DNA from: Chlorobiaceae bacterium
GTDB lineage: Bacteria; Bacteroidota; Chlorobiia; Chlorobiales; Chlorobiaceae
Length of the DNA stretch: 49,466 nucleotides
Assembly (NCBI GenBank): GCA_013334485.1
Contig: JAAXXL010000014.1
Location: 1 to 49,466 of the forward strand
Reading direction: 5' to 3'
Shown: positions 1 to 49,466 of the stretch, piece by piece
Layout: every line of letters starts with the position of its first letter
Numbering within the stretch: position 1 is the first letter of the stretch
Notes under the pieces: generated by a model
What the model saw: the letters and a program-made list of their open reading frames with translations, nothing else
Database searches by the model: none
What the model was told of the DNA's origin: nothing
Made by a program: the position numbers and the translations under genes

Positions 1-1119
1 AAGCTCGCGAATGTTGCCGGGCCAGCCATAGTCACGGAAAATATCGAGCACTTCGGGAGTGAATCCCTGAATGGCCTTATGGTTCTGGGCATTGAAAAAC
101 GTGAGCATGTTAACGGCTATCTCTGCTATATCCCCGGATCGCTCGGAAAGAGATGGGAGTGTTATCTGAATGACGTTGAGGCGATAGTAGAGATCCTCCC
201 TGAAAGAGCCGAAAGCTACCGCTGATTTCAGATCAGCATTTGTGGCGACAATGATCCGCACATTTGCTTTTCTGGTGCGCTGATCACCGACATGTTCATA
301 CTCCCGCTCCTGTATGAATCGCAGAAGTTTCGACTGGATCGAAAGCGGAAGTTCACCAATCTCGTCAAGAAAAAGGGTCCCGCCTTCACAACTCGCAACA
401 CGTCCGGGATTGTCCCTGAGAGCCCCGGTAAACGCTCCTTTGACATGACCGAACAACTCGCTTTCCAGAAGTTCCTGGCTAAGGGATGGGCAGGATATAA
501 CACCGAATGGTTTGTCTGATCGACGGCTCCAGCGGTGGATAAGCCGGGCAAGCATGGTTTTTCCAGAGCCACTCGGTCCAAGAAGCAGGAGAACCGCATC
601 GGAAGTAGAAACCTGACGTGAAAGTTCTATCACCCTCTGCATAGGCGGATAGCTGGAACTCATTGACACATCCGGATCGTTACGGTCAAGATCGTCCTGC
701 AGGAGATTGATGCGCTGTTCCAGCATCCGGATTGCGGCCAGCCTTTCAAGAACGAGCTTGAGCTGGTCCGGCATAAACGGTTTTGGAAGATAGTCAACCG
801 CACCGCGTTTCATAGCTTCAACCGCTGTATCAACAGAAGCGAATGCTGTAATGACAACGATCTTCAGCCAGGGAGACTTGGCAAGAAGCGAAGAAACCAG
901 ATCAAGTCCGCTCTCTACGCCTAACCTGATATCCACGAACGCAATATCAAAAATCTGCAGCCCCGCTTCGAGCAGTGCATCCTTTGGATTTGAGACGGTC
1001 GTTACTTTTTGACGCTGCAAATCAAAAAACATCTTCATTGTTTTTCTGATGTTACTCTCATCATCCACGATCAGCACGTTCATCGGTGAAAATGTTTCCA
1101 TTTTTTCAACTTGGTCCAT
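1..1119 (-). CDS. Sigma-54-dependent response regulator (NtrC family), C-terminus cut by window edge
   Basis: The reading frame is open to the window edge, giving 373 residues without the C-terminal DNA-binding domain. Residues about 13-125 are a receiver domain with the acidic pair DD (19-20) and the likely phosphoacceptor Asp63 in FVDIR. The AAA+ domain follows, with Walker A GPSGSGKT, the sigma-54 contact loop GAFTGA and Walker B TLFLDEIGE. The protein would activate sigma-54 RNA polymerase at -24/-12 promoters once phosphorylated. I start it at the ATG at 1119 because AGGA sits 8 bases upstream. No partner kinase is visible in the window, so its signal and targets are unknown. Family assignment is firm; the process regulated is not. 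Confidence 0.95.
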   Translation of the reverse strand, partial: MDQVEKMETFSPMNVLIVDDESNIRKTMKMFFDLQRQKVTTVSNPKDALLEAGLQIFDIAFVDIRLGVESGLDLVSSLLAKSPWLKIVVITAFASVDTAVEAMKRGAVDYLPKPFMPDQLKLVLERLAAIRMLEQRINLLQDDLDRNDPDVSMSSSYPPMQRVIELSRQVSTSDAVLLLLGPSGSGKTMLARLIHRWSRRSDKPFGVISCPSLSQELLESELFGHVKGAFTGALRDNPGRVASCEGGTLFLDEIGELPLSIQSKLLRFIQEREYEHVGDQRTRKANVRIIVATNADLKSAVAFGSFREDLYYRLNVIQITLPSLSERSGDIAEIAVNMLTFFNAQNHKAIQGFTPEVLDIFRDYGWPGNIREL

Positions 1120-1288
1120 GATGCTTTTCCTGACAATCTTTGAACAAGGCAACATAAATTATAAAAACTTCCTGATTATAAAACCAGTTGTGGATCGTTA
1201 TGGGAAATCTATTGGTATTGGTGTGAGTCATGAAACCATCAAGAGGTGCAACAGGTTAATGGAGCTACCAGGAAAGAAACTGTAATAA

Positions 1289-1432
1289 GGGCGCCTCTAT
1301 TTATTGTCGTGAGAAGCCAGAGGACAAGGCGGATGGAGCACAGAAACCGGAGTGTACACGGAGTACATAACAGGATTTCGAGCACCACCCAACGCACTAA
1401 TCGGGTTTCGGAATAAATAAATAGAGGTGCCC
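1289..1432. mobile_element. MITE-like element, copy A (144 bp)
   Basis: The element starts GGGCGCCTCTATTTATTG and ends AATAAATAGAGGTGCCC, which are near-perfect inverted repeats. The first 25 bases and the last 50 or so match the copies at 39957-40168 and 45760-45952, but the middle is different. It has no convincing ORF and lies between a regulator and an alcohol dehydrogenase gene. Ends conserved and interior variable fits a non-autonomous element mobilised in trans. No target-site duplication is obvious. The rest of the 1120-1454 gap holds nothing I can recognise. Confidence 0.75.
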
Positions 1433-1454
1433 ATAAATTTATGGGGAAATAACG

Positions 1455-2510
1455 ATGACAATACCTGTACTTGGATTTGCGGCTCAGTCAGCCGTTGAGA
1501 CATTGGCTCCCTATCGCTTTGAGCGTCGTGAACCTCGGGCGGACGATGTGGTTATCGAGATCCTCTACTGCGGTGTCTGCCACTCCGATCTGCATCAGGC
1601 TCGAAATGACTGGGGAGGGAGCAAATACCCTCTTGTGCCGGGCCATGAAATTATCGGTCGTGTTCTGAGCGTCGGCCCGGAGGTGACCCGCTTCAAAGTG
1701 GGTGATCATACCGGTGTCGGCTGCATGGTTGACTCCTGCAGCCATTGCGCTCCTTGCGAAGCAGGGCTTGAGCAGTATTGCCAGGAAGGTGCGACCTTCA
1801 CCTATAACGCAGTGGATCGCCATGATCATATGCCCACCTTTGGCGGTTACAGTGAAAAAATTATTGTCTCTGACAAATTTGTCCTGAAAGTGCCCGAAGG
1901 TGTTGATCTGAAAAGCGCCGCTCCCCTTCTCTGTGCAGGTATCACCACCTGGTCGCCGCTGCGTCACTGGAAGATCGGCAAAGGCAGTAAGGTGGCGGTT
2001 ATCGGCCTGGGAGGTCTTGGTCATATGGCCCTGAAGCTGGCAAAAGCGCTTGGAGCCGAAGTCACGCTCTTTACCCGTTCAGAAAACAAGGCAGAGGATG
2101 CCCGGCGTCTCGGAGCCGATACCGTAGTGCTCTCCACCGACAAACGGCAGATGGCGGCTGTAAAAGGGTGCTTCGAGCTGATTATCGATACCGTTCCCAC
2201 TGTTCATGATCTCAATCCCTATCTGCCATCGCTCGCTTTGGCCGGCACACTTGTGCTGGTCGGCTACCTTGGCGATCTGAATCCGATGTTGAACACCGTA
2301 CCCTTGATCATGGGTCGCAAATCGGTGGCCGGTTCGGTTATTGGAGGGGTTGCTGAAACCCAGGAGCTTCTTGATTTCTGTGGCGAGCACGGCATCACCT
2401 CAGACATTGAGGTTATCCGGATTCAGGATATCAATGAAGCCTATGAGCGTATGCTGAAGAGTGATGTGAAATACCGATTTGTGATCGACATGGCCTCACT
2501 TAAAGCCTGA
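1455..2510 (+). CDS. Zinc-dependent alcohol dehydrogenase, CAD/YahK-type
   Basis: A 351-residue medium-chain dehydrogenase that should reduce aldehydes or oxidise primary alcohols with NADP(H) in the cytoplasm. Catalytic zinc ligands are visible as Cys42 (GVCHSD), His64 (VPGHE) and Cys160 (PLLCAG). The structural zinc site is the four cysteines 95, 98, 101 and 109. The Rossmann glycine motif GLGGLGH is at 184-190. Length and motif order match the cinnamyl-alcohol-dehydrogenase-like branch that includes E. coli YahK and AdhA-type enzymes. GGGGAAAT precedes the ATG at 1455. The gene stands alone, with a MITE-like element upstream and a terminator downstream. The physiological substrate cannot be read from sequence. 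Confidence 0.93.
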   Translation: MTIPVLGFAAQSAVETLAPYRFERREPRADDVVIEILYCGVCHSDLHQARNDWGGSKYPLVPGHEIIGRVLSVGPEVTRFKVGDHTGVGCMVDSCSHCAPCEAGLEQYCQEGATFTYNAVDRHDHMPTFGGYSEKIIVSDKFVLKVPEGVDLKSAAPLLCAGITTWSPLRHWKIGKGSKVAVIGLGGLGHMALKLAKALGAEVTLFTRSENKAEDARRLGADTVVLSTDKRQMAAVKGCFELIIDTVPTVHDLNPYLPSLALAGTLVLVGYLGDLNPMLNTVPLIMGRKSVAGSVIGGVAETQELLDFCGEHGITSDIEVIRIQDINEAYERMLKSDVKYRFVIDMASLKA

Positions 2511-2531
2511 TCCCTGTATACCGGGATCAGG
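2506..2531 (+). other. Stem-loop overlapping the adh stop codon
   Basis: CCTGATCCC (2506-2514) pairs with GGGATCAGG (2523-2531) across an 8-base loop. The stop codon lies in the left arm. It has no T-tract, so it is more likely to protect the transcript 3' end than to terminate it. Confidence 0.45.
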
Positions 2532-2637
2532 TGGTGACAGCCATCAGGATATAATAGACCCTGGGTGAACTTGCTACAGAATCAGCAATCAATCGGTATG
2601 GCGCAAACCAGAAATAGATCATCAATACATTTCGCAC

Positions 2638-2673
2638 AAAAGCCGTCCGGGAGTCTCCTTCCGGATGGCTTTT
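2638..2673 (+). terminator. Rho-independent terminator downstream of the alcohol dehydrogenase gene
   Basis: AAAAGCCGTCCGG (2638-2650) pairs with CCGGATGGCTTTT (2661-2673) with one G-T pair, followed by T-rich sequence. It probably ends the adh transcript. The A-run before and T-run after the stem would let it work in both directions. The remaining bases between 2511 and 2924 show no gene. Confidence 0.8.
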
Positions 2674-2924
2674 TATCTTCAGATCACCCCTCTACCAAGG
2701 GCAGATTTTGCGTTTTGCTCACTCCCCAAGCATTATAATCTTTTGCATTTCCTGGTTTAATAATTCATTGCCGATCCGGAAAGAGATAGATGAGTCTGTT
2801 CTTTGCTTGTTCTCCATCAGCTACCCCAGCCCTGCCTGATGTCGCAAAATAAACGTAATCGAGAAAAGATGAATCCTTTTCATTATATTTCGCAGAATAC
2901 AATTCTGATAACCAACGCCCGAAA

Positions 2925-3254
2925 ATGCTGCTCAAGAAAGAGATTGAAGAAGCAATCAGGCTTGAAATGTTCAGGATTACTGACCATGCCTACGAAGAAG
3001 CTCTGTCAGATAGTTTGACATTTAAAGAAATTATTGAGAGCGTTTTTCAAGGGGAAATAATTGAGCACTACCCGACAGACAAGCCTTATCCAAGCTGTTT
3101 GATTTTTGGCGAAAACTCACAACATGAGCCGATCCATAGTGTTTGGGCTTGTAACAGAATAAACTCATGGGCTGTTATCATAACCGTCTATCGCCCGAAT
3201 CCAAAAAGGTGGATTGATTGGAAAACAAGGAGGAAAAGTAATGATCCCGTTTGA
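2925..3254 (+). CDS. DUF4258 domain protein, possible toxin of a two-gene module
   Basis: A 109-residue protein with the DUF4258 layout. It has an N-terminal helix with the motif RITDHAYEEAL, then a beta-rich region with HSVWACNRINSWAVIITVY and a C-terminal YRPNPKRW. DUF4258 proteins are small, often paired with a regulator-like partner, and are usually listed as putative RNase-like toxins, but their biochemistry is poorly known. Its last 14 bases overlap the start of the zinc-finger gene, so the pair is translationally coupled. I use the ATG at 2925. The toxin role is inferred from pairing, not from catalytic residues. Confidence 0.75.
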   Translation: MLLKKEIEEAIRLEMFRITDHAYEEALSDSLTFKEIIESVFQGEIIEHYPTDKPYPSCLIFGENSQHEPIHSVWACNRINSWAVIITVYRPNPKRWIDWKTRRKSNDPV

Positions 3255-3486
3255 ACTGTGTCCGGTATGCGGTGGCGAAGTGATTGAAAAAGAGGTTGAA
3301 AAATTGATTCTCGGAGGCAACAACACCGCAGTTGTCAGAGTAAAAGCAGATATTTGCACCCATTGCGGTGAGAGATTATACTCTAAAGAGACAATCACCA
3401 TGTTTGAGAATATCCGTTCACGCCTCGCACGAGGGGATGTGGCCGGTTTTCTGCCTATGGGTCAAACCTATAAAGTTGCAGGTTGA
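3241..3486 (+). CDS. YgiT-type zinc-finger protein, MqsA N-domain-like, probable antitoxin
   Basis: An 81-residue protein with two CxxC knuckles, Cys7/Cys10 (CPVC) and Cys39/Cys42 (CTHC), separated by a beta-hairpin region. This matches the zinc-binding N-terminal domain of MqsA (YgiT). The MqsA C-terminal helix-turn-helix DNA-binding domain is absent, so self-repression by this protein alone is doubtful. The ATG at 3241 is preferred because GGAGG lies 7 bases upstream; an in-frame ATG at 3214 lacks this. It overlaps the DUF4258 gene by 14 bases and is probably its partner in a type II toxin-antitoxin-like unit. Confidence 0.8.
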   Translation: MIPFELCPVCGGEVIEKEVEKLILGGNNTAVVRVKADICTHCGERLYSKETITMFENIRSRLARGDVAGFLPMGQTYKVAG

Positions 3487-3629
3487 TTCTCCCTCTACTT
3501 CCGGGTCTCCTGGCCTCTATTGTTAATCCGGATCACTATTCCGGTTACGAATTGCGGCCATCAACAGTCACATTCCCCCTCTGAGCCCGACGGATCGATT
3601 AAAGAGGGCTGGGCACTTATTTCATCGTC

Positions 3630-3725
3630 TCACTCCGAACCCTTGAGGTAGCAATTAACGGCAAATGCAGAAATAAGTACTGCGAAGGCGGTGAGGATCA
3701 GGGACAGAAAAAGTGTTGTATTTAT
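3630..3725 (-). other. Possible 31-residue single-span membrane peptide lacking a standard start codon
   Basis: The frame reads (ATA) then NTTLFLSLILTAFAVL and on to CYLKGSE and a stop, which is one clear transmembrane helix with a hydrophilic tail. No ATG, GTG or TTG is available in frame, and the upstream side runs into the 3731-3775 palindrome. It may be a remnant cut by the neighbouring ATPase unit, or chance. Confidence 0.25.
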
Positions 3726-3730
3726 CGGAA

Positions 3731-3775
3731 TTAAGTATGTAAATTGAAAACAAGAAATTCAATTTACATACTTAA
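3731..3775. promoter_or_regulatory. Perfect 18-bp inverted repeat at the ATPase gene start
   Basis: TTAAGTATGTAAATTGAA (3731-3748) and its exact complement (3758-3775) flank a 9-base loop and end 4 bases before the ATG at 3780. The position suggests an operator, a leader hairpin that hides the start, or an element terminus. The second DUF4143 ATPase gene has an unrelated inverted repeat in the same position (46161-46194). Confidence 0.7.
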
Positions 3776-3779
3776 TAAC

Positions 3780-4973
3780 ATGAAATATCTTAGGCGATTG
3801 ATAACATCAGAGGTTGAAGAGGGGCTCAAATACTCCCCTGTTACCGCAGTCACCGGGCCACGGCAGTGCGGCAAATCGACACTGACGAGGCACCTTCTCA
3901 CCTATGATCGTCCTTTGCTCTATCTCGATCTTGAAAAGCCTTCCGACCTGAGAAAACTCGAAGAGCCGGAATGGTTTTTTATCTCCCAGAAAGGGAAGCT
4001 GATCTGCATTGATGAAGTGCAGCGAAAACCCGATCTCTTTCCACTTATCCGCAGCATGGTGGATGAGTGGGGTGAGAACGGCCATTTTCTGATTCTCGGC
4101 TCAGCCTCCCGTGATCTCCTCCGACAGAGTTCGGAATCACTTGCCGGACGCATTACCTACAAGCAGTTGACCCCGTTTTTGTGGGAGGAGGTCAAGGATC
4201 ATCTCTCCTACGAGCACTATCTCACGGCTGGCGGGTTCCCGCGCAGTCTGCTGCAAAAGATACCGGAGGTCTCATATCAGTGGCGTGAAGATTTTATTGC
4301 AACCTTCCTTGAACGCGATCTGCTTCAATGGCGCGGTTTTTCGCCGCAAACCATGAGGCGATTATGGCTGATGCTGGCCCATAACAACGGGCAAACGGTG
4401 AACCTCTCGACTATCGGTGGATCACTCGGAATCAGCCATACAACCGTGAGGAATTACCTTGACCTGTTGCAGGATACTTTTATGGTGCATATTCTGCCGC
4501 CGTTCATATCCAATACCGGAAAACGTGTCGTCAAAACACCCAAAGTCTATATTTCTGATACCGGAATCATCACTGCCCTGCTTGGCTTGAGAGATTTCAA
4601 TCAGGTTGTTGGCCATCCGGTTGTCGGATCATTATGGGAGAGCCTGGTGATCAGCAACCTCAAGGGGATGTTTCCGCGTGCAGATCTCTCATTTTACAGA
4701 ACCTCCAACGGAACAGAAATCGACATCCTGCTCCAGCATTCAGGAAAAACAATTGCCATTGAGTGCAAGTCTTCCGTGGCGCCTGTGCTTTCAAGAGGAA
4801 GCTATTCTGCAATAGAGGATATTGCGCCAATGCACACGTTTGTTGTCGCTCCCCTGTCACAAAGCTACCAGATAAAACCCGGAATAACCGTCGTGACTCT
4901 ATCAGATCTGTTCAAGGGAATCGAGAAGTGTATTAATCAGCCTGACAATTCCGCCTTGAGCACACCGAAGTAA
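3780..4973 (+). CDS. AAA ATPase of the AAA_14/DUF4143 family
   Basis: A 397-residue protein with Walker A GPRQCGKST near residue 26, Walker B LICIDEVQ and sensor-1 LILGSAS. A C-terminal DUF4143 part contains the conserved VKTPKVYISDTG segment and a nuclease-like ID(I/L)LL...IAIECKSS stretch typical of the PD-(D/E)XK-like ends of this family. These ATPases are common in bacteria and archaea and spread horizontally; their cellular role is not established. The ATG at 3780 follows a perfect palindrome closely, and there is no Shine-Dalgarno site. An in-frame TTG at 3744 lies inside the palindrome and is less likely. A second, divergent family member is at 46199. Confidence 0.9.
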   Translation: MKYLRRLITSEVEEGLKYSPVTAVTGPRQCGKSTLTRHLLTYDRPLLYLDLEKPSDLRKLEEPEWFFISQKGKLICIDEVQRKPDLFPLIRSMVDEWGENGHFLILGSASRDLLRQSSESLAGRITYKQLTPFLWEEVKDHLSYEHYLTAGGFPRSLLQKIPEVSYQWREDFIATFLERDLLQWRGFSPQTMRRLWLMLAHNNGQTVNLSTIGGSLGISHTTVRNYLDLLQDTFMVHILPPFISNTGKRVVKTPKVYISDTGIITALLGLRDFNQVVGHPVVGSLWESLVISNLKGMFPRADLSFYRTSNGTEIDILLQHSGKTIAIECKSSVAPVLSRGSYSAIEDIAPMHTFVVAPLSQSYQIKPGITVVTLSDLFKGIEKCINQPDNSALSTPK

Positions 4974-5146
4974 ACTGTGCCACTCCGTCAGGCTGGATTT
5001 ATAACGTCATAGACGGGACCCTCAATCCAAAACGTGATAAATTTATACCATTAAACGTATAATAAAAAATGGGGCACAGGCTATTGTTTTCACAATTGAC
5101 CTGCACCCCAAATCATTTAGTAACAAATAGATAGACTCTTAACGGG

Positions 5147-5368
5147 TCATTTTGAGAACCATGAGTCGTCGGCCGATTTTTCCCATTTGTCAACCATTTT
5201 TTCAGCCTCTTCTTCAGCAATACCATAACGCTCCTGGATTTTGCCGCGAAATTGTTCTCGTTTACCTGCAACAACATCCAAATCATCATCAGTGAGCTTA
5301 CCCCACTGCACCTGTACTCTTCCCTTGAGTTGTTTCCAGTTACCTTCAATCTGATCCCAGTTAATCAT
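5147..5368 (-). CDS. CsbD family stress-response protein
   Basis: A 73-residue acidic, Gln/Lys-rich protein with the typical CsbD opening (MINWDQIEGNWKQLKG) and the LTDDDL motif. CsbD-like proteins accumulate under general stress in many bacteria; their biochemical role is unknown. AGGAG lies 7 bases before the ATG at 5368. The gene is near a Lmo0937-type membrane peptide on the same strand, a frequent combination among stress genes. The AT-rich 5377-5567 region separates them, so they may be separate transcripts. Confidence 0.92.
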   Translation of the reverse strand: MINWDQIEGNWKQLKGRVQVQWGKLTDDDLDVVAGKREQFRGKIQERYGIAEEEAEKMVDKWEKSADDSWFSK

Positions 5369-5567
5369 TTGTGTCTCCTGTTTTGGTTCATAAAACTCAT
5401 CTTTTCTTCTTCATTCTTCATCATCATATCACCGACTTACATATCATTTTCCAGCATAGCTAAAGTTGACCTCTTTGAACAAGAGAATAGAAAGGCAAGT
5501 AATGTCAGCCCTTTGAGCTGCATAAAAACAAGCAGTTCTCTTGGTCCGACATTGGATGGATGTTTTT

Positions 5568-5714
5568 CTATATGCGACGGCCTTGTATGACACGAATCAG
5601 AATGACAACGATAGCTATGACCAGAAGGCCATGAATAAGTCCCCCCATCGTATAGGATGTGACAAGACCAAGAAGCCAGAGAACAAGAAGGATAATTGCA
5701 ATGGTTTCGAGCAT
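5568..5714 (-). CDS. Lmo0937-family small membrane protein (DUF5670-like)
   Basis: A 48-residue peptide, almost all membrane: one span at about residues 3-20, then a Thr-Met-Gly-Gly turn, then a second span and a basic RVIQGRRI end. This is the size and pattern of the Lmo0937 family. I start at the ATG at 5714, which has GGAG 7 bases upstream, rather than at an in-frame upstream start that would add 14 hydrophilic residues. It was probably co-selected with the CsbD gene. Function unknown. Confidence 0.8.
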   Translation of the reverse strand: MLETIAIILLVLWLLGLVTSYTMGGLIHGLLVIAIVVILIRVIQGRRI

Positions 5715-6112
5715 GACGTATCTCCGTTTAAATGAAAAGGGTGTTTTTAGCTGCAATAAACTTGTTACCTCTTACAACTCTTTTATGTATACTTTAATAA
5801 CCAAAGGATAGGAACAAAAGGTTCATTGCTCAAGAGAAGTTTCAGCAAATACATCGCTTTTTCCGGAAACAGCACCGGCGTTCCGCTTTTTCATATGCAT
5901 GATTGCGGAGATTCGGATTTGAAATAAAGGGCAGGATGAATCGTAGAATAATCGCTTATGATGTGTAAAATTTGCAGTACTTTGAATCGCGTTCAGAAAT
6001 CCGCGGCTTTTGGAGGGTACATCTCTAATTATTGTTCGACCAGTTCGGAGCCGTCGGCTCCTGAAACACCATGTTGCGCGAACTTCATGACCAGAAAGAG
6101 GAGTGATTCTCA
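5715..6112. other. Intergenic stretch without a recognisable gene
   Basis: It presumably holds the promoter of the Lmo0937-type gene and that of the CheB gene. A 96-codon open frame on the minus strand (5823-6113) has no family resemblance and mixed codon use, so I treat it as chance. GC content rises toward 6000-6112, matching the following CheB gene. Confidence 0.4.
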
Positions 6113-6700
6113 ATGAAAGCTAAAAAGAGTGCGGCCAGGGACTTCCCTGTCGTGTGTGTTGGAGGTTCGGCAGGAGGTCTCGATGCATACATCCGGCTGC
6201 TGCAGAATCTTCCGGCTGACCTGGGGGTCGCCATCGTCATCGTCAATCACCTCAGAACCGTGGCTACCCTGTTGCACGAGATCCTCCCGAAATACACGAC
6301 GATGCCGGTTGAGTTGATCACCGACGACCTGGTCATTGAGCCCAACCACGTCTTCATCATCCCGGAGAAGCGTGACCTGCATGTTCTTGATGGCGAATTC
6401 CGCCTTGAACCGATCTCCAAGCCAAGGGGATGGCCAGACGTGATTACAGTTTTCCTCCGTTCACTCACGAACAACTGGGACGGGAAGATCATCGCCGTCA
6501 TCGTCTCCGGCTATGACGGCGACGGGGCGGCAGCGCTTTGCGGCATCAAGGAAGTGGGCGGCATCACCATCGCCCAGAAGCTCGACACGGCAACGCAGCC
6601 AGACATGCCCGAGAGCGCAATAGAGACAGGGTGCATTGACTTCATCCTCGCACCCGAGAATATCGCCAGGGAAATCGCCAGAATCGCGCGGTCGATATAG
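6113..6700 (+). CDS. Stand-alone CheB-type methylesterase domain protein
   Basis: A 195-residue protein consisting only of the CheB C-terminal esterase fold. The catalytic triad can be placed at Ser19 (GGSAGG), His46 (VNHLR) and Asp137 (SGYDGDG). CheB removes methyl esters or deamidates glutamines on chemoreceptors, but no receiver domain, CheR, CheA or receptor is in the window. Green sulfur bacteria generally lack flagellar chemotaxis, so the substrate is probably something else. GAGGAG precedes the ATG at 6113. The gene is visibly richer in GC and in C/G third positions than its neighbours, which suggests acquisition. The fold is confident; the role is not. Confidence 0.88.
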   Translation: MKAKKSAARDFPVVCVGGSAGGLDAYIRLLQNLPADLGVAIVIVNHLRTVATLLHEILPKYTTMPVELITDDLVIEPNHVFIIPEKRDLHVLDGEFRLEPISKPRGWPDVITVFLRSLTNNWDGKIIAVIVSGYDGDGAAALCGIKEVGGITIAQKLDTATQPDMPESAIETGCIDFILAPENIAREIARIARSI

Positions 6701-6767
6701 TGTGACGTAACCCATGAATAAAAAGCCCAAGGCTTATAAACGACTCTGCCAGCAGCAGAAGTTTCTT

Positions 6768-7001
6768 TCATGGCTTGTTGATTGCCGGTTTCCATTGACT
6801 GGTAGAGTGGCACGATGAGCAACCAGCCTTGGTCTGGCGGTGCAATGTATCATCCGGCTGATCACGACTATGGCATCGTAAACACTGCGCTGAAGCATTC
6901 AGCCTGCTATGGTCAAAGCCTGCATACTGTTCGCTGGTAGTTGCTGAGGTTTTTGCGGAAGTGAACAGCACCGCTATAGCGATAAACATCATTCTGTTCA
7001 T
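6768..7001 (-). CDS. Small periplasmic dihaem c-type cytochrome
   Basis: A 77-residue exported protein with a signal peptide (MNRMMFIAIAVLF then a Ser/Ala/Thr stretch) and two haem sites, CLRCH and CSSCH. Extra histidines in FDHSR and DDTLH could be the sixth ligands, so it may be a bis-histidine dihaem domain. A tight CxxCH pair with W-x-P near the end is seen in multihaem class III-like domains. The ATG at 7001 places the signal peptide correctly; an in-frame TTG at 7031 would add ten residues. It lies just downstream of the monohaem cytochrome gene and is probably the last gene of that operon. It likely carries electrons in the periplasm. Confidence 0.85.
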   Translation of the reverse strand: MNRMMFIAIAVLFTSAKTSATTSEQYAGFDHSRLNASAQCLRCHSRDQPDDTLHRQTKAGCSSCHSTSQWKPAINKP

Positions 7002-7040
7002 GGAATCAGGAGGTTTATTGATTCTTCGCAACTGATTTTT

Positions 7041-7460
7041 TCACCGGGCTCTTCCTCTTCCCTGACCCATTCCCATTCCTCGTCCCATCCCCATATTCGG
7101 ATTGTATTGATCCCATACCCATTCAGCTACAACTCTCAATTCCGCATCCGGCAGACGAAGGGGTGGCATCAGACCGAACCGTGTAATTGCCTGGGGATCG
7201 ACCGCTTTCGCCTTGCGGGGTGCTTTCAGGTAAGCAACTATTTGATTGACACCCTCTATTTTTGTACGAAACTGCAAATGGTATCGGTTTGAAAGCGGGA
7301 TAATCGGCGGGGCGGCTTTAGGCGGCGGAGCAACGGAGTGACAGAGACTGCAATTCCGGTTAAAAATCTCCTGACCACTCATTGTTGCTGCCGTCATCAT
7401 GGAAGGTGAAAGCCCTGATAACAAGCCGGAAAAAATAGTGGCGAACACAACTCTTTTCAT
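7041..7460 (-). CDS. Class I monohaem cytochrome c, exported
   Basis: A 139-residue product with an N-terminal signal peptide, one haem motif CSLCH (37-41) and a probable Met98 axial ligand in FGLMPP, the pattern of cytochrome c551/c6-like electron carriers. The C-terminus is unusual: a Gly/Met/Arg repeat (NMGMGRGMGMGQGRGRAR). AGGAG is followed by ATG ATC ATG; the second ATG (7460) has proper spacing and is chosen. The gene lies between the outer-membrane barrel gene and the dihaem cytochrome gene in the same direction, which points to a periplasmic electron-transfer chain. The gap from the barrel gene is 119 bases, so a separate promoter is possible. Confidence 0.93.
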   Translation of the reverse strand: MKRVVFATIFSGLLSGLSPSMMTAATMSGQEIFNRNCSLCHSVAPPPKAAPPIIPLSNRYHLQFRTKIEGVNQIVAYLKAPRKAKAVDPQAITRFGLMPPLRLPDAELRVVAEWVWDQYNPNMGMGRGMGMGQGRGRAR

Positions 7461-7579
7461 GATCATTCTCCTGTTAAATTATTACACCATTATCTGAGAG
7501 AGTCAGCTCTCCCCTTCCTGAATTATTTAACTACAATCATTTAACCTATAATTGATTGCAGCTCCGGAATGCGCAGCAA

Positions 7580-8755
7580 TCAAAAAAGGAACTCCACTCC
7601 GGCAGTTGTCGAAGATGCCGTGTAATGGTTATACTCCGAATTTGAGGTATTCCATATCTTCTGGTACTCTCCGTACAAGTTCAGCTTCTTTCCCTTGTCG
7701 GAAAAGGAAACCGATTTTTCAAGGCGGGCCCATATCCTTTTATAGTCGTCACTTCGTTGAGGAGATCCTGTCACAGCATTGCCGCTGATATCCTGAGCCG
7801 TTTCAGTGTAGTTTTTTACCGACTGCTCATATCCTGTTCTTGCCGTCACACCATAGGGAAGCTTTCTGGAGAGCATCCCGCCGAACTCCCTGCTTTCATA
7901 GCTGTACCTGTCATCAAAAAGGGCATCCTCAGAATAATTGTCGGCAGACAAACCACTGACAGTAACATTGCTCTCCCCGAAATTGACACGATACCTGACA
8001 TAGACCCTTACCCCTGTTTTGTCGTCAAGCAACGGTGAGGAGAGGGTCAGAGCATTGACCCATTGTCCGGCATTTGCAGACTCAACGTCAGTTCCTGTTG
8101 TCACGACCCACCGTCCCCGATATCCCTTCCTGACGACGGTTGTTCCGGAAGTGAGGGGCGAGAGATAGTGCTTGTATCCGAGTTCAGATGAAATTCCGAT
8201 ATTTCTTCCTCCCTCCATCGGTATCTGCAACCCGCCATACAACTGGTGCTCAAGATTATCCAGCTCATCAAGTTGATCATAACTTCTGTTGGAGAGTGTG
8301 TAACCGGCTGATACAATCAAATTATCGCTCCGGGGCAATTTCACATCCACAAAACCCGCATATTCACGGTAGTCATAGAGCTGATAATTATCTCCGTCTA
8401 TCCTTGTTCTTCCCCGCAATCCGCTGCGTACCCAACCTTTATTATCCAGATTACGCTGAACAGCAAGGGTAATTTGAGGCAGAAGATAGTTTCGATCGGA
8501 ATGGTCTGTGAAATTGACAGAGTTTCCCTCTAATGATGCCATGGCACTCCATCTCTCCCAATCCCATGCGTGTGCCAGAGAGATATCCGCTTCAGAGACA
8601 ACATCTTTTTCGGGAGTGCTGTTTCGAAAAACATTGCTCTCTGCACTGCCTGAAATTGAAGCTTTAGTTTGCCACTCCGCCGCTGCAACCACTGGCCACA
8701 GAGCAATAATCGCCAGACTGAACAATAGCCTCATAATATTATTTGATGGTCTCAT
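7580..8755 (-). CDS. Outer-membrane beta-barrel protein of unknown family
   Basis: A 391-residue protein with a signal peptide ending near AAAEW, then alternating polar/aromatic strands rich in Tyr, Gly, Ser and Arg, and a C-terminal phenylalanine (GVEFLF) as expected for BAM-dependent barrels. Strand-like segments repeat about every 20-25 residues, allowing roughly 14-18 strands. I cannot name the family. Its place directly before two cytochrome genes invites comparison with porin parts of porin-cytochrome conduits (MtrB/PioB), but I see no sequence signature for that. The start is 6 bases after the stop of the 117-residue secreted protein, so the two are co-transcribed. Confidence 0.8.
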   Translation of the reverse strand: MRPSNNIMRLLFSLAIIALWPVVAAAEWQTKASISGSAESNVFRNSTPEKDVVSEADISLAHAWDWERWSAMASLEGNSVNFTDHSDRNYLLPQITLAVQRNLDNKGWVRSGLRGRTRIDGDNYQLYDYREYAGFVDVKLPRSDNLIVSAGYTLSNRSYDQLDELDNLEHQLYGGLQIPMEGGRNIGISSELGYKHYLSPLTSGTTVVRKGYRGRWVVTTGTDVESANAGQWVNALTLSSPLLDDKTGVRVYVRYRVNFGESNVTVSGLSADNYSEDALFDDRYSYESREFGGMLSRKLPYGVTARTGYEQSVKNYTETAQDISGNAVTGSPQRSDDYKRIWARLEKSVSFSDKGKKLNLYGEYQKIWNTSNSEYNHYTASSTTAGVEFLF

Positions 8756-8761
8756 ATCATT

Positions 8762-9115
8762 TTACCTTCTGCCTGATCCTTTCAGATGTCCACCTGTAGC
8801 CGGGTTGTTGACACCTCTTTTGCCGCCAACACCTTCATCGCTGAACATACCGGATCCTGATTGACCTCCATACCTCCCAGGCGTAGGGCCTAACGTGTTC
8901 GGGTATTTCGTCCTGTTCTGGATGATATCATTGATCCCATCGCAATCTTCATCAATGAACTGAAGTTTAGTTTGCGTTGCAGGATTCTCCTTTTGACTGG
9001 AATTACCGATGGTATTCATAGTTGAAATTGCTGAATCACGGCCAAAGGCGGCCCCGCAAAAACAGAGGCTCATCAGAACAAAGAGGGTACATTGTGGTGT
9101 TTTTGTTATCAGCAT
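8762..9115 (-). CDS. Secreted protein with one DxDxDG-type calcium-binding motif
   Basis: A 117-residue exported protein: signal peptide to about residue 25, a Ser/Thr/Asn-rich linker, then IDEDCDGINDII, an acidic loop of the thrombospondin-3/EF-hand type, and a Gly/Pro/Arg-rich tail. The same loop context (FVDADNNGINDRA) occurs in the next upstream gene, so the two products are related. AGGAG lies before the ATG at 9115. It is between that gene and the outer-membrane barrel gene and belongs to the same operon. Possible roles are a calcium-stabilised surface or periplasmic scaffold. No enzyme motif is present. Confidence 0.8.
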   Translation of the reverse strand: MLITKTPQCTLFVLMSLCFCGAAFGRDSAISTMNTIGNSSQKENPATQTKLQFIDEDCDGINDIIQNRTKYPNTLGPTPGRYGGQSGSGMFSDEGVGGKRGVNNPATGGHLKGSGRR

Positions 9116-9196
9116 TAAAAGTCTCCTCTTGAAAAGTGTCAGGTCCGGGTGTTATACACAAAATCCCGAACCTGAAAACGCAAAATATTGATCCCT

Positions 9197-9574
9197 TTAA
9201 CGCGCACTCCTTCCTGCACCATGCGGCCCTGTACCATCAAGAATGGGCGTTCCAGTGCCAGTACCTGAAGTTGCACCTCTCCCTGCACCGGATCCATCCT
9301 GCGGACGAACATAGGTGGGATCCTGACCGTTTGGAATACCGTCGCTGTTTGCATCCCTTGCCCTGTCATTGATACCGTTATTATCAGCATCAACAAATCC
9401 CATTCTGCTGCTTCCGGCACTTGTACTGGTAGTTGTTCCGGTACAGGTAGCTGTGCCTCTTCCGCCCATACCACTCCCGCTGCCGGCACCGCCCCCTCTT
9501 GCATAAACAGGATTCGATAATGAAAGCGTGAAGATCGAAGCAGCTATCATCGCCAGTCCAATAATATTTTTCAT
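9197..9574 (-). CDS. Secreted Gly-rich protein with tandem DxDxDG motifs; first gene of sigma-54 operon
   Basis: A 125-residue exported protein. The signal peptide ends near VYARG, followed by a Gly/Ser/Thr-rich segment. Two acidic calcium-loop-like repeats (DADNNGIND and DANSDGIPNGQD) come next, then a Gly/Thr-rich tail. The double loop resembles thrombospondin type 3 or dockerin-like calcium repeats. GGGA is 8-9 bases before the ATG at 9574. A -24/-12 promoter at 9659-9673 points at this gene, making it the head of a run that continues into the barrel and cytochrome genes. I know of no characterised homologue. Its role may be structural at the cell surface. Confidence 0.8.
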   Translation of the reverse strand: MKNIIGLAMIAASIFTLSLSNPVYARGGGAGSGSGMGGRGTATCTGTTTSTSAGSSRMGFVDADNNGINDRARDANSDGIPNGQDPTYVRPQDGSGAGRGATSGTGTGTPILDGTGPHGAGRSAR

Positions 9575-9658
9575 GGTAACATTTCCCTTTTCATTTGTGA
9601 TTGTATCTTTTCAAACATCGGAGCCCGATTGATCCCTCTGCTCCGCCATCTCTTATTT

Positions 9659-9673
9659 TCAATTACTGTGCCA
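9659..9673 (-). promoter_or_regulatory. Candidate sigma-54 (-24/-12) promoter
   Basis: Read on the minus strand, TGGCAC (9673-9668), five bases, then TTGA (9662-9659). The GG-to-TG spacing fits the sigma-54 consensus TGGCAC-N5-TTGC with one change at -12 (A for C). Transcription would start near 9647, leaving a leader of about 70 bases before the gene at 9574. A sigma-54 activator gene lies just beyond it (9832-11190). Confidence 0.65.
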
Positions 9674-9831
9674 CAAATGAAATAAAATTCATAAGTACTA
9701 ACCTGAATTGCTTTTAGCCAATTATTCCCGGTAATCTGATTATGGGATTTGACCCTGATTTTCGACCAGCCGGTCGTCTGTTCGACGATATGGTCGATGT
9801 TTGCTTCAGAAAAGATGAAGTGTTTGAGAGG

Positions 9832-11190
9832 TTATTTCATGCCGTACTTTTTAAGCTTGTAACGCAGGTGGCGTTCACTGATACCAAGAAGTTCGGCGGC
9901 TCTGGTCTGCACCTGACCAGACACACCGAGTGCATCAAGAATCAATGACTTTTCGAAGGCTTCAACCTTTTCAGTGAAAGCCCCATCTCCTGACGTTACC
10001 TGGTCTGAGATCTCACTGCCATCATTGAGCCTGACGGGAAGATCGTTTCGCATGATGGTTTCGCTGCGGGAAAGGACAACTGACTGCTGAATAATGTTTT
10101 CAAGTTCCCGGACGTTTCCGGGATAGGAGTATTTCATAAGAGAGTCCATCGCCTCTCTTGAAATTCCGGCAATCCGTTTGTTGTTTTCCGATGCAAAGCG
10201 GCGAATAAAGCCTTCAACCAATGGAGGAATATCTTCGCGTCGTTCTCTGAGGGGGGGTATTCGTATTGAAACAACATTCAGCCGATAGAAAAGGTCCTGG
10301 CGAAAGGAACCCTCTCTGATCATTGCTTCGAGATCCCTGTTTGTGGCGGCGACAATGCGGGCATTCGCCTGTAGCGAAATGTTGCTGCCGATGCGTTCAA
10401 ATGTTTTCTCCTGCAATACCCTGAGCAACTTGACCTGGAGGGAAAGGGGAATTTCGCCCACCTCATCAATGAAGAGAGTGCCGCCTTCAGCCGTTTCAAA
10501 TCTCCCTTTCCTTTGGCGGTCAGCTCCGGTAAAAGCCCCCTTTTCATGACCGAAAAGCTCACTTTCAAGGAGAGTATCCGGTAGTGCTGCGCAATTAACC
10601 GCAACAAATGGATTGTTGTGGCGGGAGCCGGAAAAATGTACAGTTCTGGCTATCAGTTCCTTGCCTGTGCCGGTTTCACCGGTGATCAGAACGGATGCAT
10701 TACTGTCGGCTATCCTGCCTGCAACATTGAGTACCTGACTCATCGCTGAGGATTCAGCTATGATTCCGTCAACACTGAATCGATCTGTGAGTTGCTCACG
10801 AAGCAACCGATTTTCGCTGATGAGCTGTTTTCGTTCAACAATATTGCGTATCAGTACCTGCAACCGATACAGGTCAATCGGCTTGGTGATGTAGTCGACA
10901 GCTCCCAGTTTCATGGCATCGGTTGCTGATTCAACCGTGCCGTAGGCGGTCATGATGATAACCTGTATAGAGGGATTGATCGCCTTGATTGCTTCAAGAA
11001 GTTTTACCCCGCTCATGCCGGGCATCTTGAAATCGGAGAGCACGATATCGACCGCACTGTTCCTGATACTCTGGAGGGCCTGTTCAGGGTGTGAAGCCTT
11101 CACTACCCGGTAGCCCTGCTTTGAGAGAAAGCCGGCAAGGCTCTCCAGTTGCACAGGCTCGTCTTCAACCACCAGAATCGTATAATCCAT
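9832..11190 (-). CDS. Sigma-54-dependent response regulator (ZraR/AtoC-like)
   Basis: A complete 452-residue NtrC-family activator. The N-terminal receiver has VVEDE and phosphoacceptor Asp in VLSDFKMPG. The AAA+ domain has Walker A GETGTGKE, the GAFTGA loop and Walker B LFIDEVGE. The C-terminal Fis-type helix-turn-helix includes RAAELLGISERHLRYKL. AAGGAAG precedes ATG ATC ATG; the second ATG (11190) has correct spacing, so the 41 residues of upstream open frame are not coding. It follows the sensor kinase gene by 37 bases and is its cognate regulator. The -24/-12 promoter 159 bases beyond its stop makes the secreted-protein/barrel/cytochrome operon the obvious target. Confidence 0.96.
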   Translation of the reverse strand: MDYTILVVEDEPVQLESLAGFLSKQGYRVVKASHPEQALQSIRNSAVDIVLSDFKMPGMSGVKLLEAIKAINPSIQVIIMTAYGTVESATDAMKLGAVDYITKPIDLYRLQVLIRNIVERKQLISENRLLREQLTDRFSVDGIIAESSAMSQVLNVAGRIADSNASVLITGETGTGKELIARTVHFSGSRHNNPFVAVNCAALPDTLLESELFGHEKGAFTGADRQRKGRFETAEGGTLFIDEVGEIPLSLQVKLLRVLQEKTFERIGSNISLQANARIVAATNRDLEAMIREGSFRQDLFYRLNVVSIRIPPLRERREDIPPLVEGFIRRFASENNKRIAGISREAMDSLMKYSYPGNVRELENIIQQSVVLSRSETIMRNDLPVRLNDGSEISDQVTSGDGAFTEKVEAFEKSLILDALGVSGQVQTRAAELLGISERHLRYKLKKYGMK

Positions 11191-11227
11191 GATCATCTTC
11201 CTTTTTTTCTTTGCTAATGAGAACCGT

Positions 11228-13267
11228 TCATAACCGGGGCAGCACGATTCTGAAAATGCTCCCCCTGTTTTCAATGCTTTCGACCTCCATAACTCCTCCA
11301 TGGGACTGGACAATCTGGTTGGCGATGCTCAGCCCCATTCCTGTACCCTCCTCTTTTGAGGTAAAATAGAGATTGAATATTTGAGAGAGCATCTCATCTG
11401 GAATTCCCCTGCCGGTATCGGAAACCTCAATGAAGGCATTGCCGGATCGCTCTCCTGCCGTGACGGCCACCTCCCCGCCCGGCTCTGTAGCTTCTACTGC
11501 ATTGCGTACAAGATTGAGCAATACCTGCTGCATCTGCGCCCTGTCGATAGCAATCCGGCATGGAGATAAAACCTTCAGGGTAAAGTGCACTTCTCCGGCT
11601 TCGGCTTCACCCTCCAGTAGAGGCCGGTATTGCGTGATAAATTCCTCCAGCTCTGTTGGCATCAGCATAAGCTTCGGGGGACGGGCAAATTTCAGAAATC
11701 GCTGGATGATGGCATTGACCCTATGTACTTCACCAACAATAGATCGAGCCAGATGATGATACTCCTCTCTCTCTTCAGTTGGAGAAAACTCCATGTCAAG
11801 CCGCTGCCCCAGAACTCCGATGGCATTGAGCGGATTGCGGATTTCATGAGCCACCCCGGAAGCGAGTTCACCCATTGCGGTGAGTTTTTCCTGTCGCTCG
11901 ATCACTCTTTGCATTGAACGCTCCCCGGTCATATCCCGTAAAACGACAAACGCCCCGTCAGGATAGTTCTCCGTGCCTGTGACCAGGCTGAAATGGCCTG
12001 CGAGAATGAGACAACGTTTGTGAATAAAGCATTCGAACTCCTTTGTGATGGAAGGAGTCTCCCGGTTCATAAACTCAATGATCAGGATTCCGCATTCGGG
12101 CAAAATATCACTGAGAGGGTGGCCGATGGCATCGGTCATCCTTATACCCAAAAGCTTTTCGGCTGAGCTGTTGAGCAGTGTAATGTTCCCCCCCGAGTTC
12201 ACGGCTATGACTGAATCCGCCATATTTTCGAGAATGGAGGAGGAAAAGAGCTTTTCACCAAGCAGGGCATCCTTGACCCTCAATTCATTGCGTCGTGTAA
12301 GGATAAGGTTGAATACCGCAAGCCCGCCAATAAATGCAAGACTGAGAAGCAGCAAAAGCCTGGTTTGAAGCTTCTCTGATGCCTCCATGAATGGATCGGT
12401 TTTCAGTCCGATGCGAAGTAATCCGAACCTGCTGTTGTGATAGTAAAATGGCTTGATCACCTCAAAGACCTTTGTGCCATTAAATGTGGTAAACCTTGTG
12501 GTTGAACTGTTCTGTTCAAGTGCTCGCGACAGGATCGGGTCTGACTGAATGGTTTCGGTTTCAGTTACATTTGAGGTCGCAGCAATGATGGCCGACGTAT
12601 CCTGCCAGATGATATAGGCAATCCCGGCAGCATCGGTACCTGTTCGCTGAATGAGTCTTCCCGGCCCTATCTGCTTCTGCATGGCGAGCAGTCTTGATGC
12701 ATCGACATTTCCGACAATGGCGCCGCCCCGTTTTCTGGCTACAGCAACAACCAGTCGGGGCCCCTTTCCTGATTCGCTCTCCCTGATTCCAAGGTTGAGC
12801 AGATCAGTTTTTCCTGAAAGGATCGGCATGAGCTGAGAGGATGGATCGCAGTTCAAAAGAAGTGGTTTGTGATCAGGCGGAGTGTTCCATGCAATTCGCT
12901 TGCCGTTACGATCAACAATAGTTATCCGGTACATTCCGCTTTTACCTGCAATTTCAGTCAGATTTTCGGATGTCAACGCTTTCTGGCTATCCATGCGCTC
13001 TATCAGACGCAACTGATCGGCCAGCCCGCCGGTAATGAGACTATTGATCTCGTTATAGCCGATAAGTGCAGTTTCAGCACCTTCAGTAAGAAAATGAATA
13101 AGCAGTGTTGACTCCTCATGCATCATCTTCTCTATCTCTTGCATGCGGGCTTTATAGTGCAAAAAGGCTGTAGCGGAGAATGCTATGACCAATAAAAAAA
13201 ACATTCCGGCAAGATAGTTTGGCGGAATTGGCAACGGACGCCACTGTTTTTTATTCCTGCGTATCAT
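11228..13267 (-). CDS. Membrane sensor histidine kinase (PAS-HisKA-HATPase), ZraS/AtoS-like
   Basis: A 679-residue kinase. A first transmembrane helix at about 20-40 and a second near residue 310 enclose a periplasmic sensor domain of roughly 260 residues, probably Cache-like. A PAS domain follows, then HisKA with GVAHEIRNPLNAIG (phosphoacceptor His) and a HATPase domain with DTGRGIPDEM and GTGMGLSIANQIV. I favour the ATG at 13267 because it is followed at once by a basic segment and the first helix; a GTG start further upstream is possible and no Shine-Dalgarno site helps. It is co-transcribed with the regulator gene at 9832 and presumably senses a periplasmic ligand. Confidence 0.94.
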   Translation of the reverse strand: MIRRNKKQWRPLPIPPNYLAGMFFLLVIAFSATAFLHYKARMQEIEKMMHEESTLLIHFLTEGAETALIGYNEINSLITGGLADQLRLIERMDSQKALTSENLTEIAGKSGMYRITIVDRNGKRIAWNTPPDHKPLLLNCDPSSQLMPILSGKTDLLNLGIRESESGKGPRLVVAVARKRGGAIVGNVDASRLLAMQKQIGPGRLIQRTGTDAAGIAYIIWQDTSAIIAATSNVTETETIQSDPILSRALEQNSSTTRFTTFNGTKVFEVIKPFYYHNSRFGLLRIGLKTDPFMEASEKLQTRLLLLLSLAFIGGLAVFNLILTRRNELRVKDALLGEKLFSSSILENMADSVIAVNSGGNITLLNSSAEKLLGIRMTDAIGHPLSDILPECGILIIEFMNRETPSITKEFECFIHKRCLILAGHFSLVTGTENYPDGAFVVLRDMTGERSMQRVIERQEKLTAMGELASGVAHEIRNPLNAIGVLGQRLDMEFSPTEEREEYHHLARSIVGEVHRVNAIIQRFLKFARPPKLMLMPTELEEFITQYRPLLEGEAEAGEVHFTLKVLSPCRIAIDRAQMQQVLLNLVRNAVEATEPGGEVAVTAGERSGNAFIEVSDTGRGIPDEMLSQIFNLYFTSKEEGTGMGLSIANQIVQSHGGVMEVESIENRGSIFRIVLPRL

Positions 13268-13532
13268 GCGTAGCGGTATCTTTGCATTACCTCTTTCACC
13301 CGTCACTGTTATACTTGATGCTCCGGTAAACAGAGCAATCACCACCCCGAGCGCGACAAAACCCGTCAGCAGCTCTTACATCCAAAATAATAGAGTTCCG
13401 ATCAGAGCCCCCGGTTACCGAAAATGCCGACGAGATGATCATTGCTTGCTATAGAACAATATTGTATTATTACTCTGAAAACATGTAATTACTATCGATC
13501 AAACCTCACTCAACCCTGAACAGTAAACCCCA

Positions 13533-13760
13533 ATGCAGAAAAATGTAGGTCAAACTGATAAAATAATCCGGATTGTTATCGGAATTGCCATGATTGCTGC
13601 CGGAGTTATCAATCAATCATGGTGGGGAGCTGTTGGTGTTGTGCCGCTTCTGACAGCATTTACAGGATTTTGTCCGCTCTATACCCTGATCAAGACCTCT
13701 ACCTGCGGAAGTTGCGGTTGTGGTGATAAACCAAGAGACAATAGCTCATGCAAGCCATGA
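13533..13760 (+). CDS. DUF2892 (YgaP-type) membrane protein with Cys-rich tail
   Basis: A 75-residue protein of the DUF2892 family. It has the conserved start NVGQTDKIIRIVIG, two transmembrane helices (about 12-28 and 31-50), the CPLYTLI motif and a C-terminal CGSCGCG cluster. DUF2892 domains occur alone or fused to rhodanese domains as in YgaP, so a link to sulfur or redox handling is possible. It converges with the FISUMP lipoprotein gene, the two stops being 13 bases apart. Confidence 0.88.
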   Translation: MQKNVGQTDKIIRIVIGIAMIAAGVINQSWWGAVGVVPLLTAFTGFCPLYTLIKTSTCGSCGCGDKPRDNSSCKP

Positions 13761-13773
13761 AAAGGGCACCCTC

Positions 13774-14475
13774 TTACTCCTTGATGCATCGAACTGAAAA
13801 GCCAATGTTTTTATTGGCCATCCCTCTTCTCAGGGCTGCATCAAAGTAGCCCAGCGACCAACCCCATGCACTGTTTGCTCTGGATTCGGTTGATGACCAT
13901 AGTCTGCTGTATTCTCCGGGCGTCATAAAGAATCCGTCGTAGTCACGCCTTGCTCCGCCCGGCAGTGCCTCAAAACTGCTTCTTTGTACGGCACCAGGAC
14001 CCTCTTGATCCCGCCAGAGTGTTGCGGATTTTATAGCTCCGCCTGCATTTTCAAGGCCACCAAGCAGTTCAGCAAGCTTGCTCCATTCAGCATCGATGGC
14101 TACGTGCCACCCTTTCGGGGCAAGGCCTCTCGGATCATTGACTGCGTACCAGTTATAAAGTTTCCCATAGATCGCACCATTTTCACGCAGGTTATTGCTG
14201 TAACACCAAGCGCCTGTTTTCAGGAGTGCCCACTCTTCGGGATCCTTGACTTCAGGGATCGGGTCACCGTTCCGGTAGTGTGCCACATCAAGATTTTTCC
14301 CTGTCCATACCATGCGACCAATCTGAACGGCTGAGTAACTGTTTCCATCTCTATCAATGACCTGTTCCGGCCGACTGGTGCATCCTGCCAGAAACAGCAG
14401 GAGTACATGAGCCCAGATTACATAAAATAATCCGGCCCTGATACCGGTAATGCGCTTAACGGTTGTCATAGCCAT
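13774..14475 (-). CDS. FISUMP-domain lipoprotein
   Basis: A 233-residue protein with a lipoprotein signal peptide (LLLFLAGC, lipid-modified Cys32) and a single FISUMP domain (Fibrobacter succinogenes major paralogous domain). Typical segments are visible: VQIGRMVWTGKNLD, YGKLYNWYAV, LAPKGWHVA, LWSSTE and FSVRCIKE. FISUMP proteins are surface or envelope proteins of unknown function in Bacteroidetes, Chlorobi and Fibrobacteres. The ATG overlaps the end of the SQR-like gene by 10 bases, so the two are coupled. This supports an envelope role alongside sulfide oxidation, but that is inference. Confidence 0.92.
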   Translation of the reverse strand: MAMTTVKRITGIRAGLFYVIWAHVLLLFLAGCTSRPEQVIDRDGNSYSAVQIGRMVWTGKNLDVAHYRNGDPIPEVKDPEEWALLKTGAWCYSNNLRENGAIYGKLYNWYAVNDPRGLAPKGWHVAIDAEWSKLAELLGGLENAGGAIKSATLWRDQEGPGAVQRSSFEALPGGARRDYDGFFMTPGEYSRLWSSTESRANSAWGWSLGYFDAALRRGMANKNIGFSVRCIKE

Positions 14476-15617
14476 AGTTTGGATAGTTTATAGTAGTGCC
14501 CCCAGCATTTTTTCAACCAGTGGCCAATAACCGGCATTGGCAGAAACAGCTCCCTTGTCCTGTTTTTATAGACAAATCCTGCCCCGTCACCCATATCCAT
14601 CACGCAGAGAATATTCAGATGATCCTGATACCCTTTCATGCTCTCCTGACGTCCGGAATGCTCAACAGATGCATTAAATGCCGCATTGCTTCCCATCAAT
14701 TCTGCTATATGCCCCTGTTTTGCTTTCCACTCCGGACCTTCAAGAGCCGCTGCATCACCAACCGCATACCATCCACTGACCCCCTCTATCCGGCAGTAAT
14801 CGTCAATACGAATGAAGCCTGCGCCGTTTTGGGGAAGGTTTGAGTTTTTTATCAGCTCATGGCCTTCACCGGCCGGTATAAACATGCAGAGGTCGCACTG
14901 AAGCTTGCTCTGATCCTCAAAAACGATCCCTTCCGGCTCAAAAAGGCTGATCTTTTGTCCGAACCGTGTAAAAAAGTTTTTTGATGTAAACATGCTCCCC
15001 ATGGCCGAAAGAGCTTTTTTCCCCATTCTGGCACCGGGCTCGGCCATGGGAGCAAAAAAGGTCATTTCAAATTGCTCCCTGATACCCAGCTTGACAAGAT
15101 GATGATGCAGATTAAAAAAGAGCTCAAATCCGGGGCCACCACGAACCGCGCTCGGATCTTTCGGATTGCCGCCGAATCCGCATGCTATGCGGCAACCCCC
15201 GCGAGCAATCAGCGCTTCAATCTTTTGTTTGAGAAGGAGCGAATCTTCCGGGTGACCGCAGATGGAAACGGTATGTTCAATACCTTCGTGTTTCATTTTC
15301 GAAGCGCCCAATGCTATAACCACTATATCTGGCGAAACAAGAACCCCTGTTTTTTCAAGCATAACCGTTCTTCGCTCGCCATCAAGAGCAATGACCTTGT
15401 CAAGAGTGAGTGAAAACCCGTGTTTGCGCGCCAGTTTTGAGAGCGGAATCCCGATATCACTGAACTGCACACCTCCTGTGGGTATCCAGATAGCCAATGG
15501 ATAGATAAACAGATAGTCACGGTCGGAAACAAGTTCAACCGAAAAGCCCTGTTTACGGAAAGCTATTGCCGAAGCAACGCCACCAATGCCACCCCCAAGA
15601 ATCAGCACGTTATGCAT
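14466..15617 (-). CDS. Sulfide:quinone oxidoreductase-like FAD protein
   Basis: A 383-residue flavoprotein of the SQR/flavocytochrome c sulfide dehydrogenase superfamily. The N-terminal dinucleotide motif is GGGIGG (8-13), the second FAD motif is WYAVGDAAAL (283-292), and Cys142/Cys146 and Cys338 are candidates for the redox-active cysteines. The C-terminus has the amphipathic and aromatic character expected for membrane binding. SQR enzymes oxidise sulfide to polysulfide and reduce quinone. Green sulfur bacteria carry several types, and I cannot say which type this is without alignment. The short Cys-rich ORF at 15602-15742 overlaps its start by 16 bases, and the FISUMP lipoprotein overlaps its end, making a three-gene operon. 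Confidence 0.85.
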   Translation of the reverse strand: MHNVLILGGGIGGVASAIAFRKQGFSVELVSDRDYLFIYPLAIWIPTGGVQFSDIGIPLSKLARKHGFSLTLDKVIALDGERRTVMLEKTGVLVSPDIVVIALGASKMKHEGIEHTVSICGHPEDSLLLKQKIEALIARGGCRIACGFGGNPKDPSAVRGGPGFELFFNLHHHLVKLGIREQFEMTFFAPMAEPGARMGKKALSAMGSMFTSKNFFTRFGQKISLFEPEGIVFEDQSKLQCDLCMFIPAGEGHELIKNSNLPQNGAGFIRIDDYCRIEGVSGWYAVGDAAALEGPEWKAKQGHIAELMGSNAAFNASVEHSGRQESMKGYQDHLNILCVMDMGDGAGFVYKNRTRELFLPMPVIGHWLKKCWGHYYKLSKLWL

Positions 15618-15742
15618 TGATATTCTCTTTTGTGAATTACCGTGTGACTGCAGTTACGACAGATTTCTGTAGCTCCATGATATGGCTGTTTATGGCACAG
15701 AGGTTGGCTGCACTGATAACAGCATATTGAGCCTGACTTCAT
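15602..15742 (-). CDS. 46-residue Cys-rich (zinc-ribbon or Fe-S-like) protein upstream of the SQR-like gene
   Basis: A short ORF of 46 residues with nine cysteines and four histidines, arranged CCYQC, CH, CRNC, H and a terminal CxxC (QCITC). The spacing CxxC...CxxC suits a zinc ribbon or small metal site. GGGAAG lies 5 bases before the ATG at 15742, and its stop overlaps the SQR-like start by 16 bases, which argues for real, coupled translation. I do not recognise a family. It could be a metal-binding accessory for the flavoprotein or a leader peptide whose translation controls it. Confidence 0.6.
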   Translation of the reverse strand: MKSGSICCYQCSQPLCHKQPYHGATEICRNCSHTVIHKREYQCITC

Positions 15743-16065
15743 TTAGTCTTCCCGTTTTTATTATAAGCATATGCTCATAATAAACCAACCGGCAAAAAGA
15801 GTTGAATCCTGAAATTCGAAAAAAGTGCACAGAATTCTCCCTGTTGGCTCCGTTAACAAGAGATCAGGGGGAATGGGTAGGGAAATACGATCAAAAAATC
15901 AAATCGGATTGGAGAGGAGCTTTTTGAACAAGATGAGGGTGCTTTCATTCGGGGTAGGTCAATTACTCCCAAGCTCAGAGCCCGACATCAAATATCGAGC
16001 TTCGCGAGGCTCACAGTTATTGAGTATATAGCGAAGTTTTGCAAGGTTATTTATTGACCAGGCAC
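15743..16065. other. Intergenic stretch without a recognisable gene
   Basis: It should contain the promoter of the Cys-rich/SQR-like/FISUMP operon. A 68-codon open frame on the plus strand (15825-16031) has no family character and no good ribosome site. No repeat or strong hairpin was seen. Confidence 0.35.
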
Positions 16066-16380
16066 TCAGTTTCTGCTATTGACCTGCGCATCAAGAGTAA
16101 GGTTCATCTGTTCTTTCAACAGTCTGAGACGTTCACCTGCATGCGGATCGCCAGAGGCTTCCTGCAACCTCAATACCGCACTTTTGGCATAAAAACCACC
16201 CTTCGGTTCCAGCTCTCTGCGTTTTTCAGTCACTCCGATTTCAATGCTCGCAAGCTCTGCAACTTCAACAATCTCTTCTGAAACTGTCGGGTCCTGTCTC
16301 ACCATTTTCAGGGCGTTATATGCCTCACCGAATTGGCAGGCCTCGATCAACTCAATAATGCTTTGCAGTTGTGTGTTCAT
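16066..16380 (-). CDS. Hypothetical helical protein, 104 residues
   Basis: An acidic, mostly alpha-helical protein starting MNTQLQSIIELIEACQ. Heptad-like Leu/Ile spacing and a second helical part (SAVLRLQEASGDPHAGERLR) suggest a small helical-repeat fold, such as a single tetratricopeptide-like hairpin. There is no signal peptide or metal motif. The ATG at 16380 has no Shine-Dalgarno site. The gene is not in an obvious operon. Continuous coding character and composition support a real gene, but I cannot assign a function. Confidence 0.6.
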   Translation of the reverse strand: MNTQLQSIIELIEACQFGEAYNALKMVRQDPTVSEEIVEVAELASIEIGVTEKRRELEPKGGFYAKSAVLRLQEASGDPHAGERLRLLKEQMNLTLDAQVNSRN

Positions 16381-16452
16381 GATTTACGCAAGTCGATTGT
16401 TATTACTCTTTACATCTCCGGTTTATGGCAGCTCAAGCCCAGTTGGAGCACG

Positions 16453-16486
16453 ATTCATACAATCAGAGCCTCTTGCTCTGCATGAA
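16453..16486. other. Stem-loop in the gap upstream of miaA
   Basis: CAGAGC (16464-16469) pairs with GCTCTG (16475-16480), with outer TTCAT/ATGAA pairing. There is no T-tract. The gap from 16381 to 16762 is otherwise featureless to me. Confidence 0.35.
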
Positions 16487-16762
16487 TATATTTTGAATAG
16501 AGCCGGGCTGTTTCTGCAATCTCCGTTATGACAATAAAATAAATTTAGTCTCAATTTGCGAGATTTTCTGTGCGTACCGGGCACATTGCCCTCTCCCCAT
16601 TCCGTTGCTGCCGTGATAACCGTTATGGAATCGTCAAGGAAATAGCATGAGGGCTACGAAGAGTGCGACACGGTACAGTTAAAATGACCGGTTCGCATTT
16701 TGGTAATATCTTCTATCTTTCCTGATTACACTGGCAATTCCGATCATTTGTATCCATCACGT

Positions 16763-17713
16763 ATGCAATCCGAAGCCAAAGCTCATCCTGTCATTGTCAT
16801 TCTCGGGCCTACGGCTTCAGGCAAATCTGCCCTTGCTCTCTCTGTGGCTAAAAAAATTGACGCTGAGATTGTCTCGGCTGATTCACGGCAGATTTATCGT
16901 GAGCTTGACATAGGTTCGGCCAAGCCATCCAGAGAAACTCTCAGGGAGGTGAAGCATCATTTTATTGATGAAAAAAATATCGGAGAACCCTTCACTGCCG
17001 GTGATTTTGCAACTGAAGCTGTTCAGCGTATCCGGGATATACACCAAAGGGGAAAGGAGGCTGTTGTAGCCGGTGGCTCGACTCTTTATCTGGAAGGTCT
17101 GCTTGAAGGGTTTGCCGACCTACCTGCTGCCGACCCTGAAATACGAGCGCGACTGACGGCGGAATTGGAAGCGCAGGGAAATGAATCGCTTTTTGAACGA
17201 CTGGTTCAGCTTGATCCGGCGCAGGCGGCAACGCTTGACGCGACGAAGAGCCAGCGCCTCATACGCAGCCTTGAAATTATTGAAATAACGGGTAAACAGG
17301 TTACTGAATTACAGGCTGAGGGTAAAAAGATTCATACCGGTCTCCAATTTCTCCCTGTGGCTCTTTCGATGCCGAGAGAGATTCTCTACGAAAGAATAAA
17401 CAATCGAACTGATGAAATGATCGATGCCGGTCTTTGCAATGAGGCTGAAATGCTCTATCATAAGTATCAGAAAATAGTTGCCAGCAAAAAAATAGCTGCA
17501 CTGCAATCGGTGGGATATCAGGAACTTTTTCAATACCTTCAGGGGATAACTGACTTGCAGACCGCAATTATCCTGATAAAGCAGCACACGCGGAATTATG
17601 CAAAACGGCAGTTGACTTTTTTCAAAAATAGGCTTAATGTTCACTGGATACCGGCGCCTCAGAATATTAGTGAGCATGAAGTTCTTGCCAACCGGCTGGC
17701 AGGAATGCGATGA
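16763..17713 (+). CDS. miaA: tRNA dimethylallyltransferase
   Basis: A 316-residue cytoplasmic enzyme that adds a dimethylallyl group to N6 of A37 in tRNAs reading UNN codons. The P-loop is GPTASGKS at residues 15-22. SADSRQIY, the pair GGSTLY, the RL(I)RSLEI region and the C-terminal [14 protein letters not shown] tRNA-binding motif are all present. Length matches the family. I choose the ATG at 16763, giving the usual 10-15 residues before the P-loop; an earlier in-frame start at 16700 would add 21 atypical residues. There is no clear Shine-Dalgarno site. It stands apart from hfq or mutL partners. Confidence 0.96.
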
Positions 17714-17847
17714 ACAAAAGATGGTTGCCGGTTATTATCACCAACCCCTGTTGTCGGGTTTATCACAGAGAAAACGAAAGCCTTTATTGACTTGCTAAAG
17801 CAATTCACCATATTGCTTTACATGTAAGGCTAACCTGCAGTACAGTT

Positions 17848-18423
17848 ATGAGACACTCAATTTCAAGCCGCAAAGAGTTAACTATCCTTAAAATTGAGGA
17901 AGATGTATTCGATTTTCGTCATGGCAATGCATTCAAAGCGGTTATTGACAGCCTTGTTATCCAGGAGAACAGTAAAAATCTGATAGTTGATTTCTCTCTG
18001 GTTAAAGCCATTGATTCATGTGGCATCAGCTCGATGCTCCTGGCCCATCAACTTGCAAATCAGTCGCACGGACTTGCTATTTTCGTCTCTTTGTGTCAGC
18101 AGATCAAAGATCTCCTCAAACTGACGAATCTCGATAAACAGCTCTATATCTTTTCTTCAATTAATGAGGTTATGACCTTGATTGAACCGGCCATGAAAGG
18201 CAAGCGAGGTCCAAGGGGAAAAGCTGCTGCTCCGACGTATGAAGTGGTTGATGAGCTTTGTGAAGAGCTTGATCTTATTGCTGAGCATGATCTCCATGAC
18301 GAGACGCTCGATGATAATCTTGTAGATCCCGATGAGATATCCGATCAACCTGAAAGTTCTGATCCTGTTGCCATGAAAGAATCAGGTACAAAAAAAAGAG
18401 GCCGCCCTAAAAAAAACCAATAA
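17848..18423 (+). CDS. STAS-domain protein with acidic linker and basic AT-hook-like tail
   Basis: A 191-residue protein. Residues about 10-112 form a STAS domain (anti-anti-sigma type) with NLIVDFSLVKAIDSCGIS, where Ser in DSCGIS is at or near the usual phosphorylation site. An acidic low-complexity linker follows (ELCEELDLIAEH, DPDEISDQPESSD), and it ends KKRGRPKKNQ, which looks like an AT-hook (RGRP core). This STAS-plus-DNA-binding-tail layout is unusual. It might titrate an anti-sigma factor or associate with the nucleoid. It precedes two Cfa genes by 70 bases and could be in the same transcript. Confidence 0.8.
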   Translation: MRHSISSRKELTILKIEEDVFDFRHGNAFKAVIDSLVIQENSKNLIVDFSLVKAIDSCGISSMLLAHQLANQSHGLAIFVSLCQQIKDLLKLTNLDKQLYIFSSINEVMTLIEPAMKGKRGPRGKAAAPTYEVVDELCEELDLIAEHDLHDETLDDNLVDPDEISDQPESSDPVAMKESGTKKRGRPKKNQ

Positions 18424-18493
18424 ATACCGCTATATTACACAGGGGCCCGATTCAGGATGAGCAAACTTCATACCACAGAGGAGAGGTTGGCGC

Positions 18494-19612
18494 ATGGGCA
18501 ATGATTTTTTCAAACACCGTCTTACAGCTCTTCTTTCATCGGCAGGCATTACCATAAATGGCAGTGCTCCATGGGATATAACGGTCCATGACAACCGCTT
18601 TTACCGGCGTGCCCTTTCGGAAGCACACCTTGGTGTCGGAGAGTCCTATATGGATGGCTGGTGGGAGTGCCCTGCTCTTGATGAGTTCTTTTACCGCATC
18701 CTCAGAGCCGGAGTGGAAAAAAAAGTTTCCGGCCTTCCTCGTCTACTCAATGGAGTGCTTGGTAAAGTAACCAACCTTCAGAACCCGTCAAGGGCATACA
18801 CTGTAGGGGAAACCCATTACAATATCGGCAACGACCTTTACTCGGCCATGCTCGACCGCCGCATGATCTACAGTTGCGCATTCTGGAAAGATGCTTTGAC
18901 TCTTGATGAGGCCCAGGAACGAAAGCTGCGTCTTGTTTGTGAAAAACTGATGCTGAAACCCGGAATGAAGGTGCTCGATATCGGGTGTGGCTGGGGTGGC
19001 GCTGCGCGTTTTGCTGCAGAAAACTATGGCGTAACGGTAACCGGTATAACCATTTCAAGCGAACAGGCAAAACTTGCCAGGGAGCTGTGTGCCGGTTTGC
19101 CTGTTGAGATAAAGCTCTCTGATTACCGGGATATCTCCGGAAACTATGACCGGATCTACTCTATCGGCATGTTCGAACATGTCGGTCATAAAAATTACCG
19201 GAGATACTTTCAGATTGTCCGGAATAATCTTGCTTCTGATGGCCTCTTTCTCCTGCACACCATAGGAAGCAACAGCACCGGAACCAATACCGATCCCTGG
19301 ACCAGTAAATATATTTTCCCCAACTCGATGCTCCCTTCAGCAAACCATCTGACTGCCGCAGCAGAAAGAGAACTTATACTTGAAGATTGGCACTCTTTCG
19401 GCAATGACTATTATCGAACCCTCAAGGCATGGCACTCCAATATTGAAACAAGCTGGAGATCTCTTTCACAAGACTATGATGAGCGGTTTCATCGCATGTG
19501 GAGCTACTATCTGCTCAGCGCAGCAGGCTCTTTCAGGGCACGCCATGTGCAGTTGTGGCAACTGCTCTATTCAAAAAGCGGCATTGAAGAGGAGTTTCGG
19601 GTTCCGAGATAG
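18494..19612 (+). CDS. cfa: Cyclopropane-fatty-acyl-phospholipid synthase, copy 1
   Basis: A 372-residue SAM-dependent methyltransferase that adds a methylene bridge to unsaturated acyl chains of membrane phospholipids. The N-terminal lipid-binding part has PWDITVHD and LGVGESYMDGWW. The catalytic part has the SAM motif VLDIGCGWGG, MIYSCAFW, SIGMFEHVGHKNY and YIFPNSMLPS. A strong ribosome site (GAGGAG) precedes the ATG at 18494. A close paralogue follows 28 bases downstream with the same length and motifs, so this is a tandem duplication in one operon. Confidence 0.95.
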   Translation: MGNDFFKHRLTALLSSAGITINGSAPWDITVHDNRFYRRALSEAHLGVGESYMDGWWECPALDEFFYRILRAGVEKKVSGLPRLLNGVLGKVTNLQNPSRAYTVGETHYNIGNDLYSAMLDRRMIYSCAFWKDALTLDEAQERKLRLVCEKLMLKPGMKVLDIGCGWGGAARFAAENYGVTVTGITISSEQAKLARELCAGLPVEIKLSDYRDISGNYDRIYSIGMFEHVGHKNYRRYFQIVRNNLASDGLFLLHTIGSNSTGTNTDPWTSKYIFPNSMLPSANHLTAAAERELILEDWHSFGNDYYRTLKAWHSNIETSWRSLSQDYDERFHRMWSYYLLSAAGSFRARHVQLWQLLYSKSGIEEEFRVPR

Positions 19613-19640
19613 ATAACAAATAAAGCTAAACTTATGACGT

Positions 19641-20762
19641 ATGATGGTGGACTCATTCTGCAAACGAGCGCTTGAACGTCTGTTTCAGTCTGCCGATATC
19701 CATATCGGGGGCAACCGGCCCTGGGATATCCGGATTCATAATCAGATCGTCTACCGTCGGGCTATTACTGAAGGTAATATGGGGCTTGGCGAATCATACA
19801 TGGATGGACAGTGGGAGTGTAATGACCTTGAGGAGTTTTTTTTCAGGCTGCTCACATCGAGAGTTGATGAAAAGGTTGTAACTGCTGCCGACAAGTTCAA
19901 CAAATTTTTAGGCAAAATCCGCAACCTCCAGTCTCCGTCCAGGGCATTTGCCGTGGGCGAAACCCATTACAATACCGGTAACGACCTTTTTGAAGCGATG
20001 CTTGATAATCGCATGATTTACAGTTGCGGTTACTGGAAAGAGACCAACAACCTTGATGAGGCCCAAAAAAACAAACTCCGCCTTGTTTTCGACAAGCTGC
20101 AACTTAAGCCCGGCATGAAACTGCTTGACATAGGGTGTGGGTGGGGCGGCTCTGCCCGCTTTGCAGCAGAGCACTACGATGTTTCGGTAACGGCTCTGAC
20201 GGTTTCAAGTGAACAGGCCAGAATTGCCAGAGAACGATGTGCCGGAATGCCGGTCAATATAGAGTTGATGGACTATCGTGATCTTCAAGGTTCTTTTGAT
20301 CGAGTCTACTCTATCGGCATGTTTGAACATGTAGGGTATAAAAACTATCGTGACTACTTTGAAATCATCAGCAAGTGCCTTAAGCCGGATGGATTGACCC
20401 TTCTGCATACCATAGGAGGCAATCAGCCATGCACCAACGGAGATCCCTGGAGCTGCAAATATATTTTTCCGAACTCCATGCTCCCCTCTGCAAGCCAGAT
20501 CTCGGAAAGCTATGAAGGGCTTTTCATGCTCGAAGACTGGCATGTCTTTACCCATGACTATGCGTTGACTCTCAGGGCGTGGAATGAAAAATTCGAGCAG
20601 GCGTGGCCTCTGCTTCAGGCAAAATACAGCGAACGATTTCACCGCATGTGGCGCTACTACCTCTTGAGTTTTGCCGGGGCTTTTCGAGCGCGTTCCATTC
20701 AGCTCTGGCAGGTACTCCTCTCCAAAAATGGCATTCAGGGCAGAACATCTATTGCAAGATAA
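19641..20762 (+). CDS. cfa: Cyclopropane-fatty-acyl-phospholipid synthase, copy 2
   Basis: A 373-residue paralogue of the preceding enzyme, colinear along its length, with the SAM motif LLDIGCGWGG, MIYSCGYW, SIGMFEHVGYKNY and YIFPNSMLPS. No catalytic residue appears lost, so both copies should be active. Differences cluster in the N-terminal 70 residues and in the region after HTIGG, which might change acyl-chain or headgroup preference. Translation starts at 19641 (two adjacent ATG codons) without a clear Shine-Dalgarno site, so it may depend on coupling to copy 1. Confidence 0.94.
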   Translation: MMVDSFCKRALERLFQSADIHIGGNRPWDIRIHNQIVYRRAITEGNMGLGESYMDGQWECNDLEEFFFRLLTSRVDEKVVTAADKFNKFLGKIRNLQSPSRAFAVGETHYNTGNDLFEAMLDNRMIYSCGYWKETNNLDEAQKNKLRLVFDKLQLKPGMKLLDIGCGWGGSARFAAEHYDVSVTALTVSSEQARIARERCAGMPVNIELMDYRDLQGSFDRVYSIGMFEHVGYKNYRDYFEIISKCLKPDGLTLLHTIGGNQPCTNGDPWSCKYIFPNSMLPSASQISESYEGLFMLEDWHVFTHDYALTLRAWNEKFEQAWPLLQAKYSERFHRMWRYYLLSFAGAFRARSIQLWQVLLSKNGIQGRTSIAR

Positions 20763-20779
20763 ATGGTGCCGGGCTCAGT

Positions 20780-22039
20780 TTACCGATAGAGCTGCTTTGC
20801 GGGAGTCGTTGTATTGAACCGCTCAATTTCCCGGCGGCTCTCATCCATAATCACTTCAAGCGGCTCATGGCTGATGAGCATCTCCCTGAAACGGGGTGTA
20901 CCGGCAAGGAGGTCGAAAAATTTCCCGTCTTTGATAATCATCCCTGGATAGCGGCTCTCAAGCTCAAGCAGCAGTGCCGTTGCTGTTCTGAAGGGAAGAA
21001 AAGCTTTTCGGTCAGCAAGCACAAACTTCAACCCGTTACAAAGCTCCCCCTTATACTTGCCGGAGAGAGGACGAAAAGCAACAGACTCAATGTTCACACC
21101 CGGCAGTCGATATGCCTTTAGTCCATCAGCAAGTTGAATGTTGTTGATAAAAGGGGCTCCGAACTGCATGAAAGGGGCGTCAGTTCCCCGCCCTTCACTC
21201 AATGTTGTTGCTTCAAGAAAAACCGTTGCCGGATAGACAATAGCGGTGTTGACACTCCGGATATTTGGCGAAGGAGTTAAAAAATTGAAACCCGGATACT
21301 CATCGCCAAAGCGCTCCCGGCTGTATCCCTGCATCGGAATGACCCGCAGGTCAAGATTTTTGCAGTGATGAGCTTTTAAAAAGAGGGCAATCTCTCCAAC
21401 GGTCATCGAGTGAATGAAAGGAATATGGATAGCTCCAACAAAGGAGTCATACCCGCTTGCTACCATGAAACCATCCTGTTTCATTGGAATAATCGGATTG
21501 GGACGGTCAAGCACCATAAACGCAACACCAGCCGCTTCACAAGCCTCCATGGCCAGCTTCATGGTTGAGATATAGGTATAACAACGAGTTCCGACATCCT
21601 GAAGGTCGAACACCAGAATATCAATTTCTCGTAACTTCGCGGCATCAGGTTTTTTTGAAGCTCCGTAAAGGGAGTAAACAGGAAGTGAGTTTGCTGCAAC
21701 GGTATTTCCAACGCTCTTGCCTGCTTCAATATCGGCAGAAAAACCGTGTTCGGGAGCCATGAGATATTTCAGATTTACTCCCTTCTGCAGCATGAGGATG
21801 TAGTTCGACTCCCCTTTCCGGTTGAGACCGGCAGCATTGGTGATGAGAGCAACCCGCTTATCTGCAAGCTCTTTGAACCCGGATGCTTCGAGTCGGTCAA
21901 TACCGCAGAGCAGGCTCTCTGCCCTGGAGGGAAAAGCCGTAAAGATAGTTGAAACTGCAACTGTCAAAAAGAGAGAAAAAATTCGGAAAAGCTTCTTCCG
22001 GCATTGACAGCGATGGGTATGAGGGCTCTTTTCAATCAT
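20780..22039 (-). CDS. DUF1343 protein, NamZ-type exo-beta-N-acetylmuramidase
   Basis: A 419-residue exported protein. The DUF1343 domain carries KRVALITNAAGLNRKG, MAPEHGFSADIEAG, VFDLQDVGTRCYTYISTM, LDRPNP and SEGRGTDAPF, all characteristic of the family. NamZ of Bacillus subtilis cleaves terminal MurNAc from peptidoglycan chains, so a role in wall turnover or recycling is likely. The chosen ATG at 22039 starts a basic stretch followed by a hydrophobic signal helix and a SRA cleavage site. Upstream open frame runs into the tRNA gene and is not coding. It converges with the second Cfa gene. Confidence 0.9.
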   Translation of the reverse strand: MIEKSPHTHRCQCRKKLFRIFSLFLTVAVSTIFTAFPSRAESLLCGIDRLEASGFKELADKRVALITNAAGLNRKGESNYILMLQKGVNLKYLMAPEHGFSADIEAGKSVGNTVAANSLPVYSLYGASKKPDAAKLREIDILVFDLQDVGTRCYTYISTMKLAMEACEAAGVAFMVLDRPNPIIPMKQDGFMVASGYDSFVGAIHIPFIHSMTVGEIALFLKAHHCKNLDLRVIPMQGYSRERFGDEYPGFNFLTPSPNIRSVNTAIVYPATVFLEATTLSEGRGTDAPFMQFGAPFINNIQLADGLKAYRLPGVNIESVAFRPLSGKYKGELCNGLKFVLADRKAFLPFRTATALLLELESRYPGMIIKDGKFFDLLAGTPRFREMLISHEPLEVIMDESRREIERFNTTTPAKQLYR

Positions 22040-22090
22040 AACAGGATGGCTATAGACAAAGTAGCGCGTTATGTCGAGAGTATAAAACAG

Positions 22091-22118
22091 AAAAGCCACC
22101 ATGTTGCAGGCGGCTTTT
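22091..22118 (-). terminator. Terminator after the initiator tRNA gene
   Basis: On the minus strand AAAAGCCGCC pairs with GGTGGCTTTT around an 8-base loop, ending in T-rich sequence 9 bases past the tRNA 3' end. One G-T pair. It probably ends tRNA transcription. Confidence 0.75.
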
Positions 22119-22126
22119 CTCTCTTG

Positions 22127-22199
<73 letters not shown>

Positions 22200-22244
22200 A
22201 TGTTGTGCTCACAATGTAAGCAAATAAACTTCAATTGCAAATAT

Positions 22245-24353
22245 TTATTGTATTTGTCTGCCATTTATTTCTTCGCCGTCGGGCTCTATAACAAAAAGCT
22301 TCCCGTCTGAGCCTTCAACAGCAAGAATCATCCCCTCGGAGTAGTCGTCACGAATAGTTCTGTTGGCGAGATTAGCCACAAGAACAACATTTTTGCCAAC
22401 CATCTCTTCAGGCGTGTAGTTTTTTGCTATGCCCGCAAGCACCTGTTTGGTCTCGGAGCCTACCTGAAGCTGGAGTTTAAGCAGCTTCCCTGCCTTTTTC
22501 ACCTTTTCAGCCGACAGGACTCTGGCAACCCGCAAGTCAACCTTGAGAAAATCATCAAAAGTGATAACAGGCTTGAACTCCATCTTTTGTTGTTCAGCAC
22601 CAGCTTCACGCTTCTCTGCTTCAGCAACAAGCAGTTCTATTTTTTTAAGTTCAGGCGCAATATCTGCATCCTCGATTTTCGTAAAGAGAATTTCAGAATC
22701 TCCACGGAGCCGGTGACCTTTTTCAAGCATTGGCCGGAGCAGGGAGTCCGTCAGGGAGTGACCATGGGTCAAAAGATCATCAATGGTGCCGGAGAAGCCG
22801 AGCATGGCATAGATCCTGTTGCTGGTTTCCGGGATAACCGGGTAGAGAGCAATAGCAAGGGCATGACAGAGATTGAGTGAAAGAGCCATGGTTTTTGCGG
22901 CAGTCTCACGGTCACTCTTGATCACCTTCCATGGTTCCGACTCGGTAAGAAAGCGGTTTGCCGCCCTTGCAATCTCCATACCAACCGAGACCGCATCCCT
23001 GAAATGAAACTGCTCAAATGCCAGATCAAGCTGTTTGAGGCTCTCCTGCCACTCTATGCCGATAGTATTCCACTCCTCAACACTGCATGCATAGGGAACC
23101 TCACCCTCAAAGCGGGCATTGGTAAAATCAACCGATCGCTTGATAAAGTTTCCGAGGGTATCGGCAAGTTCACCGTTTGTCCGGTTCTGAAAGTCCTGCC
23201 AACTGAAGTCAGTATCCTTGTTTTCCGGATAGTTCATGGCTATGCTGTACCGCAGGGTATCGGCGGGGAACTTCTCAAGAAACTCTCCGAGATAGACCGC
23301 ATAGTTCCTTGATTTCGAAAACTTTCTTCCCTCAAAGTTCATGAATTCCGAGGCCGGCACATTATCAGCAAGATTATAGCATCCGCTTTGGCGTCCCTCA
23401 TTCCAGGCCATAAGAATTGCCGGAAACATAAGGGTGTGGAAAACAACATTATCCTTGCCGATAAAATTCACAAGCCGGCTTTCCGGGTCCTGCCAGTAGG
23501 CTCTCCACCGTTCACTGTCTCCCTGCTCTTCTGCCCACTCCCTTGTAAAGGAGATATAACCGAGTACCGCATCAAACCAGACATAGAGAACTTTTCCCTC
23601 TGCTTCCGGAGTATCGAGTGGTACCTTGATGCCCCAGTTCAGATCGCGGGTTATGGCCCGGTCATTCAGGCCCTGCTTCAGCCAGGTGCGGCTGTAATTC
23701 ACAACATTTGAACGCCACTCATCCTCATGGCTGTTAACATAGGCTTCAAGCTGAGCCTGAAAGCGTCCAAGCGGGAAGTACCAGTGCATGGTATCACGAA
23801 GCTCGGGAGTCTCATCCGAAATTTTGCTCTTCGGGTTGATCAGTTCAAGGGGGCTTAAATGGGTACCGCACTGCTCACACTGATCACCATTGGCGTCAGG
23901 GTTATTGCAGATCGGGCAGGTTCCGGTAACATAGCGGTCGGAAAGAAAGCGATCGGCTTTCGGATCAAAAAAAAGCTTTTCGGTCTTCTTGTTGAATATT
24001 CCTTTCTGTTCAATCTCCGTAAAGAACTCTTTTGCTGTGGTATGATGGAGTGCCGAAGAGGTTCTGCCATAATAGTCAAAAGAGATAGCACACTTTCGGA
24101 ATGCATCAAGGTTCATGCGGTGGTAGCGGTCAACAACATCCTGTGGTGATATCCCCTCCTTCTCCGCTGTAATGGTAATCGGTACACCATGTTCATCAGA
24201 ACCGCCAATATGAATAACATCCTCACCCTTGAGCCGTTTATAGCGAACATAGATATCCGCAGGCAGATAGACTCCTGCGAGGTGACCGAGATGAACCGGG
24301 CCATTGGCGTATGGGAGCGCCGTTGTGACAAGGGTTCTTTTATAGTGAGACAT
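22245..24353 (-). CDS. metG: Methionyl-tRNA synthetase with C-terminal tRNA-binding domain
   Basis: A 702-residue enzyme that charges tRNA-Met. The class I signature is HLGH (residues 21-24, the HIGH motif). A zinc knuckle of CPIC...CEQC type is near 145-165, and KFSKSR stands for KMSKS. The anticodon-binding helices follow, and the last 110 residues are an EMAP/Trbp111-type domain (FDDFLKVDLRVARV...). The second C-pair supports the two-knuckle zinc form. The ATG at 24353 lacks a Shine-Dalgarno site. Its nearest downstream neighbour is the initiator tRNA gene, its own substrate. Confidence 0.97.
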   Translation of the reverse strand: MSHYKRTLVTTALPYANGPVHLGHLAGVYLPADIYVRYKRLKGEDVIHIGGSDEHGVPITITAEKEGISPQDVVDRYHRMNLDAFRKCAISFDYYGRTSSALHHTTAKEFFTEIEQKGIFNKKTEKLFFDPKADRFLSDRYVTGTCPICNNPDANGDQCEQCGTHLSPLELINPKSKISDETPELRDTMHWYFPLGRFQAQLEAYVNSHEDEWRSNVVNYSRTWLKQGLNDRAITRDLNWGIKVPLDTPEAEGKVLYVWFDAVLGYISFTREWAEEQGDSERWRAYWQDPESRLVNFIGKDNVVFHTLMFPAILMAWNEGRQSGCYNLADNVPASEFMNFEGRKFSKSRNYAVYLGEFLEKFPADTLRYSIAMNYPENKDTDFSWQDFQNRTNGELADTLGNFIKRSVDFTNARFEGEVPYACSVEEWNTIGIEWQESLKQLDLAFEQFHFRDAVSVGMEIARAANRFLTESEPWKVIKSDRETAAKTMALSLNLCHALAIALYPVIPETSNRIYAMLGFSGTIDDLLTHGHSLTDSLLRPMLEKGHRLRGDSEILFTKIEDADIAPELKKIELLVAEAEKREAGAEQQKMEFKPVITFDDFLKVDLRVARVLSAEKVKKAGKLLKLQLQVGSETKQVLAGIAKNYTPEEMVGKNVVLVANLANRTIRDDYSEGMILAVEGSDGKLFVIEPDGEEINGRQIQ

Positions 24354-24458
24354 GCTTAAAAAAGAGGAAACAGTTATAATGGAACAATAAATGCCGGCTG
24401 AAAAGAGAGGCGAACCGAGGCTAACGAATATCGAACACGGATCAAACGGTAATCCCTC

Positions 24459-25436
24459 TTATTTTTTCAGGAAAAGCGCATTAAACTTTTCTATCGGGAA
24501 TTTTCGGCGCTGATCACTTTTTTCGTAACGGAGCCAGACCAGTTTTTTCTGGGTGTCGGTGCTTTCAACAAACGCTGTGCCATCAGGAGTCGATACCCTG
24601 CTACCGACCGGGGGAAACGGGGTTGAGCTCGATGAGTGATGCTGGCACCCTTTTTCATGTTTTGAATAGCCAAGGCAGCATTTCGGACGATTACAGAGGC
24701 CGGTAATATTGAAGGCGTGGCTCTCGTTGCCTGCGGCTTCGGTGTATTGTGATTTTTCAGCAAACGGATTTGCGTGAATTTTCTGCAGCCAGCTCGAACA
24801 GCATAAGAGGCATCCGCAAGGACCGAATGCATTGGCTCTGCGTGCCTCTTCCCGCGTGGTAATCTGTACCATCTGTATTCTCGCCTTGAACTCACCGGCG
24901 AGATCACGCACAAGAGTTCTGAAATCAACACGGTGCGAAGAGGTATAGTAAACCGACAGCTTCTGCTGATCCATACGCAACTCGACATCGACCAGCTTCA
25001 AGTCAAGTTCATGTTTCTTGATCTTGTTCAGGCAGACATCACGAATCTCAGCCTGCCTTGTTTTCAATTCAAGAATAGCCTGAGAGTCACTCTCATCGGC
25101 AGAGCGAAGAAGAGCCGAGAACTCCTGACCATTTTTATCAAGCCCTTTCAGACGAAGTTTCTTGCGGGCAATCTGACCGGTTGAATAGACAACTCCGAAA
25201 TCGAAACCGCCATCTGATTCAACAATAACCTGCTCTCCGACAGTGAATATGGTACCGGTAGCATTGGAAAAAAACTCGCGACGGCAGCCCTGAAGCTCAA
25301 CCTCACAAATATCATTGAAAACCTCTCCGGAAGTATCGCCGTAAAGGGCTTCTACTTCACTGTGGAGCAATTGAGAAAGCCTCAACCTTACGTTGGTATT
25401 ATCACCTAACAGACAACTGCAAATAACATTGCTCAT
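24459..25436 (-). CDS. PSP1-domain protein (YaaT/RicT-like)
   Basis: A 325-residue cytoplasmic protein with a PSP1 C-terminal domain. Recognisable parts are VDFRTLVRDLAGEFKARIQM, GPCGCLLCC and LCNRPKCCLGY, the cysteines known to bind an iron-sulfur cluster in the Bacillus RicT/YaaT complex. RicT works with RicA and RicF in RNA processing by RNase Y; neither partner is visible here. A longer C-terminal tail (after CQHHSSSSTPFPPVG) resembles a small SH3-like segment. It is upstream of metG on the same strand, separated by 105 bases. Confidence 0.9.
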   Translation of the reverse strand: MSNVICSCLLGDNTNVRLRLSQLLHSEVEALYGDTSGEVFNDICEVELQGCRREFFSNATGTIFTVGEQVIVESDGGFDFGVVYSTGQIARKKLRLKGLDKNGQEFSALLRSADESDSQAILELKTRQAEIRDVCLNKIKKHELDLKLVDVELRMDQQKLSVYYTSSHRVDFRTLVRDLAGEFKARIQMVQITTREEARRANAFGPCGCLLCCSSWLQKIHANPFAEKSQYTEAAGNESHAFNITGLCNRPKCCLGYSKHEKGCQHHSSSSTPFPPVGSRVSTPDGTAFVESTDTQKKLVWLRYEKSDQRRKFPIEKFNALFLKK

Positions 25437-25521
25437 ATCAGATTGTTTTGAGATGCAGGGAAAGAGACTCCTGCAAATTAACCCATACTATAATAACAAC
25501 TTAATTATCCTGTAGACGTTA

Positions 25522-25650
25522 AATAAGGTGCTTTGATTTCTCTAAAAGCAGCATGCCATATCACTTGTTGCCACAACCTGGTTCTGCAACTGCTCATGCT
25601 GCATTCAAGGTAGCCAAATTTACACTATTTTTGGAACCCTGCACCTTATT
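25522..25650. ncRNA. Candidate structured RNA: nested inverted repeats between two operons
   Basis: Three inverted repeats nest inside each other: AATAAGGTGC (25522-25531) with GCACCTTATT (25641-25650), GCAGCAT (about 25548) with ATGCTGC (about 25598), and GTTGC with GCAAC inside. This gives a long hairpin with a large internal bubble, a layout seen in 6S-like RNAs among others. The 252-base gap has no ORF. I could not find a sequence signature for a named RNA, and the strand is unknown. Confidence 0.35.
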
Positions 25651-25688
25651 ACCTCTCTTTGGCTGCATAAAATAACAGCCATATGCAC

Positions 25689-26447
25689 TCAATCGAGATG
25701 CAGCAGTTTTCTGATCTTTTCAACTCTTCTGTTTATGGATGGTGATCCGCTGAGAAGCACAATGCCATCATCCAGATTTCTGCAGGCAATCCTTGCTGTG
25801 AGCTCGTCAAGATGGCTCTCTGTGACAGACTGCATTGAAAGGGTAAGCTCATCTGAGCCGGGTATGGTATCTCTCTGAACAAGATGCGGCTCCCGGAATG
25901 AGAGAAAGAGTTCCGGTTTCTGCTCTTCGATATAGTCAATCCTGCTGACAACCGAGACCAGGTAGATTTTTTCTGACTTTTCAAGCACCCTGGATATTAT
26001 CGAGGCCGTCCCTTTAAAAAAAAAGAGAGGCCGTGTGTCAACATGCTGAATTTTTCCCTGGGGAAATATCCAGAGAGCATTCTGACGATCAGAATCGGAA
26101 TTGAGCAGTTCAGCCGCGTATCGGAGCGTCTCCGGCAGGCTTCTGGGGCGTGATCGGTCAAGGGAAAAAGCGCCTATGCGAGTAAAAAACTGATGCTTCT
26201 GCAACTGCTGATACTCGATAATGATATGAAGGTTCTGATGAAAATACTCCTCGGTGCACAACTGTGACCAGAAGCCATCCCACCAGTAGGCGTGATTGGC
26301 ATAAAAGACAACCGGAGTGCGGGGATCCATCTTCTGCACTCCGGGTTTCATAAAAACGCGGACCGAGTTGAAATACCGTCTGAACTGGCGGCGGGAGTAC
26401 CAGCCGAACCACAGGGTATAGAGCCTGCTGCGACGGACTTTCAGCAT
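25689..26447 (-). CDS. PlsC-like acyltransferase
   Basis: A 252-residue member of the lysophospholipid acyltransferase superfamily. The acyl-transfer motif NHAYWWDGF (HxxxxD) and the block FPQGK, replacing the usual FPEGT, are present. Basic residues at the N-terminus (LKVRRSRLYTLWFGWYSRRQF) suggest interfacial membrane contact. The substrate could be a glycerolipid. Alternatively, in green sulfur bacteria it could be a carotenoid or glycolipid acyl acceptor (CruD-like enzymes are acyltransferases), which sequence alone cannot decide. The ATG at 26447 lies 7 bases past the aspC stop, so it is the last gene of the rsmD-coaD-aspC run. Confidence 0.82.
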   Translation of the reverse strand: MLKVRRSRLYTLWFGWYSRRQFRRYFNSVRVFMKPGVQKMDPRTPVVFYANHAYWWDGFWSQLCTEEYFHQNLHIIIEYQQLQKHQFFTRIGAFSLDRSRPRSLPETLRYAAELLNSDSDRQNALWIFPQGKIQHVDTRPLFFFKGTASIISRVLEKSEKIYLVSVVSRIDYIEEQKPELFLSFREPHLVQRDTIPGSDELTLSMQSVTESHLDELTARIACRNLDDGIVLLSGSPSINRRVEKIRKLLHLD

Positions 26448-26454
26448 ATACCGA

Positions 26455-27663
26455 CTATTTGAATGCTCGCCTGATACGATTGACCGCTTCTTCAAGAGAG
26501 GCGATCGATGCGGCATAGGAGAGGCGAAGATTGTTTGGCGCACCAAAAGCATCACCGGGTACGGTTGCAACAAAATGCTCCTTGAGCAGATATTCGGCAA
26601 CATCAGCAGAGTCTTTCATGACTACACCGTTGAATGACTGCCCAAGCACACCGCTGATATCCGGGAAAATATAAAAAGCACCCTGGGGCAGCGCTGTTTT
26701 AAAGCCCGGAATACTGTTAAGCGCCTTATACATATAGTCGCGTCTTTTTTCAAATTCAAGACGTCGTTCTTCTACGATTCCCTGATCGCCAGTCAATGCC
26801 GCAACAGCAGCTTTCTGGGCAATAGCATTAGGGTTCGAAGTGGTCTGCGACTGAATCTTGTCACAGGCATCAATCAGCCATTTCGGACCGGCAAGATAGC
26901 CGATTCTCCATCCGGTCATGGCATAGGTTTTAGATACGCCGTTACTCACAATGACCCAATCCTTCATGGCAGTGATTCGTGCGGGAGAGAATGGTCGCAC
27001 ACCGCCATAAACAATCATATCATACATCTCATCTGAAAGCACAAAAATCCCGCGACCTTCGACAACCTGCATCAGTGCACGCACCTCTGCTTCATCATAC
27101 ACGGCACCCGTAGGATTTGACGGTGAGTTCAGAACCAGAATCTTTGTTTTCGGGGTAATGGCTTGTTCAAGCTGTGCCGGAGTGATTTTATATTCGCTCT
27201 CAATCGTAGTGTGGACAATAACCGGAGTTCCACCGGCAAGACGCACCATTTCAGGAAAACTTACCCAGAAAGGTGCGGGAACAATCACCTCATCACCCTC
27301 TTCACAAAGAGCAAGAAAGGTGTTTGCGAGAGTCTGCTTCCCTCCATTACTGACGATGATCTGGTTTTCCTGAAACTCAAGACCATTGTCACGACGGAAC
27401 TTCTCTATAATGGCTTTTTTAAGCTCAGGAATTCCCGAGTTAGCAGTATATCGGGTAAATCCCGCCTTGATGGCATCAATTCCTGCCTGATTGACATTAT
27501 CCGGTGTCGGAAAATCCGGTTCACCGGCAGAAAGACTGACAATATCCTTCCCTTCGGCTTTCATTTTTCCTGCAAGATTGCTGATTCTCATGGTCTGCGA
27601 CTCCTGCATGCTCAAAACTCTGCGGGTCAGATATTGTTCTTCAGGATGAGATGATGTTGACAT
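26455..27663 (-). CDS. aspC: Aspartate aminotransferase (class I/II, PLP-dependent)
   Basis: A 402-residue enzyme interconverting aspartate and oxaloacetate with glutamate/2-oxoglutarate. Landmarks are [20 protein letters not shown], the Asn/Pro loop [12 protein letters not shown], the PLP-lysine motif [17 protein letters not shown] and the C-terminal NLRLSYA substrate-arginine motif. It belongs to the Ib subgroup common in thermophiles and Chlorobi. I start at the ATG at 27663, 13 bases after coaD; the longer open frame overlaps coaD. It could feed amino-acid synthesis from reverse-TCA oxaloacetate. Confidence 0.95.
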
Positions 27664-27676
27664 ATCGAGTGTATTG

Positions 27677-28180
27677 TTATGATTGGTGTTCTGTTCGTTC
27701 CATACGTTTTTTATTGAGCATCTCCATGACACAGGGATGAACAAACTTGCTGACATCACCGCCAAGCATGGAAACCTCCCTTATGATTGATGAGGCGATG
27801 TAGGTATACTTGACATTCGGCATAAGAAAAACCGTGGTCACTTCAGGGTAAAGATGGCGGTTCAGAAGTGACATCTGAAATTCATATTCGAAATCCTTTA
27901 CCTGGCGCACCCCCCTGACAATAGCATTTGCCCCTACTTTTCGGGCATAATCAGCAAGAAGCCCCTCGCGGAGTACCTCAACAGAAAGATTGGAATAACC
28001 GCCGATAACCTCCGTAATCATGGCCTGGCGCTCTGCAACAGTAAAGAGCGGTGATTTCTGCGAGTTTTCAGCAATAACAATAATGACATTTTCGAAAATA
28101 TTGAGCGCACGCTCAAGCACATCCAGATGACCGTTGGTAAATGGATCGAACGTTCCCGGATAAATGGCGTTATGTTTCAT
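27677..28180 (-). CDS. coaD: Phosphopantetheine adenylyltransferase
   Basis: A 167-residue enzyme for the penultimate step of coenzyme A synthesis. The nucleotidyltransferase motif is [14 protein letters not shown] (TxGH form with GH at 17-18). [12 protein letters not shown] and the C-terminal [12 protein letters not shown] complete the family signature. It lies between rsmD (12 bases) and aspC (13 bases), and an rsmD-coaD pair is common in many bacteria. Length is normal. Confidence 0.97.
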
Positions 28181-28192
28181 TGCATCGTTCGC

Positions 28193-28729
28193 TCAGGACT
28201 GAAAAAAAGTAACTCTTGTCATTCCGTAATCCTTATGAAAAGAGTAGTGTGGAGAGTGCTTGAATTCAAGATGTGCACGGTGTTCTATGAGAAGATAACC
28301 CTCTTCACCGAGAAGAGCACCACCGGCAATTTCTTCAATCAGCGCATCATAATCCGGCCATGAATAGGGCGGATCACAAAAAACCAGATCGTAACACTCC
28401 TTTGATCGGGAAAGAAATGCTGAAGCGTCAGCATTGACTATCTTGACCCGCGATTCAACTCCTAACTGCTGTGCTGTTGCTTTAAGGGCTTTGAGTGAAT
28501 CAACATGCTGATCGACAAAGGTGAGCGAACCGGCACCCCGGCTCAAAGCCTCGAATCCGAGCGAACCGAATCCGGCAAAAAGATCAAGCACCGCCATGTC
28601 ATCAAAATCAAGTCGTGCGGCAAGCGTGTCAAAGATCGATTTCTTGACACGGCTGCTGCATGGGCGAACATCGCTTGTGGATGAACTTCTGATTTTCCGC
28701 CCTTTGTATTTTCCTGCAAGTATGTGCAC
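28193..28729 (-). CDS. rsmD: 16S rRNA (guanine-966-N2)-methyltransferase
   Basis: A 178-residue SAM-dependent methyltransferase acting on the small-subunit rRNA. It has the RsmD start (ILAGKYKGRKI), RPCSSRVKKSIFD, the SAM loop VLDLFAGFGSLGFEALSRG and the catalytic motif DPPYSWPDY. The start codon is GTG at 28729, 13 bases after the transketolase stop, so it may be co-transcribed with it. It is followed by coaD. Confidence 0.96.
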   Translation of the reverse strand: MHILAGKYKGRKIRSSSTSDVRPCSSRVKKSIFDTLAARLDFDDMAVLDLFAGFGSLGFEALSRGAGSLTFVDQHVDSLKALKATAQQLGVESRVKIVNADASAFLSRSKECYDLVFCDPPYSWPDYDALIEEIAGGALLGEEGYLLIEHRAHLEFKHSPHYSFHKDYGMTRVTFFQS

Positions 28730-28742
28730 GAAACGCTAAAGA

Positions 28743-29654
28743 CTAAAAGTCACCATAAACAGTTTCTCCGAGGATGGCAAGTGCTTTCAGAGCATCATCC
28801 TTTGATGGGGGTTTTCCGTGCCAGTTGGAGTTATCCTCCATGATACCTTCAAAAAAATGAACCCCTTTGCCCATAATCGTTTTGGCAAGGAGAACCGAAG
28901 GTTTGCTGCGTTTGGATCCCGCTCTGAGCTTCTCTATCGTGATGACAATATCATCAATATCATTGCCGTCGCAATTATAGACATCCCATCCAAAGGCACG
29001 CCACTTGTCGGCAAACGGCTCAACACTCATGACAGATGAAACCTCGCCGTCAATCTGAATATTGTTGTAGTCTACTATTCCAATCAGGTTACCAAGCTCG
29101 TAGTGAGCAGCGCTCATGGCTGCCTCCCAAATCTGTCCCTCCTGACACTCGCCATCACCCATCAGACAGAAAACATCACTCTCTTTACCATCCATACGAA
29201 GACCAAGGGCTGCGCCTACTGCGGCAGAAAGGCCCTGACCAAGGGAACCTGATGCGATTCTGATACCGGGAAGCCTTGATTCTGAAGTCGGGTGTCCCTG
29301 AAGATAGGAGTTGACCTGCCGGAGAGAGTTCAGTTCACCAAGGGGAAAATAACCTGAACGGGCAAGGACACTGTACCATACCGGTGCAATATGACCATTC
29401 GAAAGAAAGACCATATCCAGGTCGTTGTTATTCCAGAACTCATGCGGTTTATGCTGGAGCAAACGAAAATAGAGGGCTGTGAAAACATCAGCCATCCCGA
29501 GAGATCCGCCTGTATGACCGGAATTGGCCATAGTGAGCATTCTGATAATATCCCGCCTGACCTGGCGGGCCATCTCCTTGAGATCATCAATTGAATGAAG
29601 TTCAAGAAGCTCGCCTTTTTTCTCGGCTGGATAGAGTTTTAAGTCTTTTGCCAT
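28743..29654 (-). CDS. Transketolase, N-terminal (thiamine-diphosphate) subunit
   Basis: A 303-residue protein equal to the N-terminal half of transketolase. It has ANSGHTGGSLGMADVF, HIAPVWYSVLA, GSLGQGLSAAVG and the thiamine-binding GDGECQEGQIWEA...VDYNNIQIDG. The pyrimidine-binding and C-terminal domains are absent, as in organisms with a split enzyme; the partner gene is not in the window. It would work in the non-oxidative pentose phosphate pathway. Stop and length are normal for the split type, so this is not a truncation. Confidence 0.95.
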   Translation of the reverse strand: MAKDLKLYPAEKKGELLELHSIDDLKEMARQVRRDIIRMLTMANSGHTGGSLGMADVFTALYFRLLQHKPHEFWNNNDLDMVFLSNGHIAPVWYSVLARSGYFPLGELNSLRQVNSYLQGHPTSESRLPGIRIASGSLGQGLSAAVGAALGLRMDGKESDVFCLMGDGECQEGQIWEAAMSAAHYELGNLIGIVDYNNIQIDGEVSSVMSVEPFADKWRAFGWDVYNCDGNDIDDIVITIEKLRAGSKRSKPSVLLAKTIMGKGVHFFEGIMEDNSNWHGKPPSKDDALKALAILGETVYGDF

Positions 29655-29731
29655 GGTATGTCAACAAAATTCTTGGGAATTAATGAGCTGCAAAACGCAA
29701 TATTTCGGCTGGTATAAATAATAAAAAAAAA

Positions 29732-30376
29732 TCATTCATGCTGCTGCTTTCTTTCGCGGATAAATTTCCATACAGAAAAAAGAGTGAGGCAAACAAAAAA
29801 GAGCGTAACGGGAACAGTGTAGAGAGCTGCATAACTGCCGATATTTTTCCAGTTACTTCCCAGAATATATCCGCCATAGAGTAAAAGCACATTCCATACT
29901 GTCGCACTGAGTGTGGCTGCAAGCAGCACAAAAAAAGTCCTGAGATGCATTAACCCTGCCGCAACAGAGATAACTGCTCTGGAGCCAAAAAGAAACCTGT
30001 TGAGCAGTACGGCAAGATACCCATGGGTGGCAAATCTCTTTCGAAGCAGCTCCATATCGGAAGGGGGGAAAAAACGGTGAACACGTTTTGAGAACCAGTG
30101 CTGTGCCGGAGTATCGCCTCCGGAGTACAACTTCAACCCGAAATGCTTGCTGACGAGAAAGACAACCATAAATCCCGATACAGAACCCAGAGAAGCCCAG
30201 AATATGGCGCCCGTAAAAGTTATGCTGCTGCTGTATATCAAATACCCGATAAATGCCACTGGAACATCTCCGGGTATTGGAGGAATGACGTTTTCAAGGA
30301 AAGCGATCAGAAAAAGAAAGATATAGACCGACACAGGATCGGCCTGCTGCAGATAGCTGATTGCAGATTCAATCAT
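29732..30376 (-). CDS. DedA family membrane protein
   Basis: A 214-residue polytopic protein of the DedA/SNARE-associated (VTT) family. It has ENVIPPIPGDVPVAFIGYL (the E-x-x-x-P-x-P-G motif), a charged middle with RFLFGSRAVISVAAGLMHL (the conserved F-x-R-x-x-R...G region) and a C-terminal helix ending in basic residues. DedA proteins are linked to lipid flipping and proton-motive-force homeostasis. The ATG at 30376 directly abuts a MITE-like element (30381-30492) that sits between it and purC. An operon with purC is possible but would read through the element. Confidence 0.93.
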   Translation of the reverse strand: MIESAISYLQQADPVSVYIFLFLIAFLENVIPPIPGDVPVAFIGYLIYSSSITFTGAIFWASLGSVSGFMVVFLVSKHFGLKLYSGGDTPAQHWFSKRVHRFFPPSDMELLRKRFATHGYLAVLLNRFLFGSRAVISVAAGLMHLRTFFVLLAATLSATVWNVLLLYGGYILGSNWKNIGSYAALYTVPVTLFFVCLTLFSVWKFIRERKQQHE

Positions 30377-30380
30377 CAGA

Positions 30381-30492
30381 GTCCCTCTATTTTTTGTTAC
30401 GCATTTCGATTGCGTCGTTGTCTGCCGATCCCGAAAGCGCCGGGACCGGAATCGAAATCCTGAAAACGCTCAGAATGATAAATAGAGGCGCC
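30381..30492. mobile_element. MITE-like element, copy B (112 bp, diverged)
   Basis: Ends GTCCCTCTATTTTTTG and AATAGAGGCGCC match the terminal inverted repeats of the other copies with a few changes; the interior differs entirely. It fills the gap between purC and dedA. Internal palindromes (CGGGATCGG, CCGGTCCCGG on the minus strand) could fold. Confidence 0.55.
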
Positions 30493-30506
30493 TGTTACTC
30501 CTTGTT

Positions 30507-31217
30507 TCAGTCAAGCTCAAGAACCCGCCGCTGCACTTCACTGTAAGCATCTTCAACACCGCCAAGGTCAAAACGGAAGCGATCCTTGTCGAGCTTTTCA
30601 TTAGTGTCAAGATCCCATAAGCGGCAGGTGTCAGGACTGATTTCGTCACCAAGCAGAATCTCCCCCTTGTTGCGGCCAAACTCCAGCTTGAAGTCAACCA
30701 GTTTCAGCTTTCTGTCGGCAAAGAACTTTCTGAGTACCAAATTGATTGCTTCTGCACGGCTCTTGAGTACCGCAATCTCCTCGTAGGTGGCAACACCAAG
30801 AGCAACTGCATGTGAATCATTCATCAGAGGATCATCAAGATCATCATCTTTCAGGTAGAGTTCGACTATGGGCGTTTCAAGCAGAGTCCCTTCAGCAAAA
30901 CCGTATCGTTTTACCAGAGAGCCGGCTGCGATGTTACGGACAACCACCTCAACCTTGATAATATCGAGATAGCGGCAGAGCATCTCACGGTCCGAAAGCT
31001 TTTCTACCAGATGGGTACGCACACCGTTCGATTCAAGCAGGGTAAAAAGCTTGCATGAGATCGCATTGTTGACAACACCCTTTTCTGCTATGCTCCCTTT
31101 TTTCTTGTTGTTGAAAGCGGTAGCGTCATCCTTGAACTCCTGGATGACCAGGTCACTATCACTGGTTAAAAAGACTTTTTTTGCCTTGCCTTCATAAAGC
31201 TGTGTCGTCTTTTTCAT
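30507..31217 (-). CDS. purC: Phosphoribosylaminoimidazole-succinocarboxamide synthase
   Basis: A 236-residue purine-synthesis enzyme joining CAIR and aspartate. Opening YEGKAKKVF, KGSIAEKGVVNN, the EVVVRNIAAGSLVKRYG motif, the KLVDFKLEFG block and DEISPDTCRLWD are all diagnostic. The ATG at 31217 has GGGTTT upstream, a weak ribosome site. No other pur gene is nearby. Downstream lies a MITE-like element, then dedA. Confidence 0.97.
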   Translation of the reverse strand: MKKTTQLYEGKAKKVFLTSDSDLVIQEFKDDATAFNNKKKGSIAEKGVVNNAISCKLFTLLESNGVRTHLVEKLSDREMLCRYLDIIKVEVVVRNIAAGSLVKRYGFAEGTLLETPIVELYLKDDDLDDPLMNDSHAVALGVATYEEIAVLKSRAEAINLVLRKFFADRKLKLVDFKLEFGRNKGEILLGDEISPDTCRLWDLDTNEKLDKDRFRFDLGGVEDAYSEVQRRVLELD

Positions 31218-31288
31218 TATAAACCCTTTAATATTGATTGACTGTCAGAAATAACAGCCATTACGTGGTTAAAAATAAAAACCTCTTC

Positions 31289-31693
31289 CTACTCGTCACC
31301 CTTCTTCTCTGAAGCCGCCTGCTGAACCGCTCCGGTCAGAACAATGGTAATCTGGTCATCAGTAAGACCCTTGTCTTTCAGAAAGCTCATAAACCTGAAA
31401 ACGCCCAGATCAGAAAGCATGGCTTTGGGCTGGTCACGGGAGCTTAGCCCCCTTGCACAACTGTACTCCTTGGAGGTATTGATCCAGTCCTCAATGAACT
31501 GTTCCGACTTGCCGTTTTCAAGAAAAAATCCGGTAACGATCGTTTCAACATCTTCTGTTGCAGGGTCAGGATGGGCAGTAAATATCAGTTGCATCTCTTC
31601 TGAAATTCTCGCCAACACAATAACCGCTTCCCTGTCAAGGGTCTCATCGAGGATATCTTTTGCCCGCTCTTTGACATCGCTCTTCTGGGTCAT
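31289..31693 (-). CDS. Hypothetical acidic helical protein, 134 residues
   Basis: A soluble, helical, acidic protein beginning MTQKSDVKERAKDILDE. It has no signal peptide, membrane span, metal motif or recognisable enzyme motif. GGAAAG lies 6 bases before the ATG at 31693, supporting the start. It ends 71 bases before purC on the same strand. Its codon use matches its neighbours, so it looks like a resident gene, probably restricted to green sulfur bacteria. Confidence 0.7.
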   Translation of the reverse strand: MTQKSDVKERAKDILDETLDREAVIVLARISEEMQLIFTAHPDPATEDVETIVTGFFLENGKSEQFIEDWINTSKEYSCARGLSSRDQPKAMLSDLGVFRFMSFLKDKGLTDDQITIVLTGAVQQAASEKKGDE

Positions 31694-31797
31694 AAGGCTT
31701 TCCGGATCATTGGATAATAAAATATGGACATCTGAAAATTCCCGATTAAGTTACATAATGATTATGGTAAAGAAAAAAAATTAGACAGAATGGGGTT

Positions 31798-32829
31798 ATG
31801 AGACGTCGGCACGCCATTTTTTTTCCTGTTTTCATCTTCGCAGCACTGATTTTTTCACCTTCAGTGCACTCCTCACCGGCAAATAAACCTTTGTTGCTGA
31901 CATGGTGGAACTGTGAAAATCTTTTTGATCAATTCAATGACCCTTTGACTGACGATGATGAGTTTACTCCTGAAGGAAAGCGGAACTGGACCGAAAAGAG
32001 TCTGAAGCTGAAACAGATGCGTATCCGTCACCTCCTCATGGCGGTCAAGGCCGATCCCGATTACGGAAAATTCCCGGATCTCATAGCCCTTGCCGAAGTT
32101 GAGAACCGGAGAGTATTTCAGCAAACACTCTCCGGTATTCCGTCAACAACCTACAGCACTCTCTACTATGAATCACCCGACCCGAGGGGTATTGATATCG
32201 GGCTTGCATACAATCCGCGAACGCTCACTCTTCGTTCATCCAAAGCCTACACCGTTCACCTTGATAACAACAGGCCCACGCGCATGATTATTGTTGCGGG
32301 AGTTTCAGCCTCAGGCCATCATCTTGACGTGATTCTGAACCACTGGCCCTCAAGATCGCTCGACACCCGGTGGAGTGAACCGAAGCGAATGGCTGCGGCA
32401 AAGGTAACTCGCCATATTCTCGACAGCCTGAGACTCGGCAATCCGGGGGCTGATATTGTCACGATGGGCGATTTCAATGATGAACCGGAAAACCGTTCCA
32501 TTAAAGAGGTGCTTGGCTCCTCATTCGATGCGGCTAAAGTCAGGAGTGAAGGAAAGCACCTCCTCTATAACTGCTGGTCAGGCTATAGAGGAATCGGGAG
32601 CTACTCCTATCACGGCAAGTGGTCGCGGATTGACCAGATACTGCTCTCAAGCGGCCTGCTTGACAAGCGAGGGTTTTCCATGCCGGATAACGCATTCCGC
32701 TGCTTTGTTTTTTCAAAAATGCTCGACAATTCGGGTAAAAAAACATGGCCAACCTATGAAAAACAGATCTATAAAGGCGGTTACTCCGACCATCTGCCTC
32801 TGTTGCTAAAGCTTCATATCAATCCATAG
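31798..32829 (+). CDS. Exported endonuclease/exonuclease/phosphatase family protein
   Basis: A 343-residue protein with a signal peptide (hydrophobic core near 8-20, SPSVHSS cleavage area) and the EEP fold. WNCENLFDQ at the start, ALAEVENR (catalytic Glu), NHWPSR, GDFNDEPENRS and the C-terminal YSDHLPLL (catalytic His) line up with magnesium-dependent nucleases/phosphatases such as DNase I and related secreted nucleases. It probably scavenges nucleic acid or phosphate in the periplasm. It is transcribed away from the 31289 gene. Confidence 0.92.
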   Translation: MRRRHAIFFPVFIFAALIFSPSVHSSPANKPLLLTWWNCENLFDQFNDPLTDDDEFTPEGKRNWTEKSLKLKQMRIRHLLMAVKADPDYGKFPDLIALAEVENRRVFQQTLSGIPSTTYSTLYYESPDPRGIDIGLAYNPRTLTLRSSKAYTVHLDNNRPTRMIIVAGVSASGHHLDVILNHWPSRSLDTRWSEPKRMAAAKVTRHILDSLRLGNPGADIVTMGDFNDEPENRSIKEVLGSSFDAAKVRSEGKHLLYNCWSGYRGIGSYSYHGKWSRIDQILLSSGLLDKRGFSMPDNAFRCFVFSKMLDNSGKKTWPTYEKQIYKGGYSDHLPLLLKLHINP

Positions 32830-32888
32830 AGAACCGATATAAAAAAGACTCCCCTGCTCTCCCTGATCATTTTAAGCCTCTTTTAAGC

Positions 32889-32920
32889 TCCGGCTTAACC
32901 TCCTTTAAGGTTGAGCCGGA
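32889..32920. terminator. 13-bp stem-loop between the nuclease and zinc-ribbon genes
   Basis: TCCGGCTTAACCT (32889-32901) pairs with AGGTTGAGCCGGA (32908-32920), one mismatch, 6-base loop. There is no T-tract, so it may be an mRNA-end stabiliser, or a leader structure 56 bases before the next ATG. Confidence 0.5.
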
Positions 32921-32975
32921 TATCTTCATGATTAGAGTAAAAAAATATTACCACCTCACACTAACCATTACACTC

Positions 32976-33269
32976 ATGAAATGCCCGGCATGCAACAACA
33001 TCAATCTCCTGATAACCGAGCGTCAGGGTATCGAAATCGATTATTGTCCTGAATGTCGTGGCGTGTGGCTCGACAGGGGTGAACTGGACAAGATTATAGA
33101 GCGATCAGGAACTGAATACCGTTCAGAAAAATCGAGTCACGGCTATGACAAGAATGATTCTCATCGTGGCTATCATGAGAATGATCACGACTACTCTATT
33201 GATCCGAAAACAGGCAGACGAAAAAGAAAGGGTGGTCCACTCGGTTTTCTTGAAGAGCTGTTTGACTGA
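32976..33269 (+). CDS. TFIIB-type zinc-ribbon protein
   Basis: A 97-residue protein with two CxxC pairs, CPAC (3-6) and CPEC, followed by RGVWLDRGELDKIIE. This is the zf-TFIIB/YjbQ-like zinc ribbon found in many small bacterial proteins. The middle is a His/Asp/Asn/Tyr-rich low-complexity stretch (HGYDKNDSHRGYHENDHDYS) that could bind metal, and the end is basic then hydrophobic (GGPLGFLEELFD). The ATG at 32976 starts right at the zinc ribbon; an upstream ATG at 32928 would add 16 residues. Function unknown; its neighbours (metal transporters further on) make metal handling a reasonable guess only. Confidence 0.82.
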   Translation: MKCPACNNINLLITERQGIEIDYCPECRGVWLDRGELDKIIERSGTEYRSEKSSHGYDKNDSHRGYHENDHDYSIDPKTGRRKRKGGPLGFLEELFD

Positions 33270-33330
33270 ACAGAGGCGAAAAGCTGAACAGATATCTTCT
33301 TCAACAGACACATTCAAATTATCAGAAGAG

Positions 33331-33747
33331 ATGACACACCATTTTCGTTCCTTTTTGACTGGAGTTGTGGCGGTGACAATGATTTCATTGACCGCCTGCA
33401 ACAGTACAAACAACGAGATAAAAACCACTCAGTTGAATTCGGACTCCGAAGTAATCAATCGTGATGTGAGCGGGCGCATAACTGACTTTGCAAGGTCGGT
33501 TGCTGTTGATTCCACTTCGGCCAATATCTACATCGGGAGCGCATCAATAAAAATCGCCTCAGGTGACAGTGAAGGGGCCATAACTGATCTGACCCAGGCA
33601 ATTAAACTCAATCCAAAGTCTATAACGGCCTACTCCGCCAGAGCAACTGCAAAGTTTTCAGAAGAGGATCTGACGGGGGCCTTGACTGATCTGCTCATGG
33701 CAGGAAAGCTTATGCTTGGAAGGTCATTAAATGCAAATGTGCTGTAA
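33331..33747 (+). CDS. TPR-like lipoprotein
   Basis: A 138-residue lipoprotein: signal peptide with lipobox LTAC, a Thr/Asn/Ser-rich linker, then about two tetratricopeptide repeats (NIYIGSASIKIASGDSEGAI and KSITAYSARATAKFSEEDL). TPRs mediate protein contacts, so this is probably an envelope scaffold or adaptor. The ATG at 33331 is chosen since the preceding open frame is hydrophilic and lies in an unrelated frame of the zinc-ribbon gene. It lies 61 bases past that gene on the same strand. It converges with the CorA gene. Confidence 0.82.
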   Translation: MTHHFRSFLTGVVAVTMISLTACNSTNNEIKTTQLNSDSEVINRDVSGRITDFARSVAVDSTSANIYIGSASIKIASGDSEGAITDLTQAIKLNPKSITAYSARATAKFSEEDLTGALTDLLMAGKLMLGRSLNANVL

Positions 33748-33775
33748 CAGAAACGAGCAAGCTACTCTCCGCTCA

Positions 33776-33811
33776 ACGGTACGACTCACTTCTTCATGGG
33801 AGTCGTACCGT
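33776..33811. terminator. Perfect 12-bp stem-loop between convergent genes
   Basis: ACGGTACGACTC (33776-33787) and its exact complement (33800-33811) flank a 12-base loop, between the TPR lipoprotein stop and the corA stop. It probably serves both directions, though there is no long T-run. Confidence 0.65.
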
Positions 33812-33826
33812 ATATCATCAATCCGC

Positions 33827-34753
33827 TCAAAGCCAGTTTCTGCTTTTGAATAGCAGTACCCCGGAAGTTGAAAGCAAAAAGGAGAACATCAGAATAAACC
33901 AGAAGCCGAAGGGCGAGTTCTCAAGCGCGTTGGGAACATTCATGCCATACAGGCTTGCGATAAGGGTCGGAATCATCAGAATGATCGATATCGAAGTCAG
34001 CCGCTTCATCACCACGTTCAGATTGTTGGATATAACCGAGGCATAAGCATCCATCATACCGCTCAGAATATCACTGTAGATGTTTGTTATCTCCTGCGCC
34101 TGTTTCAGCTCAACCTCCACATCCTCTATCAGATCAATATCATAGGCATCTCTTTTTGATTTGATATTCTTTATACGATGGAGCAGAATATCATTACCCT
34201 TGAGAGAGGTCAAAAAATAGACAAGACACTTTTCAATCTGGAGCAGTGTCTGAAGATCCTCGTTTTTAATAGACTTGTCGAGCTTGCTTTCAGCATTTTT
34301 AATCTGCTGGTTGATCTGTTTGAGATACTTCAAAAACCAGATACTTGAAGAGAGCAGCAGCTTGAGAAGGAGATCGAAATTGTTTTCGACAATGATGTTT
34401 TTACGCTTCGTATGCTCAATAAAATCCTGAATAAGTTCAGTCTCAAAAAAGCAGATCGAGAGGATAATGTCCTCATTGAAAATAACACCAAGCGGAATGG
34501 TTGTAAAGGGCAGATCAACATCGTTGGTTTTATGGGGTATTCTGAGCAGAATAAAGTACCACCCGTCCTCTATTTCAATACGGGGCCGCTCATCGGGATC
34601 ATCAATGTCGTTATAAAATGACAAGGGCACTTTCAACTCATTGATTAAATAATCTCTGTCATTTTCATCCGGACACTCAATATTGATCCAGCAGTTCTTT
34701 TGCCACTTTTCAATGGGTTCCAGTCCGTTTCCGTTTTTAAGAAATACCCTCAT
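33827..34753 (-). CDS. corA: CorA-family magnesium/cobalt channel
   Basis: A 308-residue protein with a long acidic cytoplasmic helical domain and two C-terminal membrane helices separated by the signature YGMNVP. The second helix ends RNWL near the C-terminus. Length is standard. CorA forms pentameric Mg2+ channels gated by cytosolic Mg2+. It opens a block of four cation transporters (33.8-39.9 kb): CorA, CDF, P-type ATPase and Nramp-like. The ATG at 34753 has no clear ribosome site. Confidence 0.95.
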   Translation of the reverse strand: MRVFLKNGNGLEPIEKWQKNCWINIECPDENDRDYLINELKVPLSFYNDIDDPDERPRIEIEDGWYFILLRIPHKTNDVDLPFTTIPLGVIFNEDIILSICFFETELIQDFIEHTKRKNIIVENNFDLLLKLLLSSSIWFLKYLKQINQQIKNAESKLDKSIKNEDLQTLLQIEKCLVYFLTSLKGNDILLHRIKNIKSKRDAYDIDLIEDVEVELKQAQEITNIYSDILSGMMDAYASVISNNLNVVMKRLTSISIILMIPTLIASLYGMNVPNALENSPFGFWFILMFSFLLSTSGVLLFKSRNWL

Positions 34754-34822
34754 TATTACAACTGTTAAATAATGACAAAAAATGAACCCCGCTCTCTAAC
34801 CCCGCAACATCAACTGTAACCG

Positions 34823-35809
34823 TCACGCAGCACGGTGCTTCTGATTACTTGATATATTTTGAACCGTCCACTCCACATGCTTGCGGAAGGGTAGTTTTCG
34901 CGCTGTACACTCCTCTTTGCCGCAAATTTCGCAGGAGTAGTCAAGGCATCCATCAGTATGCACAAAAAGCTCGATAGAGTTGCCGAAATGCTCACTGACC
35001 AGTTGATTGAGCCGGTCGATCTCCTGATGGGCTTCATGGACATTGAGATACCACGGTACAGTCAGATGGCAGTCGAGATGCAGGGTACTGCCGTACTTGA
35101 TAATGCGCAAGTTATGCAGATCCACCCAGTTTCCCACCCTGTTTGCCTGTAACAGACCAACCATTTTTTCAAGCAGCGCTTCATCAGCCTCATCCATGAT
35201 TCCTCTGAGAGAATCGCGGATGATCTTGTAGCCGGTATAGACAATCAACAGTGCAAAAAGAAGGGCGACAGCACTGTCAAGCCAGGTCAATTTTGTTATA
35301 AAAAGCAGAATAAGCCCGACAATAATACCAATTGTTGAATACGTATCAGACTGCAAGTGTTTACCACTTGCCACAAGCGCCAGTGAGTTGTTTTTAAGCC
35401 CCTTTTTTACGGCAATGGCACCGACAAGGTAGTTGATCAGTGCTGTTGCTGATATCAGGTAGATACCAAAATCAAGCTGTCCTATCTCCCTTGGACTTCC
35501 AAGACTTTTGAAGGCTTCATAGATAATGAGTAACCCTGCTGCGGAAATCAGTGTTCCCTCAATTGCAGCAGAAATAAACTCGACTTTGCCGTGGCCATAA
35601 GGATGGTGTGTATCTTTTGGCTTGGCAGAGATATAGAGGCTGTAGAGACCGATAAAAGCACTGGTAACATTGACGGTACTCTCCAGTGCGTCGGTCAGAA
35701 TTGCTACGGAGTTCGTGAGATACCAGGCGGCCATTTTAATCAAAAACAAAAGAACGCCTGTGACTGCGACAATTTTCTGAAAGTTAAAGTTTTGTTTTGC
35801 GGTGGTCAT
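34823..35809 (-). CDS. Cation diffusion facilitator (CDF) transporter with Cys-rich tail
   Basis: A 328-residue protein with six predicted membrane helices. AILTDALEST in helix 2 and QSDTYSTIG in helix 5 hold the aspartates of the metal site, and HHPYGHGKVEF is the inter-helix motif. The cytoplasmic ferredoxin-like domain follows. Beyond it, an extra tail has cysteines in CLDYSCEICGKEEC, a likely metal-sensing site not present in all CDF proteins. It should export zinc, manganese or iron in exchange for protons. The start (35809) and the P-type ATPase end (35844) are 34 bases apart on the same strand. Confidence 0.94.
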   Translation of the reverse strand: MTTAKQNFNFQKIVAVTGVLLFLIKMAAWYLTNSVAILTDALESTVNVTSAFIGLYSLYISAKPKDTHHPYGHGKVEFISAAIEGTLISAAGLLIIYEAFKSLGSPREIGQLDFGIYLISATALINYLVGAIAVKKGLKNNSLALVASGKHLQSDTYSTIGIIVGLILLFITKLTWLDSAVALLFALLIVYTGYKIIRDSLRGIMDEADEALLEKMVGLLQANRVGNWVDLHNLRIIKYGSTLHLDCHLTVPWYLNVHEAHQEIDRLNQLVSEHFGNSIELFVHTDGCLDYSCEICGKEECTARKLPFRKHVEWTVQNISSNQKHRAA

Positions 35810-35843
35810 GACGGGGATAAAATCCGATGGATAAAAATGGGTT

Positions 35844-38411
35844 TTAGGCTCTCAGTGATTTGTCTCGACTGAAGATACCGGATAATTTAAGCAGTTCGAA
35901 CCAGATAACACTGCCAAAACCGGCAAAAAGACAAATCAGAAGATCCATCAAATGTAGGGCAGAAAATCTGAAAAGTGTGACAAAAAATGGAACATAGAGC
36001 ACAATTCCGAGAAAAAGCACTCCGCCAGCGATAACCGGCACCAGAGCGCTATTGGCAAAGCGGAGCGAAGCAATGATAGTACGGCTCCAGGAGCGGTTGG
36101 TCAGAATCAGAGAGAGGTTCGAGATCATGAGTGTTGTGAAGGTCAATGCCCGAACCTCCTCTTCACCATAGCCCTTGTTTTGGAAAAACCAGAAGATGCC
36201 CATAACAACACCCAGAACCACTCCTCCCTGCATCAGGCTGAAGGAGAGTGTGCGGCGACTGAACAAGGGCTCGTCCGCTTTACGAGGCCGGCGCAACATA
36301 ACATCGCTCTCCTCTCGCTCTCCCTCAAAAACCAGAGAGCATGCCGGATCAATGACAAGCTGCAGAAAAGCAATGTGTGCAGGAAAAAGAAGAAGCGGCC
36401 ATTGAAACAGCACCGGGAGCAGAGACATCCCGGCAATAGGGACATGAATGGCAAAAATGTAGACAACCGCCTTTCTGATATTATCAAAAATCCGGCGCCC
36501 AAGTTTGATGGCCTGAACTATTGAAGAGAAATCATCATCAAGAAGCACCATCGAGGCTGACTCCCGAGCCACATCACTCCCCCGTCCACCCATAGCAATA
36601 CCGATATTGGCAGCTTTCAATGCAGGCGCATCATTAACCCCGTCGCCAGTCATGGCAACAATCTCCCCATTCATCCGGAGCGCTTTAACGAGACGCAACT
36701 TCTGTTCCGGAACTACTCTGGCAAAGATATTCACCGAACCAATCCTCTTCTGCAACTCCTGTTCCGAAAATTCTTCAAGTTCGCTGCCGGTCATGAACGC
36801 TTCCGGCTGTTGCAAGCCGATCTGTCGGGCAATAGTGGTGGCAGTACCTGGATAATCGCCTGTTATCATCACAACACGGATACCGGCTGTGTAACATTCA
36901 GCTATTGCTGCTCCAACTGTAGGGCGCACCGGATCGGCCAGACCGATCAGCCCAAGAAATTCAAAGGAAAAATCATGCTGTTTTTCAGGGAGTTCGGAGT
37001 GCACAAAACAGGCCCTTGCTACACCAATAACCCTCAGTCCATTACCGGCCAGTTCATTGATGCGAAGAGTTATCCCTGCTATTTCAGATTCATCAAGATG
37101 GCAGAGATCCATAACGGATTCGGGAGCACCTTTGGCGGCAATAATATACTGTTCACTACCCTCTGACCTCCATACCCTGGAAAGCGAGAGCAGCTCTTTG
37201 GACAACGGATACTCACGAACAAGCAGCCAGTCACCATGCAGATGCTCACTCTCGCTGAGATACTCTTCGCCAATTTGCCTGATCGCCTTCTCCATCGGAT
37301 CAAAAGGATCAAGCTGACTGGCCAGAATGCTGAACTCTACAAGTTTGTGAAACCCTTCCGGAATAACATTCCCGGCTATCGAACCGACAGTAAAAACCTC
37401 CTCTCCTGCACAGAGTGAGTTGACTGTCATCCGGTTCATGGTCAGGGTACCGGTTTTGTCAACACAGAGAACCGTCGCTGACCCGAGTGTCTCAATTGCA
37501 GGCAAGCGACGGGTAAGCACCTGTTTTTTGGAGATTCGCCATGCCCCCATTGCAAGAAATATGGTCAGCACAACAGGAAGCTCTTCGGGAAGCGTAGCCA
37601 TTGCAAGGGTAATGCCCGCAAGCACACCTTCAAGCCATGCCCCCCTGTGCAAGATCGCATAGAAAAAAATAACAAACAGGCAGAGTGAAACTCCGGCAAT
37701 GGCAAGATTATGAACCCAGCGGCCAGTCTCTTTCTGTAGTCTCGTCTCTTCAGGCTCTACCCCCTGAATCACCTTGCCGATTTTTCCAAGTTCGGTTCTG
37801 ATACCGGTTGCCGTCACTCTTGCAATCCCCTGCCCCTGAACCACAAGTGTTCCCGAGTAGATAAAGGGGAGGTCATCTCCGCCAGGACGAACATCCTCAG
37901 CAGATCTCTCTTCATCACTTTTGCGCACAGGAACCGACTCTCCGGTCAATAGTGACTCATCAATGGTGAGATTGAGGCAGGAGAGCAGTTGAGCGTCAGC
38001 CGGAACACGGTCACCCTCGCCAACAACAAGCAAATCGCCATTCACCACCTCTCGTCCGGCAATACGGCGTTCCGTTCCACCTCTGATAACCGAGGCTCTC
38101 GGACTGGATAGCTCTTTCAGGGCATCAAGCGCGTTTTCGGTTTTCCGCTCCTGGTAGAGAGTCAGGGCCATCACAAAAAAAACAAAGCCAAGAAGCATCA
38201 ACGCCTCATAGAGGTCGCCAAGAACCAGATAGACAACCCCGCAGGCAACAAGAAGGAGAAACATCGGCTCCTTGATAATGCTGAATGCAAGGGCAATAAT
38301 AGTTCGCTGTCCGGAAGATGGCAGCTCATTGTATCCATCGGAGGCAAGTCTGGCGGCTGCTTCTGCATCAGAAAGGCCCTTGAACTCTTCTTGCTCTAAA
38401 TCATTTTTCAT
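35844..38411 (-). CDS. Cation-translocating P-type ATPase (P2A-like)
   Basis: An 855-residue pump with the N-terminal cation-ATPase domain, TGES actuator loop, DKTGTLT phosphorylation site and TGDGVNDAPALK hinge. The helix-4 motif is PEELP, where Ca2+-ATPases have PEGLP, and helix 6 lacks the usual N..D pair, reading QLVIDPAC. It therefore belongs to a related, poorly characterised subgroup, and the ion may be Ca2+, Mn2+ or another. It is the first gene of the minus-strand pair with the CDF exporter, so both may lower cytosolic divalent metal. The start at 38411 is uncertain by a few codons. Confidence 0.94.
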   Translation of the reverse strand: MKNDLEQEEFKGLSDAEAAARLASDGYNELPSSGQRTIIALAFSIIKEPMFLLLVACGVVYLVLGDLYEALMLLGFVFFVMALTLYQERKTENALDALKELSSPRASVIRGGTERRIAGREVVNGDLLVVGEGDRVPADAQLLSCLNLTIDESLLTGESVPVRKSDEERSAEDVRPGGDDLPFIYSGTLVVQGQGIARVTATGIRTELGKIGKVIQGVEPEETRLQKETGRWVHNLAIAGVSLCLFVIFFYAILHRGAWLEGVLAGITLAMATLPEELPVVLTIFLAMGAWRISKKQVLTRRLPAIETLGSATVLCVDKTGTLTMNRMTVNSLCAGEEVFTVGSIAGNVIPEGFHKLVEFSILASQLDPFDPMEKAIRQIGEEYLSESEHLHGDWLLVREYPLSKELLSLSRVWRSEGSEQYIIAAKGAPESVMDLCHLDESEIAGITLRINELAGNGLRVIGVARACFVHSELPEKQHDFSFEFLGLIGLADPVRPTVGAAIAECYTAGIRVVMITGDYPGTATTIARQIGLQQPEAFMTGSELEEFSEQELQKRIGSVNIFARVVPEQKLRLVKALRMNGEIVAMTGDGVNDAPALKAANIGIAMGGRGSDVARESASMVLLDDDFSSIVQAIKLGRRIFDNIRKAVVYIFAIHVPIAGMSLLPVLFQWPLLLFPAHIAFLQLVIDPACSLVFEGEREESDVMLRRPRKADEPLFSRRTLSFSLMQGGVVLGVVMGIFWFFQNKGYGEEEVRALTFTTLMISNLSLILTNRSWSRTIIASLRFANSALVPVIAGGVLFLGIVLYVPFFVTLFRFSALHLMDLLICLFAGFGSVIWFELLKLSGIFSRDKSLRA

Positions 38412-38568
38412 GGCGACATTTTTCGAACAATCCGGAACTCTGACGATGAACGTTTATAAACTTTCTTGCCTTTAATGGAGCGTACTTGGAAAAGCGAAAT
38501 CACTATTCCGAATACCAGTGCGTAATTCCAAATTCCGTAAAAAAATGTCTGTACCCCGTTGATTGCTG

Positions 38569-38637
38569 GCCACCTCTTAAATTGTCGTGAGTCCCGACCC
38601 CGATGCAATCGGGAATAATAGATTAACAGCGATGCCC
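38569..38637. mobile_element. MITE-like element, copy C (69 bp, degenerate)
   Basis: GCCACCTCTTAAATTGTCGTGAG at the left and GGGAATAATAGATTAACAGCGATGCCC at the right correspond to the ends of the longer copies, with most of the interior lost. It is in the promoter region between the divergent P-type ATPase and Nramp genes. Confidence 0.5.
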
Positions 38638-38678
38638 TTCAGTTTGTTTCTGCCGGATAAGTTGTTTATACATAAACT

Positions 38679-39941
38679 ATGACAACACAAGAAAAAAAAG
38701 CCCCTCTCCTCAAGAGATTCTGGGGAATGTTCGGCCCCGGACTGATTACCGGAGCAAGTGATGACGATCCGTCAGGAATCGCCACCTATACCCAGGCTGG
38801 TGCGGCCTTCGGCTCCCAACTGCTCTGGAGCGCCATTGTCACCTACCCTTTGATGGTCTCTGTCCAGGAGATGTGTGCACGCATAGGGCTCGTCACCAAT
38901 CACGGGCTTATCGGCATCATCAAGAAGTACTATCCGAAATATCTGCTCTATCTGATACTCTTCATCAGTTTTCCGTCCATAACGCTCAATATCGGTGCTG
39001 ACATTGCAGGTATGGGTGCTGTCGGCAACCTGCTCTTTCCGGCAATACCCGCCTTTTCATTCTCGATTCTCTTCACCGCCCTTATTCTCTACAGTGTCAT
39101 CTTCTTGTCGTACCATAAAATAGCCGTCATACTCAAATGGCTCTGTATCAGTCTTTTTAGCTATATCCTGATCCCCTTTCTGATCGGCGTTGACTGGCCT
39201 CACGTCCTGAAGGATACATTCCTCCCCTCTTTCTCTCCGGACAAGGCCTATTTTCTGATGCTGGTCGGTATTCTCGGTACAACGATCTCCCCCTATCTCT
39301 TTTTCTGGCAGGCCTCCATGGAGGTTGAAGAGAGGCACGAAAAAAAGCTTGTGGTGGATAAAAAAATTATTGGCGAAATGGAAGCTGACGTCAAGGGTGG
39401 GATGCTCTTTACCAATGTGGTCTTTTACTTCATCATTCTTGCGGCGGGAACGGTTCTCTTCAATGCCGGAATCCACAACATCAATACGGTGGAGGAAGCT
39501 GCCCGTGCGCTTCGCCCCCTGGCCGGAGATCAGGCCTATCTTCTCTTTGCCCTCGGCGTTATCGGTACCGGGTTTCTTGCCATTCCTGTACTTGGCGGAG
39601 CGTTGAGTTACATGATGGCGGAAACCTTCGGATGGAAGGAGGGACTTGATAAAAAATACTATGAGGCTCCGGGATTCTACCTCACCATGGCTATATCGCT
39701 TATCGTTGGTCTGTTAATCCACTTTATCGGCATCAGCCCGATACAGGCGCTTATCTACACTGCGGTGCTCTATGGAATTACGGCCCCTGTGCTCATTGCA
39801 CTCATCCTGCACATCTGCAACAGCAAAAAAATAATGGGCAAGTATACCAACAAATTCTGGTCGAATTTCTTCGGTATTGCAACCTTCATTCTGATGACCG
39901 TCTCATCACTCTTTCTGCTCTGGTACACCCTCGGCAACTGA
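38679..39941 (+). CDS. Nramp-family divalent metal transporter (non-canonical metal site)
   Basis: A 420-residue protein with 11 predicted helices. Helix 1 carries DDDPSGIATY rather than the classical DPGN, and helix 6 reads SPYLFFWQASMEVEE instead of the A-x-x-M-P-H motif. The methionine that selects for transition metals is therefore absent. Such changes are known in Nramp-related proteins that move Mg2+ or have altered selectivity, so magnesium is a possible substrate. It is the fourth cation transporter in this block. Its last 26 codons and downstream MITE are duplicated at 45669-45952. Confidence 0.92.
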   Translation: MTTQEKKAPLLKRFWGMFGPGLITGASDDDPSGIATYTQAGAAFGSQLLWSAIVTYPLMVSVQEMCARIGLVTNHGLIGIIKKYYPKYLLYLILFISFPSITLNIGADIAGMGAVGNLLFPAIPAFSFSILFTALILYSVIFLSYHKIAVILKWLCISLFSYILIPFLIGVDWPHVLKDTFLPSFSPDKAYFLMLVGILGTTISPYLFFWQASMEVEERHEKKLVVDKKIIGEMEADVKGGMLFTNVVFYFIILAAGTVLFNAGIHNINTVEEAARALRPLAGDQAYLLFALGVIGTGFLAIPVLGGALSYMMAETFGWKEGLDKKYYEAPGFYLTMAISLIVGLLIHFIGISPIQALIYTAVLYGITAPVLIALILHICNSKKIMGKYTNKFWSNFFGIATFILMTVSSLFLLWYTLGN

Positions 39942-40168
39942 GCGCCGGACAGAAGAGGGCGCCTCTATTTATTGTCGTGAGCGGTTTGAAGATTTTTGAA
40001 CCACGAAACAGACGAAATTACACGAAATGGCAGGGACAATCCCTTGTGGTTGCCCGGCAAATTCCTCTTCGTGCTTGTAGTCCCTTCACTCCTTGTTGTC
40101 CTTGTTCTCTTTTCAGAGCACCACCCAACGCAGTAATCGGGCTTCGGAATAAATAAATAGAGGTGTCC
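39864..40168 (+). repeat. Left direct repeat: transporter gene 3' end plus MITE-like element
   Basis: This segment matches 45669-45952 in the same orientation. The match weakens within the gene and is near-identical from the last 15 or so codons through the stop and most of the MITE. The two copies bracket about 5.5 kb. Confidence 0.8.
39957..40168. mobile_element. MITE-like element, copy D (212 bp)
   Basis: Ends GGGCGCCTCTATTTATTG and AATAAATAGAGGTGTCC. The interior matches copy E (45760-45952) but has a short extra segment near 40075-40095. It starts 15 bases after the transporter stop codon. The 39942-40239 gap otherwise holds nothing I recognise. Confidence 0.8.
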
Positions 40169-40239
40169 AGGAGAAGGGTTGTTAGCGAATTTCCGAAAAG
40201 AAGAAGAGCGCGCGTGTGAATGGATCCTTCACCTCTGAA

Positions 40240-40378
40240 TCAGGCTTTTAGCCATGGATTAACAAGTTTCAGCCCATCTATTCCAATAAAATCCTTGATG
40301 TTTCGGGTAAGAAGAGTGAGGTTTTCACTCAATGCAATAGCCGCTATCTGTTGTATCGACCAAATATGCACTGCTCAT
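40240..40378 (-). pseudogene. PIN-domain toxin (VapC-like) with internal deletion
   Basis: The ATG at 40378 shares a base with the antitoxin stop (TGATG), as in intact toxin-antitoxin operons. Codons 1-10 read [10 protein letters not shown], a normal PIN start with its first acidic residue. After that the frame shifts and the sequence continues as a PIN C-terminus, [19 protein letters not shown], then LKLVNPW and a stop. About two thirds of the roughly 130 expected codons are missing, so the toxin is dead. Confidence 0.75.
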
Positions 40379-40605
40379 CAATGTTCAAATTGAGGGGGTG
40401 TACGAGATAATTGGCGTGATGGAATTGGCAGATTTTCAGCATCAAGACCTTTGAAACGCCTCTGAATGGAGTGAGCTATATTCTCTTGGGGAGATGAAGT
40501 AGCTTCTTTTTTCTTTTTTAATAACTCAGCGAAATCCAACAGCTCATGCAGCATTGGCTCAGGGAGTTCCCTTGCTGTCCTATAGATTTTTTCTGCTGTA
40601 GTCAT
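40378..40605 (-). CDS. DUF2281/VapB-like antitoxin, now orphan
   Basis: A 75-residue protein starting MTTAEKIYRTARELPEPMLHELLDFAELL, the usual DUF2281 N-terminus found in antitoxins paired with PIN toxins. The C-terminal half is Lys/Arg/Pro-rich and likely wraps the toxin. The ATG at 40605 is chosen over an upstream frame start at 40722 because the family begins here. Its toxin partner directly downstream is deleted, so any remaining role would be regulatory. Confidence 0.8.
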   Translation of the reverse strand: MTTAEKIYRTARELPEPMLHELLDFAELLKKKKEATSSPQENIAHSIQRRFKGLDAENLPIPSRQLSRTPPQFEH

Positions 40606-40775
40606 CTCAACCCTCCCTTGCTTCGTCATGATTGTGCAGTAATTCAAGCACAAAAACAATATAATGAGTTTTTCCGAATTGCATGATTTTGAGAGGTCTC
40701 CTTTGCCGGGGATCTTCATCACTCTTTCTGCTATGCAGTTGAGCGCAAGGCTTTATAACCCTGACATCAGACACA

Positions 40776-41246
40776 ATGGGCACAATAGAAGATTACAGCT
40801 CAGGGTGCATTCTGGAAAATATCACAAAGGCCTTGCGCTTTTTGGATGCTCCGGAGGAATCATGCACTGATAAATCGATGGCCATCCGTATTGAGGAGAA
40901 AATAAAGGCGTTCAAGCCGCAAGTCATCTCCTTTGCGGAAGCTTCAGCATATATCCATAAGGCTAAAACCGTTGCTCTTGGCGAGCGGGTTTGCAGGGCA
41001 CTCCATCCGGAATCTCAACTTACGGAGTCGGTTTTTCTTGATGAACTGGCTGAAACCATGATCGGTGCGGGAAAAGCAAGAACTGCATCTGTTGAAGAAG
41101 CGGAAAACTCCCTCAAAAGAGACTCCGGTCATCCACTGATCATTTCAATGGTTTCAGGGAAATATCAGGAGATCTGCCCATCCTGTCAATCGGATTGTGT
41201 CTACTGGAGAGCTGAAAAACGGGGCATTCGGTGCATTAAACGCTGA
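40776..41246 (+). CDS. Hypothetical protein with C-terminal cysteine cluster
   Basis: A 156-residue soluble protein. The first 120 residues are helical and acidic. The C-terminus contains ICPSCQSDCVYW and a final Cys near RCIKR, which could bind zinc or an iron-sulfur cluster. No signal peptide or membrane span. It stands alone between the decayed toxin locus and the sensor kinase gene, within the direct-repeat-bounded block. I do not recognise the family. Confidence 0.65.
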   Translation: MGTIEDYSSGCILENITKALRFLDAPEESCTDKSMAIRIEEKIKAFKPQVISFAEASAYIHKAKTVALGERVCRALHPESQLTESVFLDELAETMIGAGKARTASVEEAENSLKRDSGHPLIISMVSGKYQEICPSCQSDCVYWRAEKRGIRCIKR

Positions 41247-41372
41247 CACCTCTGAAACAGTCATGAGAAGAAGTCGCACTTGCTCATCAATTTCCACAAA
41301 TGAGCAAAAAAACAGAGCCATTGATCATTTCGTGCAAACATCACACTGATAACTCAAGGAGAGTGTGTTGTT

Positions 41373-43814
41373 TCAACTCTTTTTGGCCAACAGTTCCTCA
41401 AGAGCCTTGACAATGCGCTCAACCTTGGGTGCTGGATCATCAGTCCGGCCAAAACGGCAATGCATTTCAAGCTCTTCGGCATCCAGACTAAGCGACGTAA
41501 TACCAAGAATAGCGGAACTTCCTTTCAGTTTATGCGATTGCTGTCTAAGACTCTCAATATCGTTTTCCTCCAACGCCCGCCGCAAACACGCTGGAGTATC
41601 CTGAAACTCTTCAAGAAATATCCGCAAAAGCTCCTCGCTCTCCGAAGCATACTCTGGCACTCTGTTTTCCGGAAACGGATTTACTACCGGCAAAGACAAT
41701 TGCCTGCCAATACAGACAGTAAGAAGATGCGGATTGTCCGTTTTGATACAGAATTCATTCATTCCTGCGTTTTTAGCAGCAGCCTCTTCTTCATTCGCTC
41801 CGCTGAGCCCAATCACAGGAAGTCGGCACAATCGCTGGTTGTGACTCGATCGAATCCTGCGGGTAAGCTCAAGACCATCCATAGTCGGCATGTGAATATC
41901 AGTTATCAGAAGTTCGAAATCCTGACTCATCAGAATCTCCAAAGCATGCCCGCCATTATCTGTAACCGTCACGGCAAGGCCTGCGTCTCTGAGATACATG
42001 GCAAGGAGGTCGCGATTGAGGGCAGAATCATCAACAAGCAGCACTTTTCTTCCGGAAAACAGAGAACCTGGATATTTTCCTTCTGGAATGGTATAGAGTA
42101 CGGAACGCAAGGAACTAATCAGTTCGGCCTGACTGCACGGCTTGGCAATGAAAGCCTGCATTCCAGCGTTTTCAGACCTGCTCCTGGCAGTAAGGATGGA
42201 CTCTGAACTATGTGCAACAACAGGCACTGAACAGGCTTCAGGTCCGGCTTCTCCCCGCCGTAACCGTTCAACAGCCTCATATCCGCCCATCGTTGGCATG
42301 TTCAGATCCATGATAACAAGATCGTACCGCCTGACGGCCAACAGCTTCAAAGCTTCACGTCCATCTACAGCCTCGTTGATCTCTACCTGAAGAGGGGCGA
42401 GATACTTTTTCAGGATAATACGGTAAAGCGCTTCATCATCGACAATCAGCAGTCGCTTTCCCTCAAAATCAGACCGACCCATAGCGATAACACTATCGGT
42501 ATAGATGTTCATCTCTGATTCTGAAATAACCGGGAAGGAAAGGATGAACTCCGTATACTCCCCTTCAACCGATTCGCAATCGATGGCTCCCCCGAAAGCC
42601 GTCATAACTCGTTTGCAATACGCCAAGCCGAGGCCTGTACCGGCGATTTTGCCTTTGGTATAAAAACTGTCGAAAATATGAGGCAGAGTCTCACTGGATA
42701 TACCGGGACCCGAATCACGAAAACTGAGATAGTTATAGCGCTCACCCTTTTCAAGCCGAATCGTGATCTCACTTTTCGGGCAGGTTTTAAAATAGAACAA
42801 CGCGTTCTTCAGCAAGTTGAAGAGCACAAAAACAAAAAGCGTTTCATTGACATGAAAAATGAACGCATCTTTTATGACAAGATGAACCCGTCTCCGATCT
42901 TGCTCTGATTCATAACCACATTCATCAAGAGCGTTTCGTGTAAGGCGGGCAGCAGACAAATAGGTGAAACTCTCAGGCCCGATGGGCTTTTCGCGCACCT
43001 CACTGAGTACCATATCGATTACCTGAGCGCCTCGTTTCACGGCCATCTGACCACGAAGCACCCGTTCATAAAGACTCTCAAGCTTCTCTTTTCCGATAGG
43101 TTTGGCAAACCCCTCCGGGTTCAACTGCGGCAGAAGATTCTGAATGCTGTAAAGGCAATGATGAATCTGGCCGAGAGGGTTACGCATCTCATGAGCGATG
43201 CTGCCAGCAAGAGATTGCAATACCGTATTACGCTCCTGTGCCAGAGCACTTTTTTTATTGGTAGAATTGACCAGTAGCCCAAGCAAAAGAGCAACAGGAA
43301 TTGACAGAAAGTATTCAACAATTTTAGATGTAATCAACAAATGGGTTCCTGTGGTCACAACAAATCCGGCATAGGCAATAAAAACACCTAAAATGAACAG
43401 AATTGCCAGGAGGTAATAATTGGTAACGAAGATGATGAACACAAGCAGCATAACGGTTTCTGCGACCAGCCATAAGCCGGAAAAATCGTTCATCAACAAC
43501 AAAAAAGTAAAAACAACAGGAAAGGTAAACGTCAACCAGAGATACCAATATATCATCAGCAATGGCCTGAACTTATCGGAATAACGCTGATGAAAAAGAA
43601 TTGGAATAAATAAAATCGCCGAAAGAAAACGCAACTCAAAAGACTCGTAATGCTGAGGGAATACAAATGTACAAAGCAAGTAATAAAGCGGGTGTCCCCA
43701 TAAGCCAATGAACCTGATGTAATTGATCGTCAGTTCGCTACGCTCATAATCTTTCCCAAGAAAATCCGCTGACCGTTGCAGGAAAGATTGTCTGATGAAA
43801 TAACCAGGACTCAT
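41373..43814 (-). CDS. Hybrid histidine kinase with CqsS/LqsS-like membrane sensor, two receivers and HPt
   Basis: An 813-residue kinase. Residues about 30-183 form six or so membrane helices with no large external loop. They include PLYYLL, FPQHYESF, LRFLSAILF and LLLMNDFSGLW, which I recall as the pattern of the CqsS/LqsS alpha-hydroxyketone quorum sensors. HisKA follows with phosphoacceptor His208 (IAHEMRNPLG). The HATPase has DSGPGIS, GTGLGLAYC and AFGGAIDC. Two receivers follow (Asp503 and Asp639) and an HPt domain with His761 (HKLKGSS). CqsS has one receiver and no HPt, so this is an extended phosphorelay version. It starts 14 bases after the methyltransferase fusion gene, in one operon with it. 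Confidence 0.9.
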   Translation of the reverse strand: MSPGYFIRQSFLQRSADFLGKDYERSELTINYIRFIGLWGHPLYYLLCTFVFPQHYESFELRFLSAILFIPILFHQRYSDKFRPLLMIYWYLWLTFTFPVVFTFLLLMNDFSGLWLVAETVMLLVFIIFVTNYYLLAILFILGVFIAYAGFVVTTGTHLLITSKIVEYFLSIPVALLLGLLVNSTNKKSALAQERNTVLQSLAGSIAHEMRNPLGQIHHCLYSIQNLLPQLNPEGFAKPIGKEKLESLYERVLRGQMAVKRGAQVIDMVLSEVREKPIGPESFTYLSAARLTRNALDECGYESEQDRRRVHLVIKDAFIFHVNETLFVFVLFNLLKNALFYFKTCPKSEITIRLEKGERYNYLSFRDSGPGISSETLPHIFDSFYTKGKIAGTGLGLAYCKRVMTAFGGAIDCESVEGEYTEFILSFPVISESEMNIYTDSVIAMGRSDFEGKRLLIVDDEALYRIILKKYLAPLQVEINEAVDGREALKLLAVRRYDLVIMDLNMPTMGGYEAVERLRRGEAGPEACSVPVVAHSSESILTARSRSENAGMQAFIAKPCSQAELISSLRSVLYTIPEGKYPGSLFSGRKVLLVDDSALNRDLLAMYLRDAGLAVTVTDNGGHALEILMSQDFELLITDIHMPTMDGLELTRRIRSSHNQRLCRLPVIGLSGANEEEAAAKNAGMNEFCIKTDNPHLLTVCIGRQLSLPVVNPFPENRVPEYASESEELLRIFLEEFQDTPACLRRALEENDIESLRQQSHKLKGSSAILGITSLSLDAEELEMHCRFGRTDDPAPKVERIVKALEELLAKKS

Positions 43815-43828
43815 TGGCTAATACGACA

Positions 43829-45223
43829 TTATTTTTTCAGTACACAGAAACTGTAATGGCTATAAACATCTTCCATGATATCGAGAAGTTCCCTGGAAGT
43901 GATATTCTCTCCTATGACAAGGTCATGTATATCAGTGAGGGCACTGATATCATTATATCCATTAATAAAAGGCTCACCCATTTTACGGATATTATGAATA
44001 AACCCTTCAGCTTCAGGAATACCTGTACGGATATCAACAAGATCTTTAGAGACATAATCAAGCCAGATGCAGGAATCCGGAGTCATAATCTTTCTGATCG
44101 AACAAAGAATAGTGTCGATATGCACGTCGCGGAAATACATTGAACCACCCTCCCAGACAAAAAAGGTCGGTAATCCAGAATCGAAATCCGACAGCTTCAC
44201 TAATGCCTGATCGATCGTTTGAGTTTCAAGATCAATCGGGACATTATGGATCGATTTGTTCTTGCTGTAATCAAAAATCATTTGTCGTTCATGCAGCATA
44301 ACCGGTAAATCAAGATCGTATATGACTGCATTAGCAAGATTCAACCGCCAGAAACGGCTATCATAACCTGCCCCGATATTGACCACATTAAATTTCGTCT
44401 TTCCGGAAGCAAACTGCTGTACACACGCATCAAGATGTTGTGTGCGGGCCGCGATCATATTCTGAAGTTGCGGTGTAGCCACACTGAACCTTCTGGCAAG
44501 GGTAATGCCATGCTTTCCTGCCAGCATAAATGCGTAAGGATCGTCAAACCGCCTCTCTTCAGGGGGCTTTTCCTGTTCCAGAGCGCGCAATCCAACAATC
44601 AGCTTTGCTGTCGTTTTTGTTTTGTGCTCATAGAGTAAATCAATCTTTTCAGCATCAAAGGCATTGCGTTTCAACCCTTTGATATCCTGTGCCCAGTAGG
44701 TAAAATCCGCAACAGCTACAAGTTTATCACCATTGAACATTTTTACCGGAATGGTTACCACCACCTTGCTGCTGTTTGCATAACGTTTTGCAAGACCTTC
44801 CCATCTTCCTTTTTCAATCTCGGCCCTGCAGGTCAGGTCATTACAACTGGGTGTAAGCCACTTGATTGACGCCTTGGCTCCCCACATATAGCCGGCGTTT
44901 TCATCAACCGACGGCCAGAAACCGATAATCGGGACCCGATGAAACAACGTGGTCAGGGCAAGACCCCCGGTATATTCTGCAGCAAGCAACATCAATGGAC
45001 CTTGATGAGCAATATACTGATTCGAAGCATTTGGAATTAGCGGAAGCTCGGTTTCAGCATAGCCACGAGCAACATCCGTAATTTTCCAGTCAATAAAACC
45101 AAGAGCCGGAACCGACTCGTGAAAGGATTGAGTAAGGGATTCAAGGTTGAACCGATCCTTGCGGTCCTCCTCCCATGCATCGATTGAATTCAAAAGAAAA
45201 GAGGGGCTGAAGTTAAGTTCCAT
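43829..45223 (-). CDS. Hotdog-fold (DUF4442-like) / LCM-type SAM methyltransferase fusion
   Basis: A 464-residue protein. Residues about 30-185 look like a hotdog thioesterase-type domain: NQYIAHQGPLMLLAAEY, ASIKWLTPSCNDLTC and VTIPVKMFNGDKLVAVADF follow the DUF4442 layout of acyl-thioester-binding proteins. Residues about 225-464 are a leucine-carboxyl/polyketide O-methyltransferase domain with RTQHLDACV, NVVNIGAGYDSRFWRL, YDLDLP and EGGSMYF. One chain thus could bind both an acyl-CoA/ACP and SAM. It is co-transcribed with the CqsS-like kinase, so it may make that sensor's ligand. The domain calls are by eye; the fusion itself is uninterrupted and clear. Confidence 0.85.
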   Translation of the reverse strand: MELNFSPSFLLNSIDAWEEDRKDRFNLESLTQSFHESVPALGFIDWKITDVARGYAETELPLIPNASNQYIAHQGPLMLLAAEYTGGLALTTLFHRVPIIGFWPSVDENAGYMWGAKASIKWLTPSCNDLTCRAEIEKGRWEGLAKRYANSSKVVVTIPVKMFNGDKLVAVADFTYWAQDIKGLKRNAFDAEKIDLLYEHKTKTTAKLIVGLRALEQEKPPEERRFDDPYAFMLAGKHGITLARRFSVATPQLQNMIAARTQHLDACVQQFASGKTKFNVVNIGAGYDSRFWRLNLANAVIYDLDLPVMLHERQMIFDYSKNKSIHNVPIDLETQTIDQALVKLSDFDSGLPTFFVWEGGSMYFRDVHIDTILCSIRKIMTPDSCIWLDYVSKDLVDIRTGIPEAEGFIHNIRKMGEPFINGYNDISALTDIHDLVIGENITSRELLDIMEDVYSHYSFCVLKK

Positions 45224-45668
45224 TGTTAGTTACTACTTGTTAAGCCTCTGAGGGGACACCTGTTTATCATTTCAGGATTAACGCCAGTTGGCAAAGAAGA
45301 GTACAACTTGCTCGCCAAACAAATCATTTTTAAAATGAATATTTGACAACAAAGCCTTTTAACAAATGCTACACATCCCATACCAGACGATAATGAGCAG
45401 CACACAAAATAAATAGAGGGGATGAAAGAGAAAAAAAAGCCCAACATCCCAAAAGGATTAAATTTAACATTCTTTTGTGAAAAGAACACACACGACCATC
45501 AATTACATCTGATTACCATACCAACAGATAACTTAAATCACACACATTTCGCTGTCACACAAAAAACAATCTGACTGTTTAATCCTTGCCGAGCATACCG
45601 GAAAATACCTTAAGAAGAAGCTTCAACAGAATCAAAGAATTGGAACCAATAATGTTGACCGACAACAC
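45224..45668. other. AT-rich intergenic region upstream of the methyltransferase-kinase operon
   Basis: It should hold the promoter of the operon transcribed from 45223. An isolated AATAAATAGAGGGGATG at 45408-45424 resembles one MITE terminus. A short open frame on the minus strand (45226-45489) lacks coding character. No regulator site was recognised. Confidence 0.4.
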
Positions 45669-45746
45669 TATCTTTTCGGCATAGCCACCTTTTGCCTGAT
45701 GACCCTGCCATCACTCTTTCTGCTCTGGTACACCCTCGGCAACTGA
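45669..45746 (+). pseudogene. 3' remnant of a second Nramp-like transporter gene
   Basis: Twenty-five codons read YLFGIATFCLMT, then LFLLWYTLGN and a stop, matching the C-terminus of the transporter at 38679-39941. The DNA is nearly identical over the last 50 bases and diverged before that. No start or body of the gene is present. It directly precedes MITE copy E, as in the intact locus. Confidence 0.85.
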
Positions 45747-45759
45747 GCGCCGGACAGAA

Positions 45760-45952
45760 GGGCGCCTCTCTTTATTGTCGTGAGCGGTTTGAAGATTTTT
45801 GAACCACGAAACAGACGAAATTACACGAAATAGTAGGGGCAATCCCTTGTGGTTGCCCGGCAAATTCCTCTTTGTCCTTGTTGTCCTTGTTCTCTTTTCA
45901 GAGCACCACCCAACGCAGTAATCGGGTTTCGGAATAATTAATAGCGGTGCCC
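45760..45952. mobile_element. MITE-like element, copy E (193 bp)
   Basis: It begins GGGCGCCTCTCTTTATTG and ends AATTAATAGCGGTGCCC, with the interior of copy D minus about 20 bases. It starts 13 bases after the remnant transporter stop. Confidence 0.8.
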
Positions 45953-46198
45953 TAAAGAGACAATCGAGATAGTCGAGCACGTCCCGGAACCTCAGCAGCA
46001 TCCATCAACTTTCGCACCGTACCTCCGCCATCCGAAACATTCTCACCGGCAAAAAGCTCCTCCCCACCACGAAGAACAACGCCCATATCAATGCCCCCAC
46101 CACACCTGCATCACACTTAGAGATACTATCTTTTTTGACGCTTGCACTTTTTTGTTGTTTCGGCTATTTTTATACTCAATAATAAAATTAGCCGCAAG
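45953..46198. other. Gap before the second DUF4143 ATPase gene; possible GC-rich gene fragment
   Basis: On the minus strand 46086-45952 encodes 44 residues (MGVVLRGGEELFAG, then GGGTVRKLMDAAE) with strong GC bias and a stop formed at the MITE edge. It could be the C-terminus of an interrupted gene. No homologue is recognised. Confidence 0.25.
46161..46194. promoter_or_regulatory. Inverted repeat at the start of the second DUF4143 ATPase gene
   Basis: CGGCTATTTTTAT (46161-46173) pairs with ATAAAATTAGCCG (46182-46194), one mismatch, ending 4 bases before the ATG. Same position relative to the gene as the 3731-3775 palindrome, but a different sequence. Confidence 0.55.
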
Positions 46199-47419
46199 AT
46201 GCCTTATAATACAAGAACACTTGAACGTTTTTTTCTGGAAGCGAGTCAACAATTCCCCGTCATGCTGCTGACCGGACCTCGCCAAACCGGAAAAACAACG
46301 TTCATGCGACACCTTGCAGGAGAAGAGCGAACGTATGTCACTCTTGACGACCCGATGCTCCGGGCACTCGCCAGAGATGAGCCTGCGCTGTTCCTGCAAC
46401 GCTTTACCTCACCGGTTCTCATCGACGAAATCCAATATGCTCCCCAGCTCCTGCCATACATTAAAATGGCGGTGGACAACGAACCGAAAGCTGGAAAATT
46501 CTGGCTCACCGGTTCACAGCAATTCCATTTGATGAAGGGTGTCACTGAATCGCTCGCCGGTCGTATCGGGGTGGTCAACCTGCTTGGATTCTCGCAGAGA
46601 GAGCTTTTGGGCACTCCTTCTGCAGAACCGTTTCTGCCGGTTCCGGAAATCATAAAACAACGAGCACAAAGCCGGCAATTGCTTCTGCCGGAACTCTACC
46701 GGAAAATCTGGCTCGGATCGTTTCCCGCTCTTCATCAGGAGAATCCTGCCGATCATGACCTGTTCTACAGTTCATACGTCCAGACCTATCTGCAACGTGA
46801 TGTGCGGGATCTGGCCAATGTCGGCGACGAAAGCGCATTTCTGAGATTTCTTCGCTCCTGTGCAGCACGAACCGGCCAGATGCTCAATATTCTGGACCTT
46901 TGCCGCCAGAGCGACATCAACCATGCAACAGGAAAACGATGGCTCTCGATTCTCGAAAACTCAGGCATCGTCTACCTGCTCGAACCGTGGCACACCAATA
47001 TCAACAAAAGAGTGGTGAAAACTCCAAAACTGTACTTCCTCGATACAGGACTTGCAGCCTGGCTGACCGAGTGGACCTCCCCCGAAACGCTGGAAGCGGG
47101 AGCAATGTCAGGAGCCATTCTTGAAAGCTGGGTGGTATCGGAGATCATCAAAAGCTGGTGGCATAACGGCAAGCGTGCCCCAATCTATTACTATCGCGAC
47201 AAGGATGCCAAAGAGGTCGATCTGCTCATTCATCAGAACGGCACACTCTTCCCTGTCGAAATAAAAAAATCGGCAACTCCGGGAAAAGATGCCATTCGCC
47301 ATTTCCAGGTGCTTCAAACCCTGAAACAACAAATCGGACAGGGATGCATCATCACGCTTGCCCCCATGTATCTCCCGATTACATCAACCACTGATAACGT
47401 ACCTACTGGAATGCTGTAA
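46199..47419 (+). CDS. AAA ATPase of the AAA_14/DUF4143 family, second copy
   Basis: A 406-residue protein with Walker A GPRQTGKTT, Walker B VLIDEIQYAP, sensor-1 WLTGSQQF and the SLAGR arginine motif. The C-terminal DUF4143 part has VVKTPKLYFLDTG and a PD-(D/E)XK-like VDLLI...FPVEIKKS. It is only distantly similar to the protein at 3780, so it is not a recent duplicate. The ATG at 46199 follows an inverted repeat. Its 3' end overlaps a truncated toxin gene on the other strand (47403-47474), which suggests it arrived by insertion there. Cellular role unknown. Confidence 0.9.
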   Translation: MPYNTRTLERFFLEASQQFPVMLLTGPRQTGKTTFMRHLAGEERTYVTLDDPMLRALARDEPALFLQRFTSPVLIDEIQYAPQLLPYIKMAVDNEPKAGKFWLTGSQQFHLMKGVTESLAGRIGVVNLLGFSQRELLGTPSAEPFLPVPEIIKQRAQSRQLLLPELYRKIWLGSFPALHQENPADHDLFYSSYVQTYLQRDVRDLANVGDESAFLRFLRSCAARTGQMLNILDLCRQSDINHATGKRWLSILENSGIVYLLEPWHTNINKRVVKTPKLYFLDTGLAAWLTEWTSPETLEAGAMSGAILESWVVSEIIKSWWHNGKRAPIYYYRDKDAKEVDLLIHQNGTLFPVEIKKSATPGKDAIRHFQVLQTLKQQIGQGCIITLAPMYLPITSTTDNVPTGML

Positions 47420-47474
47420 CCCCGGGATCAGGAATACAGTATTCCAACCAGCAAGAAGAGTCCACAACATTCAT
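47403..47474 (-). pseudogene. N-terminal fragment of a PIN-domain (VapC) toxin
   Basis: The ATG at 47474 overlaps the antitoxin stop (ATGA), the normal VapBC junction. Residues MNVVDSSCWLEY are a standard PIN start with the first catalytic Asp. After 23 residues it stops, inside the 3' end of the opposite ATPase gene. The rest of the toxin is missing. Confidence 0.7.
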
Positions 47475-47779
47475 ATTCTCTCTTCTTCTCTTTTGATCTC
47501 AGTGTTAATAACCTTAAAGATACCTTTGAGCGATTTCATTGGTTGGATTGGTACAAGTTCAATCCGACTGCCATAGGTGATGATCTCCATCGTCGTTCCG
47601 GCACAAAGGCCAATATCTTCTCTAATTTCTTTTGGTAAGCGATCAACAAAAAGTCGCTCCGCAATATCGAGTCATTTTAGCCTGATTCATTAACGTCCGC
47701 ACTTGTTTTACTTCGGCATCAATTCTTGTGGAGCGCTTATAATAACCTGAAACTTACTTGAAACAGTGACAGTATTCAT
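47471..47779 (-). pseudogene. AbrB-type antitoxin interrupted by a RelB/DinJ-like fragment
   Basis: The N-terminus MNTVTVSSKFQVII (from 47779) and the later part LPKEIREDIGLCAGTTMEII to 47471 are two halves of one AbrB/MazE-fold antitoxin. They are separated by about 95 bases whose other frame reads RSTRIDAEVKQVRTLMNQAK, then, after a frameshift, an AERLF segment. That resembles the RelB/DinJ ribbon-helix-helix N-terminus. So the antitoxin has been split by a piece of a different antitoxin and is probably inactive. Confidence 0.6.
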
Positions 47780-47851
47780 CAATTATCTGCATGGGTTACT
47801 ATAATACGATTGCTATAGGTCATTAAAAATTCTATTGAGCACGCAGGGTTA

Positions 47852-47943
47852 GTTTAACGTTTGAGTTAAGCCGCGTGGCTACGCGACGCGGGAAAACTGG
47901 AAACAGATGGCGTAGCCATGTCGGCTTGAACGAAAGGTTAGGG
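47852..47943 (-). other. attC recombination site of an integron gene cassette (92 bp)
   Basis: On the minus strand it reads CCCTAAC, then CTTTCGTTCAAGCCGAC, then an imperfect palindrome around GGCTACGC/GCGTAGCC, then GCGGCTTAACTCAAACG and GTTAAAC. Both ends match the classic attC pattern, as in the aadA1 cassette (from memory). CCCTAAC is the complement of the GTTAGGG that opens the cassette at 48543, a known property of complete cassettes. Confidence 0.9.
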
Positions 47944-48542
47944 AACGACAGGGCGAACAAGTGTCAGGTGTCATAGTGGTGCTGCCAATAGAGCTCACTC
48001 ACTCTCTTCCAAAGGGCGTTGACATTGGGCCAGTCCATGGCGCGGTTGTAACGCTTGAATTTCACGCTGCCCGGCACTGGTTCCCAGAGTGCCTTGTTCC
48101 TTGTGTCGAGCGTATCCTCCCACTCAGTTCTGTCCTTAGGAATGGGATAGCGCCCAGACCACCGAATCGCTGCCGTCAGTATCCGAAGCAAATCCTCGTC
48201 GTCGACAGAGACCGGAAAGCCAACGTAAATCGCGAGGTCGACCAACCTGTGATGTGTGAGAACCTTCTTCCCTTGCGCTACAGCAACGGCCTTAAGGAGG
48301 AGTTCGAGTGACATCCCCCAGAGCATCTCGTAAACGTGGTTGCCAGCAATGCCAATGCTGAAACCAGAGCCGAGGTTAAACTCGTTCGCCACAGTCGCAG
48401 CGAAGTGAGGATCCGCGGCCGCGCGGAGTGCCGCTGCGGACCCGCGAAGATCGCTGGCGCAATTGTACCAGTACAGAGAAGTGGCCTGTGCACGGTCGAA
48501 TCGGTCGTTCTTGGGCATGAGTGGTTCCGGAAAGTTCCCTAA
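47858..48542 (-). mobile_element. Integron gene cassette (about 685 bp)
   Basis: It is bounded by the core sites G^TTAGGG at 48543 and G^TTAAAC at 47858. It contains one gene in the orientation attC requires, with a 24-base leader and 20 bases between stop and attC. Its base composition is richer in GC than the flanks. A single cassette beside an integrase stub suggests a decayed integron. Confidence 0.85.
47964..48518 (-). CDS. Cassette-encoded protein, HEPN-like
   Basis: A 184-residue soluble protein. The core YEMLWGMSLELLLKAVAV then THHRLVDLA looks like the helical HEPN-type arrangement (helix with Glu, then a downstream HxxL helix). HEPN proteins are often RNases or toxin partners, but the catalytic RxxxxH motif is not obvious. 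It starts at the ATG at 48518, inside the cassette; an earlier TTG would lie outside the core site. Many integron cassettes encode such unknown proteins, often toxin-antitoxin or stress functions. Confidence 0.7.
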   Translation of the reverse strand: MPKNDRFDRAQATSLYWYNCASDLRGSAAALRAAADPHFAATVANEFNLGSGFSIGIAGNHVYEMLWGMSLELLLKAVAVAQGKKVLTHHRLVDLAIYVGFPVSVDDEDLLRILTAAIRWSGRYPIPKDRTEWEDTLDTRNKALWEPVPGSVKFKRYNRAMDWPNVNALWKRVSELYWQHHYDT

Positions 48543-48543
48543 C

Positions 48544-48708
48544 AATAATTAGATGGATCCGCCTATACTGCGGATTTTTGACTTGTAGTACATATAAGAC
48601 GTCATTTTCAAACCCAAATAAATAGCTCTAACCGTTTTTTATAAATAAGTTAAAACTGTTATTGCTTTTTATTTCAGCGTTTTATATGGATCGGCATAAA
48701 AACGATGC
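48544..48708. other. Probable attI region between integrase stub and cassette
   Basis: AT-rich, no ORF. The first cassette is joined at CTAATTATTG^TTAGGG, so an integrase attachment site should lie here. I cannot mark its binding sites by eye. Confidence 0.4.
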
Positions 48709-48813
48709 TTACAAGCCGTCAACAGGGCTTTTTTCTTCAGGACCACCTTTGTTTAAAACTTGTGCATAAACCATTGTAGCACTTACATCTTTGTGCCCCA
48801 AAAACCAGATCGT
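48709..48813 (-). pseudogene. C-terminal remnant of an integron integrase
   Basis: The minus strand reads FLGHKDVSATMVYAQVLNKG, then SPVDGL and a stop. The LGHKDV...TxxxY motif with its His and catalytic Tyr, then VLNxGG...SP, is the signature end of IntI tyrosine recombinases. Upstream the frame is broken and the body of the gene is absent. It is on the same strand as the cassette, the orientation of the so-called reverse integrons. Confidence 0.75.
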
Positions 48814-48984
48814 CGTTACTAAACTGTGCTAATGGACGCCATCCCGGAAGGGAAAAAAGGGCGGCTGCAAAGTCTACATTTTTACGTAAGAAGAATACAC
48901 CAGATTTTCAAGTAACAGCAGATTATAATTATGCATGTCGACTTTTGAATACTCTGTAAGAAGCAAAAATGAGCCTCTCATAGT

Positions 48985-49466
48985 TCACTCACCCATCGCC
49001 TCACTTATCCGCTCTCTTGCAAACTGGCTGAGACGGGCTATGCCGAGATTTCGGGCCAGTTCAACCGGATTGCCATTCGTTGCAAGCAATTTATCAATTG
49101 CCCTGATCTCTTCCGTGCAGATATATTCTACCTTGCTCATTTCATCATCGCGGTTTTTCCATCGGGCTGGGGCGTGACGCTCCTCAAACCGCTCTCTTGG
49201 CCAGAAGAAGAGCCCTACCTTTTCCCTGCTATGACATTGACGGCGTTTGGCGATGGCGAGTACAATGTCCTGGATTTGATTTCCGGCCCGCTTGAATCCA
49301 TGGAAACGGGCAATCCTCCTGAAGAGGACCTCTTCGTGGATCGGGCCTTCCTGCTTTATGACGTGATCGATCATTTCAGTCAAACGAGAAGCGTACTCCT
49401 CTGTGTAGAAAAGATCGGGTTCAGGGCTGAATCGTTCAATATCGAGCTGAGCAAGTTCATAGGTGC
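48985..49466 (-). CDS. DUF3320 C-terminus of a large helicase, 5' end beyond the window
   Basis: About 160 residues of a longer protein, open to the window edge. FYTEEYASRLTEMIDHVI, GPIHEEVLFRRIARFHGFKRAG and the region following are typical of DUF3320, the C-terminal domain of large superfamily 1 helicases that also have DUF4011 and a Vsr-like nuclease. Helicases of that make-up (called Hhe in defence surveys) protect against phage. The stop at 48985 is followed by the integron remnant. Confidence 0.8.
   Translation of the reverse strand, partial: TYELAQLDIERFSPEPDLFYTEEYASRLTEMIDHVIKQEGPIHEEVLFRRIARFHGFKRAGNQIQDIVLAIAKRRQCHSREKVGLFFWPRERFEERHAPARWKNRDDEMSKVEYICTEEIRAIDKLLATNGNPVELARNLGIARLSQFARERISEAMGE

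Follow-up and report, generated by a model that had tools for sequence, protein, structure and literature searches.

Our analysis indicates that a gene for a hotdog domain fused to a SAM methyltransferase stands beside the gene for a CqsS-type hybrid histidine kinase in genomes of the Chlorobium group, and that the two probably form a synthase-receptor unit, in which the hotdog would free an acyl group, the methyltransferase (LCM type) would methylate its carboxylate, and the kinase would read the ester. The pairing itself is well supported. Among loci where the contig has room for both genes, fusion and kinase genes are adjacent at 13 of 13, in 12 Chlorobium-group genomes, and the fusion was never found without a neighbouring CqsS-type sensor; the gene contexts around the pair number at least eight among the 12 loci compared. 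Full-length relatives of the fusion were found in the Chlorobium group only; plasmids and the remainder of the Bacteroidota sample yielded none.

In the window (the whole stretch of 49,466 nucleotides that was analysed), the fusion gene is the upstream member of the pair and the kinase gene lies downstream on the same strand, both reading frames being where the original prediction had placed them, 14 bases apart. A promoter and terminator scan of the fusion-kinase region gave signals with no clear excess over shuffles, and no dedicated response regulator lies within the unit. The features, all on the (-) strand, are as follows.

43829..45223 (-): fusion gene, 464 aa, PaaI/YiiD_C-type hotdog plus LCM-type SAM methyltransferase; proposed signal synthase
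44684..45151 (-): hotdog domain, about residues 25-180; AlphaFold model with pLDDT 75, best PDB matches MadB, PA5026 and YdiI/PaaI types
44033..44614 (-): LCM/TIGR00027 methyltransferase domain, about residues 204-397, SAM motif NIGAGYDSRFWR
43815..43828 (-): intergenic gap of 14 nt, fusion stop to kinase start
41373..43814 (-): CqsS-type hybrid histidine kinase gene, 813 aa; proposed receptor
43245..43727 (-): membrane receptor region, about residues 30-190, alignable over its whole length with V. campbellii CqsS
43461..43472 (-): codons W115 to A118, corresponding to CqsS W104 to S107 (W kept, S replaced by Ala)
43191..43193 (-): phospho-acceptor His208 in AHEMRNP
42111..42452 (-): receiver domain 1 (Asp503)
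41715..42047 (-): receiver domain 2 (Asp639)
41388..41636 (-): Hpt domain (His761)

Family of the kinase

The kinase consists, in order, of a CqsS-like membrane part (FPQxYE, LMNx, W), the H-box AHEMRNP, a HATPase, two receivers and an Hpt domain, and it has both the equivalent of W104 and the H-box. All the motifs quoted when a CqsS/LqsS-type sensor was proposed (FPQHYE, LLLMND, AHEMRNP, AFGGAI...TEFILSFP) are present. The CqsS alignment is compatible with six membrane helices and no periplasmic domain, and the helix count comes from it; a hydropathy scan did not separate six segments. In a tree containing Vibrio CqsS, the fusion-paired sensors form a single clade (SH-aLRT 99). Judged by this placement and by the end-to-end alignment, the kinase is a member of the CqsS/LqsS receptor group, as had been proposed. 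The top NCBIfam match, LuxN (NF041945), was rejected, since it reaches 303 bits against a curated cut-off of 1550; its best-matching stretch, kinase residues 157-561, comprises the kinase core and receiver. When the membrane region was searched by tblastn against 72,556 plasmids, only 11 records were returned: six from Vibrio or Cupriavidus, one with an adjoining KAS III gene, and four others. At all three loci read among the six, cqsA adjoins the sensor.

The two halves of the fusion

The predicted union of methyltransferase and hotdog was borne out, on the one side by profile and fold and on the other by structural model and homologues. The methyltransferase half scores 87.4 bits against PF04072 (cut-off 22.3) and 106 bits against TIGR00027 (cut-off 93.55), and its top Foldseek matches are ML2640, Rv0731c, TYW4, LCMT-1 and PPM1. 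Its structural neighbours of known role, LCMT-1, PPM1 and TYW4, are enzymes that methylate carboxylates.

By sequence the hotdog half stays under the Pfam cut-offs of the PaaI/DUF4442/YiiD_C group (22.3 bits against 27 for YiiD_C, and 18 against 25), while 11 of 12 homologues match YiiD_C at E<0.01. A structure model of the whole fusion left the hotdog part mostly at pLDDT <50 and hence unusable; a domain-only alignment improved the model, for which TM-scores (target length) with PaaI-type enzymes are about 0.8. The domain carries the conserved acid on the central helix. N68 lies at the Asn/Gln position of PaaI-type active sites and E83, which some homologues replace by Asp, at the Glu/Asp position; Gln74 stands where an active-site His is usual. 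By its modelled fold and its homologues, then, the N-terminal half of the fusion is a PaaI/YiiD_C-type hotdog. We also considered a relation to AfsA and rejected it, since fold and alignment point to PaaI/YiiD_C types instead; hhalign of the fusion hotdog against AfsA found no similarity, in a run with shallow profiles where true hotdogs were also weak.

How might two such halves work together? In the mechanism we favor, the hotdog half would act on an acyl thioester, either acyl-ACP or acyl-CoA, to release or trim the acyl group, and the LCM half would use SAM to methylate the freed carboxylate, giving a small lipophilic ester that would exit the cell. However, in structure the hotdog half comes closest to MadB, which decarboxylates malonyl-ACP, so that the hotdog need not be a thioesterase. 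Together with Gln74 in place of His, this lends some weight to a less probable though serious alternative, in which the pair is still synthase and receptor and the product is something other than a plain methyl ester of a fatty acid, such as a decarboxylated compound arising from a MadB-like step in the hotdog, or else a dicarboxylic or beta-keto acid that has been methylated. Against this, the LCM half retains its SAM motif and characterised members of the family esterify carboxylates, and we infer that the ligand is an ester.

Partners of related sensors and receptor position 107

Related sensors have as partners CqsA, AfsA with a flavin oxidase, a class I methyltransferase or, in Paraburkholderia, KAS III. 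CqsA and AfsA are synthase families, and the fusion occupies the same position beside its CqsS-type sensor as they do beside sister sensors, in agreement with the original prediction. O6-alkylguanine repair genes adjoin one sensor clade, at 6 loci, which indicates that adjacency by itself is no proof of ligand synthesis.

The source genome carries three parallel sensor units. On contig C45 it encodes a true CqsA, at 53% identity, together with a sensor of its own, and it also has an AfsA gene and flavin oxidase followed by a sister sensor. Another genome, assembled as one contig, likewise carries the AfsA, flavin oxidase and sensor unit. The absence of CqsA from the organism is thereby ruled out: the synthase is absent from the fusion-kinase locus, as had been noted, and present in the genome. 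Since cqsA/cqsS in Chlorobiaceae had moreover been published (PMC5289986, PMC10158934), the claim to a first system of this type in green sulfur bacteria has to be withdrawn. A cqsA homologue elsewhere in the genome with its own sensor had been named in advance as evidence that would refute the prediction; with three sensor units running in parallel in the genome, it speaks against exclusivity and leaves the pairing untouched. The fusion-kinase unit looks like one of several in the Chlorobium group that join related receptors to different signal-making enzymes.

In CqsS, W104 and S107 are head-group specificity positions (PMC3376566, PMC5007282). The residue at position 107 is Ser in 31/31 sensors paired with CqsA, Trp in 26/26 paired with AfsA and in 7/7 paired with a class I methyltransferase, and Ala or Cys in 11/11 paired with the fusion. 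This column sorts the sensors by synthase without error and is the sole such column among 213, though the link represents only two independent contrasts, and the fusion-paired sensors are a single clade. One sensor clade exchanged AfsA for CqsA, and Trp for Ser at position 107; in its four genomes CqsA is present and AfsA absent. Phe162 is replaced by Met, Val or Ile in all 11 fusion-paired sensors, but nearly every sensor paired with another synthase retains it. These comparisons support the view that fusion-paired receptors differ from CqsA-paired ones at the head-group residue, and that this residue follows the type of synthase.

The same data bear on whether the fusion makes the ligand at all. 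Thioesterase-type hotdogs and methyltransferases can also modify or inactivate compounds, and direction cannot be read from adjacency alone; the fusion could thus be the output under control, or an enzyme that modifies or degrades a signal, with the kinase sensing something else in the membrane. We regard this as unlikely, since the fusion holds the place of the CqsA and AfsA synthase families beside sister sensors and since receptor residue 107 tracks partner type. More doubtful still is a reading in which the alpha-hydroxyketone of the CqsA encoded elsewhere has two receptors, the sensor being the second of them (compare LqsT and LqsS), and the fusion is an unrelated co-transcribed lipid enzyme: CqsA is indeed present, and the sensor has W104 and the membrane region in common with CqsS, but the Ser107 of the CqsA-paired sensors is replaced, F162 is lost, and the fusion is never seen apart from a CqsS-type sensor. 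We therefore prefer the reading in which the fusion makes the receptor's ligand, presumably a lipid-like signal. The membrane region of the kinase would bind the ester in a pocket equivalent to the CAI-1 site of CqsS, with Ala/Cys for Ser107 and Met/Val/Ile for Phe162 suiting a different head group, and binding would shift a His208-Asp-Asp-Hpt phosphorelay ending in a separate response regulator, for which a LuxO-like regulator encoded at C80:23293-24684 is a candidate. The direction of kinase control and its output are putative.

To our knowledge, the families of lipid-like quorum signals described so far are few, and it is through chemistry that new ones have been found. In a single bacterial family, receptor homology together with one specificity residue now points to three or more pairings of synthase and receptor that appear to be undescribed. 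More generally, we put at about even the chances that the hotdog-LCM fusion founds a new class of signal synthase and that CqsS-type receptors are modular, their partners (CqsA, AfsA with flavin oxidase, class I methyltransferase, KAS III and hotdog-LCM) having been swapped in evolution and position 107 serving as a head-group code. If true, new signals would arise by a synthase swap together with a change at residue 107, single Chlorobium-type genomes would hold several parallel lipid-signal channels, and unknown signal molecules would be predicted that are testable gene by gene. Green sulfur bacteria would then gain several signalling channels, compared with the CAI-1 type alone reported before (PMC10158934).

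Comparison with known signalling systems

The kinase shares with the receptors of CqsA/CqsS (Vibrio) and LqsA/LqsS (Legionella) the receptor group, the membrane motifs, W104 and the H-box, and in those systems too the synthase gene adjoins the receptor gene. The membrane region of CqsS has been fused to the catalytic domain of an adenylate cyclase in E. coli (PMC4821796). Unlike them, the unit described here has no PLP synthase, the fusion standing in its place. Moreover, the kinase differs from CqsS in the replacement of Ser107 and Phe162, and from CqsA/CqsS-type receptors in its hybrid architecture, which includes two receivers and an Hpt domain, and in belonging to a clade apart from most CqsA-paired sensors. 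The AfsA-type units, found in the same genome, place a sister sensor after the AfsA gene and flavin oxidase, but AfsA, a gamma-butyrolactone synthase, belongs to a different hotdog family (PF03756) from the fusion hotdog. With the LCM/PPM/TIGR00027 methyltransferases (ML2640, Rv0731c, LCMT-1, TYW4) the fusion has domain family and fold in common, whereas none of the best solved LCM-type matches is described with a hotdog domain.

An operon on a plasmid of Paraburkholderia graminis has a Phc-like look. In the PhcB/PhcS system of Ralstonia, it is established that a carboxyl methyl ester, namely that of a 3-hydroxy fatty acid, serves as quorum signal (PMC6989110, PMC10653808). As here, a SAM methyltransferase gene adjoins a sensor kinase gene, and the product we propose is of the same chemical type. 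In published descriptions PhcB figures as a SAM methyltransferase, and no hotdog is mentioned, whereas the fusion combines an LCM-family methyltransferase with a hotdog.

The gene pair and its constancy

Our analysis points to a finding larger than a single operon: the receptors form a family whose synthases are interchangeable, and the window's unit is apparently one undescribed branch of it. The window, the complete contig C79, belongs to a genome assembly of 2.59 Mb (95.9% complete, 0.48% contamination), and it does hold the predicted pair of genes, 14 nt apart:

43829-45223, minus strand: fusion gene, 464 codons, first gene of the pair
41373-43814, minus strand: kinase gene, 813 codons, second gene, following the fusion gene

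In the fusion, the N-terminal part is a hotdog domain and the C-terminal part a methyltransferase of the LCM/TIGR00027 family. The kinase combines a membrane region like that of CqsS with a histidine kinase core (His208), two receivers and an Hpt domain. The same contig carries overlapping genes for a sigma-54 response regulator and a PAS-type histidine kinase (9832-13345, minus strand), for which we found no link to the unit.

Among named genome records the fusion is present at twelve loci, every one in Chlorobi, and the kinase lies directly downstream at each of these that is not cut by a contig end. The 394 Bacteroidota genomes sampled yielded 13 full-length fusions, spread over 12 genomes of a single genus-level group, and 13 sensors of this class, one per full-length fusion and adjacent by coordinates; a fourteenth fusion is truncated where its contig ends. 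Taking two shared flanking genes to define the same context, we saw eight contexts among the 12 loci compared, with the fusion-kinase pair alone common to all. Moreover, since close relatives of the fusion sit on long Chlorobium contigs, one of them 921 kb, the gene is at home in the Chlorobium group.

Receptors with different partners

The core of the original prediction stands, but not its claims that cqsA is absent and that the system is the first in green sulfur bacteria. A membrane-region profile finds three sensors in the window's genome: the window's own, one on contig C80 and one on contig C45. The C45 sensor adjoins a true CqsA, 53% identical to its Vibrio counterpart and scoring 618 bits vs a cut-off of 428, and CqsA/CqsS was already known in Chlorobiaceae (PMC5289986), a 2023 paper giving the CAI-1 system as the only one found in green sulfur bacteria (PMC10158934). 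CqsA exceeds its cut-off in 12 of 61 relatives, exactly the 12 with these sensors. The C80 sensor stands third in an operon of overlapping genes, behind an AfsA-family (A-factor type) hotdog enzyme and a flavin amine-oxidase-type enzyme:

L066 (contig C80 of the window's genome), 3798-8199: operon of AfsA-family gene, flavin amine-oxidase-type gene and CqsS-type sensor

Operons of this kind occur at about 26 loci in Chlorobiaceae and apparently represent a second undescribed pairing; non-CqsA pairings were not found in the literature searched, where most subscription papers fell outside scope.

A tblastn search of 72,556 plasmid records with the kinase membrane region matched 11; this region is thus specific to the CqsS-type receptor group. 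CqsA lies beside the sensor in V. campbellii, another Vibrio and Cupriavidus EM10, and the Dyella and Rhodanobacter sensors have a neighbour without assigned function (a weak receiver-domain match in Dyella). On Paraburkholderia caribensis plasmid 2 (L027, 5894-9535) a KAS III-type ketosynthase gene, possibly another synthase type, precedes a CqsS-type hybrid kinase gene by 27 nt. Plasmid pPHS1_P of Paraburkholderia graminis (L097, 4356-8731) carries an operon of four genes, like phcBSRQ in layout: one for a methyltransferase of 468 residues, one for a histidine kinase and two for response regulators.

For 104 sensors we recorded the neighbouring enzyme: CqsA for 31 (including Vibrio and Cupriavidus), AfsA with flavin oxidase for 26, the fusion for 11, a class I methyltransferase for seven, an O6-alkylguanine repair gene for six, KAS III for one, and none or a contig end for 22. 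In the maximum-likelihood tree most CqsA-paired Chlorobi sensors fall together with Vibrio CqsS. The fusion-paired clade (support 99) belongs to a second large group, along with the KAS III sensor of Paraburkholderia and the sensors paired with AfsA or a methyltransferase; four CqsA-paired and three methyltransferase-paired sensors are nested inside the AfsA group. A tree that forces all CqsA-paired sensors together, Cupriavidus left out, is rejected (AU p = 1.3e-5). The four genomes with nested CqsA-paired sensors have CqsA and lack AfsA, and two relatives with AfsA-paired sensors (G104, G141) have AfsA and lack CqsA; in 18 genomes checked, all nine AfsA genes adjoin such a sensor.

Three smaller sets were also seen. 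At L077, L078, L149, L165, L159, L166 and L155 a class I SAM methyltransferase lies beside a CqsS-type sensor (downstream in four, upstream in three), possibly a PhcB-type pairing. At six loci (L080-L083, L169, L170), an O6-alkylguanine-DNA repair gene always comes before the sensor, in a clade that keeps Ser107. L172 (G288:C54) and L176 (G155:C74) show runs of three divergent CqsS-type sensors, in which the usual H-box motif was not found.

Position 107 of the sensors

In V. cholerae CqsS, two residues of helix 4, W104 and S107, recognise the C3 group of CAI-1; the head group is read by F162 and the tail length by C170 (PMC3376566, PMC5007282). Our sensor alignment follows V. campbellii CqsS numbering (offset of four) and reproduces the residues published for Vibrio at these sites, V. 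harveyi Phe at 170 among them. W104 is invariant across all sensors, and 107 is the sole column of 213 at which the CqsA-paired and the otherwise paired sensors are told apart with no error: Ser in 31/31 CqsA-paired, Trp in 26/26 AfsA-paired and 7/7 methyltransferase-paired, Ala (5) or Cys (6) in the 11 fusion-paired, and Ala in the KAS III-paired sensor of L027. Eight of 224 columns set the four nested CqsA-paired sensors apart from every AfsA-paired sensor, and only at 107 do all four carry the residue fixed in other CqsA-paired sensors. Ligand synthesis by the neighbouring enzyme would be expected to give such a pattern; the association comprises two independent contrasts only, and hence we claim no p-value. 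In fusion-paired sensors F162 is replaced by Met, Val or Ile.

Three Ser107 sensors have no adjacent synthase (L131, 10496-12652, in G250; L138, 7376-9592, in G077; L155, 1590-3752, in G081), and their host genomes have no CqsA over the cut-off; these sensors could possibly be eavesdroppers on other species' alpha-hydroxyketones.

The fusion and its proposed product

The methyltransferase half exceeds the curated cut-offs of the LCM/TIGR00027 profiles, and the best PDB matches of its predicted structure are ML2640, Rv0731c, TYW4, LCMT-1 and PPM1, of which those with a known role methylate carboxylates. The hotdog half of the window's fusion reaches no Pfam cut-off by sequence, and 11 of 12 homologues match YiiD_C at E<0.01. 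Modelled from an alignment with free-standing hotdogs of related genomes, this half reaches a mean pLDDT of 75, and the PDB entries closest to it are MadB, PA5026, a Shewanella putative thioesterase, and YdiI/YbdB and PaaI types. Residue 83 is acidic in 12/12 (Glu or Asp); it and N68, 15 residues apart, align with the active-site positions of the PaaI-type group (Asn/Gln and Glu/Asp), and the Q49A and E64A mutants of PA1618, among the structures matched, have equal spacing; Gln74 stands where the usual His would be. The substrate of this hotdog should be an acyl thioester, which it may either hydrolyse or, like MadB, decarboxylate. Both subtypes, E83 and D83, occur in one genome, G008 (contigs C30 and C60), which has 7% contamination and may be a mixture.

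On the best-supported reading, the kinase senses a ligand made by the fusion: an acyl thioester would be turned into a free acid by the hotdog half and then esterified by the LCM half. The kinase relay is complete (His-Asp-Asp-Hpt). Some CqsA-paired sensors have a LuxO-like sigma-54 response regulator nearby (in L091 it lies 754 nt downstream), and because a regulator in the window's genome is 58% identical to it, this copy is a candidate output of the relay:

L091, 8708-10165: LuxO-like sigma-54 response regulator, near a CqsA-paired sensor
G000 (the window's genome), contig C80, 23293-24684: LuxO-like sigma-54 regulator, the 58% identical copy

The proposed product would be an ester of the same kind as a known quorum signal of Ralstonia, which the methyltransferase PhcB makes and PhcS senses.

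Follow-up and report, generated by a model that had tools for sequence, protein, structure and literature searches.

A gene cassette at an attI site retaining a remnant of the integron integrase gene in Chlorobiaceae, and related attI sites dispersed across the genus

The stretch of DNA analysed here, referred to as the window, comprises 49,466 nucleotides (contig JAAXXL010000014.1 of the Chlorobiaceae bacterium assembly GCA_013334485.1), and the elements of interest follow one another on its minus strand: the end of a gene with a DUF3320 domain, a remnant of the integron integrase gene intI, an attI site, a gene cassette with its attC, a broken toxin-antitoxin pair and, on the opposite strand, a DUF4143 ATPase gene. 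The DUF3320-containing gene is represented by its 3' part (48985..49464, minus strand; Pfam DUF3320, E 1.1e-20) and is cut by the contig end. The intI remnant (48709..48801, minus strand) consists of 31 codons that correspond in frame to positions 285-315 of TIGR02249 (E 1.4e-4) and finish in LGHKDVSATMVYAQVLNKGGPEEKSPVDGL followed by a stop codon, and the attI region (48537..48708, minus strand) was delimited by its homology to the attI that adjoins an intact intI on another contig of the same genome, C91. Within this region, a putative cassette promoter, Pc (TTGAAA-N18-TACAAG; 48582..48611, minus strand), is placed by the position of the family consensus, and the attI core, ATCCGCAGTATAGGCGGATCCATCTAATTATTG^TT (48541..48575, minus strand), by the core pattern and the aligned sites; the crossover falls between 48543 (G) and 48542 (T), and this G^TT coincides exactly with the start of the cassette. 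The locus has an attI, as judged by the homology with C91 and by the crossover signature, and its intI in cis is the 31-codon remnant only, which places it outside the complete integrons; with a single attC in the window, it also lies outside the CALIN class (two or more attC, no IntI nearby). The intI remnant and the attI directly upstream, and the decayed toxin-antitoxin pair after the attC, were absent from the sequence-only reading in which the cassette had been proposed, and the real interest of the locus, an integrase-less attI bearing a cassette together with its many relatives, lies outside the coordinates which that reading covered.

The coordinates (47852-48543), ends and orientation given in that reading for a complete cassette proved to be correct: as inserted, from the G^TT crossover to the end of the attC, the cassette measures 690 bp (47853..48542, minus strand) and begins with TTAGGG at 48542. 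Its attC (47852..47943, minus strand), an aadA-like site located by folding, structural scan and covariance model, spans 92 bp and displays both of the simple-site ends that had been reported, CCCTAAC (47943) and GTTAAAC (47852), which constitute the R'' and R' boxes with their YAAC and GTTR cores. The terminal CCCTAAC and the opening GTTAGGG are exact reverse complements, again as described, in agreement with what a circularised cassette predicts, and in the circular form the two are complementary at 7 of 7 positions. A covariance model was derived from 11 attCs of class 1 resistance cassettes (arr-2, ereA2, cmlA5, an IMP-8-associated site, an aac(6')-Ib site, an orf of the IMP-45 array, catB3, aadA16, dfrA27, dfrA14 and dfrA1), which were chosen because the attCs beside non-Chlorobi IntI were too few to serve as training sites. 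In the 49-kb window this model returned a single match, on the minus strand (32.5 bits, E 1.7e-6; in its alignment the training sites had their loops shortened, and bit scores therefore differ from those of IntegronFinder), and the poor model score that had been named beforehand as grounds for doubt did not occur. The bottom strand of the attC, which is the plus strand of the window, folds at -21.3 kcal/mol (z -4.9, all shuffles being worse), which bears out the strong palindrome noticed earlier, and at -25.7 kcal/mol (z -5.6) when the ends are closed as in the circle. The extrahelical bases, the absence of which would likewise have been a reason for doubt, are present as one T and one G bulging from the same arm, 6 bp apart, and this spacing is that of the aadA16 and catB3 attCs. 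In the structural scan the site scored 16.2, within the range of class 1 attCs (about 9.8 to 16.4), and no other site of the window reached 10, the background being three hits of at least 10 and none of at least 12 over 297 kb of shuffled sequence. An Rfam search returned nothing of note, and BLAST searches with the attC revealed no second copy in its own genome and nothing useful among plasmids or in E. coli. The element is confirmed as a genuine integron gene cassette with a classic attC.

The enclosed gene has, as had been stated, the correct orientation within the cassette: an ORF of 184 amino acids (47964..48518, minus strand) runs from 48518 to 47964, and its ATG stands about 25 nt past the crossover, as in promoterless cassettes. 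Its product is possibly HEPN-like, the match to PF05168 (HEPN) being below the cut-off (16.3 against 22 bits), and a single-sequence structure model was of too low confidence for use (pLDDT 44). PADLOC, NCBIfam and PDB searches gave no match to the protein, and no viral relatives were found. The distant relatives detected are plasmid-borne and weak (29-41% identity; Alteromonas and Azospirillum), and 296 genomes of the phylum yielded one weak match; this scarcity in the phylum, together with the plasmid relatives, fits an imported cassette. The GC content of the cassette is 56%, versus 47% for the window.

Immediately after the attC, a VapB(AbrB)/VapC-like toxin-antitoxin remnant starts at the G^TT (47438..47851, minus strand); its antitoxin gene is interrupted and its toxin gene is gone where the element meets the ATPase gene, and the element may represent a second, decayed cassette. 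In relatives, the VapBC-like element follows different GTT contexts. The interruption is a MITE-like insertion of about 102 bp (47637..47740, no strand assigned) inside the antitoxin gene, supported by an empty site in 6 relatives and by dispersed copies. The insertion has TA on both sides and its ends read TAAGCG; many genomes of the genus contain copies related to it, and the VapB/AbrB antitoxin gene is uninterrupted in L292-L296 and L179. The locus is bounded by the DUF4143/AAA_14 ATPase gene (46142..47419, plus strand; Pfam), homologues of which occur near other attI copies.

The genome that contains the window encodes a single full IntI, on contig C91 (3981-4922, minus strand; 467 bits), which carries complete integrase domains; after it, in the same orientation, come an attI and an array encoding, among other products, a TIR-containing protein and one that is Mrr-like. 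This IntI shares 98% identity with the IntI of an uncultured Chlorobiaceae MAG, which upholds the attribution of the DNA to a green sulfur bacterium. The platform in the window shows the layout of C91, the intI end and then attI, and the attI regions are 77% identical over 262 bp, in an alignment that takes in the intI end; the divergence of 23% over this aligned region counts against the reading preferred below.

Related attI sites are widespread in the genus. The intI-attI stretch of the window, used as query, matched 52 of 61 genus genomes, many of them in multiple copies, and the attI core, searched for as a 35-base pattern in which as many as 3 mismatches were allowed, turned up 112 times across 45 of 65 genus genomes (mostly drafts or MAGs), with no occurrence of the reversed pattern in the same 65. 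Outside the genus, a few genomes of a single sister genus proved to have the core, and 12 genomes representing other families of the order all lacked it. A full IntI is present in 12 of the 65 genomes, besides one truncated match, and 34 genomes have attI cores and lack a full IntI; the 12 IntI-positive genomes hold 44 cores versus 68 in the other 53 (one-sided p 3e-4, relatedness being ignored). In an alignment of 116 attI sites, the conserved stretch begins at about -55 and reaches G^TT, so that it exceeds the search pattern, and it is followed by TTAGG and then by almost no information past +6; since the pattern itself selects conservation between -32 and +2, the evidence resides in the outer part and in the position of the drop only. 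The putative promoter consensus, TTG(A/T)AA-N18-TRYAAT, falls inside this conserved stretch. By tblastn, 85 of 118 collected attI sites show no trace of intI upstream (a class that includes a few decayed remnants, as tblastn overlooks some short ones seen in the DNA alignment), 25 show part of it and 8 a complete gene, leaving 110 sites without an adjoining full intI. Copies stand behind unrelated genes, such as radC, a transaldolase gene and a umuC-like gene. The attI at the radC locus comes in two lengths, a short form of just its last ~57 bp and the long form, depending on the genome (the comparison being of L144, L234, L251 and L273 versus L148, L157, L214 and L261).

Applied to the attI loci, the covariance model located attCs at 66 places, 62 of which follow an attI on the same strand; these 62 belong to 41 sites, 36 of which have no full intI. 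A strict attC scan behind the attIs had found few sites, a shortfall resolved by a relaxed scan and then by the covariance model, and the sites at which an attC was detected are only 41 of 118, the remainder being short contigs, decayed or below the sensitivity of the model. The first-position products behind integrase-less attIs include matches to a Pycsar cyclase with its membrane effector and to the candidate defence families PDC-S35 and PDC-S52 (examples in L214, L148 and L213). In 212 pairs of attI sites the two members have upstream DNA in common, out to at least 360 bp from the crossover, and in 198 of these pairs the downstream 800 bp are unrelated, 91 of the 198 being without a full intI at either site; in the largest group the upstream similarity is partly that of intI itself, a problem from which the radC, transaldolase and other intI-less groups are free. 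For four locus groups, an identity of 0.86-1.0 in the first three bases gives way to one of 0.24-0.36 in the 17 that follow. The members of the window's own group have the same truncated intI and different downstream DNA, which indicates exchange after the truncation.

These observations are probably best explained by integrase-less attI platforms onto which an IntI from another locus loads cassettes in trans, a reading taken from sequence comparison. It is directly supported by the attC, the attI homology, the intI remnant and the dispersal of the attI copies, and also by the attCs that lie downstream of integrase-less attIs on the strand of the attI and by the sequence switch at the crossover; what we infer is that catalysis takes place in trans, that Pc is active and in which order the events occurred in the source genome. 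The platform in the window would be an integron that lost its integrase and kept 31 intI codons, a putative promoter and attI, with one attC-bearing cassette and the remains of the second, cassette-like toxin-antitoxin element also left on it, and it would be one of many dispersed attI copies in the genus, mostly without a complete adjoining intI. A cassette circle (attC CCCTAAC..G/TTAGGG) would enter attI at G^TT through its folded bottom strand, and the C91 IntI, which is the only candidate for action in trans in its own genome, would most likely load and swap the cassettes at the dispersed attIs. The data suggest that one integrase, encoded at another place in the genome, can serve several attI docks that lost, or never had, an integrase of their own. 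The chances are about even that the whole amounts to a distributed integron of green sulfur bacteria, in which one trans-acting integrase would serve several putative-promoter-plus-attI sites, anchored behind various core genes (radC, the transaldolase gene, the umuC-like gene and the DUF3320 gene), with their own exchangeable cassettes, several of them anti-phage-defence-like. Present-day activity is doubtful in many of the attI genomes because no IntI is detectable there, and the exchange of cassettes might instead have depended on homologous recombination or on an IntI that has since disappeared.

The reduction of intI to 31 codons, the breakage of the second element by a MITE and a deletion, and the 34 genomes with attI cores and no full IntI would also suit a fossil, that is, a second integron that decayed here and whose last cassette had entered before the loss of intI, the site being now inactive and simply inherited; pseudogenes of intI are common in integrons (PMC2426708). 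This is nevertheless rather unlikely, since sites with a common truncated intI differ in their first cassette and switch exactly at the crossover, the attI core stays conserved where intI is gone, and IntI-positive genomes are the richer in attI cores (with lineage ignored). Slightly less probable again, and compatible with loading in trans, is the spread of the copies by a separate attI-carrying mobile element, with cassette traffic as a secondary matter: the short (about 57 bp) and long attI forms at the same radC locus suggest some other dispersal process, and the positions behind unrelated genes also speak for it, whereas the graded intI truncations in many copies suggest decayed integron copies. 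Insertion of the cassette by IntI at a random secondary (attG-type) site has precedents in known off-target integration (PMC10127599) and in the attG sites discussed in PMC12444791, and is very improbable here, being contradicted by the 262-bp attI homologue with the identical crossover immediately upstream. A chance palindrome or ordinary intergenic repeat in place of an attC has nothing in its favour and hardly any probability left, as it is contradicted by the attC model, the fold, the extrahelical bases and the attI context.

An integron is usually described as having one integrase and one attI. Among known systems, the atypical structure of Treponema, in which intI and cassettes run in the same direction, belongs to an IntI clade that includes Chlorobium phaeobacteroides (PMC3607928), and C91 resembles these sedentary chromosomal integrons in its IntI family, in the attI at the 3' end of intI and in the direction of the cassettes; the platform in the window differs from them in having 31 intI codons only, and many other copies have none. 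CALINs, clusters of attCs without IntI, occur at conserved loci in Xanthomonas (PMC12444791), and the loci described here are similar in that their cassettes have no neighbouring integrase, occupy conserved chromosomal places and are in principle mobilisable in trans, but unlike CALINs each is headed by an attI and a putative promoter, and the window has a single attC. CALIN searches ignore attI, a site with little description beyond class 1 (PMC9024848). The attC itself is like those of aadA and catB type in class 1 integrons in its R and L boxes, extrahelical bases, spacing and orientation, and differs in a longer variable loop, the cassette gene being unrelated to known resistance genes.

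The suggestion that cassettes are rarely described in Chlorobi carries little weight, since integrons have been reported there since the survey of Boucher et al., as cited in PMC2426708, and IntegronFinder reports complete integrons in Chlorobi (PMC9024848). In the open-access literature, no report of dispersed, solo, orphan, multiple or additional attI was found, and 'attI-like' led only to an off-target study; Chlorobi integrons and CALINs are thus already known, and dispersed attI platforms are, provisionally and as far as that literature goes, apparently new. Should dispersed attIs indeed be loaded in trans, several loci could simultaneously have first-position, promoter-proximal expression, and tools that require intI or attC clusters would overlook such sites. 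Orthologous sites whose upstream part stays fixed and whose downstream part switches would form a natural record of cassette exchange, and the use of an integrase-less attI in trans becomes a directly testable question.

Two further observations concern the attI copies and their surroundings. Genes or fragments of the DUF4143 ATPase recur beside them, sometimes on both sides (the window, L140, L162 and L298), and a cassette starting TGTTTATATA..ATGGAAGTTTAC is repeated at different attI sites (L152:5860, L169:6899, L246:1561, L268 and L279).
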